Assembly: GCA_003221635.1 (NCBI GenBank)
Contig: QHSR01000025.1
Coordinates: forward strand, 1-52,488
Source of the DNA: Candidatus Rokuibacteriota bacterium
Lineage (GTDB): Bacteria > Methylomirabilota > Methylomirabilia > Rokubacteriales > CSP1-6
Reading direction: 5' to 3'
DNA length: 52,488 bases
The notes beneath the pieces are model-generated. The model was not told the origin of the DNA. It saw nothing but the letters and a program-made list of their open reading frames with translations, and searched no databases. The translations under genes were made by a program, and so were the position numbers. Positions 1 to 52,488 of the stretch are shown one piece after another (the first letter of the stretch is position 1; every line of letters starts with the position of its first letter).

Positions 1-1
1 C

Positions 2-508
2 GCCAGGCTCGCGATCATCCGCGAGCTGCAGTTCGATCCCGTCACCGAGCAGTTGCTCCACGTCGACCTGCAAGAGGTGTCCGCGGACCGCGCGATCACG
101 GTGCACGTGGCCGTCCGCCCCCTCGGTGAAGCGGCGGGGGTACGCGAGCAGAAGGGCATCCTGAACCTCGTGCTCCACGAGATCGCGGTGTCGTGCCTGC
201 CCACCGCCATCCCGCAGCGGATCGACGCCGACGTCAGCGCGCTCATGATCGGCGACGTCTTGACCGTCGCCGAGCTCCGCGCGCCCGAGGGCGTGCGGAT
301 CCTGAACGACCCGGGGCAGGCGGTCGCGACGGTGGCGCCGCCGATGGCCGAGGAAGTGGCCGCGGTGGTGGCGCCGACGGCGGCGGCGGTCACCGAGCCG
401 GAAGTCCTCACGGAGCGCAAGCCGAAGGAAGGCGAGGAGGCGGCGGCCGACGAGGGCAAGAGGCCGAAGAGACCCGAGCGGGCAGAGAAGTCCGAGAAGG
501 ACAAGTAA
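2..508 (+). CDS. rplY: 50S ribosomal protein L25 (long CTC/TL5 form), 5' end outside window
   Basis: Ribosomal protein L25 binds 5S rRNA in the large subunit. The frame is already open at base 2, so the true start lies before the window; 168 residues are visible. The first visible residues (RELQFDPVTEQLLHVDLQEV) carry the L25 core signature. A TL5/CTC-type C-terminal domain follows at about residues 55-115, and then a tail of about 50 residues rich in Ala, Glu and Lys that is low complexity and probably disordered. It ends 15 bases before pth, the usual rplY-pth pair, so the two are probably cotranscribed. Identity is secure; only the start is missing. Confidence 0.93.
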   Translation, partial: ARLAIIRELQFDPVTEQLLHVDLQEVSADRAITVHVAVRPLGEAAGVREQKGILNLVLHEIAVSCLPTAIPQRIDADVSALMIGDVLTVAELRAPEGVRILNDPGQAVATVAPPMAEEVAAVVAPTAAAVTEPEVLTERKPKEGEEAAADEGKRPKRPERAEKSEKDK

Positions 509-523
509 CGAAACGAGAGCCGC

Positions 524-1072
524 GTGGCTCACGGGGATGGCCGGGGAGCCGTCCGAGTCGTGGTCGGGCTGGGGAACCCAGGGCCGGAGTACCGGGACAC
601 CCGACACAATGTTGGCCAGCGTGTTCTCGACGCCCTCGCCAGGACGCTCCGAGCGTCCTGGCGGCGCGACGGTTCGGCGGTGGTGGCGCGGGGACAGTGG
701 AGGGGCGAGCCCGTCCGCCTGATCAAGCCCATCGCCTTCATGAACGAGAGCGGCCCCGTCGTCGCCAAGGCACTCCGTCGCGTTGCAGCCGGTCCGGCCG
801 ATCTGATCCTCGTCTACGACGATATCGACTTGCCGCTCGGGACCGTGCGTTTCCGAATGAAGGGCAGCCACGGTGGCCACCACGGCGTCCGGTCGGTGAT
901 CGAGGCGCTCGGAACCCAGGAGATCAAGCGCGTCAAAGTGGGCATCGGCCGCCCCGACCGGAAGGACGACGTCCCCGACCACGTGCTCACATCATTCGAG
1001 CGCGACGAGTCGCCGGCCGTGGACGCCGCCGTCGCGGACGCGGCGGAAAAAGTACTTGCCCTGCTCAGCTAG
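524..1072 (+). CDS. pth: Peptidyl-tRNA hydrolase
   Basis: Releases tRNA from peptidyl-tRNAs that drop off the ribosome, in the cytoplasm. The 182-residue product has the family length. The VVGLGNPGPEYRDTRHNVG segment holds the substrate-binding Asn and the catalytic His, and YDDIDLPLG holds the catalytic-side Asp. The GGHHGVRS segment has His where the E. coli enzyme has Asn (GGHNG), a variation at a tRNA/substrate contact. The GTG start at 524 has a GAGAG Shine-Dalgarno-like stretch a few bases upstream. It follows rplY by 15 bases and is convergent with the antiporter gene, whose stop lies 7 bases away, leaving no room for a terminator. Confidence 0.95.
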   Translation: MAHGDGRGAVRVVVGLGNPGPEYRDTRHNVGQRVLDALARTLRASWRRDGSAVVARGQWRGEPVRLIKPIAFMNESGPVVAKALRRVAAGPADLILVYDDIDLPLGTVRFRMKGSHGGHHGVRSVIEALGTQEIKRVKVGIGRPDRKDDVPDHVLTSFERDESPAVDAAVADAAEKVLALLS

Positions 1073-1078
1073 AAGGGT

Positions 1079-2326
1079 TCAGCGAAAGAACACGACGGTG
1101 ACGATCGCGAAGAGCGGGATGAGAACTGCGCCGCTGTAGAGCATGTAACCGAAGAAGCTCGGCATCTTCACTCCCTGCTCCTCGGCGATCGCCTTCACCA
1201 TGAAGTTGGGCGCGTTGCCGATGTAGCTGTTGGCTCCCATGGACACGGCCCCCACGCTGATCGCCACCAGGATCGCGTGCGGGACCCCGACCACCTCGCG
1301 AGCCAGACCGAGACCCTGTCCAAGCGCCAAGAACGTCAGATAGGTCGGCGCATTGTCGAGAAACGACGACACGAGCCCGGAGGCCCAGAAGAACTGCCAC
1401 GGCTCGTGCACGCCGAGCTCCCCGCCCCGCACGCGCAGGAGCTCGAGCGCCGGGATCATCGTGAGGAAGATCCCGAAAAACAGGACCGCGACCTCCACGA
1501 TGGGATACGCGGTGAAGCCGTTGGCCCGGCGTATTGCACGGGGAGTCCGCCAGAGGGAGACGGCGGCCAGCGCCATGATGCCGGCTTCTCGCCAGGGCGC
1601 GCGCAGGAACGCGACAGCGAGGACCACAAGACCAAGCCCGAGGACGTTGAGCGCGCCCCGGAGGCGCAGCGGTTCGACCTCCGCCCGGTCGCGGCGCAGC
1701 GCGGCGATCGGCTCGTGCGTGTATTGCCGCGTGTCCCACACGAAATAGAGCGCCAGCAGCACGCTCACCTGGAGCGCCCAGGGCGCCCAGAGCTGGAGGG
1801 TCCAGGTGAACGGCACGCCCTGCAGGTAACCGAGGAACAGCGGCGGATCGCCGAGCGGCGTCAGCATGCCGCCGATGTTGGACACGAGAAAGATGAAGAA
1901 GATGACGGTGTGTCGGACGTGGGTGCGCTCGCGGTTGGTCTGCAGCAGCGGGCGGATCAGGAGCATCGAGGCCCCGGTGGTCCCGACGAGCGACGCCAGC
2001 ACTGAGCCGAGCGCCAGGAACGCCGTGTTCGTGAAGGGTGTGGCCGGAAGGTCGCCGCGCAGAAGGATGCCGCCCGAGATCACGTAGAGTCCTGCGAGGA
2101 GGAGGATGAAGGATACGTACTCCTCGGCCATGGCGCTGAGTGCCGCCGGCCGGCGGGCCAGGTACAGGACGAGAATCGGCAGGCCAAGGCCAGCGGAGAC
2201 GAGCAGCTTGTTCCGATTCGATTCCCACCAGTGAGGCGCCCAGAGGGGGCAGACGGCAATCGCCAGGAGCAAGGCGACGAAGGGCACGACGGTGTAGGCG
2301 GGTGGCGTGCTCGCGGTCGTGACCAA
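1079..2326 (-). CDS. Sodium:proton antiporter / citrate-transporter-like membrane protein (IT superfamily)
   Basis: A 415-residue polytopic membrane protein with about 10-12 hydrophobic segments along its whole length. The motifs SNIGGMLTPLGDPPLFLGYL and FLDNAPTYLTF are typical of the ion transporter superfamily (NhaD, ArsB, CitMHS), where paired half-helices line the ion path, so sodium/proton exchange is the likeliest role. The substrate cannot be fixed from sequence. The reading frame opens at a TTG with no Shine-Dalgarno sequence. A -10-like TAGACT lies 7 bases upstream of it (2334-2339 on this strand), so the message may be leaderless. It is divergent from rpsU and convergent with pth. 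Confidence 0.85.
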   Translation of the reverse strand: MVTTASTPPAYTVVPFVALLLAIAVCPLWAPHWWESNRNKLLVSAGLGLPILVLYLARRPAALSAMAEEYVSFILLLAGLYVISGGILLRGDLPATPFTNTAFLALGSVLASLVGTTGASMLLIRPLLQTNRERTHVRHTVIFFIFLVSNIGGMLTPLGDPPLFLGYLQGVPFTWTLQLWAPWALQVSVLLALYFVWDTRQYTHEPIAALRRDRAEVEPLRLRGALNVLGLGLVVLAVAFLRAPWREAGIMALAAVSLWRTPRAIRRANGFTAYPIVEVAVLFFGIFLTMIPALELLRVRGGELGVHEPWQFFWASGLVSSFLDNAPTYLTFLALGQGLGLAREVVGVPHAILVAISVGAVSMGANSYIGNAPNFMVKAIAEEQGVKMPSFFGYMLYSGAVLIPLFAIVTVVFFR

Positions 2327-2358
2327 GGGGCACAGTCTACCAGAGCAGCCGCGTCCGA

Positions 2359-2387
2359 TTGCCCGAGGGTGGGTCGCATGGTATATA
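2359..2387 (+). promoter_or_regulatory. Sigma-70-type promoter for rpsU-mutS2-dnaG-rpoD
   Basis: TTGCCC at 2359-2364, a 17-base spacer and TATATA at 2382-2387 (overlapping TATAGT at 2384-2389) lie upstream of rpsU. The predicted transcript start near 2394-2396 leaves a leader of about 35 bases ending in a strong Shine-Dalgarno stretch. Confidence 0.6.
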
Positions 2388-2430
2388 GTTATTGTTTATC
2401 CGAGTGACGCCGCCCGGAGGGGGAGCGGGA

Positions 2431-2625
2431 GTGACCAAGGTCATCGTCGAACCCGACGAGTCCTTCGAAAGCGCCCTCAAGCGCTTCAAGAAACAGTGCG
2501 AGAAAGCCGGGCTCCTGTCCGAGTTCAAAAAGCGCCAGCACTACGAAAAACCCAGCGTTCGACGGAAGCGGAAAGCCCTCGCCGCCCGGAAGAAGGCCAA
2601 GCGGCGCGAACGGACGTCCGATTAG
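2431..2625 (+). CDS. rpsU: 30S ribosomal protein S21
   Basis: Small-subunit protein needed for initiation. The 64-residue product starting at GTG 2431 matches the family: [20 protein letters not shown] at the N-terminus, then [19 protein letters not shown], and a very basic tail of Lys and Arg. The frame stays open upstream to 2392, but the GTG at 2431 is preceded by a purine-rich CGGAGGGGGAGC and gives the usual family start. It heads a macromolecular-synthesis operon with mutS2, dnaG and rpoD, and its promoter is visible at 2359-2387. Confidence 0.95.
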
Positions 2626-2678
2626 CCGCAGCGCTCCTGGATGTACGCCGACACGCCCGTGATCCGGGCCGGGAGCGA

Positions 2679-5090
2679 ATGAGGCGAAGGGTGGAGGCAG
2701 GCCGAACCTGGGAGCCCGGCACCGAATGGAATGCGGTACGGGCGCTCCTGGCGCACGAAGCGTTGACCGCGATGGGTCGCGAGCGCGCGACGACCGCAGA
2801 GCCGCTCACGGATGTCTGCGAGGTCCAGGCGGCGATCGAGATGACGCGCCAGGCCCGGCTGGCCCTCTCCAGGGCCGGGTCGCTCCCGCTGGAAGGCCTC
2901 CCCGATATCCGGCCCGTGCTCACACGCTGTCGCGCCGACGGCAGTGTCCTCGACGGACTCGAGCTGATTCAGATCATCCCGGTCCTCGACGCGAACCCGA
3001 AGCTCCGCGCCTACGGCCGAGCCGTGCGCGAGACGAGTCCCGGCGTGGCGGCGATCACCGACGCCCTGCCCCATGTTCCCGAGCTTGCCGAGCGCCTCCG
3101 GCGGGCCCTCGACGCGAGTGGCGCCGTGACCGATGACGCGAGCCCGACCCTCAAGCGCCTCCGCCGCGAAATCCGGGACCGGCGCCGACAGCTCGCCGCC
3201 GAGCTCGAGCGCGCCTTTCAGGGGAGCGAGGCGGACCGGCTCTTCGCCGACCGCTACGTGACGCTCCGCCACGGCCGATACGTCCTGCCCGTGCGGGCCG
3301 AGGCGCGGAGCCGCGTGCGCGGCATCGTCCACGACCGCTCGCAGAGCGGTCAGACGCTCTTCATCGAGCCTGAGCACATCGTCGACGTCAACAACGACCT
3401 CGTCCAGGCGACCCGCGAGGAAGAGCACGAGATCGCGCGCATTCTCGCCGAGCTGACCGCCGCGGTGCGAGCGCGGGTCGACGACCTGGACAGCCTGGTG
3501 GATGCCGTCGGCGAGCTCGACTGGACCTTCGCGCGCGCGCACACCGCCGAACGCATGGACGCGACGGCGCCGGTGATCGATACCGGACGGAGCGTCGCGC
3601 TTCGTGGGGCGCGCCATCCGTTGCTGCTCGCCCAGGGCTGGAGCGACGCGAGCCGGACCGTCGTCCCGATGGACCTCGAGCTCGGGCCCGACCGGCCGCT
3701 GCTCGTCATCACGGGGCCGAACGCGGGCGGCAAGACGATCGCGCTCAAAACGCTCGCGGTCCACGCGCTGATGGCCCAGGTGGGCTGCCACCTGCCGGCG
3801 GAAGAGGGCTCGCGCCTGCCCGTCTTCGACGACGTCTTCGCGATCATCGGCGACGAGCAGTCGGTCGCCGAGAACCTCTCGACCTTCTCGGCCTTCGTCA
3901 AGCAGGTGCGCGAGATCCTCGGCGCGGCCGACGAGCGCGCGCTCGTGCTCCTGGACGAGCTCGGAGCGGGCACGGATCCCGACGAGGGCGCGGCCCTGGC
4001 CCAGGCGATTCTCGAGGAGCTGGCCGAGCGTGGCGTGCTGGTGATCGCCACGACCCACCTCGAGCCCCTCAAGGCGTTCGCGTCCACTCACCCACGCGCC
4101 CGCAACGCGTCGGTCGAGTTCGACACCGCGACGCTCGCGCCGACCTTCCGCCTGCGCTACGACCAGCCGGGGCAGAGCTATGCGCTGACGATCGCCGCCC
4201 GGCTCGGCCTCGACGCCGAGCTCATCGCGCGGGCCAGTGCCCATCGCTCGGAGCACGCCGCGCGGCTCTCCGATCTTCTGGCGACGCTCGACGCCCACGC
4301 GCGCTCGGACGCGGAGCGGGCGCGCGAGATCGAGCGGATCGGCGCGGAAACCGCGGCGCACCTGGCGCAGGCTCGCCAGGCCGAGGCGGCCGCCGAGAGC
4401 CGCGCCCAGGCGATCGTCGCGCGGGCGCGCGTCGAGGCGACGGCGCTGGTCGCCGACATCCGCCGCGCGCTCACCGCGGAGTGGGACAAGCTCAAGCGCT
4501 CGGATCGGTCGCGACGTTCGCTGGATGAGAGCCGGCGGCGCGTGCGGGAGGCGGCGGTGAAGCTCGAGGCGCTCGCGCCGCAGGCGTCCGCGGCCGAGCC
4601 GACGGCTCTCGCGCCCGGCGTGACCGTCGCGGCGGAGCACCTGGGCATCCGTGGCGAGCTGCTCGAGATCGCCGGGAGCTCTGCGACCGTCCGATCCGGA
4701 TCGGTGACCGTCCGCGTCCCGGTCTCCGCCCTCCGTCCCATTCCTATGAGCCTCGCAGCGACCAGACGGGGGGAGGCTGGGAAGGATTCGGCGCGAGTGG
4801 GGTTCCGAGCGGTCGAACCCCTCCGAGCCTCCCCCCGTCCGGTCGCCCCCGAGCTCCTGCTGCTCGGGCAGACGACCGACGAGGCGCGCGACTGTGTCGA
4901 GCAATATCTGGATGACGCGTTTCTCGCCGGGCTTGAGAGCGTACGATTGGTTCATGGGAAGGGCACTGGCGCCCTGCGCAAGGCCGTCCGCGACCTCCTC
5001 GCCGGCCATCCCCTGGTCGAGTCGTTCCGGGACGGCGCGCCGTCCGAGGGCGGCACGGGCGCGACCGTGGCCGCACTGAAGGTCGGATGA
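2679..5090 (+). CDS. mutS2: MutS2 family endonuclease / recombination and ribosome-rescue ATPase
   Basis: An 803-residue MutS2. The family acts against homologous recombination and, in some bacteria, on collided ribosomes. The MutS core/lever part is followed by the ATPase with Walker A ITGPNAGGKT at about residues 345-355 and Walker B VLLDELGAGTDPDEG at about 422-436. Next come a long charged coiled coil at about 520-640, a KOW-like stretch, and a C-terminal Smr nuclease domain with LVHGKGTGALRKAV. The ATG at 2679 has GGGAG upstream; the frame remains open back to 2307, but that would overlap rpsU. The TGA overlaps the dnaG ATG (ATGA), indicating translational coupling. Finding mutS2 between rpsU and dnaG is unusual compared with E. 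coli. Confidence 0.95.
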   Translation: MRRRVEAGRTWEPGTEWNAVRALLAHEALTAMGRERATTAEPLTDVCEVQAAIEMTRQARLALSRAGSLPLEGLPDIRPVLTRCRADGSVLDGLELIQIIPVLDANPKLRAYGRAVRETSPGVAAITDALPHVPELAERLRRALDASGAVTDDASPTLKRLRREIRDRRRQLAAELERAFQGSEADRLFADRYVTLRHGRYVLPVRAEARSRVRGIVHDRSQSGQTLFIEPEHIVDVNNDLVQATREEEHEIARILAELTAAVRARVDDLDSLVDAVGELDWTFARAHTAERMDATAPVIDTGRSVALRGARHPLLLAQGWSDASRTVVPMDLELGPDRPLLVITGPNAGGKTIALKTLAVHALMAQVGCHLPAEEGSRLPVFDDVFAIIGDEQSVAENLSTFSAFVKQVREILGAADERALVLLDELGAGTDPDEGAALAQAILEELAERGVLVIATTHLEPLKAFASTHPRARNASVEFDTATLAPTFRLRYDQPGQSYALTIAARLGLDAELIARASAHRSEHAARLSDLLATLDAHARSDAERAREIERIGAETAAHLAQARQAEAAAESRAQAIVARARVEATALVADIRRALTAEWDKLKRSDRSRRSLDESRRRVREAAVKLEALAPQASAAEPTALAPGVTVAAEHLGIRGELLEIAGSSATVRSGSVTVRVPVSALRPIPMSLAATRRGEAGKDSARVGFRAVEPLRASPRPVAPELLLLGQTTDEARDCVEQYLDDAFLAGLESVRLVHGKGTGALRKAVRDLLAGHPLVESFRDGAPSEGGTGATVAALKVG

Positions 5091-6951
5091 TGCAGTACCC
5101 GCAGACACTGCTCGACGACATCCGCGCGGTCATCGACATCGTCGATCTCGTCAGTCGGTTCGTGAGCCTCCGCAAGGCCGGGACCGGCTGGAAGGGCCTC
5201 TGCCCCTTCCACGCGGAGAAGACGCCGTCGTTCACCGTCAATCCTCGGAAGGGGATCTTCCACTGCTTCGGCTGCGGGGTCGGCGGTGACGCGTTCGGCT
5301 TCCTCATGCGCCAGGATCGCCTCTCGTTCCCCGAGGCGGTCCGCGCGCTCGCGAAGACGGCGGGGATCGCGTTGCCCGAGGAACGCGGCAAGAGTGGCGA
5401 TTCGGGCCGGGAGGAGCTGCTCCGGGTGATGGACCTGGCAGCCCGCTTCTACCAGGACACGCTCTGGAAGCCGTCGGGCGAGCGGGCGCGCGCCTATCTC
5501 GAGCAACGCGGCATCGACACCGAGATCGCGCAACGCTTCGGCCTCGGCTACGCCCCGGAGGGCTGGGACGCGCTCCTCAGCTTCATGCGGACCGAGAAGG
5601 TCGCCGAGGACGCGCTGGTCACCGCCGGCCTCGCGATCCCACGCGAGAATCGGGCGGGCACATACGACCGCTTCCGCGGACGCCTTCTCTTCCCGATCCG
5701 CGACCTCCAGGGCCGGGTGGTCGCTTTCGGGGGGCGTGCGTTCGGCGACGAGCAGCCGAAGTACCTCAACTCGCCGGAGACGCCCCTCTACACCAAGGGC
5801 AACCTGCTCTATGCCGCCGACCTTGCCCGTCCGACCATCCAGACGCAGAACCGCGCGTTCCTCGTCGAGGGCTACGTCGATTGCCTCATGTGTCACCAAC
5901 ACGGGTTCACAGCGACCGTGGCCGCCCTCGGCACTGCCTTCACGCCGGCCCAGCTCGCCCTCCTCCGACGCTACTGTGACGAGGTCGTCACCTTCTTCGA
6001 TGCAGACGCGGCCGGCCAGAAGGCGGCGGCACGGGCCGAGGAGCTGCTCGAGCCCACAGGCGGGGGCATGGCATGGGCCGTGAACCGCTCCGGCGCATTC
6101 GAGGGCGGGCGGGCGTTCCGGGTGAAGGTCGCCCTGCTCCCGGTGGGCCACGATCCCGACACCTTCCTCCGAGCCTCAGGCGAAGGGGCCTTCACGGAGC
6201 GAATCACCGCCGCTCGGAGCCTCCTCGCCTACGCGCTCGACCGCGCGATCGTCGACCCCGACGGGGCGACCGGTCCGCGAGCGCGGACCAATGCGTTCGC
6301 CCGGGTGTCGTTGATGCTCGCAAAGGTCGCCGACGCGGAGGAGGCGGCCGCGCTCTCACGCGAGGCCGCGGCCAAGCTCGGGGTTGATGCGACTCAGCTC
6401 TGGATCGAGGCGCAGCGGCTCCAATCCTCCCTGCGCACGCCGCCGGCGCACGCTCAGCCGAGCCCACCCACGTCCACGCCGTCGGTCGAGCGCGATCTGG
6501 TGACGCTCCTGCTCCACTCCACGGAGGCCCGCACGCTCCTCCTAACCCTGCTCGACGAGTCGGACGACCTCGGCCACGCCTCGCTCCGCTCGATCGTAAG
6601 CGCGCTCAAGGGTCGGCCGGACGCCTCCGCGGAGAGCCTGATGACCGACCTCCAGACCGACGAGGCCCGCTCCGTCCTCTCCTCCCTCCTTGTCGAAGAT
6701 CGCGAAAGCATTGACGCGCGGGTTAGCATCGAACAGTTCCGGCGACGGCTCGAGCGCAGCCAGCGACTGCGGCGGGCGCGGGAGGTGAGCCAGTCGATCG
6801 CCGATACCCAGGCCAGGACCGGGGTCGCGGCGCCGATGCACGCGGAGTTGCGGACCCTGCACCAGGAGAGCGCCGTCGTGTACGGGATGACGGGTGGTGT
6901 CGCCCAGTCGTTAGAACACGGGACCCCAGAGTCCCCAAGGAGCTCAGACGA

Positions 6952-6955
<4 letters not shown>
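5087..6955 (+). CDS. dnaG: DNA primase DnaG
   Basis: Synthesises RNA primers at the replication fork. The 622-residue product has the N-terminal CHC2 zinc finger ([11 protein letters not shown] through GIFHCFGCG, residues about 42-66) and the RNA-polymerase core. The TOPRIM motifs are [10 protein letters not shown] (Glu) and [14 protein letters not shown] (Asp-x-Asp) at about residues 260-312. A helicase-binding C-terminal region (about 460-590) follows a Pro/Ser-rich linker. It overlaps mutS2 by four bases at its start and rpoD by four bases at its end (ATGA at both junctions), so the three genes are translationally coupled. Confidence 0.96.
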
Positions 6956-8802
<1,847 letters not shown>

Positions 8803-8841
8803 CAGAAGGCGCGGGATCACGGCCGGATATGACGACCCTGC

Positions 8842-8913
8842 GGGCCCATAGCTCAATGGCAGAGCAGCCGGCTCATAACCGGTTAGGTCTTGGTTCGAGT
8901 CCAGGTGGGCCCA
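8842..8913 (+). tRNA. tRNA with CAT anticodon (tRNA-Ile2 with lysidine, or elongator tRNA-Met)
   Basis: A 72-base cloverleaf: acceptor arms GGGCCCA/TGGGCCC, D stem GCTC/GAGC with a short AATGGCA loop, anticodon stem GCCGG/CCGGT around loop CTCATAA, T stem CTTGG/CCAGG around TTCGAGT, discriminator A. No CCA is encoded. CTCATAA with a CCGG-type stem and GGTC variable region resembles the tRNA-Ile whose CAU is modified to lysidine, but elongator Met cannot be excluded. It lies just downstream of rpoD. Confidence 0.93.
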
Positions 8914-8966
8914 CTATTGTAGCGGGTGCCGTGAGGCCGGCTCGAACCGCGGGTGGCCCGATACAG

Positions 8967-9431
8967 GCGCGGGTGGCTCCGGTCTGCGGACAACCCGGTC
9001 CGGCCCGTGGACGCTCCGCGCGGGTGGCTCCGGTCTGCGGACAACCCGGTCCGGCCCGTGGACGCTCCGCGCGGGTGGCTGTGGCTCCGGTCTGCGGACA
9101 ACCCGGTCCGGCCCGTGGACGCTCCGCGCGGGTGGCTCCGGTCTGCGGACAACCCGGTCCGGCCCGCGGAGGCTCCGCGCGAGTGGGTCCGGTCCGCGGA
9201 CAACACGGTCCGGCCCGCGGACGCCCCGCGCGTGTGGGTCCGGTCCGCGGACAACTGGGTCCGGCCCGCGGAGGCTACAGGCGCGGGTGGCTCCGGTCTG
9301 CGGACAACCCGGTCCGGCCCGCGGAGGCTCCGCGCGAGTGGGTCCGGTCCGCGGACAACACGGTCCGGCCCGCGGACGCCCCGCGCACCTGGCTCCGGTC
9401 TGCGGACAACCCGTGGCTCCGGTTTGCGGGC
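8967..9431 (+). repeat. Tandem 51-bp GC-rich minisatellite, about nine units
   Basis: A head-to-tail repeat between the tRNA and the zinc-ribbon gene. Unit starts are 8967, 9018, 9069, 9126, 9177, 9228, 9281, 9332 and 9383. The unit is 51 bases except unit 3 (57 bases, an internal GTGGCT duplication) and a 2-base spacer before unit 7. Each unit contains a core such as GGTCTGCGGACAAC followed by CCGGTCCGGCCC. Two unit types alternate (TCTGCGG versus TCCGCGG), and units 4-5 resemble units 7-8, which suggests block duplication. The block is free of stops in several frames on both strands because 51 is a multiple of three. I treat it as non-coding. Confidence 0.93.
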
Positions 9432-9477
9432 TAGCGGCTTCGGTCGTCATGTATCCGTTCGGCATACTCGGCATACA

Positions 9478-10203
9478 ATGGGAGAGGGCGTGGATTCTCA
9501 GCTCCTGACGCTGATCGATTTGCAGGGCTTCGACACGCGGATCGCCGCGCTCGAAGCCGATGCCGCCCGCCTTCCCAAGCAGATCGAAGCCATCCACGCC
9601 GCCCTCGCCGAAGCCAAGAAGTCGCTGGACGCGCTCAAGCTGAAGGCCGACACGACTCGGAAGGACCTCCGGACCAAGGAAAAGGACCTCGACGTCGTCA
9701 CCGCCAAGCGCTCCAAGGCCGAGGCACGCTTGTGGGAAGTGAAGAACAACACCGAGTACTCCGCGGTGCTCTCCGAGATCGAGACCATCAAGCAGGAAAA
9801 GGCGCGTGGCGAAGAGGAGATCCTCGGCCTCATGGAGCTCCAGGAGCGCCTGGCCGCCGACATCCGCGAGGCCGAAGCGCGCCTGAGGGCGCGCGAGGAG
9901 CAGGCGCGCCAAGACGAGACCGTGGTGAGAAAGAAGCTCGAGGCGGTCGAGGCGGAGCTGACCATCGTCCGCGCCGACCGCGACTCGCGCGCGCGCGAGC
10001 TCCCCCGCCCGGTCTTGGCAGACTACGCGAAGATCTTGAAAGCGCGCGCCGGCGTCGCCGTTGCCAGCGTCAATAGCACCGCCATCTGCGGCGGCTGCCG
10101 TGTGGCGATTCGGCCGCAGGCCATCCAGGAGCTGAAGGCGGGGCAGACGCTGATGCTCTGCGAGAGCTGCGGCCGGTACCTTTACTGGCAGGAACCCGCC
10201 TGA
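9478..10203 (+). CDS. Coiled-coil protein with C-terminal C4 zinc ribbon (CT398 / DUF164-like)
   Basis: A 241-residue cytoplasmic protein. Residues about 10-180 form a long heptad coiled-coil hairpin rich in Ala, Glu, Lys and Arg, and the C-terminus holds a zinc ribbon with two CxxC knuckles (CGGC and CESC). This is the architecture of the CT398/YbgI-type family found next to rnhA in many bacteria; a link to secretion or nucleic acids has been suggested, but the role is unsettled. The start is uncertain. ATG 9478 follows a CATACT box, but GTG 9490 has the better Shine-Dalgarno (GGGAGAGGGC). The frame stays open upstream through the tandem repeats. It is joined to rnhA by a stop/start overlap. 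Confidence 0.88.
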   Translation: MGEGVDSQLLTLIDLQGFDTRIAALEADAARLPKQIEAIHAALAEAKKSLDALKLKADTTRKDLRTKEKDLDVVTAKRSKAEARLWEVKNNTEYSAVLSEIETIKQEKARGEEEILGLMELQERLAADIREAEARLRAREEQARQDETVVRKKLEAVEAELTIVRADRDSRARELPRPVLADYAKILKARAGVAVASVNSTAICGGCRVAIRPQAIQELKAGQTLMLCESCGRYLYWQEPA

Positions 10204-10670
10204 CGGCGCGTTCGGCCGGCGCCGCGCCCGCGCGCTCGGCGCGCGACATCGTCCTCTACACCGACGGCGCCTGTCGCGGCAATCCCGGCCCCGGCGGCTG
10301 GGCCGCGATCATCATCGACGGTGCCAGCGAGCGCATCGTGTCCGGCTCGGAGCCCCAGACCACGAACCAGCGCATGGAGCTGAGCGCCACCGTCGAAGGC
10401 CTCGCGGCGATCTCCGGACGACGGCGCGTGCACCTTTACTCCGACAGCGCGTACATCGTCAACTGTTTCCGCGACCACTGGTGGGAACGCTGGGAGAAGA
10501 ACGGCTGGAAGAACAGCCAGAAACAGCCCGTCGCCAACCGCGATCTCTGGGAGCGGCTCATCGCCCAGACGTGCCGCCACGACGTCGTCTGGCACAAGGT
10601 GGCCGGCCACGCCGACGACGAGCTGAACAACCGGGTGGACGCGCTCGCGCGCGGCGCGATCGCCGGCTGA
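10200..10670 (+). CDS. rnhA: Ribonuclease HI, apparent CTG start
   Basis: Degrades the RNA strand of RNA:DNA hybrids. All four catalytic acids are present: Asp in VLYTDGACRGNPGPGGW, Glu in RMELSA, Asp in YSDSAY and Asp in NNRVDALA, with the His of KVAGHADDE nearby. The first ATG/GTG/TTG in frame is GTG 10338, which would delete the first catalytic Asp, so the gene must start upstream. The only well-placed codon I see is CTG at 10200. It overlaps the TGA of the preceding gene, with AGGA six bases before it. That gives 156 residues, normal for the family. Function is secure; the CTG start is inference. Confidence 0.88.
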   Translation: MTARSAGAAPARSARDIVLYTDGACRGNPGPGGWAAIIIDGASERIVSGSEPQTTNQRMELSATVEGLAAISGRRRVHLYSDSAYIVNCFRDHWWERWEKNGWKNSQKQPVANRDLWERLIAQTCRHDVVWHKVAGHADDELNNRVDALARGAIAG

Positions 10671-10680
10671 CTCCGCCGCC

Positions 10681-10710
10681 GTCACGAACGGCGACGTCGC
10701 CGTCCGTGAC
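10681..10710. repeat. 30-bp palindrome between rnhA and the hydrolase gene
   Basis: Two 15-base arms meet without a loop (GTCACGAACGGCGAC and GTCGCCGTCCGTGAC), with a single mismatch that would be a G-U pair in RNA. It lies 11 bases after the rnhA stop and 11 bases before a TATCAT box at 10721. It could be a DNA-binding dyad or a terminator stem; no U tract follows. Confidence 0.7.
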
Positions 10711-10736
10711 GAGACGGCCGTATCATCGTCCCGAGA

Positions 10737-11846
10737 ATGTCGCCGGCGCCAGACGATCGCCCTCCACACGTCCGCAGGCGCGCGATGGCGCTTCGAGCGC
10801 TGTCGGTCGCCGCCGCGCTCGCGACGGCGGTGGCTGGCGTCCTCTGGCTCTGCTGCGGGGGGGCTCTCTTTCTTTCGGTCGCGCTCGCCCTCCCCGCCAC
10901 CGAGAACTGGCTGCCGGGCGCGGAAGTCACGCGCGCGGACGTGACCATCCCGTTGGCGGGCGGGACGCTCGCCGCCGACCTCTATCGTCCGGCGCGCCCG
11001 CGTGGCGCGATCCTTCTCGTGCACGGCCTCTCGCCGGCGGGTCGCCGCCAGCCCGATCTGGCCCGCCTCGCCCGACTCCTTGCGCGGCACGGCCAGCTCG
11101 TCCTCGTCCCGCAATTCGACACGCTCGCGGCGTTCAAGCTCGATGGCCGCGAGGTCGCCGCCATCGGCGCGGCGCTCGATCACGCCGCCAGCCTCGCGAG
11201 CCCCGTCGCGGTCGCCGCCTTCAGCTTCGGCGCGGGCCCGGCACTTCTGGCGACGCCGGAGCGTCCGGGCATCCGGCTCGCCGGCAGCTTCGGCGGCTAC
11301 GCGGATCTACGATCGGTGATCGCATTCATCACGACGAGCGAGGGTGCCGAGCCGTACAATCGCTGGAAGCTGCTCCAGCTCCTTGCCGGATTCGTGGGGG
11401 ATGAACGCGATCGCGGCGGACTCGACCTCCTCGCGCAGGCCAAGCTCGCCAACCCGTCCGAGGACACGGGTCGTCTGGAGCTGGCGCTCGGGGCCGACGG
11501 ACAGGCGGTGCTGGCGCTCGTCCACAACCGTCGCCCGGACGCGGTGAGCCAGCTCCTGGCGCGCCTGTCTCCGACCACCCACGCGGCGCTCGACCGGCTT
11601 TCGCCGCTCCCCGTGATGGCGCGCCTGCGCGGGCGAGCGCTGATCGCCCACGGCCGGGCGGACACTTCCATCCCGTACACCGAGAGCCTACGGCTCGCGA
11701 ACGCCGCCGGCACACACGCCATCGTCCTCGACACGTTCCATCACACCGGTCCGTTCTCGCCGCTGGAGCTTGTCGGCTATGGCGCGCGGGACGCGTGGAG
11801 GCTGTTGAGCCTTGCCGATGCCCTGCTGAGAGCCCGGGAACCGTGA
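10737..11846 (+). CDS. Membrane-anchored alpha/beta hydrolase
   Basis: A 369-residue protein with one hydrophobic N-terminal segment (about residues 18-52), likely a membrane anchor, followed by an alpha/beta hydrolase fold. ILLVHGLSPAG gives the oxyanion-side HG, AFSFGAGPAL is the nucleophile elbow (Ser, with Ala where Gly is usual), HGRADTSIPY gives the acid, and DTFHHTGPF the catalytic His. The substrate is unknown; esterase or peptidase activity is plausible. A TATCAT box at 10721-10726 puts transcription just before the ATG, and no Shine-Dalgarno is visible. rnpB follows directly. Confidence 0.75.
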   Translation: MSPAPDDRPPHVRRRAMALRALSVAAALATAVAGVLWLCCGGALFLSVALALPATENWLPGAEVTRADVTIPLAGGTLAADLYRPARPRGAILLVHGLSPAGRRQPDLARLARLLARHGQLVLVPQFDTLAAFKLDGREVAAIGAALDHAASLASPVAVAAFSFGAGPALLATPERPGIRLAGSFGGYADLRSVIAFITTSEGAEPYNRWKLLQLLAGFVGDERDRGGLDLLAQAKLANPSEDTGRLELALGADGQAVLALVHNRRPDAVSQLLARLSPTTHAALDRLSPLPVMARLRGRALIAHGRADTSIPYTESLRLANAAGTHAIVLDTFHHTGPFSPLELVGYGARDAWRLLSLADALLRAREP

Positions 11847-11859
11847 GCCTGCGGTCGGC

Positions 11860-11865
11860 TATACT
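11860..11865 (+). promoter_or_regulatory. -10 element (TATACT) for rnpB
   Basis: TATACT ends 7 bases before the 5' strand of the RNase P P1 helix, placing the transcript start at about 11873. No convincing -35 box is visible. Confidence 0.55.
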
Positions 11866-11872
11866 GTACGTG

Positions 11873-12271
11873 GCGCCAGAGAAGGCTGGACGGTCGCCGG
11901 CCGCGGCAACGCGGCGGGAGGAAAGTCCGGGCTCCGCAGGGCAGGGTGCTGGGTAACGCCCAGGGGGGGGAACCCCACGGACCAGTGCCACAGAAAGCAG
12001 ACCGCCGTCCCGTCTGTGCCCGCAAAGGGTGGCGGGGCGGTAAGGGTGAAACGGTGAGGTAAGAGCTCACCAGCGGCGCGGGTGACCGTGCCGGCTAGGC
12101 AAACCCCACTCGGAGCAAGGCCAAATAGGGGAGCAATGGCGTGGCCCGCGCCGCTCCCGGGTTCGGCCGCTGGAGACGCCGGGTGACCGGCGTCGTAGAG
12201 AAATGATCGTCAACCCCGGGCCGGGAAACCGCTCGGGGCACAGGACCCGGCTTACAGGCCTTCTCTGGCGC
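11873..12271 (+). ncRNA. rnpB: RNase P RNA, bacterial class A
   Basis: The catalytic RNA that matures tRNA 5' ends. The ends pair perfectly: GCGCCAGAGAAGGC at 11873-11886 with GCCTTCTCTGGCGC at 12258-12271 (P1, possibly slightly overextended). Conserved blocks are in order: GAGGAAAGTCCGGGCTCC in CR-I, ACAGAAA near 11990, GGGTGAAACGGTGAGGTAAG with GAGCTCACC, TGCCGGCTAGGCAAACCCC, AGCAAGGCCAAATAGGGG and, near the 3' end, GACCCGGCTTACAGGCC. The length of about 399 bases is normal. A TATACT box lies just upstream. Confidence 0.96.
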
Positions 12272-12394
12272 ACATTTCGCGTCACGAGCCTTTTCTCCTT
12301 TGAGTATCCGCCTGCCCCGGTCACACTGGAAGAAAGCGAGGAAAACTCGGCTCGTGCGTTCATCGTCGGTCAATCGAAAGCTGGTGTACGTCCG

Positions 12395-14455
12395 GTGAGG
12401 CTCCGCGAAGCGGCAAGCACGATCTTTTCGCTGACCGCCATCCTGCCGCTGCTCATCTTCATGTATTTCATGTGGCGGTTCGGGCTGTTGGCGTCGACCG
12501 AGGTCCAGCTCGGCATCTTCCTCGCCCTCGCCATCGCCCTGCTCGGCTACGCCCTCTTCCGGCGGCTCACGCAGCGGGTTGCTGATCTCGGCCGCTCGCT
12601 CGGGCAGGCCGTGATCGCCCCGCCAACCGCCAAGCGCGGCGCGGGGCCGGCCTCCTCGCCGGCGGCCCAGGGAGCGGCTGCGGTACCGGGACTCGGCCAG
12701 GTGAATGAGATCGGGGAGATCGCGCAAGCGTTCGGGCGCATGCTCGGAGAGCTGCGCGCCTCGACGGAGCGCCTCGAGGACCTCGTGTTCAAGCTCGGCG
12801 CTCTCAACGACGTGGTCGAGATGGCCGCCCGCATCCCGCGGATCGAGGACCTCCTCTCCCACGTCCTCGAGCGCACCATGCGCGCGGTCAGCGCGGGCAT
12901 CGGGTCGATCATGCTCCTCGACCGCGAGCGCCGGACCCTGCGCATCGCGGTCGGGCGCGGGCTCAAGGAGCCCGGCCGCGGGCCGGTCGAGGTGAAGGTC
13001 GGTGAAGGCATCGCCGGAAAGGTCGTCGAGATGGGCGAGGCGGTCGTGGTCGAGGACATCGAGAAGGATCCGCGCTTCGGCCAGGCGAGCGACCCGCGCT
13101 ACGGGGGTGGCTCCTTCATCTGCATGCCGCTGCGCGTCGGCGAGCGAATCGTCGGGGTGGTCAACCTCGCCAAGAAAGAGGTCGCGCCCGGCACCACCGG
13201 CGTCTTCAGCCAGACCGATCTACAGTTCCTCAACGCGCTGGCCACGTATACCGCGTACGCCGTCGACAACGCGCGTCTCTTCGAGGAGGCGCAGCAGGCG
13301 GCGCGGCGCCTCCAGGAGGTCGTCGAGGACCAGAAACTCCGCCTGACGCTCGCCCAGCAACAGATGATCCAGGCCGCGAAGCTCTCCGCGCTCGGTGAGC
13401 TCGTCGCCGGCGTCGCCCACGAGCTGAACAACCCGCTCACCGTGCTGGTCGGCGCGAGCGACATCATCGAGCAGCAGGCGCCGGAGGCCCTCAAGGAGTA
13501 CGCTCAGATGATCCGCGAGGCGACCGACGCGGCCCGCCACATCGTGCGGGGCCTCCAGACGTTCGGCCGCCAGATGCCGCTCGAGCGGCGCCACGTGATG
13601 CTGGACGATCTCATCGAGAAGGTGCTGGCGCTCACCGCCGCCGATCTCCGGCTCGAGAGCGTGAAGGTGGACCGGGACATGGCGGCCGACCTGCCGCCGG
13701 TGTGGGCCGACGGTCACCAGCTCCAGCAGGTCCTCGTCAACCTCGTGACGAACGCCAAGCAGGCGATGGCTGAGCTGCCGGAGGTGGAGCATCGGCTGAA
13801 GCTCACGACCCGCGCCCTCGGCCCGGACCGGGTCCAGATCTCGGTGGAGGACACCGGCCCGGGAATCCCACCGGAGGTGCTGCCCAAGATCTTCGACCCG
13901 TTCGTCACCACCAAGGGCTCGGCCGGCACCGGCCTCGGGCTGAGCATTTCCTATGGGATCATCCGCGAGCACGGGGGCCAGATCACGGCCGACAGCCGCC
14001 CGGGGCGCGGCGCGATCTTTACGATCGATCTGCCCGTGGGCACCGCCGCCAATGGCGCCCTCTCCGAGGCCGGCGGTGAGCCCGTGCGCCTCGGTGGTAA
14101 GCGGATCCTCATCGTGGAGCACGATCAGGCGGTGCAGAAGATCCTCCTCGAGCATCTCGAGCCCACGGGCTGCACGGCCCTCACCGTGGCCCGTGCCGAT
14201 GAGGCCCGCCAGCACCTCCGCGACGGCATCGACCTCGTGGTCGCAGATTTCAATCTGGACGGGGTCGACTGGCTCGATCTCTTGCGCCACGTCGCCGCCC
14301 GTGGCACCGACGTCGGCCGCCGATTCATCTTCATCACGGCCGGGCCCGTCGGCCAGGAGGCGGACGCCGCGCTTCGCGACATCGGGGCGTGCCTCCTCTA
14401 CAAGCCGTTCACCGGCGACCAGTTCCTGGAGGCGGTGCGCGCCACCGTGAGCTGA
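12395..14455 (+). CDS. GAF-domain hybrid sensor histidine kinase with C-terminal receiver
   Basis: A membrane sensor kinase of about 686 residues from GTG 12395. Two transmembrane segments (about residues 7-28 and 34-52) are followed by a HAMP-like linker and a GAF domain at about 134-300. The HisKA domain carries ELVAGVAHELNNPLT (His near 342). The ATPase has an N box (LVNLVTNAKQAM), G1 (DTGPGIPPEV) and G2 (GTGLGLSISYG). A receiver at about 569-686 has its phospho-Asp in VADFNLDG and Lys in YKPF; its acidic pocket reads VEHD rather than the usual DD. The frame stays open back into rnpB, so the upstream limit is a judgement. It precedes mreB, and no partner regulator is adjacent. Confidence 0.88.
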   Translation: MRLREAASTIFSLTAILPLLIFMYFMWRFGLLASTEVQLGIFLALAIALLGYALFRRLTQRVADLGRSLGQAVIAPPTAKRGAGPASSPAAQGAAAVPGLGQVNEIGEIAQAFGRMLGELRASTERLEDLVFKLGALNDVVEMAARIPRIEDLLSHVLERTMRAVSAGIGSIMLLDRERRTLRIAVGRGLKEPGRGPVEVKVGEGIAGKVVEMGEAVVVEDIEKDPRFGQASDPRYGGGSFICMPLRVGERIVGVVNLAKKEVAPGTTGVFSQTDLQFLNALATYTAYAVDNARLFEEAQQAARRLQEVVEDQKLRLTLAQQQMIQAAKLSALGELVAGVAHELNNPLTVLVGASDIIEQQAPEALKEYAQMIREATDAARHIVRGLQTFGRQMPLERRHVMLDDLIEKVLALTAADLRLESVKVDRDMAADLPPVWADGHQLQQVLVNLVTNAKQAMAELPEVEHRLKLTTRALGPDRVQISVEDTGPGIPPEVLPKIFDPFVTTKGSAGTGLGLSISYGIIREHGGQITADSRPGRGAIFTIDLPVGTAANGALSEAGGEPVRLGGKRILIVEHDQAVQKILLEHLEPTGCTALTVARADEARQHLRDGIDLVVADFNLDGVDWLDLLRHVAARGTDVGRRFIFITAGPVGQEADAALRDIGACLLYKPFTGDQFLEAVRATVS

Positions 14456-14555
14456 CCCCCGGCGCAGAAACTTCTTCCGGTTGTCTGCGCGGTCCACTAC
14501 GCTGTTGGCGCAATCTCTGTGTCGCGTGCTTGCGAACATCACCTAGAGGGGCGGA

Positions 14556-15575
14556 ATGTTTTTGCGCACTTTCTCGAGAGACCTCGCGATCGACCTGGGC
14601 ACCGCGAACACGCTCGTGTTCGTTCGGGGCGAGGGTATCGTCCTCAATGAGCCCTCGACCGTGGCGATTCACGAGAGCGACCATTCGGTCATCGCCGTGG
14701 GGAGCGAAGCCAAGGCGATGCTCGGCCGGACACCGGGCAACATCCGCGTCATCCAGCCGTTGAGGGACGGGGTGATCGCGGACCTCGAGATCACCGAACG
14801 GATGCTGGGGTACTTCATCTCGAAGACACAACGGAGGCTGCGCACGATCCTCAAACCGCGGGTCGTGATCGGAGTCCCATCCGGAATCACGCAGGTCGAG
14901 CGGCGGGCGGTCCGCGATTCGGCACGGCACGCCGGCGCGCGCGAAGTGTACCTGGTCGAGGGGCCGGTCGCGGCGGCGATCGGGGCCGGGCTGCCGGTTC
15001 AGGAGCCTGGCGGGAACTTGATCGTGGACGTCGGGGGCGGGACCACCGAGGTCGCGGTGATTTCAATGGCGGGTGTCATCTTCTGCACGTCGGCCCGGGT
15101 CGCCGGTGACGCCATGGACGAGGCGATCCTGCAGTACATCAGGAAACACTACAACCTCCTGATCGGTGAGCGTCAAGCCGAAGAGATCAAGATCACGCTC
15201 GGTTCGGCCTGCCCCGGGGGGGACCGCCGCACCGTGGAAGTGAAGGGGCGGGATCTCGCCGACGGCATCCCGAAGACGATCGTTCTCGATGAGGAAGAAA
15301 TTCGTGAAGCGCTCCGCGAGCCCGTCATGACGATCGTCGAGACGGTTCGTACCTGCCTCGAGCGGACTCCCCCTGAGCTGGCCGGCGACATCGTCGACCG
15401 GGGCATCGTCATCACCGGTGGCGGTAGCCTCCTGCGAGGACTGGATCGGCTGCTCGGACAGGAAACGCACCTTCCCGTGACGGTCGCCCAGGACCCGATG
15501 TCCTGCGTGGTCCTCGGGGCCGGCCGAATCCTCGACGAACTCGACCTCCTCAAGCGGGTGGCGGCACCAGCCTGA
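14556..15575 (+). CDS. mreB: Rod shape-determining protein MreB
   Basis: Actin-like ATPase that organises lateral wall synthesis on the inner face of the membrane. The 339-residue length is typical. Phosphate-binding and adenosine motifs are DLAIDLGTANTLVFVRGEG at the N-terminus, LIVDVGGGTTEVAVIS mid-protein, and GIVITGGGSLLRGLD near the C-terminus. ATG 14556 has a GAGGGGCGGA Shine-Dalgarno, and a TACGCT box at 14498-14503 may serve as -10. The usual mreC-mreD partners do not follow; the next genes are small and unrelated. Confidence 0.96.
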   Translation: MFLRTFSRDLAIDLGTANTLVFVRGEGIVLNEPSTVAIHESDHSVIAVGSEAKAMLGRTPGNIRVIQPLRDGVIADLEITERMLGYFISKTQRRLRTILKPRVVIGVPSGITQVERRAVRDSARHAGAREVYLVEGPVAAAIGAGLPVQEPGGNLIVDVGGGTTEVAVISMAGVIFCTSARVAGDAMDEAILQYIRKHYNLLIGERQAEEIKITLGSACPGGDRRTVEVKGRDLADGIPKTIVLDEEEIREALREPVMTIVETVRTCLERTPPELAGDIVDRGIVITGGGSLLRGLDRLLGQETHLPVTVAQDPMSCVVLGAGRILDELDLLKRVAAPA

Positions 15576-15627
15576 CCGCGATGGCAAACCTTGGGATCTT
15601 CGATGATCTCATTCTATGCTTGTGGCC

Positions 15628-15915
15628 ATGACGGTCCTCATCCCTTCGCGGCCCGCGCATCGCTCGAGCGCGGCTCCAAGCCGCCCGGCGTTGTTCGTCG
15701 TGTCCCGGGACCTTCCCGGGCGCTATAACTCCCTGGCCTACGCGTTCGAAGGCGACCGCGGCGTCCGGGTGATCTTTGATCGCCGCCGAGCCGAGCGGCG
15801 TCAGCAGACGCTCACCCCCCTGGGGGAGCGCCGCCAGGAAGATCGCCGCTCGGCCGATCGAGATTGCACGTTGCGGTCGGTCGGCTGGGTCCAGATCCTC
15901 CCCGATTCGAAGTAG
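15628..15915 (+). CDS. Small hypothetical protein with an Arg-rich segment
   Basis: A 95-residue protein without a domain I recognise. The centre carries a strongly basic alternating segment, FDRRRAERRQQ then ERRQEDRRSADRD, a pattern seen in short uncharacterised proteins of high-GC soil bacteria. No signal peptide or membrane segment is visible. ATG 15628 is preferred over ATG 15616 because TATGCT at 15615-15620 ends 7 bases before it, the same -10-to-start spacing seen at several genes here. Confidence 0.55.
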   Translation: MTVLIPSRPAHRSSAAPSRPALFVVSRDLPGRYNSLAYAFEGDRGVRVIFDRRRAERRQQTLTPLGERRQEDRRSADRDCTLRSVGWVQILPDSK

Positions 15916-15959
15916 CCCCTTTCGGGACCTGCTACCCTATCGGAGTACAGGGCACTTCG

Positions 15960-16373
15960 ATGGGTGAGCTTCCGATCGCAAGGGCGACGTTTCTGGCCGT
16001 GCTGCTCGTGTCGATCTCCCACGCCTGGGCGCAGGACGCCGAAGATCGCTTGATGGCCCAGGTGCGTCTCACCACCGAGCCTGCCCTGGCGGCGGGATGC
16101 ACCCGGGTCGGTGCGTTAAGTGACGATTCCCTCAAGGATCTGCGGCGAAAGATCGTGAAAGCAGGCGGTAACGCTGCGGTGCTCTCGTTCGGAATCGAGG
16201 ACATGTCGACGATTTACGCCGAGGTCTACCGATGTCCCGCGAACGCTCTGCCACGCATCCCGCCACCGCCAGCGGGACCGCCCCCGCCGCCACCGTCGTC
16301 GGGGCAGCGGCCGCCACCTCCGCCGCCGGGACAACCACCGCCCCCGCCGCCCCCTCCCGCGCCTTCACGGTAG
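15960..16373 (+). CDS. Exported protein with proline-rich tail
   Basis: A 137-residue protein starting at ATG 15960 (the frame is open further upstream, but this start gives a clean signal peptide: LPIARATFLAVLLVSISHAWA before QDAE). The mature part (about 22-90) has a compact domain with two Cys (AAGCTRV and VYRCP) and KIVKAGGNAAVLSFG, resembling small RcsF/DUF4156-like envelope proteins, which is only a tentative likeness. The last 40 residues are almost entirely Pro and Gly, suggesting a wall- or matrix-spanning tether. The next gene also encodes an exported Pro/Tyr-rich protein. Confidence 0.65.
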   Translation: MGELPIARATFLAVLLVSISHAWAQDAEDRLMAQVRLTTEPALAAGCTRVGALSDDSLKDLRRKIVKAGGNAAVLSFGIEDMSTIYAEVYRCPANALPRIPPPPAGPPPPPPSSGQRPPPPPPGQPPPPPPPPAPSR

Positions 16374-16415
16374 CACCCCGGCCACCTGGACGGGGCGAAG
16401 GAGTCTACGCCCTGA

Positions 16416-16421
16416 TATAGT
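16416..16421 (+). promoter_or_regulatory. -10 element (TATAGT) giving a near-leaderless transcript
   Basis: TATAGT ends 6 bases before ATG 16428, so transcription should start at or next to the start codon. No Shine-Dalgarno is present. Confidence 0.45.
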
Positions 16422-16427
16422 AAGAGT

Positions 16428-16826
16428 ATGCGAAGCGTAGTTTCGTCTTTCCTCCTGGCCATCGCGCTTCTTGTCGTCGCTCCTGCGCCGAGCGATGCCT
16501 GGCGCAGTGGAGGAGGGGGCCACGGCGGTCCCTGGCGCCACGGCGGCGTCCACAGCCGGGTTGTCATCGGGGTCGGGCCCGCGTTCTGGTGGGGCGCGCC
16601 GTACCCGTGGTACTACCCGTATTACGGGTACTACCCAGCACCGTATTACGCATACCCGCCGTCACCGGCCGTCGTTGAGGAGCCGCAGGCGTATGCCCAG
16701 GTGGCGCCGGCTCCGGCAACGCCGTCGGAGGGGTACTGGTACTACTGTCCCAGCGCCCGGGCCTACTATCCGACCGCTCCAACCTGCCCAGAACAATGGG
16801 TGAAGGTCCCGCCGAGGCCCGAGTAG
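16428..16826 (+). CDS. Exported Gly/Tyr/Pro-rich protein with C-terminal two-Cys motif
   Basis: A 132-residue protein with a signal peptide (SSFLLAIALLVVAPAPSDA). A Gly/His stretch is followed by a Tyr-Pro-rich low-complexity region (YPWYYPYYGYYPAPYYAYPP) and a short C-terminal unit with WYYCPSARAYYPTAPTCP and WVKVPP. Many proteobacterial envelope proteins end in this two-Cys unit, but its role is unknown to me. The start codon sits 6 bases after a TATAGT box. Together with the preceding gene it forms a small pair of exported proteins. Confidence 0.65.
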   Translation: MRSVVSSFLLAIALLVVAPAPSDAWRSGGGGHGGPWRHGGVHSRVVIGVGPAFWWGAPYPWYYPYYGYYPAPYYAYPPSPAVVEEPQAYAQVAPAPATPSEGYWYYCPSARAYYPTAPTCPEQWVKVPPRPE

Positions 16827-16888
16827 CCCCGCAGCTCCGGCCCCCCTTCCTACCTGGCTTTCAGCTTCACGTCCTCGTAAGGCACCTC

Positions 16889-18376
16889 TTACTTCTTCTT
16901 CAGCCGCACCTCCTCCAGAGGCGCCGACCACGGATACGGGTTGATCAGCATCAGCGCGGGCTCCTCGACCCGCGGCCCGATCCCGCTCGGCCAGAGGAAT
17001 TCGAAGATGGGCCCGAACCTCACGCGCTCATGCAGGGTCTGCTGGATCTGGTGCAGCATGGCCTCGCGCTTCTTGCGGTCGGTCTCGACGGCCTGCTGCT
17101 TGTAGAGCGCGTCGATGTCGGGATAGCCGCCGTACGCGTAGGTGCCGTCGCTCGGTACGATCTCCGACATCCGCGTGGCGGCGTTGCCGTTGATACCCAG
17201 GGCGCCGAGGTAATTCATGACCGCTTCGCCTCGCGAGAAGAACGGAGGAGTCACATGCAGCTCGCCGGCCTCGAACCCGTTGGGGTAGCCGGCCTCGGCC
17301 ATGAGCTGCTTCGCCTTCACGGGGTCGTAGGGATACGGCTCGATGGGCAGCGCGAACTCGAAGGCGCGTGGAATGATGCTCCCCGTGGGCTTCGAAGCTC
17401 CGAGCGTCTCGGCCTCGCTCATCGCCCGGCGGTCGATGGCGTAGTTGGCGGCCAGACGCACTCGCCTGTCAGCCCACGGCGACTTGGGGTCCCACATGTC
17501 GAGGAAGTCGATCGTGGCGATCCCGATGCCCCCGGAAAATGCGAGCCTCAGCGAGGGATCCCTTTGGAGCTCGAGGGCTTGCGGCGCGTCCAGCATGTAG
17601 GCCACGTCGACTTCTCCCCGCTTCAGCATGGCCGCCCGCGTGGTGGGCTCCGGGACGACCTTGAAGACGAGCCGCTTGACCGACGGTACCTTGCGCCAGT
17701 ATCCCTCGTTGGCTTCCATGACCAGCTCGACCCCGGGCGTGTGGCTCACGAATCGATAGGGCCCGAGCCCGATCGGCTGCTTCTTGAAGCCTTCGTCACC
17801 GACCTTCTCGACGTATTTCTTGGGCACGACCCAGCCGGCGCCGGTCGTCAGCGTTCCGTAGAAGGCCATGAAATCGGGGAAGGGCTCGTGGAGCTGGAAT
17901 CGCACACGGGAGGGATCGACGACCGTGATATCGCGCACCTTCTCCTTGAGGATCTTCGTCCCCTTGGTGCGATGGAAGCTGAACTTCACGTCCTCGGCGG
18001 TGAACGGGTCGCCGTTGTGGAACTTCAACCCCTCGCGCAGCTTGAACTCGTAGACCCGCTGATCGGCGCTCACCGTCCATGACTCCGCCAGGCTCGGCGT
18101 CATGAGGTTGCCGGGCATGGGTTTCACGAGGGCGTCGTGCATCGCGTAGAGCACCCAGAACGGTGTGATCTGCCCCAGGACCTCGGCCGGATCGAACCAC
18201 TGGGGGGCCAGCGTCACGTAGATCGCCCAGCGCATCTCGCCTTCTGGTTTTGTCGATGACGCCTCCGGTTTCAGCGGGGACGCCGCTTTTTGCTGGGCGG
18301 CAACTTCTCCGACGAGACCTCCTGCGAGCAGAGCGCACAGCAGCCCGGCTCCGGCCATCCCGAAGCACCGTTTCAT
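16889..18376 (-). CDS. ABC transporter substrate-binding protein, family 5 (peptide/nickel type)
   Basis: A periplasmic solute-binding protein of 495 residues. A signal peptide (MKRCFGMAGAGLLCALLAGG then EVAAQQ) precedes the family 5 fold: LAPQWFDPAEVL near the N-terminus, LAESWTVSADQRVYEFKLRE at about 120, and IDRRAMSEAETLG at about 330. ATG 18376 is chosen because GGAGG lies 8 bases upstream; ATG 18382 is too close to it and the frame is open to 18505. No permease or ATPase genes adjoin, so it is an orphan binding protein. Family 5 proteins carry peptides, but also heme, nickel or sugars; the ligand is unknown. Confidence 0.88.
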   Translation of the reverse strand: MKRCFGMAGAGLLCALLAGGLVGEVAAQQKAASPLKPEASSTKPEGEMRWAIYVTLAPQWFDPAEVLGQITPFWVLYAMHDALVKPMPGNLMTPSLAESWTVSADQRVYEFKLREGLKFHNGDPFTAEDVKFSFHRTKGTKILKEKVRDITVVDPSRVRFQLHEPFPDFMAFYGTLTTGAGWVVPKKYVEKVGDEGFKKQPIGLGPYRFVSHTPGVELVMEANEGYWRKVPSVKRLVFKVVPEPTTRAAMLKRGEVDVAYMLDAPQALELQRDPSLRLAFSGGIGIATIDFLDMWDPKSPWADRRVRLAANYAIDRRAMSEAETLGASKPTGSIIPRAFEFALPIEPYPYDPVKAKQLMAEAGYPNGFEAGELHVTPPFFSRGEAVMNYLGALGINGNAATRMSEIVPSDGTYAYGGYPDIDALYKQQAVETDRKKREAMLHQIQQTLHERVRFGPIFEFLWPSGIGPRVEEPALMLINPYPWSAPLEEVRLKKK

Positions 18377-18585
18377 GATCATTCCCTCCGTCGGGTGCGG
18401 GTCCGAGGGACGTGTGGGCGTGCGCGAGGGACCGGCGGACAAGTTCGAGGGAGCCACGCGAGGAAACCGGAAGGCAGCGGGGCGGAAGTGCATCGTTGCT
18501 CCCACGCCCAGGGGGCGACCCGGTCAGGCCGATGCGCGGACCATAGCTCCGCGGGGCGATCCAGTCAATGAGGGGCCAGGGACAC

Positions 18586-19731
18586 CTACTTGAACGCCGG
18601 CATCACCTCTCGGGCGAAGCGGGTGAGATTTTCCTTCATGATCTTCTTCGGGGTCCCCAGCGGACACGAGACCATGACGTGCTCGAGCCCGGGATACCGC
18701 TGCTCCACGCCCTTCAGATAGCCGATGAACTCCTCGGCGGGGCCGCAGAGCCAGGTGCGGTTCTGCACGCCGTTTTCGATCGTGGCGGCGGTCGGCGACT
18801 GGGGCTGGCGCGCCGCCACCGCCTTCACGTGCTCTTCACTGTAGCGCAGCATGCCGAGCGGCCCCATGAACTTGGCGTGCTCCTCGAAGTACGGCCGTGC
18901 TTTGCGGATGGCGAGCTCCTGGGTGTCGTCGATGCTCATGCGGAATCCGAGGATCAGCTCCTCGCCGAGCTGGAGCTCGCGGCCGTGGGTACGCGCCACC
19001 GACTGGTAGTCCCGGAACCAGCGATCGACGAACTGCTCGGCCGTGGCGGAGACGACGCCCTTGATGCCGTGCCGCACCATGAAGTCGAGCCCCCGGGCGC
19101 TGCCGCTCACGATCGGCTGCCAGATCTCCACGGGCAGGCGCACGGGCCGCGGCACGACCGTGATTTCTTTCAAGGTATAGCCACGGTACGGCACCGCCGG
19201 GGGAATCGTGTAGTACTTGCCCTGATGGGAGAACGCGTTCTGGTTGAACGCCTTCAGGATGATCTCGAGCTGCTCCTCGAAGAGCTCGCGGTTGGCCTCG
19301 GCGTCCAGCATCGGATTGCCGAAGCTCTCCACCTCGCGCGTGTGATAACCGCGCCCCACGCCGAAGATCAGGCGGCCGCCCGTCAGGATGTCCGCGGTCG
19401 CGTAGTCCTCCGCCAGCCGGATCGGATGCCAGGTCGGGATGATGTTGAACCCGCAGCCGATCTTGAGCCGCTTCGTATGGTTGGCGATGTGAACGGCCAG
19501 CAGCGGGATGTTCGGGATGCACTCGTAGCCCTCGTGCTGGAAGTGGTGCTCCGCCAGCCACAGGGCCTCGTACCCGAGCTCGTCCATCGTCTGGGCCAGC
19601 TCGAGCGTCGTGTCGAACGCCTCGATCACCCGCTCGTTCGAGTACCGGCGGTCGTCGGCGGGAGTCCCGGAGTGTCCGCAGTTCTCCAGCTCGATGTGTC
19701 CGATGTACAGGGTCGAGAAGCGCTTGATCAT
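18586..19731 (-). CDS. LLM-class flavin-dependent oxidoreductase (luciferase-like)
   Basis: A TIM-barrel FMN- or F420-dependent oxidoreductase of 381 residues. Family marks are MDELGYEALWLAEHHF, RLKIGCGFNIIPTWHPIRLA, LTGGRLIFGVGRGYHTREVE and the C-terminal substrate region. Such enzymes oxygenate or reduce small organic substrates. Its ATG overlaps the stop of the FAD reductase gene (ATGA), and that gene in turn overlaps the Rieske gene. The three may therefore form a redox chain passing electrons from NAD(P)H via FAD and a 2Fe-2S protein, although LLM enzymes normally take reduced flavin from a separate reductase. GGAG lies 9 bases upstream of the start. Confidence 0.87.
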   Translation of the reverse strand: MIKRFSTLYIGHIELENCGHSGTPADDRRYSNERVIEAFDTTLELAQTMDELGYEALWLAEHHFQHEGYECIPNIPLLAVHIANHTKRLKIGCGFNIIPTWHPIRLAEDYATADILTGGRLIFGVGRGYHTREVESFGNPMLDAEANRELFEEQLEIILKAFNQNAFSHQGKYYTIPPAVPYRGYTLKEITVVPRPVRLPVEIWQPIVSGSARGLDFMVRHGIKGVVSATAEQFVDRWFRDYQSVARTHGRELQLGEELILGFRMSIDDTQELAIRKARPYFEEHAKFMGPLGMLRYSEEHVKAVAARQPQSPTAATIENGVQNRTWLCGPAEEFIGYLKGVEQRYPGLEHVMVSCPLGTPKKIMKENLTRFAREVMPAFK

Positions 19732-20957
19732 GGGGGTGTCTCCGGCGGGGCGAGCGTTCTGAGATCGACGTTCGGATCCTCCAGGCGCGCCGGATCGACC
19801 GCCACGCGCGCCTTGATGATCGCAAGCGCCCGTCGCAGATCTCGCCCCTGATTGATCGCCACGACCGACTCGACACGCCCTTCCGCCATGTAGAACGCCA
19901 TGAACTTCCGCGTCGGGAGGCTACCACGCACGACGACCGCGTCCCAGGCCGCGTGGAATCCCGCGTACTGGATGTTCGCGTCGTACTGATCGGACCAGAA
20001 CCAGTGCACCTCGTCGTAGGGCTGAGCCCGGCCGAGCATGCTGCGCGCGGCGGCGGCGCCCTGCTTCACGCCGTTCTGCCAGTGCTCGACGCGCATCTGG
20101 CGCGCGCACACGGGGTGATAGTGATTGGCGACGTCGCCCGCCGCGAAGATGCCCGGCACGTTCGTGCGGCAGTACTCGTCGACCACGATACCGTTGTCGG
20201 TCCGCACGCTGGTCCCGGCGACCAGCTCGGTGGCGGGCTCGATCCCGAGTCCGAAGACCGCCAGCTCGCACTCGACGCGGCGACCGCTCCGGGTCACGAC
20301 GCGCTCGACGCGGCCGTTTCCCTCGAACGCCGACACGGCGTCGCCCAGGACGAGCTCGACCCCGTGATCTCGATGGAGCCCTTCGACCACCCGACCGATC
20401 TCCTCGCCGAGCGCCCGATAGAGCGGCGTCTTGAAGGGCTCGATCGCGGTGACCTCGAGACCGCACTGGCGTATCGACGCCGCGACCTCGGCGCCGATGA
20501 AGCCCATGCCCACCACGACGGCCCGGCCCCCGCGCGCGACCGCGTCGCGGATGCGATCGGCGTCGGCCACCGTGCGCAAGTCGTAGACGCCGGGCAAGTC
20601 GAGGCCGGGAATCGGGAAGCGCCGGTTCCGCCCGCCGGTGGCGATGAGGACACTGTCGAACTCGAGCCGCTCACCGCCCTGGAGCTCGAGCGTCCGCTTC
20701 CCCGGATCGACGCTCACCACCCTGGTCCCGAGCCGCGTCTCGATGTCGCGCTCGCGATAGAACTCGGGCTGACGCAGCAGCGTCTTCTCGAACGGCATCC
20801 CGCCGCGCAGATACGCCTTCGAGAGCGGCGGGCGATCGTACGGAAGCTGCGGCTCCGCACCCAGAAGCACCACCCGCCCGTCGAACCCCTCCTCGCGCAG
20901 CGTCGCCGCCGCGGAGGCGCCGGTGAGGCTCGCGCCGACGATCGCGATCGTCGGCAT
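19728..20957 (-). CDS. FAD-dependent ferredoxin/rubredoxin reductase-type oxidoreductase
   Basis: A 409-residue NAD(P)H:ferredoxin reductase of the BphA4/ThcD type. The N-terminal FAD site is IVGASLTGASAAATLREEGF, the NAD site is VVVGMGFIGAEVAA at about 150, and GIFAAGDVANHYHP binds the flavin ribityl chain at about 280. A C-terminal reductase domain follows. It should transfer electrons to the Rieske protein encoded just upstream. Junctions are tight: the start overlaps the Rieske stop (TGATG) and the stop overlaps the LLM start (ATGA). The ring-hydroxylating terminal oxygenase of a classical dioxygenase system is absent. Confidence 0.9.
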   Translation of the reverse strand: MPTIAIVGASLTGASAAATLREEGFDGRVVLLGAEPQLPYDRPPLSKAYLRGGMPFEKTLLRQPEFYRERDIETRLGTRVVSVDPGKRTLELQGGERLEFDSVLIATGGRNRRFPIPGLDLPGVYDLRTVADADRIRDAVARGGRAVVVGMGFIGAEVAASIRQCGLEVTAIEPFKTPLYRALGEEIGRVVEGLHRDHGVELVLGDAVSAFEGNGRVERVVTRSGRRVECELAVFGLGIEPATELVAGTSVRTDNGIVVDEYCRTNVPGIFAAGDVANHYHPVCARQMRVEHWQNGVKQGAAAARSMLGRAQPYDEVHWFWSDQYDANIQYAGFHAAWDAVVVRGSLPTRKFMAFYMAEGRVESVVAINQGRDLRRALAIIKARVAVDPARLEDPNVDLRTLAPPETPP

Positions 20958-21265
20958 CAGAACTCCACTTGCAGGTCGTTACCCTGGACGCGAACCGGAT
21001 AGACCTTGAGCGGCACGGTGGCCGGCGGCGCGAGCACGGCGCCGGTGCGAATATCGAACTCGGCGAAGTGACAGGGGCATGTCACCACCGTGCGTGCGAG
21101 CTCGCCTTCGGCCAGCGAGCAGTCCTCGTGCGTGCACGTGTCGTCGAACGCGTGAAAGGCGCCGCCGACGTTCGCCACCGCCACCGGCAGGTTGTCGATC
21201 TCCACCTTGATCATCTGCCCGGGCTGGATGCTGTCGGCTTTCGCCACGGTCACGAATCGGGCCAT
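20957..21265 (-). CDS. Rieske [2Fe-2S] ferredoxin (biphenyl-dioxygenase type)
   Basis: A 102-residue soluble Rieske electron carrier. The cluster ligands are visible as CTHEDCSL and CPCHFAEFD (Cys-x-His and Cys-x2-His), with the usual spacing and a C-terminal beta strand PLKVYPVRVQGNDLQVEF. There is no signal peptide, so it acts in the cytoplasm. AAAGGA precedes the ATG. It is the first gene of the Rieske-reductase-LLM operon. Confidence 0.93.
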   Translation of the reverse strand: MARFVTVAKADSIQPGQMIKVEIDNLPVAVANVGGAFHAFDDTCTHEDCSLAEGELARTVVTCPCHFAEFDIRTGAVLAPPATVPLKVYPVRVQGNDLQVEF

Positions 21266-21343
21266 GTCGGTGTCCTTTCCATCCTGGTATCGCGGCTGAG
21301 CGGACCGAGCTTAGCCGCGTTGCGCGCGGGTGGTCAAGACGGC

Positions 21344-21383
21344 GGCCTCGGGCGGGATAACCGGCGCCATCCCGCCCGAGGCC
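21344..21383 (-). terminator. Strong hairpin between esterase-like gene and Rieske operon
   Basis: Perfect 15-base arms (GGCCTCGGGCGGGAT and ATCCCGCCCGAGGCC) enclose a 10-base loop. It lies 18 bases past the stop of the upstream hydrolase gene and before the Rieske gene. The stem is strong enough to terminate, but the bases after it are not U-rich, so it could instead be a processing or stability element. Confidence 0.5.
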
Positions 21384-21400
21384 CGAGCGAACGGGGAGTG

Positions 21401-22258
21401 TTACCCGAGCTGCTTGTGAACGAACTCGATGATCTTTTCGATCGCCTGCTTGGCCGCCGGTGAATTCGGATTCCTGGTCATGAACCCTTCCGACTCGCCC
21501 TCGAGCAGCTCCACCTCGACCTGGCCGCCCGCCTTCCGGTACAGCGTGACGAAGCGGTCGAGTTGCGGACGGGGATGCGCGGCGTCGTTGGTGCCCTGGA
21601 TGACGACCGCCGGAGGCATCTCGACACGCTCGCCGCGCTCGAGTGCCCGCACCGGGTTGCCCTCGGCCATGGCGTCTTCGGTCTGCCAGTACTGGTCGTG
21701 GCAGGGCAGGACACGGTCGACGATTTCCGGGTACGGCTTGCCGGCTGCCTTCAGCTGCTTCGCGTACTGATAGCGGCCCAGCGGATCGATGACCGGCCAG
21801 CACATGACGACGCAGCGTACGGTGGCATCGACGGCCGGCGAGCCGGCGGGGAGCGGCAGCGCCGCGTAGCGCGCGTCCCTCGGCCTCATCGCGCTCAGCA
21901 TCGCCTGATGACCACCGCTCGAGCTCCCCATGGTCCCCATCATGTCCGGCCGGCTGTGCCACTGGGCGGCCCGGGTCTTGGCCCAGCGGATTCCATAGTT
22001 GATGTCGGCCATCGACCCCGGATACGGCGCCACCGGCGGCATGCGGAAGTCCAGCGACGCCACCACCACCCCGGTCTTCGCGAGCGCCTCGTTCATGACG
22101 TTGTCGCTCAGCCGGTCGCCCCGGCACCACGCCCCGCCGTGCAGCTCGACGATCAGGGGAAATGGCCCCTCGCCGCGCGGCTTGAAGAGCCGGGCCAGCA
22201 GCGGCGTATTCCCGTGACGGACGTATTCGATGTCTTCGACGTCAAGCTGGTAGGTCAT
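21401..22258 (-). CDS. Alpha/beta hydrolase, esterase/lipase-like, catalytic His apparently replaced
   Basis: A 285-residue hydrolase of the hormone-sensitive-lipase/BD-FAE type. VELHGGAWCRGD gives the HGG oxyanion signature, GTMGSSSGGHQAM the nucleophile Ser, and GTNDAAHPRP the acid. Where related proteins have the catalytic His near the C-terminus (a PHGF- or PHAF-like motif), this one reads GESEGFMTRN, with Glu at the expected His position. It may be inactive, have altered chemistry, or use another His. GAGAGGAG precedes the ATG. It is separated from the Rieske operon by a strong hairpin. Confidence 0.8.
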   Translation of the reverse strand: MTYQLDVEDIEYVRHGNTPLLARLFKPRGEGPFPLIVELHGGAWCRGDRLSDNVMNEALAKTGVVVASLDFRMPPVAPYPGSMADINYGIRWAKTRAAQWHSRPDMMGTMGSSSGGHQAMLSAMRPRDARYAALPLPAGSPAVDATVRCVVMCWPVIDPLGRYQYAKQLKAAGKPYPEIVDRVLPCHDQYWQTEDAMAEGNPVRALERGERVEMPPAVVIQGTNDAAHPRPQLDRFVTLYRKAGGQVEVELLEGESEGFMTRNPNSPAAKQAIEKIIEFVHKQLG

Positions 22259-22401
22259 GATGGGCTCCTCTCAAGGTCGGCGATCGCTCGCCGGGGTGAC
22301 CCGTAGTGTATCATCCGGCGTGGCGCGGGCGCCGCGGGGTGGCACGTGAGAACGACGCGGCCGTTCTCGCGCTTCCCGTCCGGTCACGGGTGCCGCATTC
22401 G

Positions 22402-23445
22402 CTAGGCGACCTTCGGGATGACCTTCTCGGCGAAGAGCCGCATCGAGCGGACGACCTTGTCGTGGGCGAGGCCGCCGCGCGCGAAGGCGCCCATGAAGTG
22501 GCTCACTCCGAGCCCCTCGTGGTGCATGCGGATCTTGTCGGCGACCTCCTCGGGGTCGCCGGTGATCGCTGCCTGATCGAGCGCCTCCTCGTCGGTGAGC
22601 GACAGCAGATTTTCGCGCACGCGGCGATAGAAGCGGTACTGGTCGGGTGGCGCGCCCGCCGGATCGGAGATCAAGCCCGCCTGCGTGCGGTAGAACCACG
22701 TGATCGGCTCACGCAGATCCTCACGCGCCTGTTTCGATGTCTCGGCGACGTGGATGATCTTGTTGACGCAGATCTCGGCGCCCTCGTCGGTGCCGTGCGC
22801 GGCGCGCCACTCGGCGTGGTAGGCGTCGTAGTTCTTCCTCAGGACGTCCAGCGGCGTGAAGGACGGGGAGGTCAGGATCTTGAGCCCGCGGCGCGCGGCC
22901 AGGGTGTAGGTGTCGGGTGAGACCGCCGCCGTCCAGAGCGGCGGGTGCGGCTTCTGGATCGGCTTCGGCAGGACGCGCACGTCCTCGACCGTGTAGTGCT
23001 TGCCCCTGAACGTGAGACGATCTTCGGTCCAGGCGCGCCGCACGATTTCCAGGCTCTCATCGAAGCTCTCGCGAGTGCCCTCCATCGAGACGCCGAGCCC
23101 GCGGAACTCGCTCGGTTGATAGCCGCGGCCCAGGCCGAACTCGAGCCGCCCCCCCGAGAGGATGTCGATCTCGGCCCACTCCTCGGCGATCCGCAGCGGG
23201 TGCTCGAACGGTGCGATGACCACCGCGGTCCCGATGCGCACCCGGCGGGTCGCGCCGGCGACGGCCCCGGCCAACGGCGCGAGCGAGGGACAGATGCCGT
23301 ACGGCGAGAAGTGGTGCTCCGCCAGCCAGACGACGTCGAAGCCGAGCTCGTCGGCCAGACGGCACTCCTCGAGCGTGTTCCGGTACACCTCGGCGTGCGT
23401 CTGCCACTCTCGAATCGACAGGAGGTTCTGGGTCGAGAATTTCAT
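22402..23445 (-). CDS. LLM-class flavin-dependent oxidoreductase (luciferase-like)
   Basis: A 347-residue luciferase-like TIM barrel. Marks are LADELGFDVVWLAEHHFSPY, ILSGGRLEFGLGRGYQPSEF, DESLEIVRRAWTEDRLTFRG and VLPKPIQKPHPPLW. The substrate is unknown. There is no Shine-Dalgarno. CATAAT ends 8 bases before the ATG and a TTGACT -35 lies 16 bases further up, inside a palindromic repeat, so the message is probably near-leaderless and controlled at that repeat. It shares overall pattern but not close sequence with the LLM gene at 18586. Confidence 0.88.
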   Translation of the reverse strand: MKFSTQNLLSIREWQTHAEVYRNTLEECRLADELGFDVVWLAEHHFSPYGICPSLAPLAGAVAGATRRVRIGTAVVIAPFEHPLRIAEEWAEIDILSGGRLEFGLGRGYQPSEFRGLGVSMEGTRESFDESLEIVRRAWTEDRLTFRGKHYTVEDVRVLPKPIQKPHPPLWTAAVSPDTYTLAARRGLKILTSPSFTPLDVLRKNYDAYHAEWRAAHGTDEGAEICVNKIIHVAETSKQAREDLREPITWFYRTQAGLISDPAGAPPDQYRFYRRVRENLLSLTDEEALDQAAITGDPEEVADKIRMHHEGLGVSHFMGAFARGGLAHDKVVRSMRLFAEKVIPKVA

Positions 23446-23453
23446 AGCCAGCG

Positions 23454-23481
23454 ATTATGGGCGAACCGCCCGGGAAGTCAA
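23454..23481 (-). promoter_or_regulatory. Sigma-70 promoter for the LLM oxidoreductase gene
   Basis: On the minus strand TTGACT (23476-23481), a 16-base spacer and CATAAT (23454-23459) end 8 bases before ATG 23445. The -35 box overlaps the first of three palindromic repeats. Confidence 0.65.
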
Positions 23482-23556
23482 CCGGCGACCGGTTGACCCG
23501 GGAAGTCAACCGGCGACCGGTTGACCTGCGAAGTCAACCGGCGAGCGCCGGTTGGC
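23472..23556. repeat. Three 28-bp direct repeats, each containing a palindrome; candidate operator array
   Basis: Palindromes start at 23477, 23505 and 23533, exactly 28 bases apart. The first two are identical, with arms GTCAACCGG and CCGGTTGAC around CGA. The third is diverged (AACCGGCG-AG-CGCCGGTT) and covers the last codons of the histidine kinase gene. The first covers the -35 box of the LLM gene. A regulator binding as a dimer is the simplest explanation; a transcription terminator for the kinase gene is possible but has no U tract. Confidence 0.75.
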
Positions 23557-25696
23557 GCAAGACCTCGGCGATCTTCCGTGCGAGCGCGTCCGGCGTGATG
23601 GGCTTCTGGAGCAAGACCTCGTCGGGGATGGGCGGCTCGGCATAGCCCGACATGAAGAGCGTCCGCGTGTCCGGGCGCACGGCCCGCATCCGCTCGGCCA
23701 GCTCGCGGCCGTCCATCCCGGGCATGACGACGTCGGTGAGAAGGAGATGAATCCGGTCGGGGAAGCGCTGGCTCAGCGCCAGGGCCTCGATTCCGTCACC
23801 CGCGACCAGCACGCGGTAGCCGAGCCGGCTCAGGATCTCGCACACCAGCCCCCGGACGGCCGCCTCGTCCTCGGCGACCAGGATCGTCTCCGCTCCGCCG
23901 GGGAGCGGGCCGCGCCCGCTGTCGTCGCGGGGAGCTTCGATCGGCGCTTCGATCCTCGGCAGATAGACGCTGAACGCCGCGCCCCGTCCTGGCGCGCTCT
24001 CGACGGCGATGCACCCGCCATGCTGCTTGACGATTCCGTACACCGTCGACAGCCCGAGTCCGCATCCCTTCCCGCGCGCCTTGGTCGTGAAGAAAGGCTC
24101 GAAGGCGCGCTGCCGCGCCTCCTCGTCCATGCCAAGTCCCGTGTCGCGGACCTCGAGCAGCACGTGCGGGCCGGCGGTCGCGGCCGGATGCACCGCAACG
24201 AACTCGGCGTCCAGCGTGATGTTGCGTGTCGCGATGCTCAGCCGGCCGCCGGCCGGCATGGCATCTCGCGCATTGACCGCGAAGTTGACGATGATCTGCT
24301 CGATCTGTCCCGGGTCGGCCATGATGAGGTCGAGCTTCGAGTCGAGCGTGACGACGAGCTGGATGTTCTCGCCGATCAGACGCCCGAGCATGTCGCTCAC
24401 GCTGGTGACGGTGGCGTTGAGATCGAGTGGCTGCCGGGCGGACGCCTGATTGCGGCTGAACGCGAGGAGCTGTCGCGTCAGGCTCGCGGCGCGCTGGGCG
24501 GTGCTCTCGATCTGGTCGAGGTCCTGGTACACCGGGTCCTCGGGCTGGTAACGGGCGAGCAGGAGCTGGCAACGGCCGATGACTACGGTGAGCACATTGT
24601 TGAAGTCGTGCGCGACGCCACCCGCAAGGCGCCCGATCGCCTCGATCTTCTGGAGCTGGCGCATCTCGCTCTCGCGCTGACGCAGGACCTGTTCGGCCCG
24701 CTGACGCTCCGTGACGTCCCGGCCCACGCCGGTGAGACCGCTCACCTGGCCGTGCTCATCCGTAAGCGCCGCGCCCGTCCACTGGTAGGGGATGAGGACG
24801 CCGTCGGCGCCACGCAATCGGCTCTCGACCTCGAACGGCTTGTCCGCGAGGCCCGAGGCGAGCGCCGCGCGGCACGCATCGCGATCGTCCTCGGCGAGCA
24901 GATCGATCAGTGGTGTGCCCTTGAGGTCCTCCGCGCCGCGCCCGGTCACGCTCTCGAGCTTCCGGTTCCAGAGGCTCAGACCTCCGGCGCGGTCGAGCAC
25001 GTAGATGACGTCGGGGATCGCCTCGACGAAGCGCTCGAGCTCTTGATACGTCGCCCGGAGGCGCCGACGGCTGTCACGGAGCGCGCGCGCCAGGATGGCC
25101 GCGAGCGCGCCGGCGATGTTGAGGATGATCAGGTTGAACGCGGCGATCGTCGCGGCGTTCGGGAGCTCGAACGGCGCGCTCAGGATCCCCGCGTGCTGCA
25201 GCACGAGGATCGCAACGTAGCTGACCGTCGCCGCCGCCGTCGCCATGAGGCAGGCCCGGCTCGAGCACGTGATCCCCACATAGATCGTCACGATCAAGTA
25301 GACCCCGAGGTACTGCGCCGCGGCGAGTCCGCCGGCCAGGTAGAGCCCGATGCTGATCAGGAAAATGTCGACGAGCATGCGTGCATGGGCCTGAGCGCGG
25401 TGGCCGCGCCCGCTGCGCGCCGCAAGGTAGTAAGGCCAGTTGAGGACGAGCGCGCAGAGCGCGAGCGGCGCGATGCGCCGGGCGATGGCCTCGGGCTCGA
25501 TGGGAAAGACGATCTGGAACGCCAGGATGACGAGCGCGACGCCACTGCGGACCGCCAGCTCCTGGTAGAGCCGCTGTCGCCGGCGCAGGCCTCTCGAGGC
25601 GGGGTTGTCGTGGGCCCGCTCGAGCGACGGCCGGACGTAGTTCGCCTCTCTGCGTCCCGTGTGCACCGCTCTGTGAGAAGGCAAGGCCGGTGCCAC
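23534..25696 (-). CDS. PAS-domain hybrid sensor histidine kinase with receiver
   Basis: A 720-residue membrane sensor. Five or six hydrophobic segments at about residues 47-200 form the sensor region, then comes a PAS domain at about 212-330. HisKA has LAGGVAHDFNNVLTVV, and the ATPase has FAVNARDAM, DTGLGMDEEARQRAF and GCGLGLSTVYG. A C-terminal receiver at about 600-715 has VAEDEAAV, phospho-Asp in LLTDVVMPGMDG and Lys in LLQKPI. The GTG start at 25696 has GGAGG just upstream. It is divergent from the NMT1-type binding protein, with a perfect inverted repeat in the gap. Its 3' end overlaps a palindromic repeat. Confidence 0.88.
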   Translation of the reverse strand: MAPALPSHRAVHTGRREANYVRPSLERAHDNPASRGLRRRQRLYQELAVRSGVALVILAFQIVFPIEPEAIARRIAPLALCALVLNWPYYLAARSGRGHRAQAHARMLVDIFLISIGLYLAGGLAAAQYLGVYLIVTIYVGITCSSRACLMATAAATVSYVAILVLQHAGILSAPFELPNAATIAAFNLIILNIAGALAAILARALRDSRRRLRATYQELERFVEAIPDVIYVLDRAGGLSLWNRKLESVTGRGAEDLKGTPLIDLLAEDDRDACRAALASGLADKPFEVESRLRGADGVLIPYQWTGAALTDEHGQVSGLTGVGRDVTERQRAEQVLRQRESEMRQLQKIEAIGRLAGGVAHDFNNVLTVVIGRCQLLLARYQPEDPVYQDLDQIESTAQRAASLTRQLLAFSRNQASARQPLDLNATVTSVSDMLGRLIGENIQLVVTLDSKLDLIMADPGQIEQIIVNFAVNARDAMPAGGRLSIATRNITLDAEFVAVHPAATAGPHVLLEVRDTGLGMDEEARQRAFEPFFTTKARGKGCGLGLSTVYGIVKQHGGCIAVESAPGRGAAFSVYLPRIEAPIEAPRDDSGRGPLPGGAETILVAEDEAAVRGLVCEILSRLGYRVLVAGDGIEALALSQRFPDRIHLLLTDVVMPGMDGRELAERMRAVRPDTRTLFMSGYAEPPIPDEVLLQKPITPDALARKIAEVLRQPALAG

Positions 25697-25737
25697 GGGC
25701 CGCCTCCATTGAAATCAATCCGATAGGGGATGCTCGT

Positions 25738-25763
25738 GGGACCTTTCTGGACAGAAAGGTCCC
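25738..25763. promoter_or_regulatory. Perfect inverted repeat in the divergent kinase / binding-protein gap
   Basis: GGGACCTTTCT and AGAAAGGTCCC flank a 4-base GGAC centre. The element lies 42 bases upstream of the kinase GTG and 30 bases upstream of a TATACT box for the plus-strand gene, a good place for an operator acting on both promoters. Confidence 0.6.
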
Positions 25764-25792
25764 GGGGGAGGCGGTGCGAAATCAGCCGGGCG

Positions 25793-25798
25793 TATACT
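25793..25798 (+). promoter_or_regulatory. -10 element (TATACT) with near-leaderless spacing
   Basis: TATACT ends 8 bases before GTG 25807; no Shine-Dalgarno is present. The -35 region shows no clear match. Confidence 0.5.
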
Positions 25799-25806
25799 CC
25801 GGTGTC

Positions 25807-26724
25807 GTGACGCCGGGTCGCCGTCTCCGAGTCGTCGAAGCCTTCCGTTCCATCTTCTACGCGCCCCTGCCAGTCGCCATACACGGCGGTCACCTCGCCG
25901 CCGAGGGGCTCGAGATCGAGCTGGCAACTGCGGCGCTGGGAGCCGGCACGGTCGAGGCGCTCCGAACCGGTGACGCGGACATCGCGCTTTCTGGTCTCAT
26001 GCGGAGCTTCGAGCTCCTCGACCGCGGCGCGTCACGTCTCGTCCACTTCGCCGGCGTGAACGATCGTAACGGCTTCTTCCTCGTGAGCCGCGAGGCGCGA
26101 CCCCGCTTCGGGTGGTCGGATCTGGTCGGGCGGACGGTGATCTCGTTCGGCGGCGCGCCCACGCCATGGCTCTGCATGCAGGCGGTGCTGCGCCGCCACG
26201 GCGTCGATCCGACGCGGGTCACCTTCCTGCGCGATCTCTCCACGCCAGAGGCGCTGGCCGCCTTCCGCGCACGCAAGGCGGACTTCCTCGAGACCGGCCC
26301 ACCCGTCGTCGATCAGCTCATCGCGGACGGTACCGGGCACCTGGTCGCCTCGATGGGCGAGGCCACCGGGCCGGTGCCGTTCAGCTCGTTCATGGCGACG
26401 CCGGAGACCCTCACCGCGAACCGTACCGTCCTCGTCAGCTTCGTCCGCGGCCTCCACCGGGCGCAGCGCTGGATGGCGTCGACGGGAGCGGCCGAGATCG
26501 CCGCGGTGATCGCCCCCGCGTTCGGCGACATGGATCCGAGGGTCTGCGTCGCGGCGGTCGATCGCTATCTGCGGCAATCGACCTGGGCGCGCGATCCGGT
26601 GCTGACGCGCACGGGGTTCGACGCGCTCCAGGCGATCCTGCTGGCCGCCGGGTTCATCACGCGATCGCATCGCTTCGAGGAGCTCGTCGACACCGACATC
26701 GCGCGGCAGGCAGTCGGCTACTGA
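25807..26724 (+). CDS. NMT1/THI5-like ABC substrate-binding protein
   Basis: A 305-residue solute-binding protein of the NMT1/SsuA type. VVEAFRSIFYAPLPVAIHGG begins the fold, AGTVEALRTGDADIALSGLM is the ligand-loop region, and VGRTVISFGGAPTPW and RKADFLETGPPV follow. Family members bind pyrimidine precursors, sulfonates or nitrate. No clear signal peptide is seen from GTG 25807; the frame is open to 25690, but that extension lacks a signal peptide too, so location is uncertain. No permease or ATPase is adjacent. Its stop overlaps the SDR gene end by 7 bases in convergent orientation. Confidence 0.8.
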   Translation: MTPGRRLRVVEAFRSIFYAPLPVAIHGGHLAAEGLEIELATAALGAGTVEALRTGDADIALSGLMRSFELLDRGASRLVHFAGVNDRNGFFLVSREARPRFGWSDLVGRTVISFGGAPTPWLCMQAVLRRHGVDPTRVTFLRDLSTPEALAAFRARKADFLETGPPVVDQLIADGTGHLVASMGEATGPVPFSSFMATPETLTANRTVLVSFVRGLHRAQRWMASTGAAEIAAVIAPAFGDMDPRVCVAAVDRYLRQSTWARDPVLTRTGFDALQAILLAAGFITRSHRFEELVDTDIARQAVGY

Positions 26725-27482
26725 CCTCCCGTCACGTCGATCGTCACCCCGGTGACGAAGTCGGCGTCGCTGGACGCGAGAAAGCAGATGACGCGCGCCT
26801 GGTCCTCGGGCTCCGCCACCCGGCCCAGCGGCACACGCGAATTCTCCCGAGCGCGTTCCTCCGCCGACATCCGGTCCCATCGCGGGCGTAGCCGCGGGCT
26901 CAAGGTGAGGCTCGGGGCGATGGCGTTCACCGTCACACCGTACGGGCCGAGCTCGAAGGAGAGCTTCCGGGTGAAGGCGATGATCCCGCCTTTGGCGGTG
27001 GCGTACGCGCTGCTGCTCGTGGGGCTCAGGCCGCGCCCCGCGATCGACGAGATGTTGACGATCTTTCCGCCCCGCTGGCGCTTCATCACCGGCGCGACCG
27101 CGTTGGAGAAAAGAAAGGTCCCGGTGAGGTTGAAGTGGAGCAGGCGCTGCCAGTCGTCGAGCGTCAGCTCGTCCACCGCGGCGGCGGGCTTCGGGATGAT
27201 CGTGCTGCCGCCGACCGCATTGACGAGAATGTCGATGCGGCCGTGCTCGTCGACGATCCGTCGCACCGCGCCCGCCACCTGGGCGGCGTCGAGCGCGTCG
27301 GCCACGAGACCGTGGGCGGTGCCGCCCGCGGTGCGGATGGCGCCGACCGCCTGATCCAGGGTCTCCTTGTCGAGATCGACGGCGATCACGGTCCCGCCCT
27401 CTCGACCGACGATCTCGGCGGTCGCCCGCCCGATGCCGCGGCCCGCAGCCGTGATCAACGCGGTCCGTCCCTTGAATCTCAT
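26718..27482 (-). CDS. SDR-family NAD(P)-dependent oxidoreductase
   Basis: A 254-residue classical short-chain dehydrogenase. The cofactor motif is ALITAAGRGIGRATAE, the structural motif reads LVNAVGG (NAVG instead of NNAG), and the catalytic set is Ser in VNISSIAG and Tyr/Lys in AYATAKGG. The C-terminal DFVTGVTIDVTGGQ is typical. An acidic residue after beta-2 (AVDLDKET) suggests NAD(H) preference. GGAGG precedes the ATG. The substrate is unknown. It is divergent from the amidohydrolase gene, which may share its pathway. Confidence 0.9.
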   Translation of the reverse strand: MRFKGRTALITAAGRGIGRATAEIVGREGGTVIAVDLDKETLDQAVGAIRTAGGTAHGLVADALDAAQVAGAVRRIVDEHGRIDILVNAVGGSTIIPKPAAAVDELTLDDWQRLLHFNLTGTFLFSNAVAPVMKRQRGGKIVNISSIAGRGLSPTSSSAYATAKGGIIAFTRKLSFELGPYGVTVNAIAPSLTLSPRLRPRWDRMSAEERARENSRVPLGRVAEPEDQARVICFLASSDADFVTGVTIDVTGGQ

Positions 27483-27541
27483 GCCCGTCCTCCCTCTCCG
27501 GCTCGATGGGGAAATGCTCGCTGCACCCTAGAGCGGCCGAC

Positions 27542-27570
27542 TTGCCTTGTCAATTCGCTGCTGCTACGCT
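27542..27570 (+). promoter_or_regulatory. Sigma-70 promoter with leaderless spacing for the amidohydrolase gene
   Basis: TTGCCT (27542-27547), a 17-base spacer and TACGCT (27565-27570) end 7 bases before ATG 27578. Transcription should start at the ATG. Confidence 0.6.
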
Positions 27571-27577
27571 CGCGGCC

Positions 27578-28777
27578 ATGCGATACGAAATGATCTCCGC
27601 CGACTGCCACCTCGATCTCTGCTGGCTCCCGCCTGACCTCTTCACGTCCAGGGCGTCCGCCGCCCTCAGGGAGCGGATGCCGTACACGAAGGAGGGACCC
27701 CGGGGCCCGGTCTGGGTTACCAACAAGGGCGCGAGCCTCGGGCTCGCGTGCGGGATGGGCTCGGCGGGCCGGGAGTACATCCCCGGGCGTATCCACCGCT
27801 CCGACCGGATGGCGTCGACGGGCCTGTACGAGGACGGCAAGCGCGGGATCCGCCGCGTCACCGACCCCGAGCTACGCTTGAAGGACCAGGACCGCGACGG
27901 CGTCCAGGCCGAGGTGCTCTACGGCGTTCTCGGCACCACCGGTCGCATGAACGACCCGGAGGCGGCGGTCGAGGTCCTGCGCGTCTACAACGAGTGGCTC
28001 GCCGACTTCTGCTCGACTCATCCGGACCGCTACGCCGGACTCGCCTCGATCCCGAACCACCCGCTCGAGGCGGCGATCACCGAGGTCGAGCGCGTCGTGA
28101 AGCGCGGAGCCCTCCGCGGGCTCGACATCGCCAACTCGTCGGATCTCAAGCCGCTCTGGGACCCGTACTGGAACCCGCTCTGGGACGTGATCGACGGCTG
28201 CGGGCTCCCGCTCCATTTCCACACGGTTGGCGGCTACACGCCGGATCACATTCGCAAGATCATCATGATCGGCTCGGATCCGTCGCGCGCGAACGCGCCC
28301 GACGCCCCGAAGGTCGAGCTGCCGGTGGCGCGGTCAGCGTTCGCCTCGAACATCACCCAGTTCCAGATGAACATGTCCAACATTCTCACCTCGATGATCT
28401 TCTCGGGCGTGTTCGAGCGCTATCCGCGCACGAAGCTCGTGCTCGGCGAGTCCGGGATCGGCTGGATCCCCTACGTCCTCTGGCGGATGGACGCCGAGTG
28501 GGAGGATCAGTTCAAGGACCTCTCGCTCACGATGCCGCCGAGCGAGTACTGGAAGCGGCAGTGCTGGGCGACCTATCAAACCGACCCCATCGGCGTGAAG
28601 CTGATCGACGAGCTCGGCGAGGACAAGGTGATGTGGGGCTCGGACTTTCCACATCCCGACGGGGTGTGGCCCGATTCCCGCGAATACATCGCGCGCGAGC
28701 TGGGCCATCTGCCGGCTGGAGTGCGCCGCAAGATCGTCTGCGAGAACGCGGGGAAGCTCTACGGGTTGATCCGGTAG
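27578..28777 (+). CDS. Amidohydrolase family protein (ACMSD-like, amidohydrolase 2)
   Basis: A 399-residue metal-dependent TIM-barrel hydrolase or decarboxylase. The N-terminal ISADCHLDLC carries Asp-x-His at the usual metal site, LPLHFHTVGG supplies a metal His mid-protein, and MWGSDFPHPDGVWPDS carries the catalytic Asp near the end. These marks fit the ACMSD-like branch, which decarboxylates or hydrolyses cyclic or aromatic acids; the substrate is unknown. ATG 27578 is chosen over the open frame at 27506 because a promoter places transcription at that base. A rho-independent terminator follows. Confidence 0.87.
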   Translation: MRYEMISADCHLDLCWLPPDLFTSRASAALRERMPYTKEGPRGPVWVTNKGASLGLACGMGSAGREYIPGRIHRSDRMASTGLYEDGKRGIRRVTDPELRLKDQDRDGVQAEVLYGVLGTTGRMNDPEAAVEVLRVYNEWLADFCSTHPDRYAGLASIPNHPLEAAITEVERVVKRGALRGLDIANSSDLKPLWDPYWNPLWDVIDGCGLPLHFHTVGGYTPDHIRKIIMIGSDPSRANAPDAPKVELPVARSAFASNITQFQMNMSNILTSMIFSGVFERYPRTKLVLGESGIGWIPYVLWRMDAEWEDQFKDLSLTMPPSEYWKRQCWATYQTDPIGVKLIDELGEDKVMWGSDFPHPDGVWPDSREYIARELGHLPAGVRRKIVCENAGKLYGLIR

Positions 28778-28808
28778 CGGACAGCCCGCGAGCGCGGATC
28801 CTCTCGCG

Positions 28809-28844
28809 AGCGGCCAGGGCGGGTCCCCGGCCGCTTTCTCTTTT
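28809..28844 (+). terminator. Rho-independent terminator
   Basis: AGCGGCC pairs with GGCCGCT around a loop that extends the stem with GGG/CCC, and TTCTCTTTT follows. It lies 32 bases after the amidohydrolase stop and just before the end of the convergent response-regulator gene. Confidence 0.8.
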
Positions 28845-28854
28845 CAGCGGACCA

Positions 28855-29313
28855 TCAAGCGTGGCTCATCGACGGTGGTCGGGGTCGCCCGGCCGCCAGG
28901 GCCAGCGCGACCAGGTGGTCGAGCTGGCCGAAGTCGAAGGGCTTCGGGATGAAGGCGAACACCCCTCGGTTGAGGGCCTCGGCGGCAGCTTTGGTGTCGC
29001 GGCTCGCCGTGATCACCATGACGGGAACCGTCGTGTCGATCCCGCGGAGCTGTTTGAGCGCCTGGAGCCCGTCCATCACCGGCATGTGCAGATCGATGAG
29101 GATCAGATCCGGACGCCCGCGGAGCACCATCATGACTCCGTCCGCGCCGTTGGAGGCCGTCTCGACCTTGTAGTTGGTCCCGTGGTTGAAATTATTGAAG
29201 AACTCCGTCAGCACCTGCCGGATGGTTTCCTCGTCGTCGATGATGAGGACCCGTTTCGTGGGCCGCTCAAACGGCCTGTCGGTGCGCTTTTCTGTGCGAG
29301 CCATGGGCAGCAT
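28855..29313 (-). CDS. Single-domain response regulator (CheY-like receiver)
   Basis: A 152-residue stand-alone receiver. Acidic pocket VLIIDDEETI, phospho-Asp in LILIDLHMPVMDG, Thr in VMVITASRD and Lys in FIPKPFDF are all present, so it should be phosphorylatable. There is no output domain. A Lys/Arg-rich N-terminal extension of about 20 residues precedes the fold. ATG 29304 has a better-spaced GGGAG than ATG 29313, so the product may be three residues shorter. No kinase adjoins; the orphan hybrid kinases in this window are candidate partners. Confidence 0.85.
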   Translation of the reverse strand: MLPMARTEKRTDRPFERPTKRVLIIDDEETIRQVLTEFFNNFNHGTNYKVETASNGADGVMMVLRGRPDLILIDLHMPVMDGLQALKQLRGIDTTVPVMVITASRDTKAAAEALNRGVFAFIPKPFDFGQLDHLVALALAAGRPRPPSMSHA

Positions 29314-29488
29314 GCTCCCGAGGGAGCAAGCGAAATGCCACGGGTCTCAACTGAAGATTGGTGATTCTTCTCGACAAGTTACGCTGAGGGTTTCCGGACA
29401 CCGACCAGCGGACTTGTGACAGGGTGGTCTGCCAATCCGGCCCGGGCTTCTCCCGGCTGGGATCCCCGGAAGCCGGAGAGGCCCCGCG

Positions 29489-30685
29489 TCAGATTACGCG
29501 CTTTTGCGCGAGCGCCTCGAGCTCGTCGGCTCCGCAGCCGAGCCACCCGCCGAGCACCTCCGCGTTGTGCTCTCCGAGAAGCGGCGCGCGCTTCAGGTCC
29601 GTGGGCGAGTCGGAGAGGCGCACGGGGTTGCCGGGCATCGGGAACCGGCCGCGGATCGGATGGTCGATCTCGACCACCATGCCGCGCTCCACCAGCGAGG
29701 GGTCGGTGAGAACCTCACCGGAATCGAGGACGGCACCGCAGGGGATGCCCGCGCCGGCCAAGGTCTCCATGGCTTCGTGCTTGGTTCGCTTCTCGGTCCA
29801 CGCCTCGACGAGCGCGTCGAGCTCGTCGTTCCGCGCGGCCCGTCCCATGCGGTCGGCGAGCTTCGGGTCGTCGCCGAGCTCCGGGCGTCCGAGGATCTTC
29901 GACAGAATGCGCCACATCTCGAGGGTCGCGCAGTGGATGAACACGTAATCGTTGGGCCCGAATGGCCGGCAGCGGTACATGTTCGAGGGCGAGGCGCCCG
30001 GCGAGCGATTCCCGCGCCGCGGCACCGGATTTCCGGTGACGTACTGCTCGCGCAGGTGGATCCGAACCAGGTTGAGCACGGCGTCTTGCTGGGCAACCTC
30101 GACGCGCTGGCCCATGCCGGTCGTCTGGCGCTGGACGATCGCGGCCAGGATGCCGATGGCGAGGTGGAGTCCTGCGCCCGTGTCCCCCAGTCCGGCCTCG
30201 ACCCGAACGGGGGGCCCGTCGGCGGCGCCCGTGACGCTCATCGCGCCGCCCATCGCCTGCGCGATCATCTCGAAGCTCTTGTAGTCAGCGTACGGACCGC
30301 TGCTGCCGAAGCCCTTGACGGAGGCGGCGATGATCCGGGGGTTGAGGCGCCGAAGATCCTCGTACCCGAACCCCAGCCGCTCCATCGAGCCCGGGCCGAA
30401 GTTCTCCACGAGAACGTCGGCGCGCTCGACCATTCGCTTGAGCAGGACGCGCCCCTCGGCGGACTTGAGGTCGAGCGTGACGCTCTTCTTGTTGGCGTTC
30501 AGCAGGAGAAAGAAAAAGGCGTCCTGATCGGGCCGCTCCGATAGCGCCCGGCGCCCAGGCTCGCCGCCAGGCGGCTCGATCTTGATGACGTCGGCGCCGA
30601 GCCACCCCAGCATCTGCGCACAGCTCGGCCCCGCTTCGTATTGCGTGAGGTCGAGCACCACGATCCCGTCGAGCGCCTTGGCCAT
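29489..30685 (-). CDS. CaiB/BaiF family III CoA-transferase (formyl-CoA transferase-like)
   Basis: A 398-residue family III CoA transferase. LDLTQYEAGPSCAQMLGWLG and DVIKIEPPGGEPGRR form the N-terminal CoA site, VRVEAGLGDTGAGLHLAIG contains the Asp that carries the acyl intermediate (about residue 170), and the C-terminus has GRFPMPGNPVRLSDSP. AGGAG lies 7-8 bases before ATG 30685; the frame is open to 30736. A ThDP-dependent lyase gene lies immediately upstream on the same strand, a pairing like frc-oxc of oxalate breakdown or of 2-hydroxyacyl-CoA chemistry. The acyl group cannot be fixed by sequence alone. Confidence 0.9.
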   Translation of the reverse strand: MAKALDGIVVLDLTQYEAGPSCAQMLGWLGADVIKIEPPGGEPGRRALSERPDQDAFFFLLLNANKKSVTLDLKSAEGRVLLKRMVERADVLVENFGPGSMERLGFGYEDLRRLNPRIIAASVKGFGSSGPYADYKSFEMIAQAMGGAMSVTGAADGPPVRVEAGLGDTGAGLHLAIGILAAIVQRQTTGMGQRVEVAQQDAVLNLVRIHLREQYVTGNPVPRRGNRSPGASPSNMYRCRPFGPNDYVFIHCATLEMWRILSKILGRPELGDDPKLADRMGRAARNDELDALVEAWTEKRTKHEAMETLAGAGIPCGAVLDSGEVLTDPSLVERGMVVEIDHPIRGRFPMPGNPVRLSDSPTDLKRAPLLGEHNAEVLGGWLGCGADELEALAQKRVI

Positions 30686-30812
30686 GAGGTCTCTCCTGGG
30701 TACATCGGGGGCCGCGACAGGCTCCCCATGCTCCACGAACCTTCCGAACGTCGCGGCGAAACCACGACGCTCCTCGAGCTCCTCCCGACTCCCCCGGCGG
30801 CGGCTCGCGCTG

Positions 30813-32447
30813 CTAGGTCGAGTAGGCCGAGAAGCGGACCGTCGTGGCGCGCGCCGCGTCGTCGGTCACGACGTTCACGACCGCCGGCTTGCGCGACGCA
30901 TAGGCCCGCTCGAGCGCGGGCCGAATCTCGTGCGGCTTCTCGACGAACTCACCATGAGCGCCGAAATCCACGGCGACCTTGTCGTAGCGGGTGTAGCCAA
31001 GATTGCGACCGGGCTTGTCGTGCTTCGGGTCCGCGGTCCAGCCGCCGTTGTTGCTGATGACGACGAGCACCGGGATCCGGTGGCGCACCGCCGTGTCGAT
31101 CTCGTTCCCGTTGATGCCGTAGGAGCCGTCGCCGTGAAGGACGACCACCTGCGTGTCCGGGCACGCGACCTTCGCGCCGATACCGAACGGCAGTCCCACG
31201 CCCATGCACCCGAAGGGGCCGGAGTTCAGCCGATGGCCCGCCGTGAAGGTCGGGATCGACTGGCGCCCGAAGTTGAGGATCTCCTGGCCGTCCACGACGA
31301 GGATCGCGTCACGACGCAGGAAATCGCGGACCTCCTTGCAGAGCCGGAGCGGATGGATCGGCACCTTGTCGTCGCTCATGGCCTTCTCCGACTCGAGGGC
31401 CTTCTCCGTGTCGAGGCTCTTCAGCTTGTCGACCCACGCGCGGTAGCGTCGCTTGTCGAGCGTGCCTCGTGCCTCGGTCGTCAGCTGCTGCAGGACAGCG
31501 CGGGCGTCGCCGAAGATCGGCACGTCCGCCGGGCGGTTGTGACCGAGCTCGACCGGATCAACGTCGACCTGGATGACCTTCAGGTCCGCGGCGAAGCGCG
31601 GCGCGCGGCCGAACTGGATGACGTAGTTGAAGCGGGTACCGATGTTCAGGACGACGTCCGCCTCGGCGAAGGCCTTGGCGCGGGCGAAGAGGAACGCGAG
31701 GTCGTGGTCCTCCGGGACGGACCCGCGCGAGATTGGCGTCGTATAGAACGGGATCCCCGCCGTGTCGACGAAGGACTGGAGGGCGGACGCGGCGTCCGAC
31801 CACCAGACGCCGCTTCCGGCGATGATCAGCGGCCGCTCGGCCCGCCCGAGCAGCGCGATCGCTTCCGCGATCGCCGCCGGATCGCCGTGGGCGCGGGGTG
31901 CGGGCTTCCACTGGGCCGGCATCGTGACGGAGGACTCGTCGACAACCTCGCCCAGGATGTCGCCGGGAAGGTCAAGAAACACGGGCCCGGGTCGGCCCGA
32001 CGTCGCCTGACGGAAGGCCGTCGCCACGACATCGGGAATGCGCTTGGCGTCGAGGATGCGCGTGGCCCACTTGGTGATCGGCTTGAACAGCGAGAGCTGG
32101 TCGACCTCCTGGAACGCGTCCATTCCGAAATAAACGCGCGGGCTCGCGCCGCCGACGGCGACCAGCGGGGCGGCGTCGATGAACGCGTTGGCGACGCCCG
32201 TGGCCATGTTGATCGTGCCCGGCCCGGAGGAGGCCATGCACACGCCCGGACGCCGCGTCAGGCGGCTGTAGGCGTGGGCCATCATCGAGGCGCCCTGCTC
32301 ATGACGGCTGTCGATGGCCCGCACACCGAGCTTGATACAGGCGCTCTCGGTCTCGAGCATCGGTCCGCCCATGAGGTAGAAGAGCGTGTCCATGCCTTGC
32401 GCCTTGAGTGACTTCGCCAGGAGCTCCGAACCAGTGATCGATCCCAT
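30813..32447 (-). CDS. Thiamine-pyrophosphate-dependent lyase (oxalyl-CoA decarboxylase / 2-hydroxyacyl-CoA lyase-like)
   Basis: A 544-residue ThDP enzyme. The N-terminal Pyr domain has the activating Glu in DSRHEQGASMMAHAYSRL, a central domain follows, and the C-terminal domain has the ThDP/Mg motif GDGSYGINGNEIDTAV through ISNNGGW. Acetolactate-synthase-like proteins share this layout, but the neighbouring CoA transferase favours an oxalyl-CoA decarboxylase or hydroxyacyl-CoA lyase role. A G-rich Shine-Dalgarno (GGGGGG) precedes the ATG. The gap of 127 bases to the CoA transferase holds no gene; the two may be one operon. Confidence 0.85.
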   Translation of the reverse strand: MGSITGSELLAKSLKAQGMDTLFYLMGGPMLETESACIKLGVRAIDSRHEQGASMMAHAYSRLTRRPGVCMASSGPGTINMATGVANAFIDAAPLVAVGGASPRVYFGMDAFQEVDQLSLFKPITKWATRILDAKRIPDVVATAFRQATSGRPGPVFLDLPGDILGEVVDESSVTMPAQWKPAPRAHGDPAAIAEAIALLGRAERPLIIAGSGVWWSDAASALQSFVDTAGIPFYTTPISRGSVPEDHDLAFLFARAKAFAEADVVLNIGTRFNYVIQFGRAPRFAADLKVIQVDVDPVELGHNRPADVPIFGDARAVLQQLTTEARGTLDKRRYRAWVDKLKSLDTEKALESEKAMSDDKVPIHPLRLCKEVRDFLRRDAILVVDGQEILNFGRQSIPTFTAGHRLNSGPFGCMGVGLPFGIGAKVACPDTQVVVLHGDGSYGINGNEIDTAVRHRIPVLVVISNNGGWTADPKHDKPGRNLGYTRYDKVAVDFGAHGEFVEKPHEIRPALERAYASRKPAVVNVVTDDAARATTVRFSAYST

Positions 32448-32570
32448 AGCGCCCCCCCTTCATGGGCCTGCCGGTGCGTCAGAAGATACCCGAATTCTCC
32501 GTCCGTGTCTCGCCCGGTCGTCGGGGGGGACCTCGGGACCGGAGCGGCCGCCGAGCGGCAGCTTGCGTGA

Positions 32571-32576
32571 GATACT
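32571..32576 (+). promoter_or_regulatory. -10 element (GATACT) with leaderless spacing
   Basis: GATACT ends 7 bases before ATG 32584; no Shine-Dalgarno is seen. Confidence 0.4.
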
Positions 32577-32583
32577 GCGTGCC

Positions 32584-32982
32584 ATGCACCGCGTCATCGT
32601 CAGCGCGCTGCTCGGGGCGGTCGTCCTGGGCTCGTCGCTCTCGCCGACGAGCGCCCCCGTCCGGGCCGCCGAGACCTATACGCGCGAGTCTCTGGATCAC
32701 TATTTCCGGCTGGAGTGGTCAAAGACCGGGCGGAAGGTCGACGGCTACGTGTACAACGCCTCGAATCGGCATGCCGCGTCTATGCGGCTGCTCGTCGAGG
32801 GTGTCGACGGCTCCGGCAACGTCGTCAACAAGACGATGACGTGGGTCCTCGATGTCCCGCCGAACAACCGTGCCTTCTTCGAAGTCTCCGCGCCCGACGC
32901 CGCGTCCTATCGGGTCTCGATCCTGTCCTTCAACTGGATCCAAGAGATCGCCTCGAGCCGAGATCGCCGCAACGTTTCGTAG
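32584..32982 (+). CDS. Exported beta-rich protein, paralogue A of a tandem pair
   Basis: A 132-residue exported protein with a signal peptide (VIVSALLGAVVLGSSLSP then APVRA-AETYT). The mature part alternates hydrophobic and polar residues: FRLEWSKTGRKVDGYVYNAS, MRLLVEGVDGSGNVV, WVLDVPPNNRAFFEVS and YRVSILSFNWIQE. This resembles FxLYD-type envelope beta-sandwich domains (DxxxxNRAFFEV motif), a tentative assignment. ATG 32584 is chosen over the longer open frame because of the signal peptide and the GATACT box 7 bases upstream. The next gene is a close paralogue. Confidence 0.75.
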   Translation: MHRVIVSALLGAVVLGSSLSPTSAPVRAAETYTRESLDHYFRLEWSKTGRKVDGYVYNASNRHAASMRLLVEGVDGSGNVVNKTMTWVLDVPPNNRAFFEVSAPDAASYRVSILSFNWIQEIASSRDRRNVS

Positions 32983-33000
32983 TCGTGGCACACTAGGGTT

Positions 33001-33408
33001 ATGCGCCGCGTCATTGCGTGCGTGCGTATCGTCTCCGCGGTCGTGATGTCGGGCGTCCTGGCGTGCGCCGCTGTCACCCTCCCGGGCGCGCCCGTCCGGG
33101 CCGCGGAGACCTACACGCAAGAGACCCTGGACCGCTCCTTCCGGCTTGAGTGGTCGAAGTCAGGGCGGAACGTCAACGGCTACGTGTACAACGCCTCGAA
33201 TCGGCGCGCCGCGCACATGCAGCTGCTCGTGGAGGGCCTCGACGCCAGCGGCACGGTCGTCACCAAGACCACGACGTGGGTTCGCGATGTCCCACCCAAC
33301 AACCGCGCGTTCTTCGAGGTCGCGGTGGCGAGCGCGCCGTCCTACCGAGTTTCGGTGGCGTCCTTCGACTGGGTCGAAGACCGTCTGGATCGTCGCAAGG
33401 CCTGGTAG
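33001..33408 (+). CDS. Exported beta-rich protein, paralogue B of a tandem pair
   Basis: A 135-residue exported protein, similar to its upstream neighbour over the whole mature domain (APVRAAETYT, FRLEWSKSGRNVNGYVYNAS, VPPNNRAFFEV, SYRVSVASFDWVE). Signal peptides differ, so the pair arose by duplication followed by divergence. It begins 18 bases after the first gene; CACACT at 32989-32994 lies 6 bases before the ATG, so it may have its own leaderless transcript. Its role is unknown; it is convergent with an SDR gene. Confidence 0.75.
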   Translation: MRRVIACVRIVSAVVMSGVLACAAVTLPGAPVRAAETYTQETLDRSFRLEWSKSGRNVNGYVYNASNRRAAHMQLLVEGLDASGTVVTKTTTWVRDVPPNNRAFFEVAVASAPSYRVSVASFDWVEDRLDRRKAW

Positions 33409-33433
33409 GAAACGCCAGCCGGCTTCGGCCGCG

Positions 33434-34216
33434 TCAGAGCGCGGGCTCGCCGGCCGTCACCGCGATGCACTGGCCGGAGAGGTTTCGCGCCGCCTCGCTA
33501 CACAGATACACGGCGAGCGAGGCGATGTCCTCGGCGGTCGACATGCGCTTGAGCGGCGACCGCTCGACCCACCTCCGGCGCTCCTCCTCGACCGGCACCC
33601 CCTTCACCTCAGCCTGGCCGGCGATGACCCGATCGATGCGGTCGCCGGCGATGGCGCCGGGGGCGATCGCGTTGACCCGGATGTTGTGCTCCGCCAGCTC
33701 GAGAGCGAGACCGTACGTCATCCCGACCTGTCCGGCCTTGGCCGAACAGTAGCCGATGCGATAGGCAAGCCCGCGCCGGCCCGCTGTGGAGGCGATGTTC
33801 ACGATCACGCCCCCACCCGCCTTGATCATCTGGGGCACCGCGAATCGCGTGCACATGTACGAGCTGGTGAGGCACGAGTTGATCGTGTAAAACCACTCCT
33901 CGGCCGTGTAGTCCTGCACGGGCTTGGTCGGACCCCCGTCCCCGGCATTGTTCACGAGGGTGTCGAGCTTGCCGAAGGCCTTCACGGCCGCCACCACCAG
34001 GCGCTGCACGTCGGCCTCGACGGCGGCGTCCCCGGTGACCGCGAGCGCTCGGCCCCCGTCGGCCTTGACGAGCCCGGCCGTTTCCTCCACCAGCTCCCGG
34101 GAGCGCGCCGCGCAGACCACGGCGGCGCCCTCACGGGCGAACATGCGGCTCATCACACGCCCGACACCCTTGCTCGCGCCGGTGATGAGCGCGACTCTTC
34201 CCTCGAGCTGCCCCAT
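33434..34216 (-). CDS. SDR-family oxidoreductase
   Basis: A 260-residue short-chain dehydrogenase. ALITGASKGVGRVMSR binds the cofactor, LVNNAGDGG is the structural motif, and Ser in VNIASTAGRRG and Tyr/Lys in YCSAKAGQVG form the catalytic set; LSGQCIAVTAGEPAL ends the protein. CAARSRE after beta-2 suggests NADP(H). ATG 34216 begins the conserved domain; the frame stays open upstream only as a shadow of the next gene. It follows the LLM oxidoreductase by 16 bases on the same strand, so the two are probably cotranscribed. Confidence 0.9.
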   Translation of the reverse strand: MGQLEGRVALITGASKGVGRVMSRMFAREGAAVVCAARSRELVEETAGLVKADGGRALAVTGDAAVEADVQRLVVAAVKAFGKLDTLVNNAGDGGPTKPVQDYTAEEWFYTINSCLTSSYMCTRFAVPQMIKAGGGVIVNIASTAGRRGLAYRIGYCSAKAGQVGMTYGLALELAEHNIRVNAIAPGAIAGDRIDRVIAGQAEVKGVPVEEERRRWVERSPLKRMSTAEDIASLAVYLCSEAARNLSGQCIAVTAGEPAL

Positions 34217-34232
34217 GGGCCTTCTCCTGTGC

Positions 34233-35141
34233 TCAGCGGAACGCCTGGATGAGCTCCTCGGCGGCCACCATCTGCCCACCCCGCGTCGAGGACGCCACCA
34301 CGATGAGCGTCCGTACGCCGGCCGCAAGCCACGCCTCGAAGCCCTCGCGAACCTCCGTCGCGCTGCCGAAGAGCGTGACGTCCTGGAGCCAGCGATCGGA
34401 CATGAGCTCGGGGATGCGCTGGGACTCGCCGCGCGCGATGGCATCCCGGATCGCGAGCATCTCCTCTTCGTAGCCCGCCTCGATCCAGTAGTTCTGGTAG
34501 TTCGGCAGGCGCACGTAGGGGACGAGGGTCCGGCGCAAGAGCGCCGCCGCAGCGGCGCGATCCGCGTCGATGCAGGTCGGCACCATGTTGCCGATGAAGA
34601 ACGCGGGGTCGCGCTGCGCCGTCGCCGGCAGACAGCGGAGCGAGGCCGCCATGTGCGATCGCGCGCCATTCGCCCACACGACCCCCTGCGCAATCTCGCC
34701 GGCCAGCTCGACCATGCGGCGGCGGAGCGTCGCGAGCACGATCGGTGGAAGCCCGCCCACCTGGGTCGCGTGCGTGCGCAGGTCGGCGACGAACTTCCGG
34801 ATGTCGTCGAGGGGCTTGCCCGCGCGGATTCCCAGACGCGCGTGGGTCGGCCCGTGGCTCACACCGATCCCAAACCTGAACCTGCCGTTCGACAGCTCAT
34901 GGACGAACGCCGCCGTCTGCGCGTACTCGAGGGGGTGGCGCGTGTACATGTTGGCGATGCTGGTGCCGAACGGGATCTCGCGGGTCGAGAGCGCCAGCGC
35001 CTCGCACAGGGCCAGACCGTCGCCGGGGCTCGGGCAGTAGAGCCCGGCGAATCCCTCGCGCTCGAACCGCTGGGCCACCTCCAGCATCACGCGGCGCCGT
35101 CCGGCCACCGAGACGAGGCCGACGGCCGGCTTGGTGGTCAT
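34233..35141 (-). CDS. LLM-class oxidoreductase (luciferase-like, probably F420- or FMN-dependent)
   Basis: A 302-residue luciferase-like protein. Marks include RFEREGFAGLYCPSPGDG, IPFGTSIANMYTRHPLEYAQ, LSNGRFRFGIGVSHGPTH and the C-terminal FGSATEVREGFEAWLAAG. The layout is closer to the F420-type subgroup than the two LLM proteins upstream in the window, though cofactor choice is inference. The product begins at ATG 35141; TATACT ends 7 bases before it and no Shine-Dalgarno exists, so it is probably leaderless. An SDR gene follows in the same transcript. Confidence 0.85.
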   Translation of the reverse strand: MTTKPAVGLVSVAGRRRVMLEVAQRFEREGFAGLYCPSPGDGLALCEALALSTREIPFGTSIANMYTRHPLEYAQTAAFVHELSNGRFRFGIGVSHGPTHARLGIRAGKPLDDIRKFVADLRTHATQVGGLPPIVLATLRRRMVELAGEIAQGVVWANGARSHMAASLRCLPATAQRDPAFFIGNMVPTCIDADRAAAAALLRRTLVPYVRLPNYQNYWIEAGYEEEMLAIRDAIARGESQRIPELMSDRWLQDVTLFGSATEVREGFEAWLAAGVRTLIVVASSTRGGQMVAAEELIQAFR

Positions 35142-35148
35142 TGCCGGG

Positions 35149-35154
35149 AGTATA
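35149..35154 (-). promoter_or_regulatory. -10 element (TATACT) with leaderless spacing
   Basis: On the minus strand TATACT is followed by CCCGGCA and then ATG 35141, a 7-base gap that places the transcript start on the start codon. Confidence 0.55.
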
Positions 35155-35345
35155 CCGGTGTCCTTGCCACGGCGCCCCGGCCTCACTATGATCGGCCCAC
35201 CCTACGGGTGAGGTGCGCGCCGCAGGCCGTCGCGGGGCGGCAGTGCGAGCCGGAGCACGGCCGGGGGCTGGGGCCCCCGCGTGCGAGGCGAGCAAGACGG
35301 AGATCCCCCCGCCGGCCGAGGTGCGACTACAAATAGGAGACCCTC

Positions 35346-35696
35346 ATGAAGATCCACAGGCTCTACGCGGACAAGAATGGCGAGTCGCATTTCCAGGACG
35401 TCGAGGTCGAGTACGCGGAGACGACCCGGGCCGGACGGCTCTCGAAGCGGATCGCCGCCACCGGCATCATCTTCCGGGAGGTCCAGCCCGACTACGATCT
35501 CGACTGGCACCCCGCGCCACGGCGCCAGTACATCATCAACCTCGACGCGGGCGTTCAGATCACCGCGAGCGACGGCGAGGCGCGCCGGATCGGCGCCGGT
35601 GAGGTCCTTCTGGTCGAGGACACGCACGGCAAGGGCCATCTCTCCAAAGCCATCGAGGCCAAGCTGCGCAACTGCATCTTCGTCACGCTGGAGTGA
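35346..35696 (+). CDS. Small cupin-fold protein
   Basis: A 116-residue single-domain protein with cupin-like features: IIFREVQPDYDLDWHPAPRR, then QYIINLDAGVQITASDGEAR and GEVLLVEDTHGKGH. The His residues at WHP and THGKGH could be metal ligands. A catalytic role is not assured. TAGGAGA lies 7 bases before the ATG. Its stop overlaps the next small gene's GTG start (GTGA). A TATGAT box near 35186 could be its promoter, with a leader of about 150 bases in which I see nothing else. Confidence 0.75.
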   Translation: MKIHRLYADKNGESHFQDVEVEYAETTRAGRLSKRIAATGIIFREVQPDYDLDWHPAPRRQYIINLDAGVQITASDGEARRIGAGEVLLVEDTHGKGHLSKAIEAKLRNCIFVTLE

Positions 35697-35884
35697 GCGG
35701 CGCGATCTCGGTGCCGCGGTCTCTGTGGCAGGCCGCCGAGGCTCGAACGGAGTGGCACGGCTTTCGCCACGAACCCGGCGACGGCGTCGGCACCGTGGTG
35801 GGAGGGGGCAAGCGCGCGGCCTTTACCTCACCCAAGGCTGCTGAAGCTGTAGAGTCCCTGCACGAAAGGCTGGTGTCCGTATGA
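35693..35884 (+). CDS. Small hypothetical protein, overlapping both neighbours
   Basis: A 63-residue frame that begins at a GTG overlapping the cupin stop (GTGA) and ends at a TGA overlapping the ATG of the next gene (ATGA). Overlaps on both sides are typical of a translationally coupled operon and are the main reason to accept it. Sequence features are few: TEWHGFRHEPGDGVGTVVGG near the middle and a helical AAEAVESLHERL end. There is no domain I recognise and no signal peptide. Chance cannot be excluded. Confidence 0.4.
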   Translation: MSGAISVPRSLWQAAEARTEWHGFRHEPGDGVGTVVGGGKRAAFTSPKAAEAVESLHERLVSV

Positions 35885-38800
35885 CGCCCGAGCGCTTCGC
35901 CAACGGGATGACCTTCGACGACTACGTCAAGGTCACCGGCTCGCCCGAGAATATGAGGGCCGATCTTCTCCGTTCACCGGGAACCTTGGGCAAGTATTTT
36001 TCGTCCCTGCTTCTTTTCCTTGGGCTGGTGGCGTTCGCCTACTTTGCCGTCCTGGTTTTCTCGTCCTTGCTCCACTCTTACCGCTTCCCGATCCCCTATG
36101 CCGTTCCGATCTTCGACATTCCCTTCGCCCTGACAGCGATCGGCGTGGGTTATCTCTGCCTCGAGCGACATCGCTTGCGGCAGGACGTCCGGTCGGCCTC
36201 GATGGGCGTCATGCTCTGGCTGGCCGCCCTCCTGGCGATCGCACACATCTTGACGCAGCCCGACTACCCGGAGACGCCGGGAGTGAATCCCGGAGTGGCC
36301 CCGTACTTCTTCCTTCTGAGCTACCTGATGGGTTTCCTCAGCGTCGGTCTGGCGACGTACTACGGCGATCGGCACCTTCGCCTCACCGACCGTCAGAGAT
36401 TCCTGGTTGCGGTCGGTCTGGTCCTCCTGAGCATCGGGATCGTGATCGCCGTCCTGGAGATCCGGCCATTTCTTCCGTCGCTGGTCATGAAGGGCGGAAA
36501 GTTCAGCCTCTTTGGCTGCGTCGCGGGGGGACTGGCCAATGGCCTTGTCGGAGTGTGGGCCCTCTGGGGCGCAAGGAAGAAGTTCCAGGAAAGGGAGCAG
36601 GACTGGTTCGCCGGCTTCTTCCTTCTCGCCGCGTTTATCTGGATCGTCGGCCTGATCGGCTTCCTGCTGTTGCCGTTCCGGTACTCGGTCACCTGGTATG
36701 TCGCGGGCCTCGCCCGCCCCCTCGGCGTCGGAGCGATCTTCGTCGGTCTCCTCCGGGAACAGGTCTGGCTCTACCGGGAGAGTCGCGCTCGTCAACGGGA
36801 CCTGCAGAGCCTTCATGCCGCCGGGCAAGCGCTGGTCATGACGCTGGACCCACAGCGGATCGTGGAGACCAGTGTGACCAAAGCCGTCGGGGTCGCCGGC
36901 GCACAGGCTGCCATCCTCTTTCGACTGGACGGACAAACCCGGGTCCTTCGGGCGCTCGGTCGGGCCGGCCGCATCAGCCAGGAGCTGGTGTCAGACCTCG
37001 AACTGCCGATTGGACAGGGCGCCTCCGGCCTGGCAGTGGCGGGGGGACGACCTGTGTGGACTTCGAATCTCGGAGGTGACGCTCGATTCCCGCTTCCCCC
37101 GGAGGTCAGTGATCGGATGCGTCGGGAACACCTGAGAGCCGTGCTGTCGATCCCCCTGCTGATCGAGAGCAGGGAGGTGTTTGGGGCCCTCTCGGTCGTC
37201 TACACAGAGGAGCGGGGATTTTCCGCGACCGAGGTCGAGCTGCTCGAAGCGTACGGAACCCAGGTGGCCGTCGCGCTCGAGAACGCCAGGGCGTTCGACC
37301 AATTGGCTCTGAAAGCTCGAAACGAAGCGGCGCTCCGTGATTTCTCCCAGCGGCTGCTCGAGGCCAGCGGGGAGGAAACAATTTTGGATGAGGCGACTCG
37401 GATCACCCGGGAGGTCCTCCAGGCGGATTATTCCGCTCTGTTCCTGTACGACCCCAATGAGGGAGGGCTCGATCTCCGCGCAGGGGTTGGCTGGGAGCCG
37501 GGAACGGCCGGTCGAGGGGCGGCGTCGCTGTCGGATGGATCGCTCGCGAGTACCGCGTTCGTTCAGAGAGAGAGCGTCGAAGTGGAGGACCTGTCCACGG
37601 AATGCCGCTTCTCCATTCCGGCCTACCTTGCCGCCCATCGCGTTCGGGCAGGCCTCCTCGTGCCGCTGGGAGTCCACGATCAGCCGGTTGGGGTCGTGGG
37701 TGCCTACTATCGCGCACCCCATCGCTTCACCGAGGAAGAGCGCCGGTTCCTCCTGAGCCTCGGCCAGCAGACCGCGCTGGCTCTGGCGAAAGTTCGTCTC
37801 TACACGGAGCTTCAGGCGAATCTCCGGCGCCTCCAGGAAACCCAGGCACAGCTGATCCAGGCCGATAAACTCACGGCTCTGGGCACCATGCTCTCGGGGA
37901 TGGCCCACGAGTTGAACGGCCCCCTCACCTCGATCCTGCTGTCCATCCAGCTCCTGCAGCAGCAGACGGTCCTTCCGCATCCGATGCTGGAGCGTCTGAA
38001 CCACGCCGAGCGCGAGTGTAGGCGGGCGGCCCAGCTCATTAAAGACCTGCTGCTCTTCGCCCGGAGGCGGGCTCCCGAGCGGCGGCTGGTGGATCTGAAC
38101 GCGGTGGTCAAGGCGGCGCTGTCGCTCCAGGCGCCCCAATTCTCCCTCCAGAACATCCGCCTGGTGACGAACCTTGATCCAAATCTCCCAAAGATCTGGG
38201 CCGATTCGCACCAGCTCCAGCAGGTCTTCCTCAACCTCTTCACGAACGCCACCCATGCTGTGAAATCGGCCCGCGGGCAGGGTACCCTCGCGGTCCGTTC
38301 CTTCCAAAAGGGATCCGAGGTCTGCGTAACCGTGGAAGACGACGGCCCCGGGATCCCTCGTGAACACCTCGGGCGGATCTTTGACCCATTCTTCACCACC
38401 AAGACCGTGGGAGAGGGGAGCGGGCTTGGGTTGAGCCTCTCCCTGGGGATCGTGGAGGGCCATGAAGGACGGATCACCGCCGAGAATGTGGCGGGCGGGG
38501 GCGCTCGATTCACCGTCGACCTGCCGATCGGCGAAGGGGAGGAGCCCGCGGAGACCCCCGTCCCGACGGTTCACAAAGCGAGTCGTAGCGCACAGATCTT
38601 GGTGGTCGAAGACGAGGTGAGTGTCCGGGGAATCCTCAACGACGTCTTGGCCTTTCTCGGCCACCAGGTGGAGAGCGCCGAGACGGGCCGGGAGGCGATG
38701 GCCAAGCTGGAGCGGAAGGTCTACGACCTGGTCACGCTCGATTTCAGGTTACCGGACATGAGCGCCAGCGAGGTCTGGCGGTGGCTTCTGACGCGGCATC

Positions 38801-38967
38801 CGGACCAGCTCGCGCGGGTCGTTTTCATGACCGGCGACCTGGTCAGCGCCGACACCCAGGAGTTTCTCCGGCAGACGGGGCGGCCCGTGATCACCAAACC
38901 GCCGACGATGGAGCGCATCTGCCAGGTGCTCGACGAGGTTCTCGAGGCGAAGCTCTCGGACTCCTAG
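35881..38967 (+). CDS. Membrane GAF-GAF hybrid sensor histidine kinase with chimeric N-terminus
   Basis: A 1028-residue sensor kinase. About eight transmembrane helices span residues 35-300. Two GAF domains follow (about 320-470 and 490-640), then HisKA with LSGMAHELNGPLTS (His near 678). The ATPase has FLNLFTNATHAV, DDGPGIPREHLG and GSGLGLSLSLG. A receiver at about 905-1025 has VVEDEVSV, phospho-Asp in VTLDFRLPDMS and Lys in VITKPPT. The first 24 residues (including GMTFDDYVKVTGSPEN) do not belong to a kinase; they match the start of a thioredoxin-like family fragment also seen at 41430. ATG 35953 is a possible internal start. Its stop overlaps the convergent exported-protein gene. Confidence 0.88.
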   Translation: MTPERFANGMTFDDYVKVTGSPENMRADLLRSPGTLGKYFSSLLLFLGLVAFAYFAVLVFSSLLHSYRFPIPYAVPIFDIPFALTAIGVGYLCLERHRLRQDVRSASMGVMLWLAALLAIAHILTQPDYPETPGVNPGVAPYFFLLSYLMGFLSVGLATYYGDRHLRLTDRQRFLVAVGLVLLSIGIVIAVLEIRPFLPSLVMKGGKFSLFGCVAGGLANGLVGVWALWGARKKFQEREQDWFAGFFLLAAFIWIVGLIGFLLLPFRYSVTWYVAGLARPLGVGAIFVGLLREQVWLYRESRARQRDLQSLHAAGQALVMTLDPQRIVETSVTKAVGVAGAQAAILFRLDGQTRVLRALGRAGRISQELVSDLELPIGQGASGLAVAGGRPVWTSNLGGDARFPLPPEVSDRMRREHLRAVLSIPLLIESREVFGALSVVYTEERGFSATEVELLEAYGTQVAVALENARAFDQLALKARNEAALRDFSQRLLEASGEETILDEATRITREVLQADYSALFLYDPNEGGLDLRAGVGWEPGTAGRGAASLSDGSLASTAFVQRESVEVEDLSTECRFSIPAYLAAHRVRAGLLVPLGVHDQPVGVVGAYYRAPHRFTEEERRFLLSLGQQTALALAKVRLYTELQANLRRLQETQAQLIQADKLTALGTMLSGMAHELNGPLTSILLSIQLLQQQTVLPHPMLERLNHAERECRRAAQLIKDLLLFARRRAPERRLVDLNAVVKAALSLQAPQFSLQNIRLVTNLDPNLPKIWADSHQLQQVFLNLFTNATHAVKSARGQGTLAVRSFQKGSEVCVTVEDDGPGIPREHLGRIFDPFFTTKTVGEGSGLGLSLSLGIVEGHEGRITAENVAGGGARFTVDLPIGEGEEPAETPVPTVHKASRSAQILVVEDEVSVRGILNDVLAFLGHQVESAETGREAMAKLERKVYDLVTLDFRLPDMSASEVWRWLLTRHPDQLARVVFMTGDLVSADTQEFLRQTGRPVITKPPTMERICQVLDEVLEAKLSDS

Positions 38968-39944
38968 GGGCAATCTGCCGGTTTCGGGTCGAGGTCGCCG
39001 CGACGGCCGACCATATCAATGTGGTGGTCGGTCGCGTTGCCCCCGATGAAGCCATGGGTGAGGTCGTCGGGGTGGTTGGCCAGGCGGAAGTGGTCGAAGG
39101 CGAACCGGTGAACCATTGGCAGGCCGATCCCAGAGTGGTGCCCCGTGGAGGAGGTGATGCACTGCCAGAACCGCGCGTCCATTCCCATACTCGTCACCGG
39201 GTCGAACACCACGGCGTCCGGGTCGAACCGGGGGTCATAATTGGCGCACATCCCCGCCCGTGTCGGCAACGGGAATTCGCCGATGAATCTGCGCAGCCAG
39301 GTGGTGGTGACTCTCAGCATCCTCGAAGACGGGTCGCGGCAGACCACGTTAGGCTTACCGGTGATAGGGTCGATGACGAGGTCGGATCCCGGGCGTGGTA
39401 CGCACTGGACGATCACGTCTTTGTTACTCACCGGTGCCCCGCGAAGGAGGTTGTAGTCTAGTGTGATCGTGACCTGCCCCGCGCCTGTCGCATCCGTGGC
39501 GAAGGAGGCCCCTGGGTCCGTCCCCATCCCACTCGTGAAGCCATCGTTCAGCCGAGCGAGCGGTGAGACCGCGTTTCCCTCCACCGGGAATCCTGGGCGC
39601 CTGGAAGCTGGCAGCGAGGGGACTTCGATCCCGTCCCCACAATCCGGACAGACCAACTCATTGAAGACTGTCCAAATCGTGTAGACCGTGTTGGGGTACG
39701 CTCCGCTGACGGAGAAGTGGACGATGGTCTCGCCGTTCACGACTTTGAGAGTCATCACCCCCGAGGCCGGCACCGCACCCGCCTGGGGGGCATTCTGTGT
39801 GGGGATGAAGTTGAGAGTGTATTCTTGGTCCGTGTTGCGGGTGTATTCCTGGTCCGTGGTGACCTGCTGCCCGATAACCTGGGCCGGTGCGGCGAGCAAG
39901 GCACACAGTCCAAGGACGAGGAGGAAGACGGTTCCAGTTCTCAT
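38964..39944 (-). CDS. Exported protein of unknown function under a sigma-54 promoter
   Basis: A 326-residue exported protein with a signal peptide (TGTVFLLVLGLCALLAAPAQ then VIGQQ). A short duplication (DQEYTRN, DQEYTLN) lies at the mature N-terminus. VVNGETIVHFSVSGAYPNTV and VYTIWTVFNEL suggest a beta-sandwich. Cys pairs (CPDCGDG) and a His-rich C-terminus (HRFAFDHFRLANHP, THGFIGGNATDHHIDM) could bind metal. I do not recognise the family. GAGGAAC precedes the ATG. The gene lies between the kinase and the enhancer-binding protein, with a near-perfect -24/-12 promoter about 100 bases upstream. Confidence 0.75.
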   Translation of the reverse strand: MRTGTVFLLVLGLCALLAAPAQVIGQQVTTDQEYTRNTDQEYTLNFIPTQNAPQAGAVPASGVMTLKVVNGETIVHFSVSGAYPNTVYTIWTVFNELVCPDCGDGIEVPSLPASRRPGFPVEGNAVSPLARLNDGFTSGMGTDPGASFATDATGAGQVTITLDYNLLRGAPVSNKDVIVQCVPRPGSDLVIDPITGKPNVVCRDPSSRMLRVTTTWLRRFIGEFPLPTRAGMCANYDPRFDPDAVVFDPVTSMGMDARFWQCITSSTGHHSGIGLPMVHRFAFDHFRLANHPDDLTHGFIGGNATDHHIDMVGRRGDLDPKPADCP

Positions 39945-40045
39945 GGGTGCTTGTTCCTCATCTTCGAAGGGTCCCGACCAGGCGCGTTACCTCGGCCTGT
40001 CGCTCCCTGAGCTGCGAAATCCGCGACGCAACACCCGCAGAAATA

Positions 40046-40061
40046 AGGCAAACGGCGTGCC
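40046..40061 (-). promoter_or_regulatory. Sigma-54 (-24/-12) promoter for the exported-protein gene
   Basis: On the minus strand the 16 bases TGGCACGCCGTTTGCC match the TGGCACG-N4-TTGC consensus, with GG and GC correctly spaced. Transcription should begin near 40035, giving a leader of about 90 bases before ATG 39944. Confidence 0.85.
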
Positions 40062-40121
40062 AGGCCTTCGGGCGTCGGATCGGGAACGGAAGAGTTCGCC
40101 GTATCGCCTCGAGTTTTAATG

Positions 40122-40135
40122 TGAAAATGTTTTCA
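40122..40135. promoter_or_regulatory. AT-rich palindrome between UAS and sigma-54 promoter
   Basis: TGAAAA-TG-TTTTCA sits in an AT-rich stretch (starting TTTTAATGTG) about 95 bases upstream of the predicted transcript start. It could be a bending-protein or regulator site; its role is inference. Confidence 0.45.
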
Positions 40136-40163
40136 GTCATCTCGCACGGTCTTTATCCACAGG

Positions 40164-40222
40164 TGTGAAGAGGAGCGGGGAATCTATGTAGTCCGGGACC
40201 CAACTGTGAACTCCTCTTCACA
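40164..40222. promoter_or_regulatory. Long inverted repeat, candidate upstream activator site
   Basis: TGTGAAGAGGAG at 40164-40175 and CTCCTCTTCACA at 40211-40222 are perfect 12-base arms with a 35-base gap. The centre is about 158 bases upstream of the predicted sigma-54 start, a usual enhancer distance. The element also lies 51 bases after the stop of the enhancer-binding protein gene, so a transcript hairpin is an alternative, though no U tract follows. Confidence 0.6.
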
Positions 40223-40272
40223 TCGAGGTGCCGGTCCGCGGTGGGGAGCGCGTGCGGGGGCGCTGGGGAACG

Positions 40273-41310
40273 TTACAGGGCCCGGCCGCGCGACTGGGGA
40301 GCGAGCCCAAACTCCGAGATCTTATTCAGCAACGTCTTGTAGCTGACTTTGACAACGCGGGCCGCCGCCACGCGATTCCACTGCACCTGCTCGAGGACCT
40401 CGGCCAGGGCCTTCCGTTCGGCTTCCAGAGCGCCCCGGCGCCCAATTTCGCGAAGTCCCGCCACGGTTTCCGCGCTCCACGCCACCGAGCCGCCGTCCGC
40501 AGTGCCCGGCCTCACCCCGCTGGGCCGAGGACGAGCCAGAAGCGCTTCGTGGACGTGGTCGTCGTTCGGCAGGACGACCAGCCGCCGAATCACGTTCTCG
40601 AGCTCGCGGACATTGCCTGACCACGGGTGATTCATGAGGAGCCTGAGGATCTCGGGTGAGAGTTCCCTGGCCCGCCGGTACTGCTTGTTGAACCGAGCGA
40701 GGAACGACGACGCGAGGACCGCGATCTCTTCCTTCCGCTCGCGAAGGGGCGGCACGTGGAGCTCGACCACGCTGAGGCGGTAGTAGAGGTCCTCTCGGAA
40801 GGCGCCAGAGCTCAGCGCCTGCTCGAGGTCCCGGTTCGTCGCGGCGATGACTCGCGTGTCGACACGAATGATCTCCAGGCCCCCGACCCGGCAGAACTGG
40901 TGGTCATCGAGGACGTGCAGCAGCTTCGCCTGCAAGGCGAGCGGAAGCTCCGCGATCTCGTCGAGAAGGATCGTGCCGTTGTTGGCGTACTCGAACTGGC
41001 CGACGGTGCGGCGGTACGCACCCGTGAACGCACCTTTCTCGTGGCCGAAGAGCTCCGACTCGAGCAGGTCCGACGGAAGCGCAGCGCAGTTGACTTTGAC
41101 GAACGGGCGTTCACGCCGACTGGAGGCCGCGTGAATGGCGCGAGCCACCACCTCCTTGCCGACGCCGGTTTCCCCACGAATGAGCACCGTCTCGGAGGTA
41201 TCAGCGACGTGCTCGACGACCTCACTCACCCGCCGCATCATCGGACTGTGACCGAGAAGGGATGGATCTTCCGTGAGGCATCGCGCCCCGAGGGTCATGG
41301 ACTGAGTCAT
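40273..41310 (-). CDS. Sigma-54-dependent enhancer-binding protein without receiver domain
   Basis: A 345-residue transcriptional activator. The AAA+ domain spans about residues 15-245. It has Walker A IRGETGVGKEVVARAI, the sigma-54 contact loop ELFGHEKGAFTGAYRR, Walker B GTILLDEIAELP and the arginine-finger region GAFREDLYYRLSVVELHVPP. A Fis-type helix-turn-helix follows at about 300-335 (NRVAAARVVKVSYKTLLNKI). Only about 15 residues precede the ATPase, so there is no phosphoreceiver or sensory domain; control must come from its own expression, a partner protein or a ligand on the AAA+ domain. It sits directly upstream of the sigma-54 gene pair it may activate. Confidence 0.93.
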   Translation of the reverse strand: MTQSMTLGARCLTEDPSLLGHSPMMRRVSEVVEHVADTSETVLIRGETGVGKEVVARAIHAASSRRERPFVKVNCAALPSDLLESELFGHEKGAFTGAYRRTVGQFEYANNGTILLDEIAELPLALQAKLLHVLDDHQFCRVGGLEIIRVDTRVIAATNRDLEQALSSGAFREDLYYRLSVVELHVPPLRERKEEIAVLASSFLARFNKQYRRARELSPEILRLLMNHPWSGNVRELENVIRRLVVLPNDDHVHEALLARPRPSGVRPGTADGGSVAWSAETVAGLREIGRRGALEAERKALAEVLEQVQWNRVAAARVVKVSYKTLLNKISEFGLAPQSRGRAL

Positions 41311-41429
41311 CCTCGCCCCGCTGAGCTCTCCTAGTCCGGGAGGCTCGGATCATGCCATCCTCCACGCACGCTTGTCACGTCGAAACTTTTGCGCAGGCCA
41401 GCCAAGGATTCGGACGCGGCGCCACAGGG

Positions 41430-41580
41430 ATGACCTTCGACGACTATGTGAAATTCACCGTCTCGCCCGAGAATCTCCGCCGCGAGGGGTTCGACATCCG
41501 GCGGTTCAGCTTGGTCCGCCCGCACCTCGACTGGAGCAGGTTTCTCCGCGAGCGCCACGCCAAGGCGCGGCTCACCGACG
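41430..41580 (+). pseudogene. Fragment of a thioredoxin-like family gene
   Basis: The frame encodes GMTFDDYVKFTVSPENLRRE then FDIRRFSLVRPHLDWSRFLR and RHAKARLTDD, the N-terminal 50 or so residues of a family that I recall as short thioredoxin-fold proteins in Rokubacteria-like genomes. The thioredoxin core never follows: after residue 52 the sequence becomes an unrelated Pro/Arg-rich stretch. Upstream residues from 41352 are also unrelated. The start of the kinase at 35881 carries a diverged copy of the same motif. The family name is from memory and needs a search. Confidence 0.6.
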
Positions 41581-41636
41581 ATACGACTAAGTGCTCGAAA
41601 CTACGACCCCGACCCCCTCCAACTGCGGAAGTTGGG

Positions 41637-43217
41637 CTAGCGGACGGCCTGGGGAACGTGCACCTGTCTCGCCCTTCGGGTCAGGCCGTCGCGAGTAGAG
41701 CTCGTCGCACCACACGCTTGACGCTCTCGAGCGTGAAGGGCTTCTCGAGCTGAGGGGCCCCGGTCTGCTCGAGGAATGCCCGGGTGCTCGAACTGAGGAC
41801 ATCTCCGGTGACGAAGACGCTCGAGGTAGAGCTCCGGACCACTCAACACGGGCATGCCACTGTCGCTGATGATCAGGTCGTAATTCTGCGCCGCCAGCTT
41901 CCTGAGCGCGATGGCACCGTTCGCGGCGGTATCGACCTTGTAGCCGTCGCGCGACAACCCCTCGGCCAGCAGCGCCGCGACCGCGGGCTCATCGTCGACC
42001 ACCAGGATGGTCTTCCCGGGCACGGGCAGCGCCGCTTCGAACGTCTCGGGCTCACCGTGTGTGAGGCGCGGAGTTTCCACTGGCAACTCGATGAGAAACC
42101 GGGCTCCCTCACCGGGTCGGCTCTCGACGCTGATGGCGCCCCCGTGCCCCTCGATGATGCCACGCGCCAGGGCGAGCCCGAGCCCCGTACTCTCGCCTTC
42201 GGGCTTGGTCGTAAAGAACGGCTCGAAGATCCGCGCCTGAATCTCCGGAGGAATCCCCGGACCGGTGTCGGCGACCTCGATGCGCACGCGTCGGCTCTGG
42301 ACCTCGTGGCGTGTCAGGAAGCTCAACCGGCGAGGCGCCGAGGCCTCCCGCATCGCCTGCCGCGCGTTCGCGATGAGGTTCACCGCAACCTGCTTCAGCT
42401 GGTGCCCGTCGGCCCACACCAGCGGCAGGTCGCTCTCGAGGTCGAGCTGAACCTCGATGTTGTCGATCCGGAGCTCGAAGGCCAGCAACTCGACCGCGTC
42501 CCGTAGAAGGAGGTTCAACGACACGTGCCCCCGCTCCGGCGGGTGGCGCCGGGCGATCGTCAGGAAGCTCCGCACGATATGCGCGCAGCGTTCCGCGGCT
42601 TCCCCGATCTCGCGGGCTCGTGCCCGGGCGCTGTCGTCGGCGGCCGTGGTCGCAAACAGTCCGACCTGGCCGAGGATGACCGACAGAGGGCTGTTGAGCT
42701 CGTGCGCGACGCCGGCGAGGAGGTTGCCCATCGTCGCCAGCTTTTCCGCCTCGAGAAGCTGGTGCGTGCGCTCCTGGATCTGCGCCTCCAGCGCCTCGTT
42801 CTGGCGGCGAAGATCGCGGTGGAGAAACCGCATCTCCAGCAAGTTGCGCACGCGGAGAAGCAGTTCGGTTTGTTCGAAGGGCTTGGTCACCAAATCGCTT
42901 GCGCCCGCTTCGAGCGCCGCGCGTTTGCTCTCACGCGACACGTCGGCGGTCAGGACAAGCACCGGTAGATAGAGATCGGCCCGCCGCTCCTCGAGCTGTT
43001 TGAGGACCTGGATGCCGTCGAGGTGGGGCATGCGGAGGTCCAGCAGGATCAAATCAGGCTGGAACTCGGCACAACACTCGAGGACCTCGCGGGGGTCGGT
43101 CGTGCTTCTTAGGTTTGTATAACCCACGTGCTCGAGAAGCAGTTCCAAGAGGCGGACCATGGCTTGCTCGTCGTCCACGATCAGGATCTTCGCGCTACGA
43201 AAGATCTCGGAATCCAT
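41637..43217 (-). CDS. Receiver-HisKA-ATPase-receiver hybrid kinase, last receiver frameshifted
   Basis: A soluble hybrid kinase without membrane segments. The N-terminal receiver (about 10-125) has IVDDEQAM, phospho-Asp in LILLDLRMPHLDG and Lys in LVTKPFEQ. HisKA has LAGVAHELNSPLSV (about residue 167), and the ATPase has NLIANARQAM, DTGPGIPPEI and GLGLALARG. The second receiver starts at about 401 with VVDDEPAV and SDSGMPVLSG, but after GPELYLE (near 41820) the frame is wrong. Its proper continuation (VFVTGDVLSSSTRAFLEQTG, LEKPFT) is in another frame ending at 41681. A deletion of about 30 bases that is not a multiple of three explains this. AGGGAGA precedes the ATG. Confidence 0.85.
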   Translation of the reverse strand: MDSEIFRSAKILIVDDEQAMVRLLELLLEHVGYTNLRSTTDPREVLECCAEFQPDLILLDLRMPHLDGIQVLKQLEERRADLYLPVLVLTADVSRESKRAALEAGASDLVTKPFEQTELLLRVRNLLEMRFLHRDLRRQNEALEAQIQERTHQLLEAEKLATMGNLLAGVAHELNSPLSVILGQVGLFATTAADDSARARAREIGEAAERCAHIVRSFLTIARRHPPERGHVSLNLLLRDAVELLAFELRIDNIEVQLDLESDLPLVWADGHQLKQVAVNLIANARQAMREASAPRRLSFLTRHEVQSRRVRIEVADTGPGIPPEIQARIFEPFFTTKPEGESTGLGLALARGIIEGHGGAISVESRPGEGARFLIELPVETPRLTHGEPETFEAALPVPGKTILVVDDEPAVAALLAEGLSRDGYKVDTAANGAIALRKLAAQNYDLIISDSGMPVLSGPELYLERLRHRRCPQFEHPGIPRADRGPSAREALHARERQACGATSSTRDGLTRRARQVHVPQAVR

Positions 43218-43479
43218 GCGATCTCCCTGCGGATGGACCTCGTGAACCGTCGTTCAGCTCGGCGCCCTTCTGGGGAGCGTGCAGGAGCATCGATGATGCC
43301 AGCCAGCCCTCGGACGGCGGTTCGGCAACTGAAGACCTGGAAATTATTCGGAATACGAGCGGCGGTGAGGAGCCAGATCCGCAGGCGCTCGCTGGCCGGC
43401 GAGTCCGAACGAGTCGTGGGTCTGACAGTGCGATGCCCGAATCTGACACCTCCCCGGTGTACGCGGATCGAGAAGGCGA

Positions 43480-43650
43480 CGCGTGGCGGGCGCTTGGACA
43501 TCGACGGCACGAAGATCAAAGCCAACGCCTCGAAGCACCAGACGATGAGCTACGGACGGATGCGTACGCAGGCTGACGCGGGCTACTGGTCTGAGGCGAA
43601 TGTCGGTGCACTCGAAGCCAAAGACTTGCCGGGTCCCCTGGTCACTACGG
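43480..43650 (+). mobile_element. IS1182-like transposase remnant
   Basis: The plus-strand frame reads LDIDGTKIKANASKHQTMSY followed by GRM, then directly ADAGYWSEANVGALE. In IS1182-family transposases the first motif lies near the start of the catalytic domain and the second about 150 residues later, so a large internal part has been deleted. No terminal inverted repeats or target duplications are visible. It separates the hybrid kinase from the GGDEF-like gene and supports past rearrangement. The stretch 43218-43479 around it shows nothing else that I can name. Confidence 0.8.
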
Positions 43651-43702
43651 AGATCGTCGTGGGAAATTCCCTGAGAAGAGGCTCGGAGATCCGTCGGACA
43701 CA

Positions 43703-44182
43703 TCAGGACGCGACGTAGAGCCGGTTGCCGCCATCCTGCTTGGCCTCGATCATCGAATCAACGGCCTGGCGCAGCATATCCTGAGCGCTGGCGGCCGTTT
43801 TCGGATAGCAAGAGCCGCCGGCGCTACAGGTGGTTGTGTCGAGGAGCGCCATCAGCCGGCGAAGGATCGATGGCACGTGGGTTGTCTCCGCCCCTATGAG
43901 GAGAAGGGCGACGGGGGCCGGGGCCCACTGCGCGACCACGTCGCTGCCTCGAATGTCATGCGCGATGGTCTCCGTGAGGGAGGGTCTGGGAGGTTCCCGT
44001 GTCTGGGCGGAGGCGACCTCGACGCTAAGGCACGCGAGCGAGACGCAATAACGCAGTCGTTGAGCTTTCTGCACCTCCAGGTCGACGAGGAATCGAAACA
44101 GCAGGTCGTCGACGACGATCGCTCCGGCGTCGGGGCTGGGCCTAAAACTATGCCATTTGCTCACAATTGGTGCCGCCTGCAC
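43703..44182 (-). CDS. Degenerate GGDEF-domain protein
   Basis: A 159-residue protein with the GGDEF fold but not its catalytic signature. LVDLEVQKAQRLRYCVSLAC matches the N-terminal helix and strand, IAHDIRGSDVVAQW the region just before the active-site loop, and then APAPVALLL replaces GGDEF. The end (SAGGSCYPKT, then DSMIEAKQDGGNRLYVA) matches the C-terminal helix. With the signature gone it should not make c-di-GMP; it may bind c-di-GMP or GTP, or signal by protein contact. The start (GTG 44182) is uncertain. A c-di-GMP riboswitch lies 750 bases downstream. Confidence 0.7.
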   Translation of the reverse strand: MQAAPIVSKWHSFRPSPDAGAIVVDDLLFRFLVDLEVQKAQRLRYCVSLACLSVEVASAQTREPPRPSLTETIAHDIRGSDVVAQWAPAPVALLLIGAETTHVPSILRRLMALLDTTTCSAGGSCYPKTAASAQDMLRQAVDSMIEAKQDGGNRLYVAS

Positions 44183-44453
44183 GCTGGAATGCGCTCATAG
44201 ACAACCGTTGCGCTACTAGCTACCCCAAGTTCTCGACGGGGGAAATCAGGAGAATCACTGAATCGGCGAATGAAATACCCTCAATGGGGCGCGGGCCAGT
44301 CCGCCGACCGAGGGCTGGGTGCGTCGAGACCTCTCCGACCCGAGTCCCGCCGACAGGCCTCGGCACCTGTCGCGAGGCCGTGGCCGATATCCCTGTCTCG
44401 AGCCGACAACGTCCGCGTCGCCGGCGTCCACCTCCGGCCCGCGTTCGGATCTA

Positions 44454-44663
44454 TCAGCGGGACGCGCGCGTGACCAGCCGGCTTTCGCCACAGTCCGAGC
44501 AGACGCCGTACTCCCTGATGTGCGTTCCCGCTCGCCCTGTCTTCACCGCCGCCCGATACGCCGTGGAGGGGTCAATCCCGAGCGCACGGGCAAGGCATTC
44601 GTCGCAGAAGCGACGGGGGCCGTGCGTGATTAAAAACGCCGCGACTCGCTCTTTGGCAATCAT
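44454..44663 (-). CDS. Small protein with two CxxC pairs
   Basis: A 69-residue protein with Cys pairs at FCDECLARAL and VCSDCGESRLV, about 30 residues apart, around a helical segment (GIDPSTAYRAAVKTG). This is a pattern of small zinc-binding, often DNA-associated proteins in proteobacteria; I cannot name the family. It is on the opposite strand to the riboswitch gene. The stretch 44183-44453 between it and the GGDEF-like gene holds nothing I can support. Confidence 0.6.
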   Translation of the reverse strand: MIAKERVAAFLITHGPRRFCDECLARALGIDPSTAYRAAVKTGRAGTHIREYGVCSDCGESRLVTRASR

Positions 44664-44744
44664 CGTGACCCATTCCGGGAGCGGACAGACTCTGAAGGGA
44701 AGAAGTCAGCGCTGAGATCAGAGACCATCCAGCTCGAGGGGCCG

Positions 44745-44761
44745 GTGACACCCAGTGTCAC
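44745..44761. promoter_or_regulatory. Palindrome upstream of the sigma-54/riboswitch leader
   Basis: GTGACAC-CCA-GTGTCAC has 7-base arms. Its centre lies about 152 bases upstream of the predicted sigma-54 start at about 44905, near the distance of the inverted repeat at the other sigma-54 promoter, so it is a candidate activator site. Confidence 0.45.
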
Positions 44762-44826
44762 ATTCGACGTAAGCGTGCGCTTCTGGCATCGGTGGGACAT
44801 GCCGATCGGATCCAGGCAGCGCGCAA

Positions 44827-44851
44827 GTCCCTGCGATTTCCAGATTTTGAG
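44827..44851 (+). repeat. Conserved 25-bp block upstream of sigma-54 promoter, copy 1
   Basis: The block starts GTCCCTGC and ends TTTGAG. It is 23 of 25 identical to 52248-52272. In both places 27 bases separate it from the TGGCAC box. Confidence 0.6.
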
Positions 44852-44878
44852 TTGTGCCTGACCCGACCGATCGCTCCT

Positions 44879-44894
44879 TGGCACCCCGCGTGCA
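44879..44894 (+). promoter_or_regulatory. Sigma-54 (-24/-12) promoter upstream of the c-di-GMP riboswitch
   Basis: TGGCACCCCGCGTGCA has the GG and GC dinucleotides in the correct register. Transcription should begin near 44905, so the riboswitch lies within the first 100 bases of the leader. Confidence 0.8.
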
Positions 44895-44929
44895 AACCCT
44901 TAATTTGCTACAGGGAAGGCCCCTTCTCG

Positions 44930-45008
44930 ATAAAGGCAAACCCGCCGTGAGGTGGGGACGCAAAGCCACGGATCAAGCGAGTCGCTTGATCGCCGAGCTA
45001 CCGAAGGA
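44930..45008 (+). promoter_or_regulatory. c-di-GMP-I (GEMM) riboswitch
   Basis: All core parts are present in order. GGCAAACC is at 44935-44942. The P2 stem CCGCC/GGTGG is capped by a GTGA GNRA loop, and the conserved GGGACGCAAAGCC is at 44955-44967. P3 GATCAAGC/GCTTGATC encloses GAGTC, and the 3' segment GCCGAGCTACCG ends at 45003. A CCCCGA-GAACA-TCGGGG hairpin at 45024-45040 followed by TCTTCC may be the expression platform, and GGAGGG lies just before ATG 45065. It should sense cyclic di-GMP and control the large exported protein; whether it turns it on or off cannot be read with confidence. Confidence 0.93.
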
Positions 45009-45064
45009 AGGGAGACCGAAGCTCCCCGAGAACATCGGGGTCTTCCGCTCAACGGAGGGCCGCG

Positions 45065-47896
45065 ATGTTTTCTGGCGACCGCTCGCTCAGTCGCATCGGC
45101 CGCGTTCTTCTCTTCGCGTTTGTCGCCGCGATCCCCGGTCTCTGGCTCACCGCCAACGCCGCCTCGGCCTTTAGCGATGACCCCCTCGTGCCCCAGAGCA
45201 CGGTCGTCAAGACGGCGCACATCGTGGAGCTCCGGGCGGCCATCGATAGCCTCCGCGTCGCACGCGGGCTGGCGACCTTTGCGTGGACTGATCCCACCCT
45301 CGTGCCGGGCAGCACCCCCGTCACAGTCGTCCACTTGACCGAGCTCCGGACGGCGTTGAACCAGGCCTATCAGGCGGCGGGCTGGACTCTCCCCACCTAC
45401 ACCGATCCCACCCTTGTCGCCCGGCTCACCGTCATTAAGGCCATCCACCTCATTGAGCTCCGCACCGCCGCCACGGTGGCGAATGACACGACACCCCCCC
45501 TGATCTCGGGCGTGACCGCCTCCTCCATCACGTCGGCGGCCGCGACGATCGCCTGGGTCACGAACGAAGCGAGCGACTCGCAGGTCAACTACGGCCTCAC
45601 GACGGCCTACGGCAGTTCGACCCCAGTGACTGCGAGCCTCGTCACCTCTCACCTGGCGACCCTCAGCGGCCTGGCCGGGACCCAGCTCTATCACTTCCGC
45701 GTGCGCTCGCGCGATGCGGCCGGCAACCTCGCGACCTCACCGGACTTCACGTTCACGACGCTCGACGGGACGCCCCCCTCGGTCTCGTTCACCGCCCCCA
45801 CTGCCGGCGCGACCGTCGCGGGCACGGTCACCGTCGCCGCCACCTCGACCGACAACGTGGGCGTCATCGGCGTCCAGTTCAAACTCGACGGCGCCAACCT
45901 CGGCCCCGAAGATACGACTGCGCCCTACTCCATTTCTTGGAATACCAACGGGGCAACCAATGGCAGCCATACCCTCACGGCTGTGGCCCGGGATGCGGCG
46001 GGGAATCAAGCGATCTCTAGTGTGACCGTTACCGTTTCAAATGCCCCCCCACCGCCACCTCCCGCGGGCGGAATCGCAGCACGCTACCCCGGCGATGTCG
46101 GCATCGAGACCGACCCAGATGTAATCTTTGTCGAACAGTTCGAGGACGCCCTGCTCACCGATCTCTTCAATCGGTGGACGGATATCCTCAATGGTTCGGC
46201 GATGTCGTTCAGTTCCGATGTCCCGCCCGGCAGCCCCGGGGTGCGCTCTCTCAACATCCCCTGGGTAGGCGGCGGAGTCAGTAACGGCGGCCATCTCTAC
46301 AAACTGTTGATCCCCGGTGTCAACGACACGCTCTATGTCCGCTACTACATCAAATACCCCACCAGCGGGAAGTATCAGCACACTGGGATCTGGATAGGAG
46401 GGTATAACCCCCCGCTCGCCTGGCCGAACCCCCAGGCAGGCATCCAACCTACTGGGAGTGACAGGTTCTCGGCGTCAGGGGAACAGAACACTACGACGTC
46501 TCGCTTTGAGCATTACGACTATTGGATGAATATGCACCAATCGGTAGACGGCAATTACTGGGGGAACTTGCTCCTCAATGATCCCGACGTGCAGGCCCGA
46601 ACCGGTCAATGGATGTGCGTGGAGCAAATGGTCAAGCTCAATAATCCAGTGATCTCGTTTAACGGCGAGCATGCGCTCTGGCTTGACGGCGTTAAAGTCA
46701 GCCACCTGGGCCAAGGGTTCCCGAATGGCTCCTGGTTGGGAGGCATCTTCACCCAGGATCCCAGTGGCAGCCCCTTTGAAGGCTTCCGCTGGCGGAGCGA
46801 TGCCAACCTCAACCTCAACTGGATCTGGCTGCAGGTCTACGCGTCCGTTGATCCCGCCGGCTTCAGCTCAAGCATCAAGTTCGACCATGTCGTGGCTGCG
46901 AAGAGTTACATCGGGTGCCTCGCGTCGGGTACTCCCGACACCGCTCCTCCGGCAGGATCCATCACGGCCCCGGTCATTGGCGCGACCGTCTCGGGCACGA
47001 CCACCGTCTCGGCCAGCGCGACCGACAACGTGGGCGTCGCCGGCGTCCGCTTCAAGCTCGACGGCACCAACCTCGGCACCGAAGTTACGACTGCGCCCTA
47101 CTCCATTTCTTGGAATACCAGCGGCGTCGCCAATGGCAGCCATACGCTCACGGCCGTGGCCCGGGATGCCGCAGGGAATACCACGACCTCGAGTGGTGTG
47201 ACCGTCACCGTTTCGAACCTCGGTCCACCACCGTCCGGGTGGTCTCATGAACCAGCCGGGTTCGTGCAAGTGAGCAATCAACCTTGGGATGCCCTGTCAT
47301 CGTTGGGTTGGAATCATCTCAACCGAGGCTCTCTGAGCCGCATCGTCACTGATTCCACGGCTCCGGTATCCCCCGCCAACGTTCTCGAACATGTCTATCC
47401 GGCGGGTTTCCCCGGTGGCGTCGAGCCTGCAGTCGACTGGTACTCGCTGCCTTCCGGCTTTACCGAGGGATTCGTGGGTATGTGGTGGAAATCCAGTAAT
47501 CCCTGGCAGGGGCATCCTACCGGTGTCAACAAGATTTACTTCTTGCTCGGCGACACCGGCCACCTCATTCCGATCATGTACGGCCCGCCGGGTGGTCCGT
47601 ACGAGGTGCGGGTTGCCCCCGAATACGGCAACTGGAACTGGCTGACGCCGAATGTCAACCACGTTTCCGTCAGTCTTGGTTCGTGGCATAAGCTCGAGCT
47701 GTACTTCAAACAGACGGGAGGTACGGTTGCGGTCCGCTGGTGGATGGACGGAACGTTGCTCGGGGATTATACGAATGTGCCCTTCTCGAGTACCCTCCAA
47801 GAACTTCAAATTGCGCCGACCTGGGGAGGCCTAGGCGGGAGCAAGTCCGAGAACGATTATTACCGTTACGATCAGGTGTATTTCAGCCGGCCGTGA
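45065..47896 (+). CDS. Large exported multidomain protein (FN3/Ig-like and LamG/polysaccharide-lyase-like domains)
   Basis: A 943-residue protein with a signal peptide (about 12-35, IGRVLLFAFVAAIPGLWL). Three degenerate repeats with DPxLVxxxTVVKxxHIxELR lie at about 38-133. An FN3-like domain (about 140-237) and a bacterial Ig-like domain (238-325) follow, then a Pro linker and a beta-jellyroll-like domain (334-615; FVEQFEDALL, VRYYIKYPTSGKYQHTGIWI). A second Ig-like domain (623-715) and a second jellyroll-like domain (720-943; GFVGMWWKSSNPWQG, LIPIMYGPPGGPYEVRVAPE) end it. The two Ig units are nearly identical even in DNA. There is no anchor, so it is probably secreted, as a glycan-binding or adhesive protein. 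It is controlled by a sigma-54 promoter and a c-di-GMP riboswitch. G+C is lower than in the core region. Confidence 0.85.
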   Translation: MFSGDRSLSRIGRVLLFAFVAAIPGLWLTANAASAFSDDPLVPQSTVVKTAHIVELRAAIDSLRVARGLATFAWTDPTLVPGSTPVTVVHLTELRTALNQAYQAAGWTLPTYTDPTLVARLTVIKAIHLIELRTAATVANDTTPPLISGVTASSITSAAATIAWVTNEASDSQVNYGLTTAYGSSTPVTASLVTSHLATLSGLAGTQLYHFRVRSRDAAGNLATSPDFTFTTLDGTPPSVSFTAPTAGATVAGTVTVAATSTDNVGVIGVQFKLDGANLGPEDTTAPYSISWNTNGATNGSHTLTAVARDAAGNQAISSVTVTVSNAPPPPPPAGGIAARYPGDVGIETDPDVIFVEQFEDALLTDLFNRWTDILNGSAMSFSSDVPPGSPGVRSLNIPWVGGGVSNGGHLYKLLIPGVNDTLYVRYYIKYPTSGKYQHTGIWIGGYNPPLAWPNPQAGIQPTGSDRFSASGEQNTTTSRFEHYDYWMNMHQSVDGNYWGNLLLNDPDVQARTGQWMCVEQMVKLNNPVISFNGEHALWLDGVKVSHLGQGFPNGSWLGGIFTQDPSGSPFEGFRWRSDANLNLNWIWLQVYASVDPAGFSSSIKFDHVVAAKSYIGCLASGTPDTAPPAGSITAPVIGATVSGTTTVSASATDNVGVAGVRFKLDGTNLGTEVTTAPYSISWNTSGVANGSHTLTAVARDAAGNTTTSSGVTVTVSNLGPPPSGWSHEPAGFVQVSNQPWDALSSLGWNHLNRGSLSRIVTDSTAPVSPANVLEHVYPAGFPGGVEPAVDWYSLPSGFTEGFVGMWWKSSNPWQGHPTGVNKIYFLLGDTGHLIPIMYGPPGGPYEVRVAPEYGNWNWLTPNVNHVSVSLGSWHKLELYFKQTGGTVAVRWWMDGTLLGDYTNVPFSSTLQELQIAPTWGGLGGSKSENDYYRYDQVYFSRP

Positions 47897-48027
47897 CCGC
47901 GCCTCTGGGCGGTGAGACGACCTGAGGCTCGTGTCCGAACGACGCGGTACACTGATGCGCGATGCGACTATTGTCGCGGATGCGACCGCGCCCGCTGCTA
48001 CCGGGCGGAACCCTACGTCTCCCACGA

Positions 48028-49827
48028 ATGTCCTCGAGTTGGCGTCTCGCACTGGGGTTGCAGGTGGTGTTCCTGGCGGCGTGTTCAAGTGGAAGCTCTT
48101 CTCCCCCGTCGACAGGTTGGACGCATCAACCCGCTGGCTTTACCGTGTGGACTGACCGAGCCCTCGATGCCTTCACTGGCCGCGGGTGGGCTATCAACAA
48201 TGCGAATGAGCTCGCGACGATTGTCGCGGATCCGGCCGCGCCGCTTACGGCGCAGAATATCGGCCAATGGCGCTACCCTCTAGGGTTCCCCGGTGGGTCC
48301 GCTCCGGCGACGATGTATTACAGACTTCCCTCATTGTTCACCGAGGGGTTCGTCGGAGTCTGGTGGAAGCCCAGTAATCCCTGGCAGGGCCATTCCAGCA
48401 ACGTCAACAAGATCTATTTTCTCTTGGGTGGCGTGTGCGGGAACCTCATTCCCGTCATGTACGGCCCGCCAGGAGGCCCCTATCAGTTGCGTGTCGCTCC
48501 TGAATGGGGAAGCGACTGGAGCTGGCTCACGCCTAACGTCAATGCCATCTCCATTGCGTTAGGAGCCTGGCACAAGATCGAACTCTACTTCAAATACAAC
48601 ACTCCTGGGAAGGCGGACGGTGTCGTCCGTTGGTGGATGGACGGATCCTTGATCGGTGATTACGCGAATGTGTCGTTTCCCACCCGCGGCTGTTTTACCG
48701 AATTTCAATTTAGCCCGACATGGGGCGGTGTGGGCGACGTGAAAAGGCAGACGGATTACTTCTGGTTCGCCCATGTCTACATCAGTTATCCGTCCGCTGC
48801 GCCAACGACCCTGTTCCAGGAAGGCTTCGAAGATGCGAAACTGGCCACCCGCGGATGGTATGGCAACACGACGCCCTTGCTGTCGGCGGAGGAACACGTG
48901 GGCAGTGGTGTGCGTTCAATCGAATATAAATTCCTTACCGGCGCCACCACGCCGACGGCAGGATCGGCTCTGCGCAGAAAGTTTGCCGGAACCGACGCGG
49001 TTTACCTGAGTTATTACGTGAAGTACAGCGCGAATTGGGTGGGCTCACAGAAACTCTACCATCCACATGAATTTCATTTCCTGACGAATCTCAACGATGA
49101 GTGGTCTGGCCTGTCCGTCACCCGCCTGACGGTGTATGTCGAGCAGAACGGCGGCACGCCGCTACTCGCCATTCAAGATGGCGAGAATGTCGACCAGGCC
49201 AGGATTGGAGTGAACCTGGCCGCGGTGACTGAAAATCGCGGGGTGGCCGGGTGCAACGGGTCAAGCGATGGCTATCCAGACAGTTGCTATATCCACGGCG
49301 GCCAGCATGTAAACGAGAAGAAATGGTACGCGGGCGCGCGGTATTTTACCGAGACGCCCGGGCCCTTCTACAAGAACGACTGGCATTTCGTCGAAGCGTA
49401 CGTCAAGTTGAATACGATCTCGGGAGGGAAGGGCGTGAACGACGGGATCATTCAATACTGGTTGGATGGCCAGCCGGTCATCGATCGCCGGGACGTTCTG
49501 CTGCGCACGGGAGCCAACCCGACGATGCAGTTCAACCAGTTCGTCATCGCGCCCTATATCGGCGATGGCTCTCCGGTCACGCAGTCCATGTGGATCGACA
49601 ACCTTACCGTTGGGCGAGAACGCATGACGACCAAGACGACTTCTGGACGGCGTCAACCGCACGACCCTCCAGACTCGTCGGAGGGCCAGGCCCACGGGTT
49701 GTCGCCGACGCCGGCCGGGTTTACCGTGATGCCGAGTGGCGGGACGTTCGGACCCAGTGCTTCCGTCCGTAGCCAAGGAGTCCGAGGATCTCGATGGCCA
49801 TTCGCCATGGAAGAAAAGCCGGAATGA
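48028..49827 (+). CDS. Lipoprotein with two jellyroll-like domains paralogous to the upstream protein
   Basis: About 599 residues from ATG 48028, giving a lipoprotein signal (MSSSWRLALGLQVVFLAAC with an LAAC lipobox). The first domain (about 25-250) is a paralogue of the C-terminal domain of the preceding protein (GFVGVWWKPSNPWQG, LIPVMYGPPGGPYQLRVAPE). The second (about 260-535; LFQEGFEDAKLATRGWYG, WLDGQPVIDRRDV, MWIDNLTVGRER) resembles its first jellyroll domain. The last 65 residues look unlike the rest and overlap the convergent glycosyltransferase gene by 107 bases, so the natural end may have been lost. The frame is open upstream to 47962. Likely an outer-membrane or surface glycan-binding partner; enzymatic activity is unproven. 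Confidence 0.78.
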   Translation: MSSSWRLALGLQVVFLAACSSGSSSPPSTGWTHQPAGFTVWTDRALDAFTGRGWAINNANELATIVADPAAPLTAQNIGQWRYPLGFPGGSAPATMYYRLPSLFTEGFVGVWWKPSNPWQGHSSNVNKIYFLLGGVCGNLIPVMYGPPGGPYQLRVAPEWGSDWSWLTPNVNAISIALGAWHKIELYFKYNTPGKADGVVRWWMDGSLIGDYANVSFPTRGCFTEFQFSPTWGGVGDVKRQTDYFWFAHVYISYPSAAPTTLFQEGFEDAKLATRGWYGNTTPLLSAEEHVGSGVRSIEYKFLTGATTPTAGSALRRKFAGTDAVYLSYYVKYSANWVGSQKLYHPHEFHFLTNLNDEWSGLSVTRLTVYVEQNGGTPLLAIQDGENVDQARIGVNLAAVTENRGVAGCNGSSDGYPDSCYIHGGQHVNEKKWYAGARYFTETPGPFYKNDWHFVEAYVKLNTISGGKGVNDGIIQYWLDGQPVIDRRDVLLRTGANPTMQFNQFVIAPYIGDGSPVTQSMWIDNLTVGRERMTTKTTSGRRQPHDPPDSSEGQAHGLSPTPAGFTVMPSGGTFGPSASVRSQGVRGSRWPFAMEEKPE

Positions 49828-50926
49828 GGGCGATCCCGGCCAGGGCTCGTACCGGGGCTTCGGTACGCGCGACTCCCAGGAGAAAATAGGCCGCCAGGAG
49901 CCCTGTCAGACCAGTCGCCCAGGCGACGAGGAACTGCCCGGCATGCTGGCGCGACAAGAACCAACTCGTGACGACGCAGAGGAGCGCCAGCGTCGCCTGA
50001 GCCGAATAGGTCGGGGCCACGATGGTCAACGCCGCGTCCCAGAGGGACAGGCGTCGCCACCGCAGGCCGGCCTTGAAGAGCTCGCTGGCGCCCATGGCGG
50101 CCACGGCGTGCCGCCCACTGGCCCAGCGAAGACGCTGTGACGATGCCTGTCTGAAATCGCGCGACTCTTTGGCCAGCACCCGCGCCCGCGGGGTGAAGTG
50201 GACCGTCTCGCCATGGAGCAGCAGCGATACGGAAAACTCCCAATCCTCACCGATCGAAAAGGCGGTCCAGCCTTGGCGTTCGATGATTCGGCGGCTGAAG
50301 CACATACCCGTGCCGCCCAACATGGCTGGCAGCCCCAGCCGTTCTTTGCCGGTGTAGAAAAAGCCGTTGCGCAAAATGCTCGTCACGGCGATGACCCGAG
50401 TAAACGCGGTTTCCCACGGATTCGAAAGATAGTTGTATCCCTGCTGAACGTCGTGTCCTGAACAGAGGCCCTCGTCGAAGGCGTCGAGCAGATGCGAATC
50501 CACGACGGTATCGGCATCCGTGATCACCAGGGCGTCGAATTGCGTGCCGCTCCTTCGCAGCTCGTCGATTGCCCAAGCGATCGCTGCGCCCTTTCCGGGC
50601 TGACCACCTGTTCGCTCGAGACAATCTACCCCGCAGCGCCGGGCCAGCGTGGCTGTGCCATCATTGCATCGGTCGGCCACGACCACGATGCGGGTCCGGT
50701 CCCTGGGATACTCGACCTTGTCGAGGCTGCGGAGTGTCTCGGCGAGGCCGGATTCTTCGTTATGCGCGGGGATCAAGACCAGGAACCGGCTGCGCGCAGC
50801 GTGCAGCCCGGGAGTTCGCGGCCGCGCCGGTAGCAGGGCGGCGACAGCCAGCACCCATTGATACACCGCGAGCAGGGTGAGCACTAGCAGCGTGCTCGCA
50901 CACACCCAGCCGAGTATCGCCGTCAT
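49721..50926 (-). CDS. Family 2 glycosyltransferase, membrane (cellulose/hyaluronan-synthase-like)
   Basis: A 401-residue processive-type glycosyltransferase. An N-terminal membrane helix (ILGWVCASTLLVLTLLAVYQ) precedes the GT-A domain: FLVLIPAHNEESGLAETLRS, VITDADT (metal-binding DxD), GEDWEFSVSLL (acceptor-site ED) and SQRLRWASGRHAV (QxxRW-like). Three or four C-terminal helices follow (about 290-385). These marks fit a synthase that extends a beta-linked polysaccharide from a nucleotide sugar at the inner membrane. ATG 50926 is chosen; the frame is open to 50995. It is divergent from the YdcF-like gene and convergent with the lipoprotein. Confidence 0.88.
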   Translation of the reverse strand: MTAILGWVCASTLLVLTLLAVYQWVLAVAALLPARPRTPGLHAARSRFLVLIPAHNEESGLAETLRSLDKVEYPRDRTRIVVVADRCNDGTATLARRCGVDCLERTGGQPGKGAAIAWAIDELRRSGTQFDALVITDADTVVDSHLLDAFDEGLCSGHDVQQGYNYLSNPWETAFTRVIAVTSILRNGFFYTGKERLGLPAMLGGTGMCFSRRIIERQGWTAFSIGEDWEFSVSLLLHGETVHFTPRARVLAKESRDFRQASSQRLRWASGRHAVAAMGASELFKAGLRWRRLSLWDAALTIVAPTYSAQATLALLCVVTSWFLSRQHAGQFLVAWATGLTGLLAAYFLLGVARTEAPVRALAGIALIPAFLPWRMAIEILGLLGYGRKHWVRTSRHSASR

Positions 50927-51081
50927 GATGGCCGGATGCGGATCGCCGGACGGGCGATCGGGAAGGTCACAAGCGGCATCGAATCGCGCTGTCAAATGGC
51001 TTTTGGCCAGTTGGGAGGATGCGCCTCTTTGCGCAGATCCTCGGGCGCATCGAGCGACTCGCGGACGTTGAAGGTTCAGGC

Positions 51082-51699
51082 ATGAGATGGGACCGCGTTT
51101 GCCAACTATTCGGACTCGCCGGAGTCGCGTTCTTTCTCGTCACAGCCTTTAGCCCGCTGGCACATCTTTGGGACCTTTGGACGGCTGTCCGACCGCAGTT
51201 CGTGCCCTCCGACGCCATCGTGGTGCTCGCGCACGGCGTCTCGCCCTTCGGCATACTGTACCCTGAATCGGCCCTCCCGACCAACCGTGCAATCGCTCTC
51301 TACCAAGAAGGCCTCGCGCCGCTCCTGGTCTTCTTAGGCGGCGCCCCTGAGGGCGGCGGTACGCCAGAGGCCGAAGCTCGTGCTCAGTTGGCGCGTCTCC
51401 TGGGGATTCCGCCAGAAGCGATCCTCACCGAGACCAGGCCGCATACGACCCGAGACGAGGCCGCCCTCGTGAAGCTACTCCTGCAGTCGAGAGAAGTTCG
51501 GACGATTCTCCTGGTGAGCGACTCGGGGCATTTGATGCGAGCGCAACCCCTTTTCGAGCGCGCGGGTTTTGCCGTCCATCCAGCTCCCTCGGATGCGCTC
51601 TCCGATCCCGACGCGCCCGAGGATCGCCTGGCTCTGATGCGGGGGATCTTGAAGGAACTTCTCGCTCGGCTATATTACCGAGCCGCAGGCTACATATAA
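51082..51699 (+). CDS. YdcF/ElyC/SanA-family (DUF218) membrane protein
   Basis: A 205-residue protein with one N-terminal helix (LFGLAGVAFFLVTAFSPLA) and a DUF218 domain outside the membrane: SDAIVVLAHGV, TNRAIALYQEGLAPLLVFLG, AILTETRPHTTRDEAALV and TILLVSDSGHLMRAQPLFER. DUF218 proteins act in cell-envelope and exopolysaccharide metabolism and often sit in exosortase or EPS loci; the reaction here is unknown. ATG 51082 has GAAGG 7 bases upstream; the frame is open to 51019. Its position next to a polysaccharide synthase supports an envelope-glycan role. Confidence 0.85.
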   Translation: MRWDRVCQLFGLAGVAFFLVTAFSPLAHLWDLWTAVRPQFVPSDAIVVLAHGVSPFGILYPESALPTNRAIALYQEGLAPLLVFLGGAPEGGGTPEAEARAQLARLLGIPPEAILTETRPHTTRDEAALVKLLLQSREVRTILLVSDSGHLMRAQPLFERAGFAVHPAPSDALSDPDAPEDRLALMRGILKELLARLYYRAAGYI

Positions 51700-51717
51700 T
51701 CGCGTTGGAGGGTAAAC

Positions 51718-51951
51718 ATGAAGGCGATCCTCATCTTGGCTCTGCCGGGACTGACGTTCGTCGGCGCGTTCTTCTTCGGTGTCAGGAGGCTCCGGCTCTC
51801 GGGGCGCAGTCCCGGCGCAGCCATCGGCAAGACGCTCGAATCCGTGGGGACGACCTTAGTCTTCCTAGCCATAAATGTCGCGGTCGCCGTCATCATCCAT
51901 TTGGACGGTGCGCGGCTTAACGGGAATCTTTGTGTCAGTTTACATCGCTGA
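51718..51951 (+). CDS. Small membrane protein of unknown function
   Basis: A 77-residue protein with two hydrophobic helices (AILILALPGLTFVGAFFFGV and TTLVFLAINVAVAVIIHL) joined by a basic loop (RRLRLSGRSPGAAIGK). GGAGGG lies 5-6 bases before the ATG. It starts 18 bases after the YdcF-like gene and is probably cotranscribed, so it may be a small partner of that protein or of the glycosyltransferase. No family is recognised. Confidence 0.6.
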   Translation: MKAILILALPGLTFVGAFFFGVRRLRLSGRSPGAAIGKTLESVGTTLVFLAINVAVAVIIHLDGARLNGNLCVSLHR

Positions 51952-52141
51952 CGACGCGGTCTGGATCGGATTGTCTCTTCTCCAAGGCCTTACGTTCCAG
52001 TGGTGGCGCGCGGTATCGAGAAAACTCGGCTAGGGAACAGAAGTGGTCGCACCACCGATCGGCCGAGACCATGTCGGGCGCCTCGCCCCTCGCTTTGCAC
52101 CGAATGCAGGGCGCCGACAAGAGGCCAAATCCCAGAAACAT
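51935..52141 (-). CDS. Possible small Cys-containing protein
   Basis: A 68-residue frame with CIRCKARGEAPDMVSADRW and CDHFCSLAEF, suggesting two Cys pairs and a composition like a real small protein. It overlaps the end of the small membrane protein gene, has no Shine-Dalgarno and no clear promoter. It may be a chance frame or a remnant. The bases 52142-52299 hold no other gene I can support. Confidence 0.3.
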   Translation of the reverse strand: MFLGFGLLSAPCIRCKARGEAPDMVSADRWCDHFCSLAEFSRYRAPPLERKALEKRQSDPDRVVSDVN

Positions 52142-52247
52142 TCTGCGATTCTTGAAACGGCGATGTCAGAATAGTTACACTCACCGTCGAACGTGACGCA
52201 GCTGGTTACTCGCTGGACACGCTGATCGAATGCCACGTGGCCGCCCG

Positions 52248-52272
52248 GTCCCTGCAATTTCCAGAATTTGAG
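52248..52272 (+). repeat. Conserved 25-bp block upstream of sigma-54 promoter, copy 2
   Basis: It matches 44827-44851 at 23 of 25 positions and lies 27 bases before the TGGCAC box, the same spacing as in copy 1. Confidence 0.6.
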
Positions 52273-52299
52273 CGCTCTGAGCCGGTGCCGCCCGGGACC

Positions 52300-52315
52300 T
52301 GGCACCCCCTCTGCA
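52300..52315 (+). promoter_or_regulatory. Sigma-54 (-24/-12) promoter, copy 2
   Basis: TGGCACCCCCTCTGCA keeps GG and GC in register. Transcription should start near 52326 and read into the partial gene at the window end. Confidence 0.75.
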
Positions 52316-52357
52316 GGGAATACCCGTAACAGAAGAGACGTCAGAGACCTCGTTTGC

Positions 52358-52416
52358 CCGGGGCCACCCGTCGCGAGACGAGCGCGGGGTCAGCGCCTGA
52401 CAGCCGGGCTACCGAA
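52358..52416 (+). promoter_or_regulatory. Degenerate c-di-GMP-I riboswitch-like leader
   Basis: Aligned with the intact copy, GGCCACCC stands where GGCAAACC should be, the P2 hairpin survives (CGTC-GCGA-GACG with a GNRA loop), P3 survives (GTCAG/CTGAC) and the 3' segment reads AGCCGGGCTACCG. The conserved GGGACGCAAAGCC stretch is missing. It should no longer bind c-di-GMP in the normal way. Confidence 0.6.
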
Positions 52417-52475
52417 AGATGGGAGAGGAGATCTCCCGGGGAAGATCGGGGTCTTCCGCTCAACGGAGGGCCACG

Positions 52476-52488
52476 ATGTTTTCCGGCG
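52476..52488 (+). CDS. Start of a paralogue of the riboswitch-controlled exported protein, cut by window end
   Basis: Only ATG and three further codons are inside the window (MFSG), identical to the first four residues of the protein at 45065. GGAGGG lies before the ATG, and the preceding 30 bases are nearly identical to those at 45041-45064. This implies another member of the exported protein family under the second sigma-54 leader. Confidence 0.6.

Follow-up and report, generated by a model that had tools for sequence, protein, structure and literature searches.

A sigma-54-type promoter box before c-di-GMP-I riboswitches of exported-protein genes in a Candidatus Rokuibacteriota bacterium and its class: a probable two-input arrangement

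The unit and its surroundings

The window, i.e. the whole stretch of 52,488 nucleotides that was analysed, carries on its forward strand a c-di-GMP-I riboswitch aptamer at positions 44926-45006. This aptamer is recognized by RF03167 with 71.9 bits (cmscan; gathering score 59) and, one base earlier in the coordinates of the tool, by RF01051 with 69.8 bits against a cut-off of 35. An earlier note on this DNA had claimed an intact GEMM riboswitch and had proposed a search with RF01051, and both scores bear it out. The RF03167 model is matched over its full length (1-80) with no broken pair marked, and the P1/P2/P3 architecture is present. At a single base the consensus of RF03167 has G (GACGCGAA) and the window has A (GACGCAAA), so that the stretch GACGCGAAg of the model reads GACGCAAAG in the window. 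In the variant name c-di-GMP-I-GGC, "GGC" presumably refers to the G that replaces the first A of GACGCAAAG. Because of this A, the aptamer is filed, as judged from its sequence, as an ordinary c-di-GMP-I aptamer at that base despite the higher RF03167 score. Its probable ligand is c-di-GMP. Elsewhere in the window, a class A RNase P RNA is found at 11878-12270 (291.8 bits).

Directly upstream of the aptamer, a -24/-12 box of the sigma-54 type is located at 44878-44894 on the forward strand (TTGGCACCCCGCGTGCA, i.e. TTGGCAC-N6-TGCA), in which GG (44880-44881) and GC (44892-44893) are separated by exactly 10 bases. This agrees with the claim of a sigma-54 promoter directly 5' of the intact aptamer, as the box follows the form TGGCAC...TGC(A/T) with GG-N10-GC. 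The claimed distance of 25-30 bases between start and aptamer has to be corrected, since a start 12 nt past GC is predicted at about 44905, approximately 21 nt 5' of the aptamer. No sigma-70-like site was found in 44600-45150. Pattern match, N10 spacing, and recurrence in relatives (see below) suggest that the box is used by sigma-54. Farther upstream on the same strand lie a GTGACACCCAGTGTCAC dyad at 44745-44761, which is a candidate upstream activator (enhancer) site according to the enrichment of TGTCA half-sites, and a GCGATTTCCAGATTTTGAG element at 44833-44851, which recurs 43-46 bp before the box in relatives.

The start codon at 45065, 58 nt past the end of the aptamer, opens a forward-strand gene (45065-47896) for a 943-aa protein with a signal-peptide-like start, HxxELR repeats, two Ig stretches of the Big_7 type, and a stretch with weak similarity to fn3. 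These features are consistent with the exported multidomain protein of 943 residues described before, and the proposal of two gates acting on one gene likewise finds its elements here, as a putative sigma-54 box and an intact aptamer precede a single gene for a predicted exported protein. The HxxELRxA repeats (window 45164-45484, residues ~34-140) are without a Pfam match, and their pattern occurs in 7 of the 93 proteins that were scanned downstream of aptamers. The gene is adjoined by a second forward-strand gene (47962-49827), whose 621-aa product matches a polysaccharide-lyase-type domain and, over 227 aa, shares 56% identity with the C-terminal domain of the 943-aa protein. From their arrangement, both genes may possibly share one transcript.

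A second, decayed unit lies on the forward strand at 52255-52488 and runs to the end of the contig. It contains the ATTTCCAGA element, which is present in the window at 44833-44851 and at 52255-52272, as well as a box at 52300-52315 and a near-identical platform at 52448-52478 (identical over 28 bases) with a start codon at 52476. An intact aptamer at this position was considered and rejected, as Rfam gives 11.8 bits, which indicates a remnant. Another aptamer remnant behind a sigma-54 box was recognized by eye near 1500-1620 of a different contig of the genome (L170, G000:C152), and both remnants are below the Rfam cut-off. The decayed unit of the window represents a natural loss of the aptamer with box, platform, and start codon kept, which makes it comparable with the intact unit.

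The genome encodes rpoN (one Sigma54_DBD match, E 1.5e-60), and the sigma-54 activator domain is matched 35 times, in 24 cases below 1e-50. Weak matches to this domain are unspecific because the family also gives matches in all 14 control genomes. One of the activators is encoded in the window on the reverse strand at 40273-41310 (AAA+ domain and Fis-type HTH, activator-domain match below 1e-50); an N-terminal sensory domain was not found in this protein. It belongs to a reverse-strand stretch (40273-44182) immediately 5' of the unit, which also encodes a histidine kinase bearing two receiver domains and a short GGDEF-like protein of degenerate sequence. In the genus, such short activators are present in several copies per genome, and close paralogues of the one in the window (about 62-69% identical) are scattered over many contigs. 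Apart from the window, short activators and aptamers were found together on the contigs G008:C89 and G004:C93, separated by 10 kb and 27 kb, respectively. This association was judged too loose to assign the activator at 40273-41310 to the unit, and the activator is retained as a candidate regulator.

Recurrence of box and aptamer in the genome, the class, and beyond

A profile search revealed four further aptamers in the genome, and all five are preceded by a box of the form TGGCAC-N6-TGCA, 26-42 nt ahead. The strict pattern TGGCACN6TGCW occurs 41 times on both strands of 5.17 Mb and its reversed control pattern 91 times. The pattern is therefore without genome-wide enrichment. As only 41 sites exist in 5.17 Mb and five of them directly precede the five aptamers, this coincidence is far beyond chance.

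For the class, a search of 148 genomes yielded 137 matches in 59 genomes. Of these matches 134 were used; G146:C1:728532 was left out as a tandem neighbour, and G098 and G050:C626 because they fell below the cut-off, but G005:C740, likewise below it, was kept. For box counts, locus L013 was dropped for its short upstream sequence, giving n=114 class aptamers. A box, defined by a simple scoring rule of our own as a score of at least 8 within 100 bp, precedes 102 of these 114 aptamers and is missing before 12. By rank, it was found before 5/5 aptamers of the genome itself, 19/20 of the genus, 64/70 of the family, 1/3 of the order, and 13/16 of the class, and 45 of the 49 class genomes with a scored aptamer have at least one boxed aptamer. 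The motif TGGCR...TGC is present at the GG-N10-GC spacing in 74/114 cases and at eight other spacings in 0-2, and the median distance from box to aptamer is 28 nt. Around GG and GC, the 102 boxes show T in 85%, C in 96%, A in 87%, C in 69%, and T in 96%, percentages that are partly built in because the box score used those positions. The upstream regions are not mutual copies: for 100 of the 102, fewer than 25% of the 10-mers recur in any other region that was kept. A pattern scan of named genomes with N5 instead of N6, which serves as a shifted control, gave five contigs. An aptamer that exceeds the cut-off is present on only one of them, from a gammaproteobacterial MAG, and a correctly spaced box was absent within 110 bp of that aptamer.

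Upstream of the boxes, 102 regions of 220 bp contain 104 copies of the half-sites TGTCA/TGACA, i.e. 1.02 per region, compared with backgrounds per 220 bp of 0.21 farther upstream and 0.11 inside genes. The majority (80/104) are concentrated 180-100 bp before the -24 element, and only 30/102 regions have two or more. Activators of sigma-54 usually bind about 100-180 bp upstream of the -24 element, and the half-sites are a candidate enhancer on this evidence. The ATTTCCAGA element is present in 14 of the 102 upstream regions, 13 times at 43-46 bp before the box, in loci that span several genera, and once at 62 bp.

A wider aptamer search matched 108 of 388 genomes. From these, a sample of 81 aptamers from 37 genomes outside the class was taken among the matches listed, with match-rich genomes represented by some of their matches. 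A box precedes 13 of these 81 aptamers, in eight genomes, and with a relaxed motif the N10 spacing was found in 10/81 and other spacings in 0-1, again among the matches listed. The same listed matches comprise 24 aptamers from ten genomes without rpoN, i.e. genomes missing from the matched genomes of the rpoN search, none of which has a box, and 44 aptamers from 22 genomes with rpoN, 11 of which do (Fisher one-sided p = 0.005). Five distant genomes outside the rpoN search, with boxes before 2/13 listed aptamers, were left out of this contrast. Within the class, an rpoN match was absent from two genomes with boxed aptamers, G007 and G029, which are 87% and 81% complete. Searches outward from single distant genomes returned 1-7 genomes each. 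The same pairing was observed in distant genomes at L205, L215, and L235 (G161), L216, L232, and L242 (G336), L132 and L133 (G136), L176 (G149), and L179 (G150). With 13/81 boxes among the listed matches outside, the pairing is not unique to the class and is a near-rule only there. The earlier note had regarded the combination as uncommon for this type of protein, a view that does not hold for this class in the face of 102/114 aptamers in 45/49 genomes; the combination also recurs in some other phyla (13/81 listed aptamers). The pairing is a design common to many genes and not a property of one odd gene.

These counts also decide between explanations of the box itself. That an aptamer happens to lie beside a random GG-N10-GC might be considered since boxes with a score of at least 8 occur in 0-4% of control windows of 100 bp and in 12.5% of one small control (48 farther-upstream windows of class-level genomes), but with 102/114 in the class at a strict N10 spacing and 5/5 in the genome, chance retains practically no probability and was rejected. 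A second explanation holds that the -24/-12-like sequence is an RNA hairpin of the form GCAC...GTGC and that the real start lies farther upstream. The box in the window indeed reads GCAC-N5-GTGC and could pair, but such a dyad is present in only 25/102 boxes (14/24 in the genome and genus, 11/78 elsewhere), the box is absent before the 24 listed aptamers of the ten rpoN-less genomes, and the spacing is strict. This origin was likewise rejected and is considered very improbable. That a sigma-54 box and a c-di-GMP-I aptamer form a two-input arrangement is held with high confidence.

Of the proteins encoded downstream of class aptamers, 101 were extracted (some clipped by contig ends) and 93 were scanned. 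Domain matches comprise fn3 (27), Big_7 (20), response-regulator receiver (12), sigma-54 activator (3), and glycosyltransferase family 2 (3). According to a simple rule of our own, 66/93 have an exported-type N-terminus, compared with 4/48 control ORFs in the window, which are SD-preceded reading frames and not confirmed genes. A similarly simple pilin pattern identified two clear and two weaker type IV pilin-like starts among the 93. Each genome has units before one to nine genes, and some unit copies run into a similar MFSG-like protein start. As predicted from sequence, exported proteins prevail among the targets and often carry Ig or fn3 domains; type IV pilin-like proteins and response regulators are found as well.

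The expression platform and a proposed mechanism

Between aptamer and gene, three helices have to be considered, all on the forward strand. The stretch 44913-44929, made up of leader tail and P1 5' strand, can pair with 45027-45046 to form a helix termed P0; alternatively, its part 44921-44927 pairs with the 3' strand of P1 (GGAAGGG, 45006-45012), as supported by covariation. A platform hairpin (45028-45072), predicted by folding and covariation, pairs the anti-SD strand GGGGUCUUCCG with the Shine-Dalgarno (SD) region GGAGGGCC at 45054-45061 and with the start codon. In structure and covariation, this corresponds to SD sequestration, in which the SD pairs with an anti-SD strand and excludes a second helix that is tied to the aptamer.

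The platform was analysed in those 81 class loci whose SD and start are clear; their start codon lies mostly 50-70 nt past the aptamer. The SD hairpin is more stable with its own than with swapped partners (-21.2 vs -16.2 kcal/mol), as is P0, i.e. leader tail with platform (-15.4 vs -13.3 kcal/mol), and both beat 2000 of 2000 permutations. In contrast, a control pairing of the tail with the SD arm had no preference for its own partner, as 1942/2000 permutations were as strong or stronger. For covariation, 45 of the 81 loci, chosen by a start distance of 50-66 and by aptamer start, were aligned with MAFFT, which misplaces some columns. In this alignment, 75.5% of cells are paired in the SD hairpin (71.5 in shuffles), 78.5% in P0 (74.7), and 94.9% in P1 (91.0). 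For all three helices, paired cells and covariation score were reached by 0/500 shuffles and were highest at the true register, measures that can be inflated by the relatedness of the 45 loci. In two of the five measures, neither P0 nor the SD hairpin is exceptional: 164 (P0) and 161 (SD hairpin) of 500 shuffles had as many pairs in which both sides had changed, and 194 and 45, respectively, had as many further pair types. Slid registers of both helices sometimes had more such pairs than the true one.

P0 spans the 5' strand of P1 in most of the 81 loci, with a median overlap of 7 nt. The first five bases of the aptamer have an exact complement in their own platform in 36/81 loci, and the same complement occurs in platforms of loci with a different five in 548/5104 comparisons (11%). 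In detail, CGGGA is found in 19/25 UCCCG loci and also in 9/20 UCUCG loci, where pairing would persist as G-U; CGAGA occurs in 6/20 UCUCG loci but is absent from the other five main classes, and CGGAA in 9/20 UUCCG and 1/3 UUCCC loci. Because the inner part of P0 follows the first five aptamer bases, P0 and P1 are mutually exclusive at least in part. The anti-SD strand in turn is common to P0 and the SD hairpin.

When the window RNA is truncated at 45062, the calculated openness of the SD is 0.65 when folded freely and 0.014 with aptamer and P1 forced, with P1 in a register one base off; when only the 7-pair P1 is forced, it decreases from 0.85 to 0.31. In the full-length RNA, the SD hairpin wins with or without P1, so the switch would have to act during RNA synthesis. 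Among the 81 loci, SD openness drops by more than 0.1 in 19 once P1 is forced; it increases in 9 and hardly changes in 53. On account of this mixed result we infer the direction of the switch rather than read it from folding. A different design is seen in a sister unit of the genome (L002, G000:C69, 1501-1600), in which an SD-like GGAGAGG lies inside the P1 3' strand and ATG follows 13 nt past the aptamer, a shorter and direct OFF design.

From these elements, the following mechanism is proposed. An NtrC-type activator, probably bound to the TGTCA half-sites that lie some 100-180 bp ahead of the -24 element, would drive sigma-54 RNA polymerase at the -24/-12 box, and the RNA would start only about 20 nt before the c-di-GMP-I aptamer. 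Without c-di-GMP, leader tail and P1 5' strand would pair with the platform as P0, which would capture the anti-SD strand and leave SD and start codon open. With c-di-GMP, P1 would form at the expense of P0, and the anti-SD strand freed from P0 would close the SD/start-codon hairpin, so that translation would fall. This chain (P1 on, P0 off, SD hairpin on) makes c-di-GMP an OFF signal for translation, a direction that is held with somewhat better than even confidence. The full two-input explanation including mechanism is regarded as probable.

Two alternatives concern the platform. The opposite sign, in which c-di-GMP opens translation, was the first reading and was demoted to a rival once P0 proved to overlap P1. 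Here, the leader tail would otherwise be held in a hairpin with the P1 5' strand, and formation of P1 would free it to capture the anti-SD strand. Columns 7-14, which form the outer part of P0, hardly overlap with P1 (columns 14-20) and could coexist with it, which would allow the opposite sign; leader-tail hairpins such as GGGAAG/CUUCUC are predicted in many of the 40 loci listed, and the nine loci with rising SD openness point the same way. Against this, columns 19-22 in the conserved interior of P0 do overlap with P1, the window calculation gives OFF, and loci with falling openness outnumber rising ones by 19 to nine. The opposite sign is unlikely, albeit far from negligible. Considerably less probable is a transcription attenuator with the SD hairpin as terminator. 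One terminator-like site (45039-45061, tail GCGATGTTTT; shuffles average 0.4) is consistent with it, but the SD hairpin as the only candidate has just four T in a row, which lie past the AUG and by eye are lost in many relatives, and its arm pairs with SD and AUG with covariation. Several distant loci among the listed matches outside the class have, by eye, a stem and a long T-run 3' of the aptamer, and the two types look different. Since the platform is a hairpin of SD and start codon and a terminator with a long U-run is missing, translational control is most likely. The earlier note had left open whether c-di-GMP decides continuation or translation, and of these translation is the most likely one.

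Significance and known systems

If the preferred two-input reading with OFF control of translation is correct, most c-di-GMP-I riboswitches of the class would follow one stereotyped two-key design with narrow spacing between promoter and aptamer and usually also between aptamer and start codon. Owing to the pairing of box and aptamer, two signals probably have to agree before the cell surface is changed, and the proteins are predicted to be silent unless the activator is on and, in the OFF reading, c-di-GMP is low. About 100 natural variants could reveal the rules of an SD-type c-di-GMP switch. More tentatively, and with a little less than even confidence, the unit may be viewed as a portable cassette that was block-copied before unrelated genes for exported proteins, pilins, and regulators across the class. 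Its parts would be the enhancer half-sites, the ATTTCCAGA element in a subset, the sigma-54 box, the c-di-GMP-I aptamer, and the SD switch. In this case, nearly every c-di-GMP-I riboswitch found in the class would be wired to sigma-54, and the cell exterior would be set only when activator signal and c-di-GMP level agree.

Control of pilin genes by PilR and sigma-54 combines an activator and a sigma-54 box with TGTC-like half-sites. The units described here have a comparable box and candidate half-sites for a putative activator, and some of the downstream proteins are type IV pilin-like; to our knowledge, PilR/sigma-54 pilin systems contain no riboswitch. FleQ, a regulator related to sigma-54 activators, reads c-di-GMP. 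It resembles the present units in joining c-di-GMP to sigma-54-type regulation of surface genes and differs in that c-di-GMP is read there by a protein and here probably by an RNA.

Both parts of the unit are thus of known kinds, and their class-wide pairing with an SD-type platform appears to be new. A sigma-54 promoter joined to a c-di-GMP riboswitch was not found among the matches listed in the literature searched, which lay mostly outside subscription papers and preprints, nor in the available portions of PMC12316311, PMC13194489, PMC2700814, PMC12452182, PMC8835794, PMC2725144, PMC2996986, and PMC3162934. In the accessible text on the RpoN regulon of G. sulfurreducens (PMC2725144), the terms riboswitch, c-di-GMP, and cyclic are absent. 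Sigma-54 has been described as a controller of the bacterial exterior (PMC3162934). As far as the available text of that work extends, it has in common with the present units that surface-shaping genes are, here putatively, under sigma-54, and its main text is without the word riboswitch, whereas a second, RNA-level gate would follow the promoter here. In Geobacter, GEMM riboswitches (c-di-GMP-I/cGAMP) precede outer-surface fibronectin-III proteins and cytochromes, according to the accessible parts of PMC2996986, PMC13194489, and PMC2700814. In the same parts of these sources a sigma-54 promoter is not reported, whereas the putative one described here is present; aptamer family, several copies per genome, and downstream surface proteins with fn3 domains are alike. 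As regards the targets, the Geobacter GEMM riboswitches before fibronectin-III surface proteins, as described in the available part of PMC2996986, are the nearest precedent.
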